NCBI GenBank assembly: GCA_902532475.1
Contig: CACAIE010000013.1
Coordinates: forward strand, 1-43,208
Length of the DNA: 43,208 bases
Origin: an uncultured SAR116 cluster alpha proteobacterium
GTDB lineage: Bacteria > Pseudomonadota > Alphaproteobacteria > Puniceispirillales > GCA-002684695
Direction of reading: 5' to 3'
Shown: positions 1 through 43,208 of the stretch, one piece after another
Layout: each line of letters opens with the position of its first letter
How positions within the stretch are numbered: the stretch's first letter is position 1
Position numbers and translations under genes: made by a program
The notes under the pieces: generated by a model
The model's database searches: none
The model's input: only the letters and a program-made list of their open reading frames with translations
Told to the model about the DNA's origin: nothing

Positions 1-83
1 AATTGCAGACATTGTTTAAGTTTGACATGAGCAAATTCTATGTCATGCGTTGACCTGCCAAGAGCTAACACACCAATATTCAT
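1..83 (-). CDS. 5' fragment of sugar isomerase-like protein (L-fucose/L-arabinose isomerase-like), truncated by window edge
   Basis: Reverse strand reads MNIGVLALGRSTHDIEFAHVKLKQCLQ... from ATG at 83-81. It overlaps the upstream aldolase stop (TAATG). The N-terminus resembles fucose-isomerase-like proteins, but only 27 aa are visible. Confidence 0.5.
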   Translation of the reverse strand, partial: MNIGVLALGRSTHDIEFAHVKLKQCLQ

Positions 84-1108
84 TATAAGATATTCTCCTT
101 GTATAGGTTTCTGAATTCAGAATTCTGGTATGGAAATCTACTACCTTCTATTGAGTAGCAATTATGATTATTCCATGGGAGAGCATGTTTTTCAGCAATT
201 AAACCAATTTCTGAAAGGTAGCTTGTTGAAGAGGTTTCGAGTTGGGTTTTTATCTTGCTCCAATCAGGATAGTGATTAAAAGCATCAAGCCAAATAGCTC
301 TTCCTGCAAGAAAACCTGAGCTTCCAGCTTTAAACGCCAACTCAAGAACTTTTTTAAATGCTGTTTTTCCAGCTCCTGCTGATAACATCACCCATGGTTT
401 TTGGGCAAGTGTTCCCATTTCTTTAAACAAGCTTAAGTCACTGTCGCTCAGTTGGTTTACATTAACTGGACTTTCTAACTTAAAGACGTCAACATTATAT
501 TTTTCTTTTGCAAATTCTTCCACTGACTTTAAAACATGCTCAGCTTTTTTATTTTTCATTTCAATGTATTCTTGAGTTTGATGCTCATCTTTTTTAAGAG
601 GGTAGACTAAAAGCTCAAAGAGAAATAATATGTCATATTTCATACATTCTTCACCAATTTTTTGAACGTAATCTTGTTGTGCCTTGACTATTTTTTCTTC
701 TGCATCAGGTCTATACCAAGCCAAGACCTTAACAGCATCTGCACCCATTCTTTTTATTTTTGAAACTGACCAGTTATCTATATTTTTTGATAGTCTTCCA
801 TCTGCTGTTTCAGTAAAAATAGAATCCTCTAACGTTACAACCAATCCTTTCTTAGGATTAAAAGTATCCATGGATCCTGGAATAGCATAATGCGGGTCAA
901 GGAGAAGGGCAGTACTGTAATCCTGTAGATGTTTTATTAACATATTTTTAAATTTAGCTACTTCTTCCCAAGGAGCTTCATTGGCGTTGAGATGTTTAGC
1001 AATAGGATTTTTTATAGGGGGTCTCTGATCTACTGCAGTCATTTTAAAAATACCTTTTTCATCTGATAATCTTTTCATTCCCATTAGTTTTCCAGGGCTT
1101 AATTTCAT
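83..1108 (-). CDS. LacD-family class I aldolase (tagatose-1,6-bisphosphate aldolase-like)
   Basis: 341 aa ORF. N-terminal MKLSPGKLMGMKRLSDEKGIFKMTAVDQRPP and the VDVFKLESPV motif (candidate Schiff-base Lys, about residue 210) resemble LacD-type aldolases. Confidence 0.75.
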   Translation of the reverse strand: MKLSPGKLMGMKRLSDEKGIFKMTAVDQRPPIKNPIAKHLNANEAPWEEVAKFKNMLIKHLQDYSTALLLDPHYAIPGSMDTFNPKKGLVVTLEDSIFTETADGRLSKNIDNWSVSKIKRMGADAVKVLAWYRPDAEEKIVKAQQDYVQKIGEECMKYDILFLFELLVYPLKKDEHQTQEYIEMKNKKAEHVLKSVEEFAKEKYNVDVFKLESPVNVNQLSDSDLSLFKEMGTLAQKPWVMLSAGAGKTAFKKVLELAFKAGSSGFLAGRAIWLDAFNHYPDWSKIKTQLETSSTSYLSEIGLIAEKHALPWNNHNCYSIEGSRFPYQNSEFRNLYKENIL

Positions 1109-1993
1109 TTATTGAGTCTCCTTTATAAAATTTTCTAATTCTTGTCGGAAAGGTATGCCTTTCCTTCCTCCAAAAACAGTGCATTTTAGTGAAGCAGCTG
1201 AATTAGCAAATTTTACTGCTTCAATTTCATTATTACCTTCAGCTAAACTCAGTGCAAAAGCTCCATGCCAAACATCCCCTGCACCTAAAGTATCTTTTGC
1301 ATCAATTTTTACAGTTGGTATATTTACTAATTCAGAATTACTAAGAAAATAAACACCTTCCTCACCATTAGTAACACATGCCCACCCTTTAGTAATTACG
1401 GAAATTTCTTTTAATGCATCCTTTATATTTTTTTTATTAGTAAAACTCTGTAATCCAAATAAAGAGAAAGCAATATGTGAGGCATTTTGAATTGCTTCGA
1501 TGGTTACAGTATCTTCAGCGTCCAGAACTCCTGGACGGTTAAGCTTTTTTGCAATCTTTAATGTTTCTATAGTGCCTTCGTTCCATCTTGTATCAGCCAA
1601 GTAAACATCATGATCTTCGATCTCATTTATCCATGAAGCATCCAATGGTATTTTATGATCTCGGTAAACAACAATTTGTCTTTCGCCTTTTTTGTCTATG
1701 TATGCTGAAGCAAAAGGTGATTTATGACCTGCAAATTGTTTTATATATTTAGTATTTATCCCTTCATTGAGTAAGTCAGACTTAATTAATTTAGCAATAT
1801 CATCTTCACCTAGTCTAGATACTAAAGTAGCAGAACCTCCCAATCTAGAAACAGCTACAGCTGCATTGGCAGCAGGTCCACCTCCTGTTATAAAAGCATC
1901 ATTCGCTCTGAACTTTTCGTACGTTTTTGGAATTTCATCAAGTTGAAAAATAAAATCAATGACAGAAACTCCTGTTACTAATACAGTTTTCAT
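1109..1993 (-). CDS. PfkB-family (ribokinase-like) carbohydrate kinase
   Basis: 294 aa. Contains GGGPAANAAVAVSRLGG and the C-terminal DTLGAGDVWHGAFA anion-hole/catalytic motif. Confidence 0.9.
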   Translation of the reverse strand: MKTVLVTGVSVIDFIFQLDEIPKTYEKFRANDAFITGGGPAANAAVAVSRLGGSATLVSRLGEDDIAKLIKSDLLNEGINTKYIKQFAGHKSPFASAYIDKKGERQIVVYRDHKIPLDASWINEIEDHDVYLADTRWNEGTIETLKIAKKLNRPGVLDAEDTVTIEAIQNASHIAFSLFGLQSFTNKKNIKDALKEISVITKGWACVTNGEEGVYFLSNSELVNIPTVKIDAKDTLGAGDVWHGAFALSLAEGNNEIEAVKFANSAASLKCTVFGGRKGIPFRQELENFIKETQ

Positions 1994-1994
1994 T

Positions 1995-3377
1995 TTAATC
2001 TACTGGTATACCACTTGGTACATTACTTGGTCTTCCTAAAGGTCTGTTATTACCATCTTTATCTGTTAAGGAATGAAGAAACTCAATAATATAATTAATT
2101 TCTTGGTTATTCAATTGTACCGTTTTTATACCAATTCTTGAGAGCAACCTTTTTTTCTCCCTTTTATCCTTGAAGATCACAAAATCTATTTCTTTTAACC
2201 ATTCTGCAGGGGTAAGATCAGCGAGTTTTGGGGACCACAATTTGTGCATTTCTTTTGGATTTAAGTGGTGTTTTATAATCCCTTTTAATGTTGGGTAAGC
2301 TCCATTATGTCCATATGGGCCAGTAAGCACGATATTTCTTAAAGAAGGTGTTTTAAACTTATACATGTCCTTAATATTATCACTTTCTCCCATTCTTCCT
2401 ACATCTCTAGTGTAAGGATCAAACCTTCTAGTTCTTCCTGGCCCAAATTGGGGCAGAGCAATAGAATGAAATTTTTGATCAGTAAATAAAGATCCAGAAT
2501 GACAAGATGAGCAGTTACCCTTTCCAAAAAATAGCCCCATCCCTTTTTGTTGATTGATAGTTAAAGCATTTTTGTTGCCATTCAAAAAATCATCAAAGGG
2601 AGTATTGTAAGATGTCCACTCAGAAATAATAAATGCTGAAATTGAATTAACTATATGTGATATTTTAATATCGCCAGAATTGTTTACATCTTTGAAAGCA
2701 TGTTTAAAAAGTTCAACATATTTTGGGTTGCCCCTTATTCTATTTGTAATTGCCGGCCAAGCAGTATCTATTCTTCTATGAGATAGACCAATAATTTCAT
2801 TTTCACCAAAATTACCAGCCATTTCAAATTGTCTCGTCATAGGGAAAAGCGCCTGCACAGATAAAATGTTATCTAATTCTGGTGGTAACCATTCTTCAGC
2901 AGGAGTGTTGAATTTATTCTCATATATATTAGAGATACTAATTCTTCCATCATGAAGCAAAGTATGAATTTCTTTAGCTCCTAGGTTCCAAAGCCCAGGT
3001 GAATTTCTAGGGACTCTTTTTTTAATTTTGTTAATACCAATGCCTGCATTTCTTTTTGGTCCTACTCCTTCACCTCCTTCCCCAATTCCTAAAGAAAGAC
3101 CATCAGATCCTCCAAAATCATGGTGGTGGCATGTTCCACAGGAAATATTTAGATTACCGGAAAGTATTTTATCGTAAAAAAGAAGATTTCCTAATTTAGC
3201 CTTTTTTGGATCAGAGAAATGAAAATCTTCTTTTGATAATGGATCAGGCAATTGAAATGAATAGGATTTATTTACTGAGAAGGAAAATACAATTATAATT
3301 AAAATAGGTGATATATGATAAAGTATTTTATAGCTATTATTTTTTTTCCTCTTATTGCTTTTGCTGAAATTGAGCAT
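1995..3377 (-). CDS. di-heme cytochrome c peroxidase / MauG-like protein
   Basis: CGTCH and CSSCH heme motifs, and the TPSLRNIVLTGPYGHNGAYPTLKGIIKHH signature. The ORF track extends to 3788, but residues before MLNFSKSNKRKK are antisense to the Sel1 gene. The likely start is ATG at 3377, followed by a signal-peptide-like segment. Confidence 0.8.
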   Translation of the reverse strand: MLNFSKSNKRKKNNSYKILYHISPILIIIVFSFSVNKSYSFQLPDPLSKEDFHFSDPKKAKLGNLLFYDKILSGNLNISCGTCHHHDFGGSDGLSLGIGEGGEGVGPKRNAGIGINKIKKRVPRNSPGLWNLGAKEIHTLLHDGRISISNIYENKFNTPAEEWLPPELDNILSVQALFPMTRQFEMAGNFGENEIIGLSHRRIDTAWPAITNRIRGNPKYVELFKHAFKDVNNSGDIKISHIVNSISAFIISEWTSYNTPFDDFLNGNKNALTINQQKGMGLFFGKGNCSSCHSGSLFTDQKFHSIALPQFGPGRTRRFDPYTRDVGRMGESDNIKDMYKFKTPSLRNIVLTGPYGHNGAYPTLKGIIKHHLNPKEMHKLWSPKLADLTPAEWLKEIDFVIFKDKREKKRLLSRIGIKTVQLNNQEINYIIEFLHSLTDKDGNNRPLGRPSNVPSGIPVD

Positions 3378-3785
3378 GCTAGAGATTTGATGGAAGAAGG
3401 TAAATTTAAAGAAGCAATGAGCGAATTGCTTCCAGCGGCTAGATCGGGCAATGCAGAAGCAGAAGAACTCATTGGAATTATGTATGCAATGGGTCTTGGA
3501 GTTGAAAGGGATGATATTCGCGCTTTTGATTGGTACCTGAGATCTTCTATGAAAGGGCATCCAGGTGCTCAATCTGGAGTGGGTTGGTACTATGAAGTTG
3601 GTCGTGGATTGCCTGCTCCCGATCTTGTGAGAGCTTACACTTGGTATGTTCTTTCTGCTATTGGTGGCGATCCTGACGCTGCCATTTCTCAAGAAGAAGT
3701 GATTAAAAAAATGACTCCAGAAGAAATTGAAAAAGCACATATTTTGATTGATGACTATAAATCTTGGATTTACCCATTTCAATAA
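3315..3785 (+). CDS. Sel1-like repeat (TPR-like) secreted protein
   Basis: Signal peptide MIKYFIAIIFFPLIAFA, then Sel1-type repeats (GNAEAEELIGIMYAMGLGVERDDIRAFDWYLRSSMKGHPGAQSGVGWYYEVGRGL). AGGTG lies upstream of the ATG. Confidence 0.8.
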   Translation: MIKYFIAIIFFPLIAFAEIEHARDLMEEGKFKEAMSELLPAARSGNAEAEELIGIMYAMGLGVERDDIRAFDWYLRSSMKGHPGAQSGVGWYYEVGRGLPAPDLVRAYTWYVLSAIGGDPDAAISQEEVIKKMTPEEIEKAHILIDDYKSWIYPFQ

Positions 3786-3790
3786 CATAA

Positions 3791-3816
3791 GGGACGAATT
3801 TATTAAAACTCGTCCC
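3791..3816. terminator. inverted repeat between convergent genes, possible bidirectional terminator
   Basis: GGGACGA (3791-3797) / TCGTCCC (3810-3816), a perfect 7-bp stem between the Sel1 stop (3785) and the dctP stop (3835). Confidence 0.65.
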
Positions 3817-3834
3817 TCGAAATTGTTAGTTTTA

Positions 3835-4896
3835 TTAATTTAAATCTTTTCCATATGCATCAGCCATCCTCGCTTCAGCATCAGAAACGGCAGAGGTGAG
3901 TGCGTTAAACACTTCAGGTCCACCCTTAACATTTGATTTAAACCAATCATAAACAGGAGAAGCCGCATCTTTAAACATCGCTTTTTGATCTGGAGATGGC
4001 ACATAAAGATTGCCACCACCTGCAACAAAATCCTCATATGCTTTTATTGATTTTCTCTTAGGTGAAGCAAATGTCGCTTGCTGAAGAGCATAGAAACCAT
4101 CTGTGATGACTTTTTTAAGCTCTTTTGGCATTGATTGATATTTAGCATTGTTCATCCACCAGAGTGCGCCCATATATGCATGTCCATCTAATGTTACGTA
4201 TTGAAGACCCGCGTCAGGAAACTTCATGTTCATAATATCAGTAATACCATTCTTTGATCCTTCAACAACTCCAGTTTGAAAAGATGTAAACAGTTCCGGC
4301 CATGGAATAGGAGTAGGAGAAGCGCCAAGAGCTTTAACAAGAACCTGAGGTAAATCTGCTACAACAGTCCTGATTTTAAGTCCTTTCATATCAGATGGTT
4401 CTGCAATTTGCCTTTTTGTATTTGCAAAATTTCTCCAACCCCCAGTGTTGCCAATAGTCATCAAACGAATTGAGTCATTAGAATCAGCTAGTGCCATTTT
4501 TCTAACAGTTCTAACAAAATCACTTTGCATCACGTCTTCAGCAATCCTGTCGTCAGACATAAGGTAAGGTAAATCTAGAACTTGTACATATGGGAAAACC
4601 CCAGCTGCACCGCCAGAAGTTGAAATATAAATGTCAATGCTTCCATCTGATACGCCTTGAAGACACTCAGCTCCCTTAGAACATAATTGTGTTCCAACAA
4701 AAAGTTCCACTGAAATAGCACCATTTGATGCTGATTCTACATAATTTTTGAATACTATTGATCCATCATAATCTTCATCTTGGTCATTAGAATTCATAGT
4801 CATTCTTAAATTATAATCCGCAGCTGAAGCTGAAAAAGAAAGACCTATTATTAATGCTAATGCACAAAATGGTTTTAAAAATTTTTCAAAATACAA
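3835..4896 (-). CDS. dctP: TRAP transporter substrate-binding protein (DctP family)
   Basis: Signal peptide FLKPFCALALIIGLSFSASA and DctP-family features (LKIRTVVADLPQVLVKALGASPTPIPWPELFTSFQTGVVEGSKNG). The start is revised from ATG 4908 to TTG 4896 because GGAGG lies 5 nt before that TTG. Confidence 0.9.
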   Translation of the reverse strand: MYFEKFLKPFCALALIIGLSFSASAADYNLRMTMNSNDQDEDYDGSIVFKNYVESASNGAISVELFVGTQLCSKGAECLQGVSDGSIDIYISTSGGAAGVFPYVQVLDLPYLMSDDRIAEDVMQSDFVRTVRKMALADSNDSIRLMTIGNTGGWRNFANTKRQIAEPSDMKGLKIRTVVADLPQVLVKALGASPTPIPWPELFTSFQTGVVEGSKNGITDIMNMKFPDAGLQYVTLDGHAYMGALWWMNNAKYQSMPKELKKVITDGFYALQQATFASPKRKSIKAYEDFVAGGGNLYVPSPDQKAMFKDAASPVYDWFKSNVKGGPEVFNALTSAVSDAEARMADAYGKDLN

Positions 4897-4949
4897 AATT
4901 TCCTCCATGAATTTTATTGTTTGCTTTTTTAAACTTATAATACAAAATT

Positions 4950-4961
4950 GAAATCGTTTTC
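4950..4961. promoter_or_regulatory. LacI-family-operator-like near-palindrome upstream of dctP
   Basis: GAAATCGTTTTC, centred on CG, with 5 of 6 positions symmetric. It lies about 55 nt upstream of the dctP start. Confidence 0.35.
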
Positions 4962-5066
4962 GTACTAGAAATTAAACTATAAAGTATAAAATATAATAAT
5001 CAAGATGGAAAGCTTATAAAAATTTACATCTTTGAAACATATCATACCAGCCATTCACAAGTCTGT

Positions 5067-6356
5067 TTATTTAGCAAAACCAGTTAGTAAAGGAATTGTC
5101 ATAGAGAGTGCAGGAAAATATGTTATTAAAAAAATAACTACAACTTCAACGGCTAGGAAGGGCAGGATTGCTTTAGCAATAGTTTCTACTTTTTCGCCAG
5201 ACACTGAGGAGGCGACAAATAAAACTAAACCCATAGGTGGAGTAGCTAAACCAACAGTAAGGTTCACTGACATTATTATTGCAAAATGGACAGGATGAAC
5301 TCCTAGGTCAGTAAAAACAGGACCTAGAATAGGTCCTAAAATTATTATAGCAGGCCCAGCATCTAGAAACATTCCAACAATAAATAATAAAATATTTATT
5401 AAAAACAGAAGTATGTAGGGATTATCGCTTAGGCTTAATACAAAATCTGCTAAATATTCAGGAGCATGTGAAAGGCTCACTACCGTTTTGAAGGCCATTG
5501 CAGCTCCAACTAAAAGTAAAACTACAGATGAAACCAGAGCTGCTTTTTGAAATACTTTAGGTACATCTTTAAACTCTAAGCTTTTTAAAACAAATAACCC
5601 TATAAAAAGTGCATACGCTGCCGCAACTGCTGAAGCTTCTGTAGGAGTGAAAATTCCACCTAAAATTCCACCTAAAATAATTACTGGTGTCATTAAAGGG
5701 AAAAAAGCCTTTAGTGAAGCTTTACCTCTTTCAGCCCAGTTATATTTTACAGTTGCTGGAGGAAAATTATATCTATTTGCCATTAATCTGACAACTATCA
5801 TTAAACTTATACCAACAAGTACCCCTGGTATTATTCCTGCTAAAAACAATGCAGCAACACTTTCTCCCATTACGTAAGCGTAAATAATCATTATGCCCGA
5901 TGGTGGAATTATTGGCCCAATCACTGAGCTGGCAGCAGTGATCGCAGCAGCAAATTTTTTTGAGTAACCTTGTTTTTCCATAGCGGGTATCAACATGGAG
6001 CCAATTGCAGAAGTATCAGCTACTGCTGATCCTGAAAGGCCAGCAAATAAAATAGATGATAAAATATTTACATGTGCCAAGCCTCCTCTTAAATGACCCA
6101 TCATAGCTTGACTGAATTCAACTAATCTCAGAGTAATGCCTCCTCTATTCATTAATTCACCAGCTAGCATGAAAAATGGAATTGCCATTAATGGGAAGCT
6201 ATCAATTCCATTATATATATTTCTGTAAAGCATTGCTGCATCTCTAGCTTGACCATTTAGCCATAATAATATTCCTGGTGCAGCGAGTAGGCTAAAAAAA
6301 ACTGGCAAACCGATTAATAGAAATATTAGAAATAGGGGTAAAAACCAAACTAACAT
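5067..6356 (-). CDS. dctM: TRAP transporter large permease (DctM family)
   Basis: 429 aa polytopic protein. Has IPFFMLAGELMNRGGIT, GLSGSAVADTSAIGSMLIPAM and TPTEASAVAAAYAL motifs. Confidence 0.95.
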   Translation of the reverse strand: MLVWFLPLFLIFLLIGLPVFFSLLAAPGILLWLNGQARDAAMLYRNIYNGIDSFPLMAIPFFMLAGELMNRGGITLRLVEFSQAMMGHLRGGLAHVNILSSILFAGLSGSAVADTSAIGSMLIPAMEKQGYSKKFAAAITAASSVIGPIIPPSGIMIIYAYVMGESVAALFLAGIIPGVLVGISLMIVVRLMANRYNFPPATVKYNWAERGKASLKAFFPLMTPVIILGGILGGIFTPTEASAVAAAYALFIGLFVLKSLEFKDVPKVFQKAALVSSVVLLLVGAAMAFKTVVSLSHAPEYLADFVLSLSDNPYILLFLINILLFIVGMFLDAGPAIIILGPILGPVFTDLGVHPVHFAIIMSVNLTVGLATPPMGLVLFVASSVSGEKVETIAKAILPFLAVEVVVIFLITYFPALSMTIPLLTGFAK

Positions 6357-6359
6357 TTT

Positions 6360-6944
6360 TTAAGCACCTAAATTTTCTTGATCAAAATCTTCAGGGAGTT
6401 TGATATTGTTATGAAAGATTAATAAAAGCTTTCTCAAAATTAACTCTATATTCACTAAAATTAGTAAAAATATACCTACTGGCAATGACATATACATCCA
6501 TGCTAATTTAATTGCTTCTTGTTTGCCTCCAATTAATTGAAATGGAATCTTTATTGAAGATGATTCAAAGATCCAACCAACCTTGACATGTTGGAGGCCT
6601 AACTTAAATCCAATGACTAGTATCCCCAACGATAATGATAAAAGTAAGAGCATTAAGATGTTTTCAATCATTTTTGGTAACATTTGAGGTAACATTTCAA
6701 TAGAAACAAAACCTCCCCATCTATAAGCTGAAGGCGCGATAAATCCCGTCATCCAGAGCATTAAAAAACGTGCAAGTTCATCTGGCCATGGAAGTGCATT
6801 ATTTAAGACATATCGAAAAAAAACTTGGAGGAGAATTACAATTACCATTAATAGCATTGCAACCCAGGCTAGTTGCCTGCCTATGCGAAGGATAAAAGTA
6901 TTAAAAACTTTTAAAGCATTGAAAATTAGAAAAATAAAAGAGAT
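6360..6944 (-). CDS. dctQ: TRAP transporter small permease (DctQ family), probable non-canonical start
   Basis: The track ORF (6360..6857) begins inside TM1 (LLMVIVILLQVFFRYV). The open frame extends to a stop at 6956-6954 with no ATG/GTG/TTG. AGGAG (6951-6955) sits 6 nt before ATC (6944-6942), giving (M)SFIFLIFNALKVFNTFILRIGRQLAWVAMLLMV. Confidence 0.75.
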   Translation of the reverse strand: MSFIFLIFNALKVFNTFILRIGRQLAWVAMLLMVIVILLQVFFRYVLNNALPWPDELARFLMLWMTGFIAPSAYRWGGFVSIEMLPQMLPKMIENILMLLLLSLSLGILVIGFKLGLQHVKVGWIFESSSIKIPFQLIGGKQEAIKLAWMYMSLPVGIFLLILVNIELILRKLLLIFHNNIKLPEDFDQENLGA

Positions 6945-6974
6945 TTTGATCTCCTAATCATTAAATTGTTTAAA

Positions 6975-6980
6975 ATCGAT
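6975..6980. promoter_or_regulatory. ATCGAT-centred AT-rich palindrome in the divergent dctQ / Gfo-Idh intergenic region
   Basis: TTTAAAATCGATTAATT; the core AATCGATT is a perfect palindrome and shares the AAATCG half-site with the element at 4950-4961. Confidence 0.25.
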
Positions 6981-7054
6981 TAATTATATAAACTATGAGT
7001 TATTGATTTATTCAATTTAAATATTAAAAAATATAATTTTACAAAGGAAATTAA

Positions 7055-8140
7055 ATGGATAAAACAAGATACGCAATAATAGGTTCTGGTTCTATGGGAA
7101 TGGAGCACATCAGAAATATTGCCTTAATTGACAATGCAGAAGTTACAGCACTATGCGATCCTAATAGAACATCGATTGATAGCAGTCTTGAGGTCCTAAA
7201 AAAAAATGTTCCAACATTTAAAAGCCATATTAACTTAATGGAAGCTGATATTGCTGATGTTTATATTATTGCAACACCTAATTTTACTCACATAGATGTT
7301 TTAAGAGATATAGTTAAAACAAATGCCCATCTATTAATTGAAAAACCATTATGCACAACGGTAGAAGACTGCCAAGAGTTTAAGGCAAAAACAATCAATT
7401 ATCCGGGAGTTATATGGACAGCAATGGAGTACAGATATATGCCTCCAGTCGCAAGGTTTATTGAAGAGGTTCATAAAGGTACTATTGGAAATTTGAAGAT
7501 GCTTTCAATTAGGGAACATAGATTTCCATTTCTGGCTAAAGTCAATAATTGGAATAGATTCGCTAAAAACAGCGGTGGAACTTTAGTAGAAAAATGTTGC
7601 CATTTCTTTGATCTAATGAGGTTGATAACTAAAAGTGAACCAGTAAGAGTGTTTGCAAGTGGCAATCAGGATAACAATCACTTAAATGAAAGTTACGATG
7701 GGAAAATACCAGATATTATTGATAATGCTTTTGTTATTGTTGATTTCAAAAACGGTGTAAGGGGACTTTTAGATTTATGCATGTTTGCTGAAAATTCTAA
7801 AGTTCAAGAAGAAATATGTGGGGTAGGACATAAAGGTAAAATAGAGACAGGAGTTCCGGCAAATGGATCTGGTCAGAATTCATCTGATTTATCAATTGGA
7901 CTGAGAGGGTCTGATCATATTTCTACAGAGAAAGTGGTTGTGGATAAAAAAATTCTTGAGGCAGGTCATCATCATGGATCTACTTATTATGAGCATATAG
8001 CTTTTATAAATGCCCTAAATAATCAATTAGAGGCTGAGGTAACTCTTGACGATGGACTAAGGGCAGTTGCGATAGGGCAGGCTGCAGAACAATCTATCAA
8101 GGAGAAAAGAATTGTCATGATGAGCGAATTATTAAATTAA
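7055..8140 (+). CDS. Gfo/Idh/MocA family oxidoreductase
   Basis: 361 aa. Rossmann motif YAIIGSGSMGMEHIRNI, EKPLCTTVEDCQEF, and the NNWNRFAKNSGGTLVEKCCHFFDLMR domain. Confidence 0.9.
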   Translation: MDKTRYAIIGSGSMGMEHIRNIALIDNAEVTALCDPNRTSIDSSLEVLKKNVPTFKSHINLMEADIADVYIIATPNFTHIDVLRDIVKTNAHLLIEKPLCTTVEDCQEFKAKTINYPGVIWTAMEYRYMPPVARFIEEVHKGTIGNLKMLSIREHRFPFLAKVNNWNRFAKNSGGTLVEKCCHFFDLMRLITKSEPVRVFASGNQDNNHLNESYDGKIPDIIDNAFVIVDFKNGVRGLLDLCMFAENSKVQEEICGVGHKGKIETGVPANGSGQNSSDLSIGLRGSDHISTEKVVVDKKILEAGHHHGSTYYEHIAFINALNNQLEAEVTLDDGLRAVAIGQAAEQSIKEKRIVMMSELLN

Positions 8141-8145
8141 ACCCA

Positions 8146-8937
8146 TTATAAATTAAAATTACTCATCCATTTCATACCTGAAACTGTATCATCTTTAGGA
8201 TTGTACTCACAACCAATCCAGCTATTATAATTTAAATTTTTTAATACCTTAAATACATAGCTGTAATCAATTTCACTATCATCAGGTTCATTTCTGTTTG
8301 GAATGCCTGCTATTTGAATATGACCAATATACGAAAAATATTTTTCCAAGTATTTTGTTACGTCTCCTCTTGTGATTTGGTGGTGATAAATATCAAAGAG
8401 TAATTTTAAGTTTGATCTATCAATTATGTTAATGAGATCAATAGCTAAATCTGTTGAGGATAAGAAATAATTAGGGATATTTCTTTGATTAATTGTTTCT
8501 ATTAGGAGTGTCAGATTATTTTTTTGAAAACGATCACATGCCCATTTTATATTTTCGATATATGTTTTTTTCAGTATTAATTCATCATGTTTTTCACATA
8601 ATCCTGCCATTACATGAATGTTTTTTCCATTGATAATTGCAGCATATTCAATAGCAGTGTCAATTGTTTCCTTAAACTCTTTTTTTCTTTCTGGGAGGCA
8701 CGCTAAGCCTCTATCACCATTTTTAAAATTTCCTGGTGGTGAGTTAAAAATACTCAGTGACAAATGATGTTGTTTCAGTTTTCTCTTGATTGCATGAGGG
8801 TCATATTCGTAAGGAAATTGAAATTCAACAGCATTAAAACCTAGTTTATTAGATTCATTAAAACGATCAAGAAATTCAAATTCAGTAAATAATAATGAAA
8901 TATTTGCAGAAAACTTTATCATAACTTTATTCAACAT
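8146..8937 (-). CDS. hydroxypyruvate isomerase-like TIM-barrel protein (Hyi/OtnI family)
   Basis: 263 aa. Has IKFSANISLLFTEFEFLDRF, IETINQRNIPNYFLSS, LLFDIYHHQITRGD and IGHIQIAGIPNRNEPD motifs. Confidence 0.85.
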   Translation of the reverse strand: MLNKVMIKFSANISLLFTEFEFLDRFNESNKLGFNAVEFQFPYEYDPHAIKRKLKQHHLSLSIFNSPPGNFKNGDRGLACLPERKKEFKETIDTAIEYAAIINGKNIHVMAGLCEKHDELILKKTYIENIKWACDRFQKNNLTLLIETINQRNIPNYFLSSTDLAIDLINIIDRSNLKLLFDIYHHQITRGDVTKYLEKYFSYIGHIQIAGIPNRNEPDDSEIDYSYVFKVLKNLNYNSWIGCEYNPKDDTVSGMKWMSNFNL

Positions 8938-9030
8938 AAAATATAGTAAGCTTTAATTAAATGATAAATTATTATAATTTAAAATAATGTTAAATTAATT
9001 AGGGAATGAAAAATATACACATAAACTTAA

Positions 9031-10245
9031 TTAAATATTTGGGTTTAATTCCTTACTTTGTTTAGGGAGCAGTATAGAAGAAATTAACACCCCGATCGCA
9101 ATTATACTCGCTAAAGAGAAAATCATTTTTAATTCAAAACCTCTTTGTAAGAGTAGGCTAGTTATTGGTAAAACTGAAGCCGCAATGCATAAATTTAATA
9201 AAAACTTAGCACTTAAGACCCTGGACCTCCAAAAATCAGGAATATACCTAACTAAAATTGTATCAGTAATTGGAATTTGTCCAAAAACAAAACACATCGC
9301 AGCTATTGAAAGAAAAAAGAGTGATAAGTTTTCAAACTTTGAGGCCAGGAAGATAAATAAAATTTGACCAACAGATATCCAAAACAATACTAACCTAGGT
9401 GATATTCTATCAATCAACCAGCCAACTAAAACTTGAGCGAATGACGCACAAGCATAAACTGCTCCAGCTAAGATTCCTGTAATAGCAACATTTGTAGATA
9501 CATCATTTAAATGCATTTCAAAATATCTAGGCAAAAGAAAACTCATGGCTCCAAATATAAAACCGCCTGAAGCAGTAGATAAAGCTAGAGCAATTAATGC
9601 TTGCTGCCAGTTGGGTGCAAATTCAAGCGAATTTTTTTTCTGATTATTTTCTTTGCTGTTAGAATCTTCGTTTGAGGCAATGCTTATAAAAAACAAAATT
9701 CCAAAAATTATGCAAATTATTCCAGGGACCATAAAAGTTAATCTCCAATCTCCATAATAAAGAAGAACGCCAGTGACGATAGGCGCTACTGCAATTCCCA
9801 TATTTCCCCACAAGCCATTAATTCCCATTCTTAAACCAACAACACCTGGCCGTTGCAATAGCATTGCAATGCCAACTGGGTGATAGATAGAGGCAAACAT
9901 CCCTATTAAAGCTAAACACATAGCTAATTGATATGTTGAAGTTGATAGAGAGGCCAAAATTGCAGATATTCCTATTCCAAAATGGTATAAGATCATTAGA
10001 GGCATTCTTCCATATTTATCTGATAAAAATCCTGCTAAAGGCGCTGTGGCACCAAATAAAACCATTCCAAGAGTTCCATAAATAATCATTTCATCGTAAT
10101 GCAATCCAAAATAACGACCACTATCGTATGCAGCTTTAGCAAAAATAAGCATCATGAAATGATCAATTAAATGCCCAATATTCAAATAAATATTAGGCAC
10201 TGTTGGATTGTTAAATTTGTAAATCATTGGATTTTTTATCTTCAA
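9031..10245 (-). CDS. MFS transporter
   Basis: 404 aa polytopic protein; MFS motif PLAGFLSDKYGRMPLMI. Confidence 0.85.
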   Translation of the reverse strand: MKIKNPMIYKFNNPTVPNIYLNIGHLIDHFMMLIFAKAAYDSGRYFGLHYDEMIIYGTLGMVLFGATAPLAGFLSDKYGRMPLMILYHFGIGISAILASLSTSTYQLAMCLALIGMFASIYHPVGIAMLLQRPGVVGLRMGINGLWGNMGIAVAPIVTGVLLYYGDWRLTFMVPGIICIIFGILFFISIASNEDSNSKENNQKKNSLEFAPNWQQALIALALSTASGGFIFGAMSFLLPRYFEMHLNDVSTNVAITGILAGAVYACASFAQVLVGWLIDRISPRLVLFWISVGQILFIFLASKFENLSLFFLSIAAMCFVFGQIPITDTILVRYIPDFWRSRVLSAKFLLNLCIAASVLPITSLLLQRGFELKMIFSLASIIAIGVLISSILLPKQSKELNPNI

Positions 10246-10348
10246 ATTTAGTAATTTTTTATCATTATCAAATTATATTATTTATTAAATGAATTGAAAA
10301 AGAATTTAGTTCATATATATGAATGATATTAATGTTTTAGAGGGGCAT

Positions 10349-10807
10349 ATGTATAGAATTTTTCTTTTTGTAGCAATAATATTTTTAAGCAAATCAATCT
10401 TTGCAGAAAATTTAGTTAAACCCAATCCAGGCATAAACCCTATTGAAGTGGTTGAAGTTCAGCTTTTTGCACTTCAGTCAAATGATGAAAGTAATGATCT
10501 GGGAATCCGACAAACATGGGAATTTGCTCATCCCAGAAATAAGATGGTTACTGGGCCACTCCCTAAATTTGCTAACATGATAAGAACACCAGCTTATTCT
10601 ATTTTACTAAATAATTTAAAGTTTGAAACTAAGGAAATATTCAATGATGGCAAAAATGCTGGTGTTGCTGTTCGAATTGAAGCTCGCAACAATAAAGCCT
10701 ATACTTATCTATGGTCGCTTGAAAAAGTAGATGCGGAGAGTTCTTTAAAAGATAGTTGGATGACAACAGGCGTATCTGGACCAAGGTTATTAGCGGAAGG
10801 CTCCTAA
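10349..10807 (+). CDS. DUF4864-like secreted protein
   Basis: Signal peptide MYRIFLFVAIIFLSKSIFA and a conserved body (VQLFALQSNDESNDLGIRQTWEFAHPRNKMVTGPLPKFANM). GAGGGG precedes the ATG at 10349. The track start at 10319 is less likely. Confidence 0.6.
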   Translation: MYRIFLFVAIIFLSKSIFAENLVKPNPGINPIEVVEVQLFALQSNDESNDLGIRQTWEFAHPRNKMVTGPLPKFANMIRTPAYSILLNNLKFETKEIFNDGKNAGVAVRIEARNNKAYTYLWSLEKVDAESSLKDSWMTTGVSGPRLLAEGS

Positions 10808-10811
10808 CAAT

Positions 10812-12287
10812 TTAGGTCAATGTTTTTGAAACATAATAGTCCCATTTGCCCAGCAAGCTATTTCTTTTAATATCGGTCATTTTTGAATTAAATGTTTTAT
10901 CTGAGGACCATAATTTTGATAATTCTTCAAGAGAGGAAAACTTTCCATCAGTATAGGCTGCCATCATCGCGGCACCTAGAGCAGTTGTTTCAGTAACTTT
11001 CGGTTTTTCTACGTTAATTTTTAGAATGTCCGCTAAAAACTGCATTAACCAGTTATTATTAGTCATTCCCCCATCAACTCTTAGATTTTGAGGAGATATT
11101 CCATCCTCAGACATTGCTTTAAAAAGGTCTCTTGTTTGATATGCTACAGATTCTATCGCAGCTCTAGTAATTTCATTTTTCCCAGTATTTCTGGTTATAC
11201 CGTATAATGCCCCTCTGGCATCGGCATCCCAATAAGGGCATCCAAGTCCCGTAAATGCTGGTACTAAAAAGACATCAGAATTATGTTCCAATGAATTAAC
11301 TATTTGTTCAGTTTCTTCAGCAGATTTTAATATTTTGAGATTGTCTCTTAACCATTGAACTACTGCTCCTGCAACAAAAATAGATCCTTCTAGAGCGTAC
11401 GTTGCTTTACCGTCAATTTTATAGCAAATAGTTCCCAACAGCCTAGATTTTGATTTTATAATTTTATTTCCTGAATTGATAATTACGAAGCAACCTGTTC
11501 CGTATGTTGACTTTATGTTTCCTGGAGAGAAACATGCTTGACCAACTGCAGCGGCTTGTTGGTCACCTAGTATTGATAAAATTGGAAGCTCAAAATCCAT
11601 GACGTTTTTTGAAATCATTCCAAAATTAGAGTTAGAATCCATTACCTTGGGCAGTATTGACTTTGGCACATCAAATATGTCCAAAAGCTCATTGTCCCAC
11701 TCTAGTTTCTCAATATTATATAGACTTGTTCTAGAAGCATTGGTTGCATCAGTTGCATGGACCTTTTTATTAGTTAATCTCCAAAGTAAAAAACTATCTA
11801 CTGTTCCAAAACATACTTCACCGTTATCTACTTTTACCCTTGCATCAGGCACATTATCTAAAATCCATTTAATTTTTGATGCACTAAAATAAGGATCCAC
11901 AACCAAACCAGATTTGTTGACTATAGTTTTTTCAAAACCAGCATCCACAAGAGTTTTACAAAAATCTGATGTTCTTCTATCTTGCCAGACAATAGCATTG
12001 TAAAGAGGTTTGCCTGTTTTTTTATCCCAAAGAATAGTGGTTTCTCTTTGGTTTGTTATGCCAACGCCTCTAATACTATGTTCTTTTGAAACATCACTGT
12101 TGTATAATTTTGAAAGTACTAATTGAGTTGTTTCCCAAATTTCTTCAGGGTCATGTTCGACCCACCCAGATTGGGGGTAAATTTGAGTAAATTCTTTTTG
12201 GAAGGTTTTTAAAATTGAGCCATTTTCACAAAATAATATCGCCTTGCTACTAGTAGTTCCTTGATCAATTGATATATACGCATCCAT
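10812..12287 (-). CDS. glpK: glycerol kinase
   Basis: 491 aa FGGY kinase: ISIDQGTTSSKAI, GVGITNQRETTILWDKKTGKPLYNAIVWQDRRT, AVGQACFSPGNIKSTYGTGCF. Confidence 0.97.
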   Translation of the reverse strand: MDAYISIDQGTTSSKAILFCENGSILKTFQKEFTQIYPQSGWVEHDPEEIWETTQLVLSKLYNSDVSKEHSIRGVGITNQRETTILWDKKTGKPLYNAIVWQDRRTSDFCKTLVDAGFEKTIVNKSGLVVDPYFSASKIKWILDNVPDARVKVDNGEVCFGTVDSFLLWRLTNKKVHATDATNASRTSLYNIEKLEWDNELLDIFDVPKSILPKVMDSNSNFGMISKNVMDFELPILSILGDQQAAAVGQACFSPGNIKSTYGTGCFVIINSGNKIIKSKSRLLGTICYKIDGKATYALEGSIFVAGAVVQWLRDNLKILKSAEETEQIVNSLEHNSDVFLVPAFTGLGCPYWDADARGALYGITRNTGKNEITRAAIESVAYQTRDLFKAMSEDGISPQNLRVDGGMTNNNWLMQFLADILKINVEKPKVTETTALGAAMMAAYTDGKFSSLEELSKLWSSDKTFNSKMTDIKRNSLLGKWDYYVSKTLT

Positions 12288-12352
12288 GTTTTAGCCAAAA
12301 TTTTGTAAAGTTAAATAACCATAATTAATAAAAATTTTAAAAAAAACAATTT

Positions 12353-13075
12353 TTATTTAAATATTAACGGGTCATCAGTTATGACGCCTTCTAACCCGGC
12401 ATTCCATAATGATTTGATTTTAGGGGGTTCATTGCAAGTATATACAAAAGGTTTAAAACTTTTATTTGCTATTTCTTTTATTTGATAGGCTGTGACAGTT
12501 TCAAAATCTAGGTGGATTGTTGTAATATTCAAATTTTCAATCTGCTGTTCCCAATCTGATGGCAGACGATCAAATAAAGCACCGAGAGGAATTTCTAATG
12601 AACTTTCTCTTATAATTTTTAATGAAATAATATCAAAGGAAGATATTAGGACTTGGTTTTCTGTTTTCGTTTTTTTTATTGTCTTTAAGACTTTTTTAAC
12701 CAACTTTCTTCTATAAATGGTTTTTATTGGCTTGTAAAATTTCATCTCAATATTAAGATTTAAATTATAATTTTTACAAAATGTTAATAACTCTTCCAAA
12801 GTAGGAATTTTCTGATAAAAAGTTTCTTTTGAATTCGGAGTTCCTACATTTATACTTTCTAATTCATCCAGTTTAACTCTTTGAACAAGCCCAGTAGAGT
12901 TGGAAGTACGATCTAAGGTTTGGTCATGAATGATTAAAGCTATATTTTCATTGGTCAATTGGACATCACATTCGGACCAATTTATATTATTTTTTACGCA
13001 CCATTCAAAACCTGAAAAAGTATTTTCTGGTTTGTATTTAGCGGCTCCTCTGTGGCCGCAAATTTTTGACATCAT
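12353..13075 (-). CDS. ugpQ: glycerophosphodiester phosphodiesterase
   Basis: 240 aa GDPD family: ICGHRGAAKYKPENTFSGFEWCV, ECDVQLTNENIALIIHDQTLDRTSN. Confidence 0.93.
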   Translation of the reverse strand: MMSKICGHRGAAKYKPENTFSGFEWCVKNNINWSECDVQLTNENIALIIHDQTLDRTSNSTGLVQRVKLDELESINVGTPNSKETFYQKIPTLEELLTFCKNYNLNLNIEMKFYKPIKTIYRRKLVKKVLKTIKKTKTENQVLISSFDIISLKIIRESSLEIPLGALFDRLPSDWEQQIENLNITTIHLDFETVTAYQIKEIANKSFKPFVYTCNEPPKIKSLWNAGLEGVITDDPLIFK

Positions 13076-13167
13076 AATTTTCTCTTATTTTAAATTATTT
13101 ATTGAAAATATATAATTAATTAAATATTACATAATAAAAAAAATTAATCCATTTAAGGAGAAGTCAG

Positions 13168-13686
13168 TTGTTCAAAAACATAATCGCTTTAATAACCTCT
13201 TTTTTTATTGTTGAGCAAGTCGCATCCGCCTCTCAAACAGATGGTAGCAAAATACAGCTTAATACTTCTAAAGGTGAAATAGTAATTAAGTTATTACCAG
13301 AATTTGCTCCAGAACATGTTGCAAGAATTATAGAATTAGTTAAATCAGGGTTTTATGACGGAATAATTTTTCATAGGGTTATTCCTGGTTTTATGGCTCA
13401 AACAGGAGACCCTTTGGGAAATGGAACTGGTGGAAGCGGCAAAAATTTAAATGCTGAATTCTCTGATTATCAATACACTTATGGAACCGTAGGCATGGCT
13501 AGAGCTAATGACCCTAATAGCGGTGATAGTCAGTTCTTTATTTGTTTTGATGGCTGTGGGCAATTAACTGGAATGTATACTGTATGGGGACAAGTTGAAA
13601 AAGGAATGGAAACAGTTGAATCAATAAACGTTGGAGAGCCTCCATCAGATCCTGATAAAATAATAAGTGCCAAAGTTATTAACTAA
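13168..13686 (+). CDS. peptidylprolyl isomerase (cyclophilin type)
   Basis: 172 aa. YDGIIFHRVIPGFMAQTGDPLGNGTGG and GTVGMARANDPNSGDSQFFIC. TTG start preceded by AAGGAG. Confidence 0.95.
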   Translation: MFKNIIALITSFFIVEQVASASQTDGSKIQLNTSKGEIVIKLLPEFAPEHVARIIELVKSGFYDGIIFHRVIPGFMAQTGDPLGNGTGGSGKNLNAEFSDYQYTYGTVGMARANDPNSGDSQFFICFDGCGQLTGMYTVWGQVEKGMETVESINVGEPPSDPDKIISAKVIN

Positions 13687-13692
13687 TTTAAT

Positions 13693-14181
13693 TTAAGTTA
13701 AAGCGTCTATTGCATCATCGGTCATATTGTCAGGCACAAGTGTTACGGGCACTCTACAACCAGAAGCGCCTCTTGATGTAATATGTGTAACTAATGGTCC
13801 AGGCCCGGAACTTCCGGTTGAAACTCCCAGTACAAGGATGGAAATTATTTCTTCTTCATCAATTAATTTTATTAACTCTTCTTTGGCGTCACCTTCGCGG
13901 ACATATAGAACAGGTATTTGCCCTGATATTTCAATTACACTTTCAGAAATTTTTCTTAGTAAGTTTTCTGCATTTTCCCTTGTTTCAGTTCTCATAATCT
14001 CTGCAACCCCTGCAAAATGTTGAAATTCAGCTGGACTGAGGCACTTAAATAAAGCAACCCTTCCGCCAGTGGAACGTGCTCTTTTACATGCAAATCTTAT
14101 AGCCTGATGCTGCTCTTGAGAAGCGTCTATTACAACAAGAAAAACTCTGCTTTTCTCTTTATTACCTTCCTTTTTAGTCAT
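13693..14181 (-). CDS. universal stress protein UspA family
   Basis: 162 aa. VFLVVIDASQEQHQAIRFACKRA and ILVLGVSTGSSGPGPLVTHIT. Confidence 0.85.
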   Translation of the reverse strand: MTKKEGNKEKSRVFLVVIDASQEQHQAIRFACKRARSTGGRVALFKCLSPAEFQHFAGVAEIMRTETRENAENLLRKISESVIEISGQIPVLYVREGDAKEELIKLIDEEEIISILVLGVSTGSSGPGPLVTHITSRGASGCRVPVTLVPDNMTDDAIDALT

Positions 14182-14203
14182 ATTGCCTCACTTAAATTAA
14201 TTT

Positions 14204-14953
14204 TTAAATTTTTCTAAAACTAAAAGCAGCTATATACCCCGCACATATAGCTAACAGTATAGCAAATATTCCATATAATATTGAGTATTCATGAGCAAAA
14301 TTATATATTTTTGCTTCCAAACCTGTTTTTTGAACTGAAATTTTTGTGTTTTCCTTAGAAATTATTTTACCATTTCTTAAATGCAAAATTGAAACCTTAT
14401 ATTCACCTGGCAATACAGTGGCTGGCAAAACAACAGGAGCACGAAACAATTTATTATTTTTAATTTCTATTGATTCAGATCCAACACCTTTCGACAAAAC
14501 CCATATTCCCTTTTTTCTCATTCTTCTGTCTAAAGAATTTCTCCACACGTTTAAATTTTCCAAACGTAATTTTTTTATAGTTTTTAACTCTAGATTCGCA
14601 GTTCCAATTTTCTCCCTTTTAAGTAACTCTAAATTCTCAAGGCTCATTTTTGTATTGCTGTAAACTGTATAGTAAAATGATGGTACATTATTGAAAGTAA
14701 CATTTTCTCTATTAATCCAGATGCCTGACACATATTCTTTTTTATAAATGATAGTGTCTGCTTTTGGCCCTTCAACTGAAATAACCAAGTCATCGCCTTC
14801 AAGGCCATCAAAAGAACCAAATAATAATAATTCAGCGCCATTAAAGCCAGTATTAATACTAATTGAATCAGAAGACAGATCTGCAACAATGGACTTTGAA
14901 AAACCATAGTTTGGAAAAATAATTATTAAAAAAAATATATAATATTTTATCAT
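14204..14953 (-). CDS. TIGR02186-like membrane protein
   Basis: 249 aa with a signal peptide and C-terminal TM; translationally coupled to TauE/SafE, a pairing seen in alphaproteobacteria. Contains ISINTGFNGAELLLFGS. Confidence 0.7.
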   Translation of the reverse strand: MIKYYIFFLIIIFPNYGFSKSIVADLSSDSISINTGFNGAELLLFGSFDGLEGDDLVISVEGPKADTIIYKKEYVSGIWINRENVTFNNVPSFYYTVYSNTKMSLENLELLKREKIGTANLELKTIKKLRLENLNVWRNSLDRRMRKKGIWVLSKGVGSESIEIKNNKLFRAPVVLPATVLPGEYKVSILHLRNGKIISKENTKISVQKTGLEAKIYNFAHEYSILYGIFAILLAICAGYIAAFSFRKI

Positions 14954-15864
14954 CTTATAATATCCAGAGAGAAAATATCAGTAGGTGTAAGCGTCAAATC
15001 CATGAAAAGTTTAAAACAAACAGCTAAAACTAATAATGCCAACAATCCTCTAAGTTGCTCGCCTCTTAACAGAGAGCTTGCATTACTTCCAATTTGCGCA
15101 CCAATTACACCCCCTAACATCAATAATCCTGCCAATACAACATCAACTGTTTGTGTGGTAATGGATTGAAGAAATGTTACATTTGCTGTTACAAATATTA
15201 TTTGGAAAAGTGATGTCCCTACAACAACAGCAGTTGGCATACCAAGCACATATATCATTGCTGGAACGATTATAAATCCTCCACCTACACCCATAATAGC
15301 AGATAAAACCCCAACAAAAGCGCCTATAAATAATGGCAGTAGAGCACTTATGTATAGTTTAGACCGTCTAAACCTAATTTTAAATGGAAGTCCATGGAGC
15401 CAATTATGTTGGTGAAGCTTGCCCCGTGAGGCACCAGGAGTCCTTGACTTTAAAATAGCTTTAGTTGATTCCCAAGCCATCAAAAAACCAATCAACCCTA
15501 AGAAAACAACATATGCAAGGCGTATAACAAGCTCAATTTGTCCAATTGTTTTAAGAAAAGCAAATAACCATACTCCAAAACTAGAGCCTATAATGCCACC
15601 GATTAACAAAACAAATCCCATCATAAAGTCTACATTTTTCCTTCTCCAGTGTGCTATAACACCTGATACAGAAGAAGCTACAATTTGATTAGCTTCAGTA
15701 GAAACAGCTACTGCAGCAGGAATGCCAAGAAATATGAGAAGTGGGGTCATAAGAAAACCACCTCCTACTCCAAATAATCCTGATAGGAAACCCACCATTC
15801 CTCCTAACCCTACGATAGCAAATATATTCATAGAGACTTCAGCAATAGGGAGGTAAATATACAT
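14950..15864 (-). CDS. TSUP-family sulfite exporter TauE/SafE-like permease
   Basis: 304 aa. GMVGFLSGLFGVGGGFLMTPLLIFLGIP and the second repeat GAFVGVLSAIMGVGGGFIIVPAMIYVLGMP. Confidence 0.92.
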   Translation of the reverse strand: MYIYLPIAEVSMNIFAIVGLGGMVGFLSGLFGVGGGFLMTPLLIFLGIPAAVAVSTEANQIVASSVSGVIAHWRRKNVDFMMGFVLLIGGIIGSSFGVWLFAFLKTIGQIELVIRLAYVVFLGLIGFLMAWESTKAILKSRTPGASRGKLHQHNWLHGLPFKIRFRRSKLYISALLPLFIGAFVGVLSAIMGVGGGFIIVPAMIYVLGMPTAVVVGTSLFQIIFVTANVTFLQSITTQTVDVVLAGLLMLGGVIGAQIGSNASSLLRGEQLRGLLALLVLAVCFKLFMDLTLTPTDIFSLDIIR

Positions 15865-16003
15865 ATCTAAGTTAAATTAATAATTTATGATGTATAATGA
15901 TTACACCTTTGCGGATAAAAATTGCAATGGCTTTTATTTATTAATTTAAATTAAAATTTATATATAGTTAAAAGGTTAATCAAAAATATAAAAAGTAATA
16001 ATA

Positions 16004-16480
16004 ATGAAACAAAAAGAATTTCATAATTACGATATTAGAATAGCTTCTAATGGAGATTGGTTTCATGAGGGATCTAAAATCCAAAGATTTGAACTAGTTA
16101 AATTATTTGCTTCAGTCTTACATTATAAAGAAGATAAAAATTATTGGCTAATCACACCAAAAGAAGAGGGGGTTATTAAAGTTGATGATGCACCATTTAT
16201 AATAAAGCAAATACATTATGAGGGTTACCGTGAGGAAGGAAATTGTTGGGTTACTACAAATTTGGATGAAAAATTTCTATTGGGTAGAAAAAACTACTTA
16301 AGAATAGAATTTGATAACAATGAAAATCCTAGGCCTTATGTTTTCATTTACAGAGGCTTAAAGGCTTTGATATTAAGATCCGTTTATTATGAGATGGTTA
16401 AATATGCTGTTAAGGATGAAAAGGAATGCTATGGTATTTGGAGTGACAAGATATTCTTTAAAATTGATTGCATAGAATAG
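16004..16480 (+). CDS. DUF1285 family protein
   Basis: 158 aa. IRIASNGDWFHEGSKIQRFELVKLFASVLHYKED...YWLITPKEEGVIKVDDAPF. Confidence 0.85.
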   Translation: MKQKEFHNYDIRIASNGDWFHEGSKIQRFELVKLFASVLHYKEDKNYWLITPKEEGVIKVDDAPFIIKQIHYEGYREEGNCWVTTNLDEKFLLGRKNYLRIEFDNNENPRPYVFIYRGLKALILRSVYYEMVKYAVKDEKECYGIWSDKIFFKIDCIE

Positions 16481-16497
16481 TGGAGAAAAATTTTAAA

Positions 16498-17103
16498 ATG
16501 AAATTAATTGGTTTGGGTTTGATTGAAAAAATAATTTCACGAACATCTAAATCTTCATTAAGAAAATTAAATTCAACTGCCAAAAAGTCAGCAGTAATGT
16601 GTTTGTTCTTTGAAAAGAACAACAAGACGTTTGTTCTGTTAACCAAAAGATCGGAGAATTTAGCCCACCATGCAGGAGAAATTAGCTTCCCAGGTGGAAG
16701 TATAGAAAAAGAAGACAAAGACTCATTAAATACAGCTTTAAGAGAAACGTTTGAAGAAGTTGGAATTTTAGAAAATGATATTAAAGTAATTGGTCGACTA
16801 GATGATTACATCACTGGCACAGGTTTTCATATTAAAACATTTGTGGGAATCTTAAAATCATTAGAGAACTTATCAATAAACAAAAGTGAAGTTTCAGAAG
16901 TAATTTTTCTTCCAATTGATATACTAGCTGATAACTCAAATTTAATTTGGACGAGCAAGACTTTTGAAGATGGTCTTTATAAGTTCTGGAAAATCAATTA
17001 TTTGGAACATAATATTTGGGGAGCAACAGCTGCAATTTTAGTTTGTTTGGCCTCTAGGATTTGGAATAAAAGAAATATGACATTATCATTAGAAAGTGAA
17101 TAA
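16498..17103 (+). CDS. NUDIX hydrolase (CoA pyrophosphatase-like)
   Basis: Nudix box GGSIEKEDKDSLNTALRETFEEVGI; ATG at 16498 preferred over the track start at 16468, which overlaps the preceding gene. Confidence 0.9.
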   Translation: MKLIGLGLIEKIISRTSKSSLRKLNSTAKKSAVMCLFFEKNNKTFVLLTKRSENLAHHAGEISFPGGSIEKEDKDSLNTALRETFEEVGILENDIKVIGRLDDYITGTGFHIKTFVGILKSLENLSINKSEVSEVIFLPIDILADNSNLIWTSKTFEDGLYKFWKINYLEHNIWGATAAILVCLASRIWNKRNMTLSLESE

Positions 17104-17364
17104 ATGAAAAAACTAATTTTTATAGCTATCGCGTTAACCATTCCAATTTTAATTTGGTGGATTGAGAGTATTGTTGCAAAAAGAAAAGGTGAAACAGTTA
17201 ATGGGCCATCAGTATTAATGTTATTTGGAATTGCCCTTTCTATAATGACTATAATAATAGGTATTTTGCTATCTCAAACTTCTAATGCACCGAGTGGCTC
17301 AAATTACTCTCCTGCAAAAATGGAAGATGGGAAAATAGTTCCAGGTGAATTTTCAGAAAAATAA
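17104..17364 (+). CDS. small two-TM protein (DUF6111-like)
   Basis: 86 aa with two hydrophobic segments. It sits between NUDIX and the CCA enzyme, as DUF6111 proteins do in alphaproteobacteria. Confidence 0.6.
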   Translation: MKKLIFIAIALTIPILIWWIESIVAKRKGETVNGPSVLMLFGIALSIMTIIIGILLSQTSNAPSGSNYSPAKMEDGKIVPGEFSEK

Positions 17365-17380
17365 TAAAGCATCTTTCCAA

Positions 17381-18601
17381 ATGGCAAGTTTTTTTAATAC
17401 GAAAAAATTAAAACCTCTCCATAAAATTTTCCACCATAAAGGACTAGTGGAGACCTTTAATACAATCAATAAAGCAAACGGTAAAGTTGCATTGGTGGGT
17501 GGTGTTGTTCGGAGTATTTTATTAAAAGAAAAAATTATTGAAAAAAATACATCCTTTGACTTAGCAACTAATTTACAGCCAAAACAAATTATAAAAATAT
17601 TTAAAAATAAACACATTAGATATATAGATCATGGCATCAAACATGGAACTGTAACTTTAAAAATTCAAGGCTTGCATATCGAAGTGACATCATTAAGAAA
17701 AGATATTGTTTCAAAGGGCAGATATGCTGATGTTGATTTCCATGAAAATTGGGAAGTTGATGCGAAAAGAAGAGATTTAACAATAAATGCCATTTATATA
17801 GATCCATTGGGCAACATTTATGACCCAGTAGATGGCATTAAAGATCTATTCAATAAAAGAGTTGAATTTATAGGTGATATTGGAGAGAGAATTAAAGAAG
17901 ATTATTTGAGGATGTTAAGATTCATTAGGTTTCAAGTTAAATACTCGTCAAAAGAAGTTAGCGAAGAAAAAATTTTAGTATTAAAGAAATATAGTGACCA
18001 GATTAAAAGCCTATCCAAAGAAAGAATTCTCCAAGAGCAAAGAATAATTTTTTCTCAAAACCTTAGTAAATCAATAATTTCTGCAGATCTGATGATAAAA
18101 ACAAATTTAGATCTAGCTTGTTATGGTATAAAGTTTGAGCTTACCAAGATTAAAGCCTTACAAGAGTTCTCAATTAATTTAAATTGGATCAGCAAACTGG
18201 CTATATTAACTTATAGAAATCAAACAGGAAAATTTTTAAAGTTTTTTCCACTCTCATCTTGTGAAAAATTAGTTTTTTTTAACTTAAAGAAAGCATTGGT
18301 TAAAAAAGAAATTAATCAACTGTTGTCAGATGACTGGAAATTTTATGCTTATTACTTAGGTGATGATGCAGCATTAAGACTTTTATTATCTTCAGATATT
18401 ACAGATAAAATTAAAAATAGAATGAAGCTAATTTTAAAATTTACAAAGCCTGAATTTCCTATTTGTGGGGATGATTTGATAAAGTTAGGATTTAGGCAGG
18501 GAGTAGATTTAGGTAATGTTTTAAAAAAATTAGAAATAATATGGGTAAAGTCAAATTTCTTAATTGCTAAAGATCAATTATTATCTGAAATTAATAATTA
18601 A
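17381..18601 (+). CDS. cca: CCA tRNA nucleotidyltransferase / poly(A) polymerase family
   Basis: GGVVRSILLKE, FDLATNLQPKQIIKIF, RRDLTINAIYIDPLGNIYDPVDGIKDL. ATG at 17381 is more likely than the track start at 17345. Confidence 0.92.
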   Translation: MASFFNTKKLKPLHKIFHHKGLVETFNTINKANGKVALVGGVVRSILLKEKIIEKNTSFDLATNLQPKQIIKIFKNKHIRYIDHGIKHGTVTLKIQGLHIEVTSLRKDIVSKGRYADVDFHENWEVDAKRRDLTINAIYIDPLGNIYDPVDGIKDLFNKRVEFIGDIGERIKEDYLRMLRFIRFQVKYSSKEVSEEKILVLKKYSDQIKSLSKERILQEQRIIFSQNLSKSIISADLMIKTNLDLACYGIKFELTKIKALQEFSINLNWISKLAILTYRNQTGKFLKFFPLSSCEKLVFFNLKKALVKKEINQLLSDDWKFYAYYLGDDAALRLLLSSDITDKIKNRMKLILKFTKPEFPICGDDLIKLGFRQGVDLGNVLKKLEIIWVKSNFLIAKDQLLSEINN

Positions 18602-18670
18602 ATTTGTAAATCAATATTATATCATTTAATTTTTTATTGACTTTTTATTTTTAATGAGCCCCAAAAATTT

Positions 18671-19516
18671 ATGAAAAATAATAACTACCGTCTATTAGAA
18701 GAAAAAAAAGATATAGCTGAGAAATGGTTTTCCAGTTTAAGAGACAGGATCTGCTTAAGTTTTGAAAAAATTGAGAATTCATTGCCCAATAAAAATTCAT
18801 TCAAAGTTAGTAAATGGAAAAGAGAAGGTGGTGGAGGTGGGAAAACGAGTGTTTTGAAAGGTGAAGTATTTGAAAAAGTAGGAGTTAATATATCAACAGT
18901 ACATGGTATTTTTTCAGAGAGCTTTAGAACAAGTATAAATGGAGCAGAAAAAGATGGAAAATTTTGGGCCAGTGGAATTTCATTAGTAGCTCATCCAAAA
19001 AACCCGTTTGTTCCTGCTGCTCATATGAACACTAGACTAATATCTACCTCTAAAACATGGTTTGGAGGTGGCGGGGATATTACCCCGATGAAACCTTCTC
19101 CTAAAATGTCTAGTAAATTTCATTCTGATTTTAAGAAGACTTGTGATGGCCATGATAAGGAATATTATGAAAAATTTAAGGCTTGGGCAGATGAATACTT
19201 TTTTATTAAGCACAGAAATGAGACCAGGGGTGATGGAGGAATTTTTTTTGATTATATAAATACTGGAAATTGGGATAAAGATTTTGGTTTTATAAAGGAT
19301 ATTGGTGAAACATTTTTGAATTCATATTCTCAAATTGTAAAGGCAACAATGAACACTTCATGGAGTGATAAAGATAGAGAAGAACAATTAATTAAAAGAG
19401 GAAGGTATGTAGAATTCAATTTAATTTATGATAGGGGCACTCTTTTTGGATTAAAAACAGGAGGCAATATTGATGCAATTTTGATGAGTCTCCCTCCAGA
19501 AGTAAAGTGGAAGTAA
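18671..19516 (+). CDS. hemF: aerobic coproporphyrinogen III oxidase
   Basis: 281 aa. NPFVPAAHMNTRLI, WFGGGGDITP, YVEFNLIYDRGTLFGLKTGGNIDAILMSLPPEVKW. Confidence 0.97.
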   Translation: MKNNNYRLLEEKKDIAEKWFSSLRDRICLSFEKIENSLPNKNSFKVSKWKREGGGGGKTSVLKGEVFEKVGVNISTVHGIFSESFRTSINGAEKDGKFWASGISLVAHPKNPFVPAAHMNTRLISTSKTWFGGGGDITPMKPSPKMSSKFHSDFKKTCDGHDKEYYEKFKAWADEYFFIKHRNETRGDGGIFFDYINTGNWDKDFGFIKDIGETFLNSYSQIVKATMNTSWSDKDREEQLIKRGRYVEFNLIYDRGTLFGLKTGGNIDAILMSLPPEVKWK

Positions 19517-19654
19517 AGTGGATTTTGATAATTTTAATTTTTTTAATAAAAAAAAATTGATTTTATATTAATAAGTCCTTGCACCTTTGCAGAAATTATC
19601 GCAAAAAGGAGTAATTTTACGTAAATGAACTGAGTAAAAAATAAGGAAATTTTA

Positions 19655-20176
19655 GTGAGCAAAGATAAATCCAGAAGAGATTTTATAGTTATAGCTTCCT
19701 ATTCAATGGGTGCCGTTGGAACAGGTGCTGCAATATGGCCCATCATTGACCAAATGAACCCAGCTGCAGATACTTTGGCTATGTCCTCAACAGAAGTGAA
19801 CATAGGAGCATTAGAAATTGGGCAAGCTCTGACAGTTAAGTGGAGAGGAAAACCAGTTTTTATACGAAGGAGAACTGAAACAGAAATTAATGATTCTAGG
19901 AAGGTCTCTTTAGAAATTTTGCGAGACCCACAGGCAGATGAAGATAGAGTTCAAAAAGATGAGTGGCTTGTAGTGATGGGAGTTTGCACGCATCTTGGAT
20001 GTGTTCCGTTAGGCCAAAAAGTAGGTGATGGCAAAGGTGATTATGGGGGTTGGTTTTGTCCTTGTCATGGTTCACATTATGATGCTTCAGGAAGAATTAG
20101 AAAAGGTCCTGCACCTCAAAACCTTGAGATACCGCCATACAGCTTTATTTCAGATAATGTATTAAAAATAGGATAA
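19655..20176 (+). CDS. petA: ubiquinol-cytochrome c reductase Rieske iron-sulfur subunit
   Basis: Rieske motifs CTHLGC and [10 protein letters not shown]-terminal [27 protein letters not shown] start. Confidence 0.97.
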
Positions 20177-20190
20177 TTTTAAGGTATAAA

Positions 20191-21459
20191 ATGAAAATTT
20201 CTCCTCCAGAATCACAGTTTAAAAATCCTATAATTAATTGGATAGACACTAGGCTCCCTATATTTACTGCAATGAATGAAGCAGTAGGAACAGAACACCC
20301 AACACCAAAAAATTTGAACTATTGGTGGAATTTTGGATCACTTGCGGGTGTTGTTTTAGTAATAATGATTATAACCGGAATTGCTTTGGCTATGAACTAT
20401 ACAGCTCATGTCGATCACGCTTTTGACTCTGTTGAAAGAATAATGAGAGATGTAAATGGAGGTTGGCTTATTAGATACATACATATGAATGGAGCAAGTT
20501 TCTTTTTCATAGTTGTTTATATTCATATGGCCAGAAATTTATATTATGGCTCATATAAAGCCCCTCGGGAATTATTATGGATTTTAGGTGTAGTTATATA
20601 TTTGCTTATGATGGCCACTGCTTTTTTAGGTTACACTCTTCCTTGGGGACAGATGAGTTTTTGGGGTGCAACTGTAATTACCAACTTTTTTAGTGTTATT
20701 CCATTTGTTGGGGAGCCAATTGTAAGCTGGCTATTAGGGGGCTATACTGTAGATAATCCCACTTTAAATAGATTTTATGCTCTGCACTATCTTTTACCTT
20801 TTGTGATTGCTGGCGTAATACTTTTACACATTGTGGCTTTACATAGATTCGGATCAAATAATCCATTAGGAATAGATGTTAAAAATGATAAAGACATGAT
20901 ACCATTTCATCCATACTACACTATAAAAGATTTTTTTGGCTTGTCTGTTTTTCTAGCTATATTTTGTGTGTTTGTTTTCTTTGTTCCAAACCTTTTAGGA
21001 CATCCAGAAAATTATGTTCCTGCAGATCCATTATCAACTCCTGCCCACATTGTTCCGGAATGGTATCTATCACCATTTTATGCAATTTTAAGAGCTGTTC
21101 CTGATAAGTTGTTAGGAGTTCTAGCAATGTTTGGAGCTATAGGTATTTTATTTATATTGCCATGGCTTGATAGATCTCCAGTTAGAAGTGCTCATTTTAG
21201 GCCAATGTACAAAGTCTTTTATTGGCTGTTTATTATTAACATGCTTGCTCTAGGATACTTGGGCGTCCAAAATCCTGAGGGTATTTATCTCATTTTAGGA
21301 AGAGCTTGTACTGCTTGGTATTTTATCCATTTTCTTATTATCATTCCGTTACTAAATGTAATTGAAACGCCTAAAGCTTTACCAAAATCGATTAGTGACC
21401 CTATCTTTTCAAGTGGCTCTTCAGAACTGGGTGCAACAACTCCAAGGGGTCAAAAATGA
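20191..21459 (+). CDS. petB: cytochrome b of the bc1 complex
   Basis: 422 aa. [64 protein letters not shown]. Confidence 0.98.
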
Positions 21460-22223
21460 TGAGAACTGTATTTATTCTTATGGTTTTTTCATTATTCTCA
21501 TTTTCTGTTCATGCTTCAGATCCTTTAGAAAAAGGAGAAAATAAAAGTTGGAGCTTTCTCGGCCCGTTTGGGACATATAATAAATCTTCACTTCAGAGGG
21601 GCTTGCAGGTTTATACTGAGGTTTGTTCTAGTTGCCATTCACTTAAGTATATTGCCTATAGAAATCTTTCTGATCTAGGATATAATAAGGAAGAGATCAA
21701 GGCGTTTTCAGCAAATTTTACAGTTATGGATGGACCTAATGATGATGGTGAAATGTTTGAACGTCCTGGAAGACCTTCTGATCATTTTGTTTCTCCATAT
21801 CCCAATGTGAATGCAGCAAAAGCAGCAAACGGAGGGGCTTACCCTCCAGACTTATCTTTAATTACAAAAGCTAGAGGTGGCGGTGCCGATTATTTATATT
21901 CCTTGCTTATAGGTTATAAGGAAGCTCCTGATAGTATTAAAGTTTTAGAGGGGATGTATTATAATAAATATTACAGTGGAAATTTAATAGCTATGCCGCA
22001 ACCTCTTTATGATGACGGGGTGGTGTATGCTGACGGAACAAAGGCTAGCATTGAGCAAATGGCATCTGATGTTACTGAATTTTTAAGCTGGGCCGCTGAA
22101 CCAGAAATGGAAGAAAGAAAAAGAACAGGTATTGCTGCTATAGCATTTCTATTAATTATGGCTGTTCTATCATATATGGCTAAACAACAAATATGGGCAA
22201 ATTTAAAGAAAAAACAAACTTAG
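21456..22223 (+). CDS. petC: cytochrome c1
   Basis: 255 aa. CSSCH heme motif, [27 protein letters not shown]-terminal TM. ATGA overlap with petB. Confidence 0.97.
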
Positions 22224-22228
22224 CTAAA

Positions 22229-23329
22229 TTAGACATTAAATCTAAAATTAAATATGTCCCCATCTTTAACTAAATAATCTGAACCTTCCACCCTCATTTT
22301 ACCTGCATCTTTTGCTCCATTTTCACCATTGCATTTTATAAAGTCTAGATAACTTATTGTTTCGGCCCTTATAAAACCTTTTTCAAAATCAGTATGAATT
22401 TTCCCTGCTGCTTGTGGTGCCTTGACGCCACTCGCTGCAGTCCATGCGTGAGCTTCCTTAGGTCCTACTGTAAAAAACGAAATTAAATCTAAAAGATTAT
22501 AGCCTGACCTAATTAATCTATTTAATGTTGGCTCTTTCATCCCTATTGAATCTAAAAATTCATTCCTTTCAATTTCATTTAAAAGAGAGAGTTCTTGCTC
22601 TATTTGAGCGCTTACTAGGGTGTAACCAGCATTTTCAGATTTTGCTTTCTGAAAAACCTGTTTGGAATAATGGTTGCCATTAATAACATCTTCTTCTGAT
22701 AAGTTACATACGTATAGCATTGGTTTGAGTGTTATAAGGTTTAATTCAGATAAATAGATGTGGTCTTGATCGTTTAAATTTTCTATCTTTCTTGCAGGCA
22801 ATCCATCAGACATTTTAGGATAAATCTTTTCTATCAATGAAAGCTTTAACTTCGCCTCTTTTTCGTTTCCTCTGACTTTTTTCTCTTGATTTATTCTTTG
22901 CTTATCTAAACTTTCCAAATCTGCCAAAAGTAATTCTGTCTCAATTATCTCTAAATCTCTTATTGGGTTAATTGAACCTTCTACATGAGTTATATTTTCA
23001 TCATCAAAGCATCTCAATACATGTGCAATTGCATCAACCTCGCGTATATGTGCTAGAAATTGATTTCCTAACCCTTCACCCTTTGAAGCATCTCTAACAA
23101 GCCCTGCAATGTCCACAAATTCTAGTTGCGCATATATAATTTTATGCGATTGAGCTATTTCTGCTAATTTTTTTAAGCGGTTGTCTGGGACTGACACTCT
23201 TCCAGTATTTGGTTCAATTGTACAAAATGGATAGTTTGCAGATTCTGCTTGGCTGGTTTGAGTGAGCGCATTGAATAATGTAGATTTTCCTACATTAGGC
23301 ATACCAATAATTCCACAATTAAACCCCAT
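22229..23329 (-). CDS. ychF: redox-regulated ribosome-binding ATPase YchF
   Basis: 366 aa. CGIIGMPNVGKSTLFNALT and FDIAGLVRDASKGEGLGNQFLAHIREVDA-type signature. Confidence 0.98.
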   Translation of the reverse strand: MGFNCGIIGMPNVGKSTLFNALTQTSQAESANYPFCTIEPNTGRVSVPDNRLKKLAEIAQSHKIIYAQLEFVDIAGLVRDASKGEGLGNQFLAHIREVDAIAHVLRCFDDENITHVEGSINPIRDLEIIETELLLADLESLDKQRINQEKKVRGNEKEAKLKLSLIEKIYPKMSDGLPARKIENLNDQDHIYLSELNLITLKPMLYVCNLSEEDVINGNHYSKQVFQKAKSENAGYTLVSAQIEQELSLLNEIERNEFLDSIGMKEPTLNRLIRSGYNLLDLISFFTVGPKEAHAWTAASGVKAPQAAGKIHTDFEKGFIRAETISYLDFIKCNGENGAKDAGKMRVEGSDYLVKDGDIFNFRFNV

Positions 23330-23331
23330 AT

Positions 23332-23919
23332 TTAATTATTATTCCTGGAATTGTTTGCATCAAGAGAAACTTTATTCATAAAATCTATACAATCATCTGT
23401 TAATAGTTTTTCTGACTCTTTAGCCATGATCTTTAATAGACTATATAACCACTTTTCCAAATCTTCTTGATGAAATGAAGAAAGTACCCATTTAGAAGGG
23501 GGTACATTATTCTCAGGTCTACCTATACCTATTCTAACCCTGTAAAAGTCATCTCCAATATACTTGTTGATATCCCTTATTCCGTTATGACCCCCATGCC
23601 CTCCACCATATTTAACTCTTATTTTTCCCTTTTCTAAATCTATTTCATCATGCCAAACTATTACAGAGGATGGTTTTATGGAGTAGTAATTCATAATTGA
23701 TGAAACGCAAATACCTGAATTGTTCATGAAAGTTTGAGGTTTGAGAAAAATAATTTTCCGGGCAGGAGAAGAATGTATAGCATACAAACCATTAAATTTT
23801 TCTTTATCAATTTTTATATTATAAAATTCTAAGAGGCTATCTATTGCCATAAAACCTACATTATGGCGATGTAATTTATATTCTTTACCAGGGTTTCCAA
23901 GGCCTATATGCAAAAACAT
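23332..23919 (-). CDS. pth: peptidyl-tRNA hydrolase
   Basis: 195 aa. GLGNPGKEYKLHRHNVGFMAID, KPQTFMNNSG, GGGHGGHNGIRDI. Confidence 0.97.
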   Translation of the reverse strand: MFLHIGLGNPGKEYKLHRHNVGFMAIDSLLEFYNIKIDKEKFNGLYAIHSSPARKIIFLKPQTFMNNSGICVSSIMNYYSIKPSSVIVWHDEIDLEKGKIRVKYGGGHGGHNGIRDINKYIGDDFYRVRIGIGRPENNVPPSKWVLSSFHQEDLEKWLYSLLKIMAKESEKLLTDDCIDFMNKVSLDANNSRNNN

Positions 23920-23935
23920 TTCTTAATTCTAATAG

Positions 23936-24607
23936 TTATTGTTCACTTTCACTATCAGTTTCTTTACTTTCTTCTTCTGTTGCGGTTGCCTCTTCATCTG
24001 TTTCTTCGTCATCAATTTCGTCGACTGATGGTTCAACCATTATAGTAGGTGCTGCAATAGTAGCAATTGTAAAATCTCTATCTGTTATAGTTGGTTTCAC
24101 ACCATCTGGGAGTTTCACGGCACTAATATGGATAGAGTCACCAACAACTGATCCCTCGAGGTCGACTTCAATTTTTTCTGGTATGTTATCAGCTGGACAT
24201 TCCAGATCTAATTCAAATCTGACTGTGTTTAAAACACCTCCAGATTTTAATCCTGGAGAAAGCTCTTCATTAATAAATGCAACAGGTATAGAGACAGTTA
24301 TAATAGAGCCTTTGCCTATTCTAAGAAAATCAATATGCAAAGGATTTTCTGTAACTGGATGAACTTGTATATCTCTTGTTAACACAACATTTGATTTGCC
24401 CTCTAAGGTAATGTCTATCAATCTACTGAATATACCTGATTGGTTCATTAATTTTTTATATTCCCGTTCTTCAATGTCGATAGAGATAGTATCTTTTTTA
24501 TCTCCAAAAATAATAGCCGGTATTCTTCCAGATCTTCTGATTGCCCTGGCAGATCCTTTGCCTACATTATTTCTTAAATTTGCATTTACAATTGTAGTTT
24601 CAGCCAC
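23936..24607 (-). CDS. rplY: 50S ribosomal protein L25/general stress protein Ctc
   Basis: 223 aa. GKGSARAIRRSGRIPAIIFGDK, HIDFLRI, acidic C-terminal tail. Confidence 0.95.
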   Translation of the reverse strand: MAETTIVNANLRNNVGKGSARAIRRSGRIPAIIFGDKKDTISIDIEEREYKKLMNQSGIFSRLIDITLEGKSNVVLTRDIQVHPVTENPLHIDFLRIGKGSIITVSIPVAFINEELSPGLKSGGVLNTVRFELDLECPADNIPEKIEVDLEGSVVGDSIHISAVKLPDGVKPTITDRDFTIATIAAPTIMVEPSVDEIDDEETDEEATATEEESKETDSESEQ

Positions 24608-24721
24608 AACTATCTCTCCTTGAAGTTTTAAATTATGAAGTCATTCCAAAAAATCATTTTATAGAACATTTTTATTAAATAATGCTACAAAAAAAATAAA
24701 AAAAATGGAAAAAATCAATAT

Positions 24722-24745
24722 ATAATGTTTTGCATAATGTTTTGC
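24722..24745. repeat. perfect 12-nt tandem repeat (ATAATGTTTTGC x2) at the 3' end of prs
   Basis: Sequence TATAATGTTTTGCATAATGTTTTGCTAG next to the prs stop codon. Confidence 0.85.
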
Positions 24746-25677
24746 TAGTCGAATAAAGAAGATACTGATCTTTCCATATGAATTCTTTTTACAGCTTCTC
24801 CTAAGAGTGGAGCTATTGAAATGTGCTTTACATTTTTCGCTACCCTGAAAGCTTCAGTTGCTGCAATGCTATCTGTTGTAACTAAAGAGTTTAAAGGAGA
24901 TGAAGCTACTTTAGCGACTGCACCCCCTGAAAGAACGCCATGTGTTACATAGGCATCTACACTCAGGGCTCCAGAAGAGATTAGTGTTTCTGCTGCATTA
25001 CATAGTGTTCCACCAGAATCAACTATGTCATCAATTAGTAAACAATTCCTCTCTTTAACCTCACCGATTATATTCATGACTTCAGACTGACCCGGAGCTT
25101 CTCGCCTTTTGTCAATTATTGCCAAATCAGTATTCAATCTTTTTGCGATTGATCTAGCTCTTAGAACGCCTCCAACATCTGGTGCAATTATACACAAATC
25201 TTTAGGGTTATAATTTTCAAGTATGTTTTCTATAAACACGGGCACTGCAAATAAATTATCTGTCGGTATATCAAAAAACCCTTGGATTTGTGCAGCATGG
25301 AGATCAATTGTCAACACCCGATCAGCTCCTGAAACTGTGATTAGATTTGCAACTAATTTGGCTGAGATTGGTGTTCGAGGGCCAGATTTTCTATCTTGCC
25401 TTGCATATCCAAAATATGGAATGACAGCAGTGATTCTTCTTGCAGACCCTCTTCTTAGAGCATCTATAGTAACTAATAATTCCATTAAGTGGTCATTTGC
25501 TGGGTATGAAGTAGATTGAATGATAAAAGTATCTTCACCTCTAACATTTTCTTGAATTTCAACAAAAACTTCCATATCTGAAAACCTTCTAACTACAGCT
25601 TTAGTCAGTGGCTGGTTCAGATATGCAGAGATTCCTTCTGCTAGCGGTTGATTAGAATTACAAGCAACTATTTTCAT
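24745..25677 (-). CDS. prs: ribose-phosphate pyrophosphokinase
   Basis: [53 protein letters not shown]. Internal ATG 25677 is preferred to the track start at TTG 25689. Confidence 0.97.
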
Positions 25678-25773
25678 TAAAAATACCAAATATATTTTTT
25701 ATAATTCTGATAGCAACCAACTTCAAACTAGGCAAGAAATAAATTTTTTAATATTACAAAATTCAAACAATAA

Positions 25774-26535
25774 TTAGGTTTTAGTTAGACCTATTACGCT
25801 TATCATTCTTCCAGTAACTAGATTATTATTTTGCGTTTCATGTCTATAACTAAAGAACTTTTGAGGGCTTTTAAATGTATCTTCACCTATCCATTCGATA
25901 TTACAAATCCCTTTTGATTTAATTTTACTTAATAAATAACCCGGAAGATCGAAATAATATAAATTAGAAACTTGGTTAAAAAACTCCTCGCTGGTCTCAT
26001 CTTTTTGCAAAGCAATCCTAATCATATCATCTTTTACCGCAAATGATTCTTTTCCTATACAAGGACCTATGGCGACATGGATATTGTTGGGATTTGATCC
26101 CTTGCTATAAAATCTATCAATTAAATTATCTGTTATTCCTTCAATTGCTCCTCTCCAACCAGCGTGAGCTGCCCCAATAACACCTTTGATTGGGTCAGCA
26201 AATAAAATAGGTGCACAATCTGCAGTTGTTAAGGTGATTGGTAAATCATAATCTTCACATATGATAGCGTCTGCCTCTATGATTTTATTTTTTTTAAAAT
26301 GGTACGCTGCGTTTACTACTTTTTTTCCATGCATTTGATTAATATAAAAAGACTTTTTAAAACCAAGATTGTTCAAAACTTTTTTTCTATTTATCTTTAC
26401 ATTTTTCTCATTATCACCAACAAAATAACTACAATTCAAACTATCCCATGGCTTGGGGCTTACCCCATCAACTCTTAAGCTAAAGGCATGCTTTATATTA
26501 GGAAAATTTAATATTTTTGATTTTAAATATTTCAT
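25774..26535 (-). CDS. pgeF: polyphenol oxidase/laccase-domain family protein (PgeF/YfiH)
   Basis: 253 aa. LTTADCAPILFADPIKGVIGAAHAGWRGAIEGI and AIGPCIGKESFAV. Confidence 0.93.
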   Translation of the reverse strand: MKYLKSKILNFPNIKHAFSLRVDGVSPKPWDSLNCSYFVGDNEKNVKINRKKVLNNLGFKKSFYINQMHGKKVVNAAYHFKKNKIIEADAIICEDYDLPITLTTADCAPILFADPIKGVIGAAHAGWRGAIEGITDNLIDRFYSKGSNPNNIHVAIGPCIGKESFAVKDDMIRIALQKDETSEEFFNQVSNLYYFDLPGYLLSKIKSKGICNIEWIGEDTFKSPQKFFSYRHETQNNNLVTGRMISVIGLTKT

Positions 26536-26538
26536 TTT

Positions 26539-27618
26539 TTAGTTAAAACCTGTAAATTTAGATAATTTTTTTGAAGATAGAACCATAACCTTAAATGCCT
26601 GGCCCATATAAGAATTAGATACTAGTCTTTCAAAATCTGCAAATAACGACCGCCTGATTAAAGAAGATTTATTTTTTCCCAACTTTTCAAATCTCTCTTG
26701 TATGCCTAAGTTAATTAGATATTCTCTTTGAGTTATTGGTCCTTGTATATTTATATTCTTTGGTAGAGATTTAATAATATCAGAAAAATTTACCCAGCTT
26801 GATATATCTGTTGTTCCCAAATTTTCAAATATTGAGGAAACTTGATGGTCTTTTATACTTTGAATACTATTACTATTTAGTATTTTATCATTTGTTTGAC
26901 CATAATCAATTATTAATAATGAACCTTCATTCTTCAAAATAATTTCTAAAATAATTTTTAAAATATTTTTAGTTTCGAGTCTTTCCTCTAAAATCCTGCC
27001 ATCAGGGTAAGGGTTTTCTTTTGGTTGATTTGAAAGTTTTTTTCCTGATGAAAAAAATAAATTGTCATCTTTTAAATCTATTTTTCTCTCATGCCATAAA
27101 CCACCTTTTGAAATAGCTTGATTGATTGGGAGGGCATCAAAAAATTCATTTGCTATGAAGTAAGTTGGTAAATTTGGAATTTCATTAATATTTTTAATCC
27201 ATTTGCATTGATGATTAAGTAAGTTTTTTTCTTGCAAACTTTTTAAGTGATTGCTCTTTTCAAAAAGAAGTGAGTTTATACTTATATTATTGTTTTTGAT
27301 TTTATCAAATGTTGACAAAATATCATTCATTAAGGTCCCTTTTCCAGGACCCAACTCAACGAGATTAATTTTATTAATTTTTGAATTTTTAAAATTATCA
27401 AAGAGATTTAATGCAATTAGTTCACCGAACACTTGACTGATTTCAGGGGCTGTAATGAAATCACCTTTTCCTCCAACAACTTGATTGTTGAGAGAGTAAT
27501 ACCCAAAATCATTATCATGTAAGCATATTTCCATAAACATAGACAAATCAATAGGGCCTTGATTTATGATCATATTTTTAATTTTATTTTTTAATTTTTC
27601 ATTTACAATATTACGCAT
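26539..27618 (-). CDS. class I SAM-dependent methyltransferase, MidA/NDUFAF7 family
   Basis: IDLSMFMEICLHDNDFGYYS, GDFITAPEISQVFGELIAL, NLVELGPGKGTLMNDIL. Start MRNIVNEKLK (27618) preferred over 27663. Confidence 0.9.
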   Translation of the reverse strand: MRNIVNEKLKNKIKNMIINQGPIDLSMFMEICLHDNDFGYYSLNNQVVGGKGDFITAPEISQVFGELIALNLFDNFKNSKINKINLVELGPGKGTLMNDILSTFDKIKNNNISINSLLFEKSNHLKSLQEKNLLNHQCKWIKNINEIPNLPTYFIANEFFDALPINQAISKGGLWHERKIDLKDDNLFFSSGKKLSNQPKENPYPDGRILEERLETKNILKIILEIILKNEGSLLIIDYGQTNDKILNSNSIQSIKDHQVSSIFENLGTTDISSWVNFSDIIKSLPKNINIQGPITQREYLINLGIQERFEKLGKNKSSLIRRSLFADFERLVSNSYMGQAFKVMVLSSKKLSKFTGFN

Positions 27619-28441
27619 TATTTGAGCGAAATTGATAATTAAAATATGAAATATATATTGCAACTATCCCAATAACCATCATTAGTAAGCAAAGAAGCTG
27701 TCCTAATGTCAAATTCAAAATCAATAAGCCAATTTGTGGATCTGGTTCTCTTGCAAATTCAATTAAAAATCTAAAGAATCCATATAAAAATATAAAAATA
27801 CCAGTTATAAAGCCAGGTTTAAGTTTTAAATTTGAAAAATAAAACAAAATATTCAAAACTAATAACAATATAAATCCTTCAAATAAAGCTTCATATAATT
27901 GAGAGGGATGCCGAGGTAATGGTCCGCCATTGGGGAAAATAATTCCTAAAGGGTGGTCGGTTATTCTCCCATATAATTCACCATTTATAAAATTAGCTAT
28001 TCTACCGAGCATAAAACCAAAAGGAACAGTTATTGATGAGATATCAGTAATAATGAAAAAATGAACTTTAAATTTCTTGCTAGTTATAATTTGAGCAATA
28101 ATTACTCCTAATAAACCGCCGTGAAATGACATTCCACCTTGCCATATATAAAAAATTTCAAGAAAATTTTCTGAATAGTAACTAAAATTATATAAAAATA
28201 CATAACCTAACCTTCCTCCAATTATTAAGCAAATGATTGTATTATTGAAGAAAGTATCAATCACTTCAGTTGAAATTGAGTAAAATTTTCTAGATATGAA
28301 GATGGCATACCTCCAAGAAAATAATAATCCAACTATATATGATAATGCATACCAAGTGATAGAAATTGGTCCAATTTGCAATGCTATTGGATCAAAAGAG
28401 ATGTCTGTAAATGAAATGTAAATATTCAGTAAGTTTTCCAT
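27611..28441 (-). CDS. lgt: prolipoprotein diacylglyceryl transferase
   Basis: 276 aa. MSFHGGLLGVIIAQ, GRIANFINGELYGR, PRHPSQLYEALFEG. Confidence 0.96.
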   Translation of the reverse strand: MENLLNIYISFTDISFDPIALQIGPISITWYALSYIVGLLFSWRYAIFISRKFYSISTEVIDTFFNNTIICLIIGGRLGYVFLYNFSYYSENFLEIFYIWQGGMSFHGGLLGVIIAQIITSKKFKVHFFIITDISSITVPFGFMLGRIANFINGELYGRITDHPLGIIFPNGGPLPRHPSQLYEALFEGFILLLVLNILFYFSNLKLKPGFITGIFIFLYGFFRFLIEFAREPDPQIGLLILNLTLGQLLCLLMMVIGIVAIYISYFNYQFRSNNA

Positions 28442-28559
28442 GTATTCAATAATAAGAAATAGAAAGTATATTTAAATTAAATTTTTAAATAATTTATTTA
28501 AATTATACACATGTTATCATAAGTTAAATAAAATTAAATATTATTACTGAAAGTATAGA

Positions 28560-28838
28560 ATGTTAAAATCTAAATTTTTTAATGATTTTTCAAATGTTGC
28601 TCAAGGGGCATTTTCAACAATAAATGCAATAAGGGAAGAGTTGGATATTTTGATCAAAAATAGATTAGAAAGAATCCTTGTTTCAAAGGGTTTGGTTACT
28701 AAAGAGGAGAATGATATTGTCCTAGAAAGGATTGACAACCTCAAAATGAAAATTGACGGGCTGGAAGCTATAGTTAACAAACAAAGTAAAGAAATTAAAT
28801 CCTTGATGGAAAAGAAAAAGATAAAAAAAGGTAAATAA
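28560..28838 (+). CDS. UbiK/BMFP (DUF526) family accessory factor
   Basis: 92 aa. N-terminal amphipathic segment and C-terminal coiled coil; SRLEIRIL-like ERILVSKGLVTKEENDIVLER. Confidence 0.75.
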   Translation: MLKSKFFNDFSNVAQGAFSTINAIREELDILIKNRLERILVSKGLVTKEENDIVLERIDNLKMKIDGLEAIVNKQSKEIKSLMEKKKIKKGK

Positions 28839-28843
28839 AATTT

Positions 28844-29656
28844 ATGCGTATTTGTCTGATTGGTTGTGGTAAAATGGGAGCAGCTCTTTTGGAGGGTTGG
28901 AGTAAACTATCAGTGATTAATGAAATCACTGTAGTAGAACCGAATAAAATTAATGTAGGCAAGAATATAAAAGAAAAAAGCAACATTTTTTTTTATAACA
29001 ATTTAAGTAAAATTAAATTCAATTATCTTCCTGATGCAGTAATTTTGGCTGTTAAGCCTCAAATTATGGAGATTGTTTTATTAGAACTTAAGATGCTAGG
29101 AATAAAAAGTTCATGTTGGCTTACAATTGCTGCTGGCTTGCCAATAAAATTTTATGAAAACATTTTAGGCAAAAACCAATCAATTGTTAGGACTATTCCT
29201 AATACACCAGCTTCAATTTTAAAAGGTGTTACAGCATTATGCTACAATCAAAATTGTAAGAGAGCTCAAATTGAACATGCTAACTTATTAATGGAAGCGG
29301 TAGGTATAATTCTTCAAGTTAGAGATGAACGTTTAATGGATTCTATAACTGCTGTTTCAGGATCTGGCCCAGCTTATATATTTTATATGATTGAAGCTAT
29401 GATAGAAGCAGCGATAAATATAGGAATTGATAAAGATGATGCCGTTAAACTTGTTGAAGGAACTTTAGTAGGATCAGCATTTTTATTGGAAAACTCTCAA
29501 GAAGAAGTTGGCATACTAAGAAAAGCTGTAACAAGTCCAAAAGGTACTACTGAAGCTGGATTATCAATATTAAGTAATAATGATAGTTTTTTTAATCTTA
29601 TTAGGAATGCAATTGAAGGAGCACAAAAAAGAGGTAAAGAACTTGGAAAATTATGA
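28844..29656 (+). CDS. proC: pyrroline-5-carboxylate reductase
   Basis: 270 aa. ICLIGCGKMGAALLEGW, VRTIPNTPASILKGVTALC, VSGSGPAYIFYMIEAM. Confidence 0.95.
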   Translation: MRICLIGCGKMGAALLEGWSKLSVINEITVVEPNKINVGKNIKEKSNIFFYNNLSKIKFNYLPDAVILAVKPQIMEIVLLELKMLGIKSSCWLTIAAGLPIKFYENILGKNQSIVRTIPNTPASILKGVTALCYNQNCKRAQIEHANLLMEAVGIILQVRDERLMDSITAVSGSGPAYIFYMIEAMIEAAINIGIDKDDAVKLVEGTLVGSAFLLENSQEEVGILRKAVTSPKGTTEAGLSILSNNDSFFNLIRNAIEGAQKRGKELGKL

Positions 29657-30268
29657 TTGGAGTTAGTAAAATTTTTCATGTCTGAAAAAATAAATAATGA
29701 TCAAATTACCTTATCTCATTGTCTAATTGATTTAATGATTGACCATGAATATGATGAAATAGGTAGCAGTTTGATATTAGGAAAAACACAAAAACAGTTT
29801 AATGAAAATCACTTTTGGATGGCAGATGATAAAATAGATCTACTTAGAGTATATTTTCAATTTTCAAATAATAATATTATAACAGAAGCCTATAATGATT
29901 TTCAAGAAGATGTGAGTGCAAATGTTAACGAGAAATTAACTGATATTATAATACGAAAATGTGAATTTCATCAGAAAAAAAAAATACCATTAAAAAAATT
30001 ATATAATTTAAGATTTTCAAACTTTGAAATTTTATTTTTATTTAATTCGATAATTGGAGATTTATCTAAGAAAGCATTAAAAATTTCGGGAGATGAATCA
30101 AAAAATTTAAAAAACAAGTTAATCTTTATAGGGCTTGCATCATCTTATTCTTTAATTTTTAATAAATGGGTTTATTCACCAAATGAAGATATTTCATATA
30201 TCATGAATTTAGCTGACAAATATTTAAATAATGCTGAAGAATTAGCTAAGAATATTGGTTTATTGTAA
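29657..30268 (+). CDS. COQ9-family protein (ubiquinone biosynthesis accessory)
   Basis: 203 aa, TetR-like fold pattern, in the expected ubiK-proC neighbourhood. Start uncertain (TTG 29657 or ATG 29678). Confidence 0.65.
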   Translation: MELVKFFMSEKINNDQITLSHCLIDLMIDHEYDEIGSSLILGKTQKQFNENHFWMADDKIDLLRVYFQFSNNNIITEAYNDFQEDVSANVNEKLTDIIIRKCEFHQKKKIPLKKLYNLRFSNFEILFLFNSIIGDLSKKALKISGDESKNLKNKLIFIGLASSYSLIFNKWVYSPNEDISYIMNLADKYLNNAEELAKNIGLL

Positions 30269-30284
30269 TATTGAGTAATTAGAT

Positions 30285-30620
30285 ATGTGCATATCCTTTG
30301 AAGAATTTCTTAAAGTAGATATCAGGAAGGGGGTCATAATTGACGCAATTCTATTTGATGAAGCTATAAAACCTGCAATTAAAATTTGGATTGATTTTGG
30401 TATTGATATAGGCGTTAAAAAATCTTCTGCACAAATTTTAGATTTATATAATCCAAAAATTCTTCTAGGAAAATCAATTTTGGCAGTGATTAATCTACCT
30501 CCGAGGCAAATAGGAAGTTTTATGTCTGAAGTTTTAATTCTTGGTTTAGAGGACAATAATAAATCAATTGTTCTTATTGCTCCTGAGGCTGAAGTGCCTA
30601 ATGGATCAAAACTAAAGTAA
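30285..30620 (+). CDS. csaA: tRNA-binding domain protein (CsaA-like)
   Basis: 111 aa. FLKVDIRKGVII and AVINLPPRQIGSFMSEVLILGL...LIAPEAEVPNGSKLK. Confidence 0.9.
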   Translation: MCISFEEFLKVDIRKGVIIDAILFDEAIKPAIKIWIDFGIDIGVKKSSAQILDLYNPKILLGKSILAVINLPPRQIGSFMSEVLILGLEDNNKSIVLIAPEAEVPNGSKLK

Positions 30621-31925
30621 TTAGAATGGAAGAGATATTTTTACTCGAAGACCACCAAGCGGAGAGTCAAGCAACTCCAAAGTTCCCCCATGAGATAAAG
30701 TGATGTTAGTTGCTATAGATAAACCAAGTCCTGTGCCTCCAGTTTGTTTATTTCTTGATGTTTCAAGTCTATGAAAAGGCCTTAAAGCGTACTCTCTTTT
30801 ATCTAAATTAATGCCAGGCCCATCATCGTCAATGTATACTAATAGTGTTTCTTCAGAAGTATCTAATATTATTTCAGAATTTTTCGCATACCGTATTGTA
30901 TTAGATAAAACATTCGTAATTGCTCTTCTAAATGATTGAGGGCGCAATTGAAATTCAGTATTTTTATTAAGCTTTTTAAACTTTATTCTTGTTTTGTCAT
31001 TTTTATAACTGTTTAAAATATCATAAAAAAAAGTATTAATATTAATTTTTTTAATTGGTTCAGTAACATCTTCTTTGGCAAAAGACAAATATTCAGAAAT
31101 CAAAAATTCCATTTCATCTATGTCTTTGTTCATAGAGTCTATTTCAGAATTCTTTTTAAACATTGCTAACTGAAGTCTAAGCCTTGTTAAAGGGGTTCTG
31201 AGATCATGGCTGACACCAGCAAGCATGTCCGTTCTTTCATTTAATTGATTTCTAATTCTAGAGGCCATTGAAATTACCGCTCTAGTTGCCAACCTAACTT
31301 CATTCGCTCCAGTTATAGAAATATTTTTTACTTCTCTTCCTATTCCTAAGTTATATGCTGTTCTTGCTAATTTTTTAATTGGTCTAACCTGAGCACTTAT
31401 GAACACTAAAGTTAATGCAAAAAGCATAAAAGATGAACCAATAGACCAAGATACAAAAATCCAACTTGTAGAGCTAAAAACTCTTTTTTTACTAAATTTA
31501 AACTTAATTACTCCATTTAAAATCATTACGTCTATCGTAATAAATTTTTCATCACTTATGAAATCAGTATTGAATGGTAGATTAGTAGTTTGATTCATTG
31601 AATTTTTTACAGCTTTTTCTGCATAAGTATTTGAAGAAAGAGAATATGAAGTAAGTTCTTTTCCAGGGTGCCAACTTAAATTAATATTTAATTTCTGTGA
31701 CAAATTGGTTATTTGAAGATTAATAGGGTTTTGGGTTTCTTCAATTTGTGATAAAATTGCAGATATATCCGCAACTAAATTTTGTGCCATATGCCTAGTA
31801 ACCGTGTTCCAATGACGAACATAAAATACTGTTACTGTCAATAATTGAACTAGCAATAATGGTAAGAGAATTATGATTAATAAACGATTAAAGAGTGTTC
31901 TTGGAAAAAAATTTCTAAGTCTCAT
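30621..31925 (-). CDS. EnvZ-like sensor histidine kinase
   Basis: 434 aa with N-terminal TM, HAMP-like segment, H-box AGVSHDLRTPLTRLRL, N-box NVLSNTIRYA, G-boxes DDGPGI and GGTGLGLSIA. Confidence 0.93.
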   Translation of the reverse strand: MRLRNFFPRTLFNRLLIIILLPLLLVQLLTVTVFYVRHWNTVTRHMAQNLVADISAILSQIEETQNPINLQITNLSQKLNINLSWHPGKELTSYSLSSNTYAEKAVKNSMNQTTNLPFNTDFISDEKFITIDVMILNGVIKFKFSKKRVFSSTSWIFVSWSIGSSFMLFALTLVFISAQVRPIKKLARTAYNLGIGREVKNISITGANEVRLATRAVISMASRIRNQLNERTDMLAGVSHDLRTPLTRLRLQLAMFKKNSEIDSMNKDIDEMEFLISEYLSFAKEDVTEPIKKININTFFYDILNSYKNDKTRIKFKKLNKNTEFQLRPQSFRRAITNVLSNTIRYAKNSEIILDTSEETLLVYIDDDGPGINLDKREYALRPFHRLETSRNKQTGGTGLGLSIATNITLSHGGTLELLDSPLGGLRVKISLPF

Positions 31926-32612
31926 TTATGTTTTATTTAATGGAGTTGCTCTAAGCATCCATCCCTTACCCCTTAATGTCAATAACCATTGAGGTTTTCT
32001 TGGGTTATCTTCAATTTTTTTTCTTAACCTTGCTATCCCTACATCTATACTTCTATTATTAAACTCAAGATTTAATAATTTGCATAATTCTACCCTGCTT
32101 TGTTCAATCCCTAAGTTTTGAGAAAAAATAGAAAGTAGATTATTTTCTAAGTTAGTTGTATGAACGTATTTATTATTTTTTGATAGCTTTTTAATTGCAT
32201 TATCCCAAATAAATGAACCAAATTTAACATATTTTAATTCTTCTTTCACTAAAACTTTTGCATGTTTTAAGATATTATTAATCCTCAAAAGTAATTCCTC
32301 TGGGTCAAAAGGCTTGGTTAAATAATCATCAGCACCACTTTTTAAACCTGTGATTTTATCTTGTATTTGGCCTAAAGCTGTTAAAAGTAAAACTGGAGTA
32401 TTAAATTTTAACCTTAGCTCGTGCAGAAACTCAATTCCTGATTTACCAGGCATCATTACATCTAATACAATTAGATCAAAGCTAAACTCGTTCAAAATTT
32501 TTTTAGCTTTTATTGCATTTGAAGAGACGCTTACGTTAAAGTTATTTTTTTTTAAAAATTGCTTTAGTAGTTGTCTCAATCGGTCATCGTCATCTATTAC
32601 TAATATATGCAT
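31926..32612 (-). CDS. OmpR/PetR-like response regulator
   Basis: 228 aa. Receiver domain (IDDDDRLRQLL, LIVLDVMMPGKSG, KPFDPEELLLRI) and winged-helix C-terminus. Confidence 0.94.
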   Translation of the reverse strand: MHILVIDDDDRLRQLLKQFLKKNNFNVSVSSNAIKAKKILNEFSFDLIVLDVMMPGKSGIEFLHELRLKFNTPVLLLTALGQIQDKITGLKSGADDYLTKPFDPEELLLRINNILKHAKVLVKEELKYVKFGSFIWDNAIKKLSKNNKYVHTTNLENNLLSIFSQNLGIEQSRVELCKLLNLEFNNRSIDVGIARLRKKIEDNPRKPQWLLTLRGKGWMLRATPLNKT

Positions 32613-32767
32613 ACTTTTATTATTTTAATTAAGTCTAAAGATAATTTTTTGCTTGTTAAATAATGCACAAATAATTAATAATTACTAGTTATCACTCAAT
32701 AATAAAATTTTTATTTGGTTTTTAATGTGCATGAAAATTACTACCAGAAAGTATATGGAGATAAAGT

Positions 32768-33646
32768 ATGAGTATCATACCTTTTGATGATAGGGATGGT
32801 TATATTTGGATGAATGGGGAAGTCCTGCCATGGAGAGATACAAAAACTCATGTTATTTCTCATGGGTTGCATTATGCAAGCTTAGTATTTGAAGGTGAGA
32901 GAGCATATAATGGTAAGATCTTTAAATCTTTAGAGCATACAAACAGACTTTTTAATTCTGCATCAATTTTAGACATGACCATTCCTTGGACTTCTAACGA
33001 AATTGAAGAAGCAAAACTAGAAATGCTCAAAGTTATGAAGCTTTCAAATTCGTATGTTCGAGCTTTTTCTTGGAGGGGTTCTGAAATGATTGCTGTTTCT
33101 GCTCAAAATACAAAAATCCATACAGCAATTGCCGTATGGGAATGGCCATCTATGTTTGATCCTGAGGCTAAAATGAGAGGAATAAAACTTGATATTTCAA
33201 AATGGAGGAGACCTCCTGCAGAATGTGCCCCAGTTCATGCTAAGGCGGCTGGTTTGTATATGATTTGTACTTTAGCAAAACACGAGGCAGAAAAAAAAGG
33301 ATTTGATGATACTTTGATGCTTAGTCATGATGGTTTAATAGCTGAAGCAACAGGAGCTAATATTTTTTTTAGAATGTCTGATGGTAATATACATACACCT
33401 CTGCCAAATACATTTTTAAATGGAATAACCAGAAAAACAGTAATAGAGCTATTAAGAAATGAGGGATTGAAAGTTATAGAAAGAGACATAAATTTAGATG
33501 AATTAGACAATGTAACAGAATGTTTTTTAACTGGTACTGCAGCTGAAGTAACTCCAGTCGGAAAAATTTCCAACTTTGAATTTCAACCTGGAAACTTATG
33601 CAAAAAAATTATGGTCGACTATTCAGAATTGGTAAGATCAAGATAA
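32768..33646 (+). CDS. ilvE: branched-chain amino acid aminotransferase
   Basis: 292 aa. HGLHYASLVFEGERAYNG, HAKAAGLYMICTLAKHEAEKKGFDDTLML, TGTAAEVTPV. Confidence 0.96.
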   Translation: MSIIPFDDRDGYIWMNGEVLPWRDTKTHVISHGLHYASLVFEGERAYNGKIFKSLEHTNRLFNSASILDMTIPWTSNEIEEAKLEMLKVMKLSNSYVRAFSWRGSEMIAVSAQNTKIHTAIAVWEWPSMFDPEAKMRGIKLDISKWRRPPAECAPVHAKAAGLYMICTLAKHEAEKKGFDDTLMLSHDGLIAEATGANIFFRMSDGNIHTPLPNTFLNGITRKTVIELLRNEGLKVIERDINLDELDNVTECFLTGTAAEVTPVGKISNFEFQPGNLCKKIMVDYSELVRSR

Positions 33647-33647
33647 A

Positions 33648-34103
33648 TTAATCCCCCCATTTTTTTAATGCTTGTTCATCTTCTTTTCTGGATAGAACCC
33701 ATTTATTTTGATTGTTAATTTCTTCAGATTTCCAAAAAGGTGCTTGAGTTTTTAGATAGTCCATTATGAATTGAGTTGATTCAAAAGCTGCATTTCTATG
33801 TAATGATGCAGAAGCAGCTAATACAATTTGATCACCAATATTTAATTTGCCATATCTATGAATTATTAAAGTGCCTAACAAAGGCCACTTTTGTGATGCT
33901 TTTGCTGAAATTTCTAAAAGCATTTTCTCAGTCATGCCAGCATAATGCTCGATCGTTAATGAGGTCAATTTTTTATTATTTGAAAAATTTCTTACATACC
34001 CAATAAAGGAATTGATTGCACCAGGTGTTTCCATACAATTATTTTTTAATTTTTGAATTTCATCTTCAGCTATAAAATCTTTTTCTTGAACTTTGACTAT
34101 CAA
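33648..34103 (-). CDS. moaE: molybdopterin synthase catalytic subunit
   Basis: 151 aa. GAINSFIGYVRNFS, LTIEHYAGMTEKML, HRYGKLNIGDQIVLAASAS, KTQAPFWKSE. Confidence 0.95.
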   Translation of the reverse strand: MIVKVQEKDFIAEDEIQKLKNNCMETPGAINSFIGYVRNFSNNKKLTSLTIEHYAGMTEKMLLEISAKASQKWPLLGTLIIHRYGKLNIGDQIVLAASASLHRNAAFESTQFIMDYLKTQAPFWKSEEINNQNKWVLSRKEDEQALKKWGD

Positions 34104-34106
34104 TTT

Positions 34107-34358
34107 TTAACCTCCTGTTACTGGAGGGAAAAAAGCAATTTCATCTTTTTCATTTATCTTTGTTTTCAAGTCTGCAAACTCTTGATTAACAGATACTTTT
34201 ATCGAATTTAAATCACTAAAAGCATTTTTATGTTTTTCTGATTTTTCTGTTAAAAACGTAATTAAATCATCTACGGTTTCAACATTTTTAGGCTTTATAA
34301 TTTCCTGGGAATTTAATCCTATTTTTTCTTTTAACCATGAAAAGTATAGAATTCTCAT
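34107..34358 (-). CDS. moaD: molybdopterin synthase sulfur carrier subunit
   Basis: 83 aa. ILYFSWLKEKIG and C-terminal DEIAFFPPVTGG (diglycine). Confidence 0.95.
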   Translation of the reverse strand: MRILYFSWLKEKIGLNSQEIIKPKNVETVDDLITFLTEKSEKHKNAFSDLNSIKVSVNQEFADLKTKINEKDEIAFFPPVTGG

Positions 34359-36139
34359 AACAAAGCCTCTTTAAACGGTATAAAATTTACAATATCCCCT
34401 ACCATAACATTATCTATATTTTCTCCAACTTCTATCAACCCATTTGCACCGGAAAGGGAAGTCAAAACACCTGCCCCTGGTTTGCCGTTTATTTTGACAT
34501 AAGAAGTATTATTTTTGTAAAATAATTTACCCCTCAAGAATTCTTTTCTTCCAATTTTGCATTTTTGATTAAATTGGGCAATTGCAGGCATTTTTATTAT
34601 TTCAGAATTTGAAGCTGCCATTCTTTTTTTAATTCCAGCCTCTACTAGCAATCTAAAACATATTTGTGCTGCAACTGGATTTCCAGGCAAACAAAATATA
34701 GGCACGTCATTTATAGAAGCAAAACCCATAGGTCTTCCTGGTTTTATAGATAATCTCCAAAAATGAATTCTACCTTTTATATCATTTATTACGGATTTTA
34801 TATGATCTTCTTCTCCTTCTGATGCTCCTCCCGAAAAAATGATAAGATCATAGTTTTTGATCAATTTTTTAAGGAAAAATTTTAATTTTTCAGGGTTGTC
34901 TTTAATAATTCCATGTAGGTAAGGCTCATTCCCAGTATCTAGGCATGAATTAAAAATCATCGGTCCATTACTGTCATACACTAGTCCACTATTTAATTTT
35001 TTTCCTGCTTGAATAATTTCATTCCCAGTAGAAACAATTACAATTTTCAATTTTTTATTTACAACCAGATTTTTGATGCCTAGTGAAGAAGCCAATCCTA
35101 TTTCAGTTGAATTAAGAAAATGACCTGATTTAATTACTAATTGATGTTTTTTTATATTTTCTCCTGCTGGTCGGCAATTTACCCCTTCTTTGATATTTGG
35201 AGGAATAAATACACAGCCATTTTTTTCTTTGCATTCTTCTTGCATTGCAATTGTATTTATAGGTTTAGGTAATATAGAACCAGTAAATATTTTTACAGCA
35301 TTATTTTCTTTAACAGAAAATACTTGTTGCAAACCAGCTTTAATAACCTTAGAGATTTTTATATTTGAACCATTTTCAGGATCATAGTCTTTATAATTAA
35401 AGCCAAAACCATCAACTGCTGCATTATTTTTATTAGGGAGGTTAATTTTCGAGTAAACATTGTTTAGTAATACTCTAGAATTGCAATCCTGTAAGGGCAC
35501 AGTTTCTTTTTTAATTGATGGTTTAATTTTTGATAAAATAATTTTTCTTGCTTGATCAAAATTCATCTCATTAGTAATTTTTCTATTTAATATTTTTGGT
35601 TTTTTAAGTTTAAATTTATAAATTAAAAATTCTACGATTTGTTTTGGTTCATTTAAATTAAGAATATTAATCTTGTTGAAATTCTCTAATTTTTTATTTT
35701 TTGGGTTGTCAGTAGCAATTGCAAAAATGTCTTTATCTTTGAAAGATAGAATTTCATTATTTTCTTTTTCTCTCCAAACTTCTAACTTAGGAAAGTGTTC
35801 TTTTTTAAAGCCTTCAACTATTAAGATATCTTTTTTACTTGATAAAGATAATAGTTCTTTTAAGTTTGCTTCTTTATCATTTTGTTTTTCTATAATATGG
35901 GCAATTCTTTTTGTTGATGAAACAATCACCTCCTGAGACCCAGCTTTACGGTGTTTCCAACTATCTTTTCCAGGTTGGTCGATTTGAAAATTATGGTGAG
36001 CATGTTTAATTGAGCCTACTGAAAAGCCTTTTTGAGAAAATATTTTAATTAATGAAACAGTTAGTGTTGTTTTTCCTGAATTTGAAAATCCAGCCAACCC
36101 AAAAACACAATCATGTTTATTTATTATAATGTTACTCAT
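34355..36139 (-). CDS. bifunctional MobB-MoeA fusion (molybdopterin-guanine dinucleotide protein B + molybdopterin molybdotransferase)
   Basis: N-terminal MobB (VFGLAGFSNSGKTTLTVSLIKIF, GSIKHAHHNFQIDQPGKDSWKHRKAGS) in one frame with MoeA (NNAAVDGFGFNYKDY, VIVSTGNEI, SGGASEGEEDHIK, KPGRPMGFASI, LPGNPVAAQICF). Confidence 0.93.
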   Translation of the reverse strand: MSNIIINKHDCVFGLAGFSNSGKTTLTVSLIKIFSQKGFSVGSIKHAHHNFQIDQPGKDSWKHRKAGSQEVIVSSTKRIAHIIEKQNDKEANLKELLSLSSKKDILIVEGFKKEHFPKLEVWREKENNEILSFKDKDIFAIATDNPKNKKLENFNKINILNLNEPKQIVEFLIYKFKLKKPKILNRKITNEMNFDQARKIILSKIKPSIKKETVPLQDCNSRVLLNNVYSKINLPNKNNAAVDGFGFNYKDYDPENGSNIKISKVIKAGLQQVFSVKENNAVKIFTGSILPKPINTIAMQEECKEKNGCVFIPPNIKEGVNCRPAGENIKKHQLVIKSGHFLNSTEIGLASSLGIKNLVVNKKLKIVIVSTGNEIIQAGKKLNSGLVYDSNGPMIFNSCLDTGNEPYLHGIIKDNPEKLKFFLKKLIKNYDLIIFSGGASEGEEDHIKSVINDIKGRIHFWRLSIKPGRPMGFASINDVPIFCLPGNPVAAQICFRLLVEAGIKKRMAASNSEIIKMPAIAQFNQKCKIGRKEFLRGKLFYKNNTSYVKINGKPGAGVLTSLSGANGLIEVGENIDNVMVGDIVNFIPFKEALL

Positions 36140-36145
36140 ATATTA

Positions 36146-36679
36146 CTAATGATCTATTAAAGATGCTTTCACGTACTGGTATGCAGTAAGTAAAGACAGC
36201 AATGTTGAAACCCAAAGTAAAGCCAATCCATAAAATTGCAAATTGTAATCATAACCTATAAAAACAGAAGGTATCAAACATATAATAGCCATCATTTGAG
36301 CAAATGTTTTTATTTTTGCTAAAAACGTTACTGAGAGAATATCCCCTTTTGAATACTCTCTGAGTCCAGATATGAATATTTCTCGGATAATTATTAAAGC
36401 CGCAGCTAAAACATGTATATCATTTACAATGTTATTGGAAACCAAACTGATTAGTGCGCAAGAGACTAAAAGTTTATCTGCAATTGGATCAAGTATCTTC
36501 CCTAATTTAGAAGACTGGTTAAATGATCTAGCTAAATAACCATCTAAGAAATCAGTAAAGGATGAAATTATGAAAATAGACAATCCTAAAACTACCATAT
36601 TAAAGTTTTGAAATGATAAAACGATTACTAAAATTGGTGCTGAGAAAATTCTTAATATTGTTAATATATTAGGTGTCAT
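36146..36679 (-). CDS. pgsA: CDP-diacylglycerol-glycerol-3-phosphate 3-phosphatidyltransferase
   Basis: 177 aa. NILTILRIFSAPILV and DFLDGYLARSFNQSSKLGKILDPIADKLLV (CDP-alcohol phosphotransferase motif). Confidence 0.96.
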   Translation of the reverse strand: MTPNILTILRIFSAPILVIVLSFQNFNMVVLGLSIFIISSFTDFLDGYLARSFNQSSKLGKILDPIADKLLVSCALISLVSNNIVNDIHVLAAALIIIREIFISGLREYSKGDILSVTFLAKIKTFAQMMAIICLIPSVFIGYDYNLQFYGLALLWVSTLLSLLTAYQYVKASLIDH

Positions 36680-36698
36680 TTATTATAATCTGTTTTAT

Positions 36699-38555
36699 TT
36701 AGTTATCTTGAAAAAAGTTATAAATTCTTTCTGCTATATTTTGAGATATTCCTGTTACTTTCTTTAAATTATCTATTCCTGCTCTTGATACTTCTTTCGC
36801 AGAACCAAAGTATTTAAGTAGAGCTTGTTTTTTAATATTGCCTATGCCTTCAATTTCGTCAATTGGGTTATATGTTAAAGCTTTTTTTCTCTGTGCTCTA
36901 TGAGAGCTAATAGCAAATCTATGGGCCTCATCCCTTAATTTTTGCAAAAAGAACATTATCAGGCTATTTGTCGGTAAAGTAAAACTATTTTGGTTGATTA
37001 AATGAAATTTTTCTTTTCCAGCATTTCTTTGAACACCCTTGGAAATAGCGCAAACTTTAATTTCTTCTAATTGCAAATCTTGTAAGACTTGATAAACAGC
37101 ATTTAGATGCCCCTTACCACCGTCAATTAAAATTAAATTTGGCAAGTTATTTCTCTTACTTTCAGAAGAAATATTTTTAAACCTTCTTTTAATTACATCT
37201 CGCATCATCTTAAAGTCATTTCCTCCAAGGATTTTTTGATTAAATTCTAAGTTAAATTTTCTGTAAGAACTTTTATCAAATCCTTCGGTATTTGCAACTA
37301 CCATAGCTCCCACGGCAAACTTTCCTTGAATATGTGAATTGTCATAAATTTCAATTCTTTTTATATCTTTCTCTAGATTAAAAAGGGTTTTTAACTCATT
37401 AAAATTTTTGTAAGTTTTATCTTGTTCTATTATTTTTCTATTTAAACTGAGTTCAGCATTGGTTAAGGAAGCATCAATTAATTTCTTTTTTATTCCTTTT
37501 TGGGGGCATGTTAATTTTATTTTATAACCAGCTATAGATGACAAAGCTTCAACCATTAGTATATTTTCCTTAGGCGAATGAGACAAAATTATTTCTTTAG
37601 GTGGAATTTTGCTTTCGTAAAACTGGCTTAAAAATCCTGATATAATTTCGTCAGAATTAAGCTCTTTTGCCTGAGCAGGAAAAAAGGTATGGTCACCAAA
37701 ATTTGAACCTGACCTCATAAATGAAATGTGTATAGCTATATTATTATATTTTTTATATAGTGAAATTATATCAACATCTCCTAATTCTTTTACATTAATA
37801 TTTTGAAATGCTTGGATACTTGCTAGGGCTCTAATTTTATTTCTCCAAAGAGTTGCGTTTTCAAAATCTAACTTGTCTGAGCATGTTTGCATTTTATCTG
37901 CGAAATCTTTTTTAATTTTATCAGATTGACCAGACAGAAAATTTTTCACTTGAATAACTTGTTTGTTGTATTCATTTTTGTCTACTAATCCTACACAAGG
38001 TGCGGTGCATCTTTTAATTTGATATTGCAAACAAGGTCGAGTTCTCAAATTAAAAATATTGTCACTACAATTTCTAATCATAAAACCTTTTTGAAGTGCA
38101 TCTATTGCTTTATTTACAGAATTTGCTGAAGCAAAAGGGCCAAAGTAAAAACCTTTTTCATTTTTTTTTCCTCTATGTTTTTTAATTTGAGGAAAACTAT
38201 TATTTGTAGATAAAAGGATATTTGGAAAAGATTTATCGTCACGAAGTAAAATATTATATTTAGGTTTATTTTTTTTTATTAAATTTGATTCCAATAATAA
38301 TGCTTCTACTTCTGTCAAAGTTGTTGAAATCTCTAATGTTTTTGTCTCTGAAATCATTCTTAATATTCGTTTAGATTGATTTTTGAGTTTTGTATAGGAA
38401 GAGACCCTTTTTTTTAAATTTTTCGCTTTACCTATGTATAGTACATCATCTTTGGAATCTAACATCTTATAAATACCAGGTTTAGAGGGTAAACTAATAA
38501 TTTCTTTATCTAAAACTGCTAATCCTTGAATATAATTTCTTGAATTATTTTTCAT
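36699..38555 (-). CDS. uvrC: excinuclease ABC subunit C
   Basis: 618 aa. GIYKMLDSKDDVLYIGKAKNLKKRVSSY, RPCLQYQIKRCTAPCVG, RIEIYDNSHIQG, LILIDGGKGHL, C-terminal HhH. Confidence 0.98.
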   Translation of the reverse strand: MKNNSRNYIQGLAVLDKEIISLPSKPGIYKMLDSKDDVLYIGKAKNLKKRVSSYTKLKNQSKRILRMISETKTLEISTTLTEVEALLLESNLIKKNKPKYNILLRDDKSFPNILLSTNNSFPQIKKHRGKKNEKGFYFGPFASANSVNKAIDALQKGFMIRNCSDNIFNLRTRPCLQYQIKRCTAPCVGLVDKNEYNKQVIQVKNFLSGQSDKIKKDFADKMQTCSDKLDFENATLWRNKIRALASIQAFQNINVKELGDVDIISLYKKYNNIAIHISFMRSGSNFGDHTFFPAQAKELNSDEIISGFLSQFYESKIPPKEIILSHSPKENILMVEALSSIAGYKIKLTCPQKGIKKKLIDASLTNAELSLNRKIIEQDKTYKNFNELKTLFNLEKDIKRIEIYDNSHIQGKFAVGAMVVANTEGFDKSSYRKFNLEFNQKILGGNDFKMMRDVIKRRFKNISSESKRNNLPNLILIDGGKGHLNAVYQVLQDLQLEEIKVCAISKGVQRNAGKEKFHLINQNSFTLPTNSLIMFFLQKLRDEAHRFAISSHRAQRKKALTYNPIDEIEGIGNIKKQALLKYFGSAKEVSRAGIDNLKKVTGISQNIAERIYNFFQDN

Positions 38556-38697
38556 TTTATAATCACCAAATTAAAAATAATTTAGTTTACGTAATGGAGA
38601 TAACTATATTAATTTAATGTAAAACATTTTAATATTATATTTAATAATTCAAAAACATTAAGGTAATCAACTGTTATAGAAATTAATCCACTGTTTT

Positions 38698-38718
38698 TGT
38701 GGATAACTCTGTGGATAA
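38698..38718. other. two perfect DnaA boxes (TGTGGATAA x2) in the AT-rich uvrC-antiporter intergenic gap; candidate oriC element
   Basis: TGTGGATAA at 38698-38706 and 38710-38718, 12 nt start to start, reverse complement of TTATCCACA. An inverted, degenerate box-like TAATCCACT lies just upstream (about 38685-38693). Confidence 0.5.
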
Positions 38719-38920
38719 AAATCCTGTAATTGAACTATATCAATAGTTACAATAAAACTTTAAATAATTTAAGATAAAATTTCTAATTCTAGAAAAATAA
38801 ATAATAACAATAGGATACCAATTGGATTTTGGATTTATACTTTAAATTAATAAAGAAACTTCATAATCGACTAATTTCAGATGATGAGTAAATTTCATTG
38901 TGTATACATTTATATTAATT

Positions 38921-38940
38921 TAATTTTTTATAAAAAATTA
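38921..38940. repeat. 20-nt perfect A/T palindrome spanning the antiporter stop codon
   Basis: TAATTTTTTATAAAAAATTA. Confidence 0.8.
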
Positions 38941-39887
38941 TTAATTAAATAAATTAGGTAAATGATAATTAAAATTGGTCCAAAAACTCTATTTACTTTT
39001 TTGAAATAAAACAAACCACCACCCAAGATGATGGTAAGAAATAACATAATAGGCAAATCATAAGTTATAAATGCTTGAGGAGTTTGAATAGTTAATGGAT
39101 ATGAAGCAATGGAAGAGGCGCCAATAATTCCAAGACTGTTAAATAAATTTGAGCCCAAAACATTTCCTATAGCTATATCAGGATGTCCTTTACGAGCAGC
39201 GGCAACTGATGCAGATATTTCTGGCAATGATGTTCCAAGAGCAATTATTGTAACTCCTATTAAAGATTCTTCTATTCCAAAACCAATTGAAATTTTAATC
39301 GCACTATAAACGAGCATTTCGGAAGCTATCAAAATTATAATTATTCCACCGAATGTCAAAAATAAACCAACAATTAAAGGTGAAAAGTGTTTGCCTTCTC
39401 TTTCGATTGCACTGTTAGATTGCCCATGTTTTTTTTCAGAACTTATTGTCATAAATATGAGGATAAAAACAAGAAATATTGTTAGAGATAAGCCGACAAC
39501 AGGGCTTATTCCATGGAAAAAATAACCAAAAACGAAGATAAGTGCTGTAGATATAACCATCCAAAATATGTCTAGTCTTAATGATTTAGAGTTGTCAGTA
39601 AGTGTAATAAAAAGTGATGCTCCACCAATAACTAATAAAAGATTTGCTATATTACTTCCAACTACATTTCCCCATGCTATATCAGGAGATCCTTTCATTA
39701 CAGCATTTACAGAAACAATCATTTCAGGTGCTGATGTCCCAAGAGCAACAAGGGTTATTGCTATTAAATGGGCAGGTAAATTTAACGAATTTGCTGTTTG
39801 AACTGTTCCTTGAACGAGAACATTCCCTCCGTAGAAAAGGCCAAAAAATCCTAAAATTCCTATAATGTAGTATGTTATATCGATCAT
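38928..39887 (-). CDS. calcium/sodium antiporter (CaCA family)
   Basis: 319 aa with duplicated alpha repeats: VALGTSAPEMIVSVNAVMKGSPDIAWGNVVGSNIANLLLVIG and IALGTSLPEISASVAAARKGHPDIAIGNVLGSNLFNSLGIIG. Confidence 0.95.
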   Translation of the reverse strand: MIDITYYIIGILGFFGLFYGGNVLVQGTVQTANSLNLPAHLIAITLVALGTSAPEMIVSVNAVMKGSPDIAWGNVVGSNIANLLLVIGGASLFITLTDNSKSLRLDIFWMVISTALIFVFGYFFHGISPVVGLSLTIFLVFILIFMTISSEKKHGQSNSAIEREGKHFSPLIVGLFLTFGGIIIILIASEMLVYSAIKISIGFGIEESLIGVTIIALGTSLPEISASVAAARKGHPDIAIGNVLGSNLFNSLGIIGASSIASYPLTIQTPQAFITYDLPIMLFLTIILGGGLFYFKKVNRVFGPILIIIYLIYLINNFL

Positions 39888-39918
39888 TTATGAATATTCA
39901 CCAATAATTATGTTTCTT

Positions 39919-41925
39919 TTATCTTAGGCCAAGTTTCTTTTTTTCTAATTTTTTAATTTGATCTCTATATTTTGCAGCATCTTCAAATTCTAGATTAGAA
40001 GCTGATTCTTTCATTTTAATTTCGAGTTCCATTATCATGTCTTCTATTGTACTTTGATTATTAATTTTAGAATCTAGAGTTATTTCTTGTTTAAGAGAAA
40101 TATTTTCATACTCTAAAATATTCGACACATTTTTTTTAATGCTTGCTGGAGTTATATTATTCGAAGTATTAAATTCCTTTTGCTTGGTTCTTCTTCTTTC
40201 AGTTTCGTTTAAGGCATAATTTAAACTCCCAGTAATGATATCAGCATAAAGAATAACTCGCCCATTTATATTTCTTGCTGCTCTGCCAATTGTTTGCACC
40301 AGTGATGTTTTTGATCTTAAAAAACCTTCTTTATCAGCATCAAGTATAGCTACTAAAGCACATTCTGGTATATCCAAACCTTCTCTAAGTAGATTTATTC
40401 CTATCAAAATATCAAATACGCCTAATCTAAGATCTCTGATAATTTCAATTCTTTCAAGTGTATCTATATCTGAATGAAGATATCTAACCTTTAAGTCTGC
40501 CTCAATCATGTATTCGGTTAAAGATTCGGCCATTTTTTTTGTTAATGTAGTAATTAAAATCCTATGTCCTTTGGAGATAACATTTCTGCATTCTGATATA
40601 ACGTCATCTACTTGATTTTTAGTTTTTCTGACAATTGTTTCAGGATCTACTAATCCGGTAGGGCGAATTAGCTGCTCAATAAATACACCATTTGTTTTTT
40701 CAAGCTCCCAATCACCTGGTGTTGCAGATAGAAAAATTGTTTGAGGTCTGAATAGCTCCCACTCCTGGAACTTTAAAGGTCTATTATCCATACATGATGG
40801 CAATCGAAAGCCATATTCTGATAGAGTTTTTTTTCTTGATGCATCCCCTTTATACATAGCACCAAGTTGAGGTATTGTAACATGACTTTCATCAATAATT
40901 AAAAGCGAGTTTTCTGGCATATACTCAAACAATGTAGGAGGAGGTTCTCCTGGTTTTCTGGTGGATAGGTATCTAGAATAATTTTCTATTCCAGTACAAC
41001 TTCCTGTTGCTTCCATCATTTCCAAATCAAAAATAGTTCTTTGCTCTAAACGTTGGGCTTCAAGAATTTTATTTATAGAGTACAATTCATCTAGTCTTAT
41101 TTTTAAGTCTTTCTTTATATTTTTTATTGCATTTCTTAAAGTTGGTTTTGGTGTGACATAATGAGAATTTGCAAAAACTTTAATCTTATTTAAAGTTTCT
41201 AGTTTTTCTCCAGTTAATGAATCAAACTCTTTTATATTTTCTACTTCATCTCCAAAAAAAGAAATTTTCCATGCAGTGTCTTCAAGATGTGATGGAAATA
41301 TCTCTAAAATGTCTCCCCTTATTCTGAAGGTTCCTCTTTTGAAGTTCATATCATTTCTTTTATATTGCAGTTCCACTAAACGATTAACTATTTCTTTTTG
41401 TTTGTATTTTTGAAATGCTTCAATAGTTAGTGTCATCTCGCTGTACGTTTCTAATGACCCAATCCCATAAATACAACTAACTGAAGCGACAATGATGACA
41501 TCTTTTCTTAGTAATAATGACCTAGTTGCGCTATGACGCATTCTATCAATTTGTTCATTGATGCTTGCATCTTTTTCAATATAAGTATCTGAACGTGGTA
41601 CATATGCTTCTGGTTGATAATAATCATAATAAGAAACAAAATACTCAACTGCATTGTTTGGGAATAAATCTTTCATTTCTCCATATAATTGCGCAGCTAA
41701 GGTTTTGTTGGGAGCTAGAATAAGGGTTGGTTTTTGAAAATCTGTGATAACGTTTCCCATAGTAAATGTTTTACCTGAACCCGTAACTCCAAGTAAAACC
41801 TGATCTTTTTCATTATTATTTAAGCCCTTAATTAATTCCTCAATTGCTTGAGGTTGATCTCCAGATGGTTTGAAATTGGATATTAGTTGGAAATTATTAT
41901 TAAGATCATTATTTTGTTTGTTCAT
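39919..41925 (-). CDS. uvrB: excinuclease ABC subunit B
   Basis: 668 aa. [84 protein letters not shown]-terminal UVR motif. Confidence 0.99.
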
Positions 41926-42028
41926 AGCATAAAAGATTTTTTTGAAAATTTAATCGCAAAGTTTAATTATTATGAATATAATCAAAAATAAATTTTAAAC
42001 AATTAAACTCAACTTAAAGGGTAAAATC

Positions 42029-43208
42029 ATGAGCTTTTTAGCTGAAAGAGTTTCAAATATTAAGCCATCTCCTACAATAGCGGCTACCGCTAAAGCAGCT
42101 GAGTTAAGGTCTTCTGGGTTAGATGTCATAGGTTTGGGAGCAGGTGAACCAGATTTTGATACTCCAGACCACATTAAAACGGCAGCTATAGAGGCCATTA
42201 AATCTGGCAAAACAAAATATACAGCTGTAGATGGAATTATAGAACTAAAAGAAGGGATTAGTAAAAAATTTAAAAATGATAACCAAATTGAATATTCAAT
42301 TAAAGAAATAACTGTTGGTACAGGCGGCAAACAAGTTCTTTATAATGCTTTAATGGCAACTCTAAATAAGTATGATGAAGTCATAATACCTGCTCCATTT
42401 TGGGTGTCTTACCCTGATATGGTTGTTCTAGCAGATGGATCTCCAGTAATTGCAAAATGCAAGGAACAAGATGATTTTAAAATTACTCCTGAAATTTTAG
42501 AGAAGAGTATTACTAAAAAGACTAAATGGTTAATCTTAAATAGTCCCTCAAACCCTACTGGAATTGGATATGAAAAAAATGAGTTATTAGCTTTATCAAA
42601 AGTATTAGAAAAGCATCCTGATATTTTAATAATGATGGATGATATGTATGAATATTTAACTTATGATAGTTTTAACTTCTCAACATTGGTCCAGGTTAAT
42701 CATAATTTAAGAGACAGAGTTCTAACATGTAATGGTGTTTCTAAATCTTTTTGCATGACTGGATGGAGAATAGGCTACGCAGGTGGGCCAGAATGGTTAA
42801 TAAAAGCTATGGCAAAAATTCAATCGCAATCTACTTCCAATCCAAACTCTGTTGCTCAATGGGCATCCTTAGCGGCGCTAGAGGGGGAGATGGATTTTTT
42901 AAAAGAGAATCTCAAATCTTTTGAGCGTAGAAGAAATTTTGTTGTCGAAGGTTTAAATAAAATTTCTGGTCTGAGCTGTTTGATGCCGAATGGGGCTTTC
43001 TATGTGTATCCTAATTGTCAAGGTGTGATAGGTAAAAAGACTGCTAAAGGCAATATTATAAATTCAGATCAGGATTATTGTAATTATCTTTTAGAGGAAA
43101 GTTTGGTAGCTGTTGTTCCAGGAATAGCATTTGGCTTATCTCCATATTTTAGAATCTCTTATGCAACTTCAGATGAAAATCTTCAAAAAGCAATTCAACG
43201 CATAAATG
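42029..43208 (+). CDS. aspC: pyridoxal-phosphate aspartate aminotransferase family (3' truncated by window end)
   Basis: My translation from ATG 42029: MSFLAERVSNIKPSPTIAATAKAAELRSSGLDVIGLGAGEPDFDTPDHIK...NSPSNPTGIGY...GVSKSFCMTGWRIGYAGGP...AVVPGIAFGLSPYFRISYATSDENLQKAIQRIN, with no stop before the window end. Missing from the ORF track. Confidence 0.95.
   Translation, partial: MSFLAERVSNIKPSPTIAATAKAAELRSSGLDVIGLGAGEPDFDTPDHIKTAAIEAIKSGKTKYTAVDGIIELKEGISKKFKNDNQIEYSIKEITVGTGGKQVLYNALMATLNKYDEVIIPAPFWVSYPDMVVLADGSPVIAKCKEQDDFKITPEILEKSITKKTKWLILNSPSNPTGIGYEKNELLALSKVLEKHPDILIMMDDMYEYLTYDSFNFSTLVQVNHNLRDRVLTCNGVSKSFCMTGWRIGYAGGPEWLIKAMAKIQSQSTSNPNSVAQWASLAALEGEMDFLKENLKSFERRRNFVVEGLNKISGLSCLMPNGAFYVYPNCQGVIGKKTAKGNIINSDQDYCNYLLEESLVAVVPGIAFGLSPYFRISYATSDENLQKAIQRIN

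Follow-up and report, generated by a model that had tools for sequence, protein, structure and literature searches.

A candidate DnaA-reactivating element upstream of uvrC in Alphaproteobacteria

The long spacer upstream of uvrC in an uncultured alphaproteobacterium of the SAR116 cluster carries three DnaA boxes in the order, orientation and spacing seen in the DnaA-reactivating sequences (DARS) of Escherichia coli, DNA sites that recharge the replication initiator DnaA. Rather than an origin of replication, the spacer probably holds an element of DARS type at which ADP-DnaA, with the help of IHF, would be converted to ATP-DnaA. If this is true, the element may be the step by which Alphaproteobacteria recharge ADP-DnaA after RIDA, so far missing in this class, and it may tie the timing of replication to a repair locus. 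Its predictable place upstream of uvrC, together with the IHF site and the palindrome-binding protein predicted for it, would make the recharging step directly testable in laboratory strains.

The recharging of DnaA at DARS has been worked out in E. coli. One review places DARS in Gammaproteobacteria (PMC4451416), and a single sentence elsewhere, citing Fujimitsu 2009, mentions similar sequences in ‘many proteobacterial species’ (PMC10380432). In Vibrio cholerae, DARS-like sequences are found at the uvrB and mutH loci (PMC6090056). For Alphaproteobacteria such as Caulobacter, HdaA is the known ATP-hydrolysing half of the DnaA cycle (PMC3193534). The literature searched on DARS with uvrC or Alphaproteobacteria gave no description of a uvrC-linked element and no DnaA-recharging DNA site for Alphaproteobacteria. 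DARS-like sites have hardly been described so far in this class, and novelty is claimed here only for the linkage to uvrC and the full anatomy of the element in Alphaproteobacteria, with a reservation for any alphaproteobacterial DARS sequences that Fujimitsu 2009 may already list.

The box cluster in the uvrC spacer

The window (the whole stretch of DNA that was analysed, 43,208 nt) carries all genes flanking the element on the minus strand, in the order moaE, moaD, mobB-moeA, pgsA, uvrC, spacer, calcium/sodium antiporter and uvrB. The gene to which the element is linked class-wide, uvrC (36699-38555, minus strand), starts 128 nt from the core, and uvrB (39919-41925, minus strand) is the next gene but one, adjoining the spacer directly in most of the order. 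As the sequence-only reading had it, no other gap in the window is as long as the uvrC-antiporter spacer that holds the element (38556-38927), at 372 nt versus 197 nt for the runner-up. It is also the most AT-rich gap, with a GC fraction of 0.188 versus 0.317 for the window. Rfam and tRNA searches gave no match, and no RNA gene is present.

Read directly, the spacer contains TTTTTGTGGATAACTCTGTGGATAAAAAT and the two perfect boxes TGTGGATAA reported at 38698-38706 and 38710-38718. These are boxes II and III, each a perfect TTATCCACA on the minus strand; they lie 12 nt apart from start to start, as claimed, with a gap of 3 nt. The degenerate inverted box that had been noticed ahead of the pair is there as well: box I, TAATCCACT, occupies 38684-38692 on the plus strand and has 2 mismatches. 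The three boxes together form a DARS-like core at 38684-38718 (plus strand) with the spacing and orientation of DARS1 and DARS2. Further along the plus strand there are two IHF-like sites, TATCAATAGTTAC at 38738-38750, with 2 mismatches to WATCAANNNNTTR and +54 from the core start, and TAACAATAGGATA at 38805-38817, likewise with 2 mismatches and at +121. A distal DnaA box, GTATACACA, lies on the minus strand at 38899-38907, with 1 mismatch and +215 from the core start.

Single boxes are not enriched, and a count of TTWTNCACA gives 9 in the window versus 7.8 expected, while TTATCCACA occurs 15 times in the genome versus 21 times for the reversed control. The pair, by comparison, is unique in the assembly (1.94 Mb, 65% complete), and a scan for all three boxes, allowing 3 mismatches, gives one match there and none for the control. 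The signal is the arrangement of the boxes, not the number of single boxes.

The 20-nt A/T palindrome described at the edge of the spacer exists exactly as a sequence (38921-38940), but it overlaps the end and stop of the antiporter gene, the corresponding sequence is not the same in two relatives of the genus, G002 and G003, and it has been dropped from the element on these grounds.

Comparison with E. coli sites

The pattern used for the core is TTATCCMCN6TGTGGATAAN3TGTG. DARS1 matches it with 0 mismatches, the window with 1, DARS2 with 2 and datA with 4; E. coli oriC has no match up to 6 mismatches. Box order, orientation and spacing are identical in the window core (TAATCCACTGTTTTTGTGGATAACTCTGTG), DARS1 (TTATCCACTATTCCTGTGGATAACCATGTG, L206) and DARS2 (TTATTCACCTTTTCTGTGGATAGAGTTGTG, L207). 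The spacing is known to be common to DARS1 and DARS2, in which box I runs opposite to boxes II and III (PMC5742627; PMC8682772), and the head-to-head placement of boxes I and II is a mark of DARS (PMC10380432).

DARS1, in the bioD-uvrB spacer, resembles the alphaproteobacterial element not only in its three boxes but also in its setting, a long intergenic spacer beside a uvr excision-repair gene and away from oriC. This uvr neighbour is counted in favour of the DARS reading of the uvrC-linked element. The two differ in that DARS1 lies just upstream of uvrB and the alphaproteobacterial element upstream of uvrC; moreover, DARS1 has no IHF consensus match nearby (≤1 mismatch), and the palindrome common in Alphaproteobacteria, described below, is not seen at its corresponding offset.

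DARS2, in the rppH-mutH spacer upstream of mutH, has the same core geometry and, beyond the core, a layout very similar to that of the class-wide alphaproteobacterial element. Measured from its core, IHF consensus matches lie at +93 and +109, with 3 bp between the two sites as published for IBS1-2 (PMC4245941), and a DnaA box lies at +211. The place of IBS2 (∼+109) is that of the class-wide alphaproteobacterial IHF site, and the DnaA box at ∼+211 corresponds to one at ∼+215, although the DARS2 box is oriented oppositely to the alphaproteobacterial distal box. DARS2 further differs in adjoining mutH and in requiring Fis, at sites further out, where the alphaproteobacterial element instead has a 21-bp palindrome at +83. 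Reports of Fis are confined to gammaproteobacteria with a relationship to E. coli (PMC4245941). The palindrome nevertheless agrees with GnnYAnnnnnTRnnC, the Fis consensus given in PMC8682772, while Fis is not known in Alphaproteobacteria.

A second stretch in the E. coli DARS2 locus (L207:952-981), TTATCCCAGCTTTCTGTGGATAACATGGTG, lies 316 bp from the core and has 2 mismatches to the core pattern.

Conservation in the genus and order

The window genome was compared with four relatives of the same genus and many of the same order. In G002 and G003, whose UvrC proteins are 66-67% identical to that of the window, the spacer has largely diverged but all three boxes are retained, boxes II and III as such and box I as TCATCCACT. 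The stretch TATCAATAGTT is also kept in the spacer of both; in these two genomes it is an IHF consensus, a perfect one (TATCAATAGTTTG) at the place of the window's +54 IHF-like site. The palindrome found across the class is absent from the window's copy and likewise from G002 and G003, and the window's copy may be a reduced, more DARS1-like form.

In the order as a whole, the tandem pair is present in 43 of 121 genomes, with 1 control match, and nearly always lies upstream of uvrC with a third box of the same orientation ∼200 bp further on; in many members an IHF match also falls between +120 and +122. Not every genome has the element. In family f4 of the order uvrC is present with a spacer of ∼100 nt that contains neither boxes nor core, and in G001 and G004, two genomes of the window's genus that are 83-88% complete, neither a UvrC match nor a DARS-like core was found, which reflects either loss or missing contigs. 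Because family f4 and these two genomes are without the core, the element appears dispensable. In a UvrC scan over named genomes all neighbours were distant (Rhodobiaceae/OCS116 and others), and their uvrC spacers lack a perfect box pair.

A class-wide element

With up to 2 mismatches allowed, 110 of the 241 alphaproteobacterial genomes scanned carry the core pattern, and the control gives 0 matches; at 1 control match in the 121 genomes of the order for the pair and 0 in the 241 for the core, a chance arrangement of boxes is rejected. Of the 110 loci read, 77 have uvrC as the gene directly downstream of the core, with the orientation seen in the window, and these loci span 51 families, a number counted by hand over loci that are related by descent and not independent draws.

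Three features outside the search pattern, with offsets measured from the core, accompany it at set positions. The 21-bp palindrome TTTGCCYANNNNNTRGGCAAA lies at +82 to +84 in 64 of 75 uvrC-linked loci. An IHF consensus falls at +107 to +110 in 53 of 77 (background 5e-4 per position), and 58 of the 77, as well as G002 and G003, have an IHF site at a set distance from their core; the window has only its two sites, each with 2 mismatches. A DnaA box of the same orientation, mostly TTGTGCACA, follows at +204 to +228 in 63 of 77. Sequence outside the core, palindrome, IHF site and distal box is at background level (mean ungapped identity 0.30). The distance from core to uvrC ranges from 15 to 920 nt, whereas within the element the spacing varies by no more than 1-2 nt. 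The parts therefore form an independent unit and do not belong to the uvrC promoter.

It is quite possible, though somewhat less likely than not, that a DARS-type element with a link to genes of nucleotide excision repair predates the split of Alpha- and Gammaproteobacteria, its alphaproteobacterial form consisting of the core, the 21-bp palindrome with a Fis-like partner, the IHF site and the distal box.

Core matches away from uvrC occur in other alphaproteobacterial families (L226, L282, L284, L320, L289, L322 and L323), and three of them (L226, L282, L284) have in common a perfect TTATTCACA at +195/196. These are possibly relocated elements or origins.

Position of the origin

The spacer was first proposed to be the chromosomal origin oriC or, as an alternative, a DnaA-binding regulatory site. 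The usual neighbour of oriC in Alphaproteobacteria is hemE, and the hemE-ppsR spacer is the classical alphaproteobacterial oriC locus. The genome of the window is in 120 contigs, and the position of the origin was judged from four single-contig relatives by sampling GC skew in 20-kb stretches. In all four, parB and hemE accompany the skew switch, at 225-760 kb from the element. The skew is clear in G009, with the switch near parB and hemE at 1.81 Mb and the element at 2.417 Mb, and also in G015 (1.49 Mb and 0.730 Mb), where only the local switch was sampled; it is shallow in G005 (2.49 Mb and 0.402 Mb) and noisy, the roughest of the four, in G011 (0.87 Mb and 0.642 Mb). The window itself has no skew switch at 38.6 kb. 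Neither hemE nor parB was found in its own, incomplete genome.

Tandem boxes separate from the element occur in the hemE-ppsR spacer of three further genomes of the order (L100, L103 and L115, in G113, G079 and G071 respectively), and it is likely that this spacer is the true oriC of the order. Like the uvrC spacer, the hemE-linked origin has tandem DnaA boxes in AT-rich DNA, but it differs in its locus and in lacking the three-box core, which was absent from all 14 hemE loci examined, even at 5 mismatches.

Elsewhere in G015 (C1:2200232-2200425; L202:10232-10425), four DnaA boxes lie on the same strand, 58-67 bp apart and ∼0.7 Mb from hemE.

Function of the element and its alternatives

Two features of known DARS are found here: a box I opposed to the others at the spacing of DARS1 and DARS2 (with 1 mismatch in the window), and a conserved locus away from oriC, as seen in the four relatives and in the class-wide loci at uvrC. 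Separate Hda-like proteins are present in the order, and for this reason ADP-DnaA is expected there. Four genomes of the order have a clear IHF-alpha; in the incomplete genome of the window it was not clearly found, the only match being HU/IHF-like at 53.7 bits. Set against the DARS reading are the 2 mismatches in the window's box I and in both of its IHF-like sites, the loss of the palindrome from this copy, the linkage to uvrC, which also fits control of transcription, the absence of the core from family f4 and from two genomes of the window's genus, and the requirement of DARS2 for Fis, to date reported from relatives of E. coli among the gammaproteobacteria alone.

Of the other roles that a cluster of DnaA boxes could play, the origin is the least probable and can almost be dismissed: two perfect tandem boxes with very AT-rich flanks in the largest gap of the window speak for it, but in the four relatives the skew switch falls at another locus, along with parB and hemE, box clusters stand at hemE-ppsR instead, and the window is without a skew change. 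What has held up from the original proposal is its alternative, a DnaA-binding regulatory site, so that the interpretation as a whole is partly supported. The main rival within that alternative is an operator at which DnaA, with or without IHF, would couple transcription of uvrC to the replication cycle as repressor or activator, with no nucleotide exchange. In 77 of the 110 loci the element precedes uvrC in a single orientation, which suits such a role, and E. coli has a DnaA-repressed promoter, uvrBp3, that overlaps DARS1 (PMC6015884). This overlap means that DARS and operator roles can share one site, and DnaA control of uvrC may coexist with a DARS role. As the whole explanation, an operator is nonetheless unlikely. 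An operator has no need of exact DARS geometry, the distance to uvrC varies while the internal spacing does not, the palindrome, IHF site and distal box all lie on the side facing away from uvrC, and family f4 has uvrC without the element.

A site like datA, which would titrate DnaA or promote hydrolysis of ATP-DnaA with IHF and so act as a negative regulator of initiation, appears more doubtful still. It shares with the element an IHF site between DnaA boxes (PMC10380432) and a position away from oriC, and DnaA clusters outside the origin are known to titrate in other phyla (PMC5742627). In datA, ATP-DnaA hydrolysis goes with boxes 2, 7 and 3 placed about a single IHF site. Its box arrangement is off, however, with 4 mismatches to the core pattern versus 0 for DARS1 and 2 for DARS2. 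The head-to-head placement of boxes I and II has been named as typical of DARS (PMC10380432), and four boxes would give little titration.

Box order and spacing, conservation, the link to uvrC and the set positions of IHF site, palindrome and distal box in the class are observed; for the preferred DARS-type reading we infer ADP release, the role of IHF and the timing in the cell cycle from work on E. coli. After replication, ADP-DnaA would bind the facing boxes I and II, with box III as a helper. A bend introduced by IHF between core and distal DnaA box (+215) would tighten the complex, and the palindrome at +83, where relatives have it, as most do, would be occupied by a further protein. The AAA+ domains of DnaA would then be brought into head-to-head contact, releasing ADP, and the resulting apo-DnaA would take up ATP again, ready for the next round of initiation from the hemE-linked oriC.

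In G011, a second copy of the palindrome, TTTGCCTAAAAAATGGGCAGA, lies away from the DARS-like element (C1:1320040; L160:40-60). It is about the sole close match to the palindrome beyond the uvrC copies in the 1.58 Mb scanned, and may point to other targets of the palindrome-binding protein.
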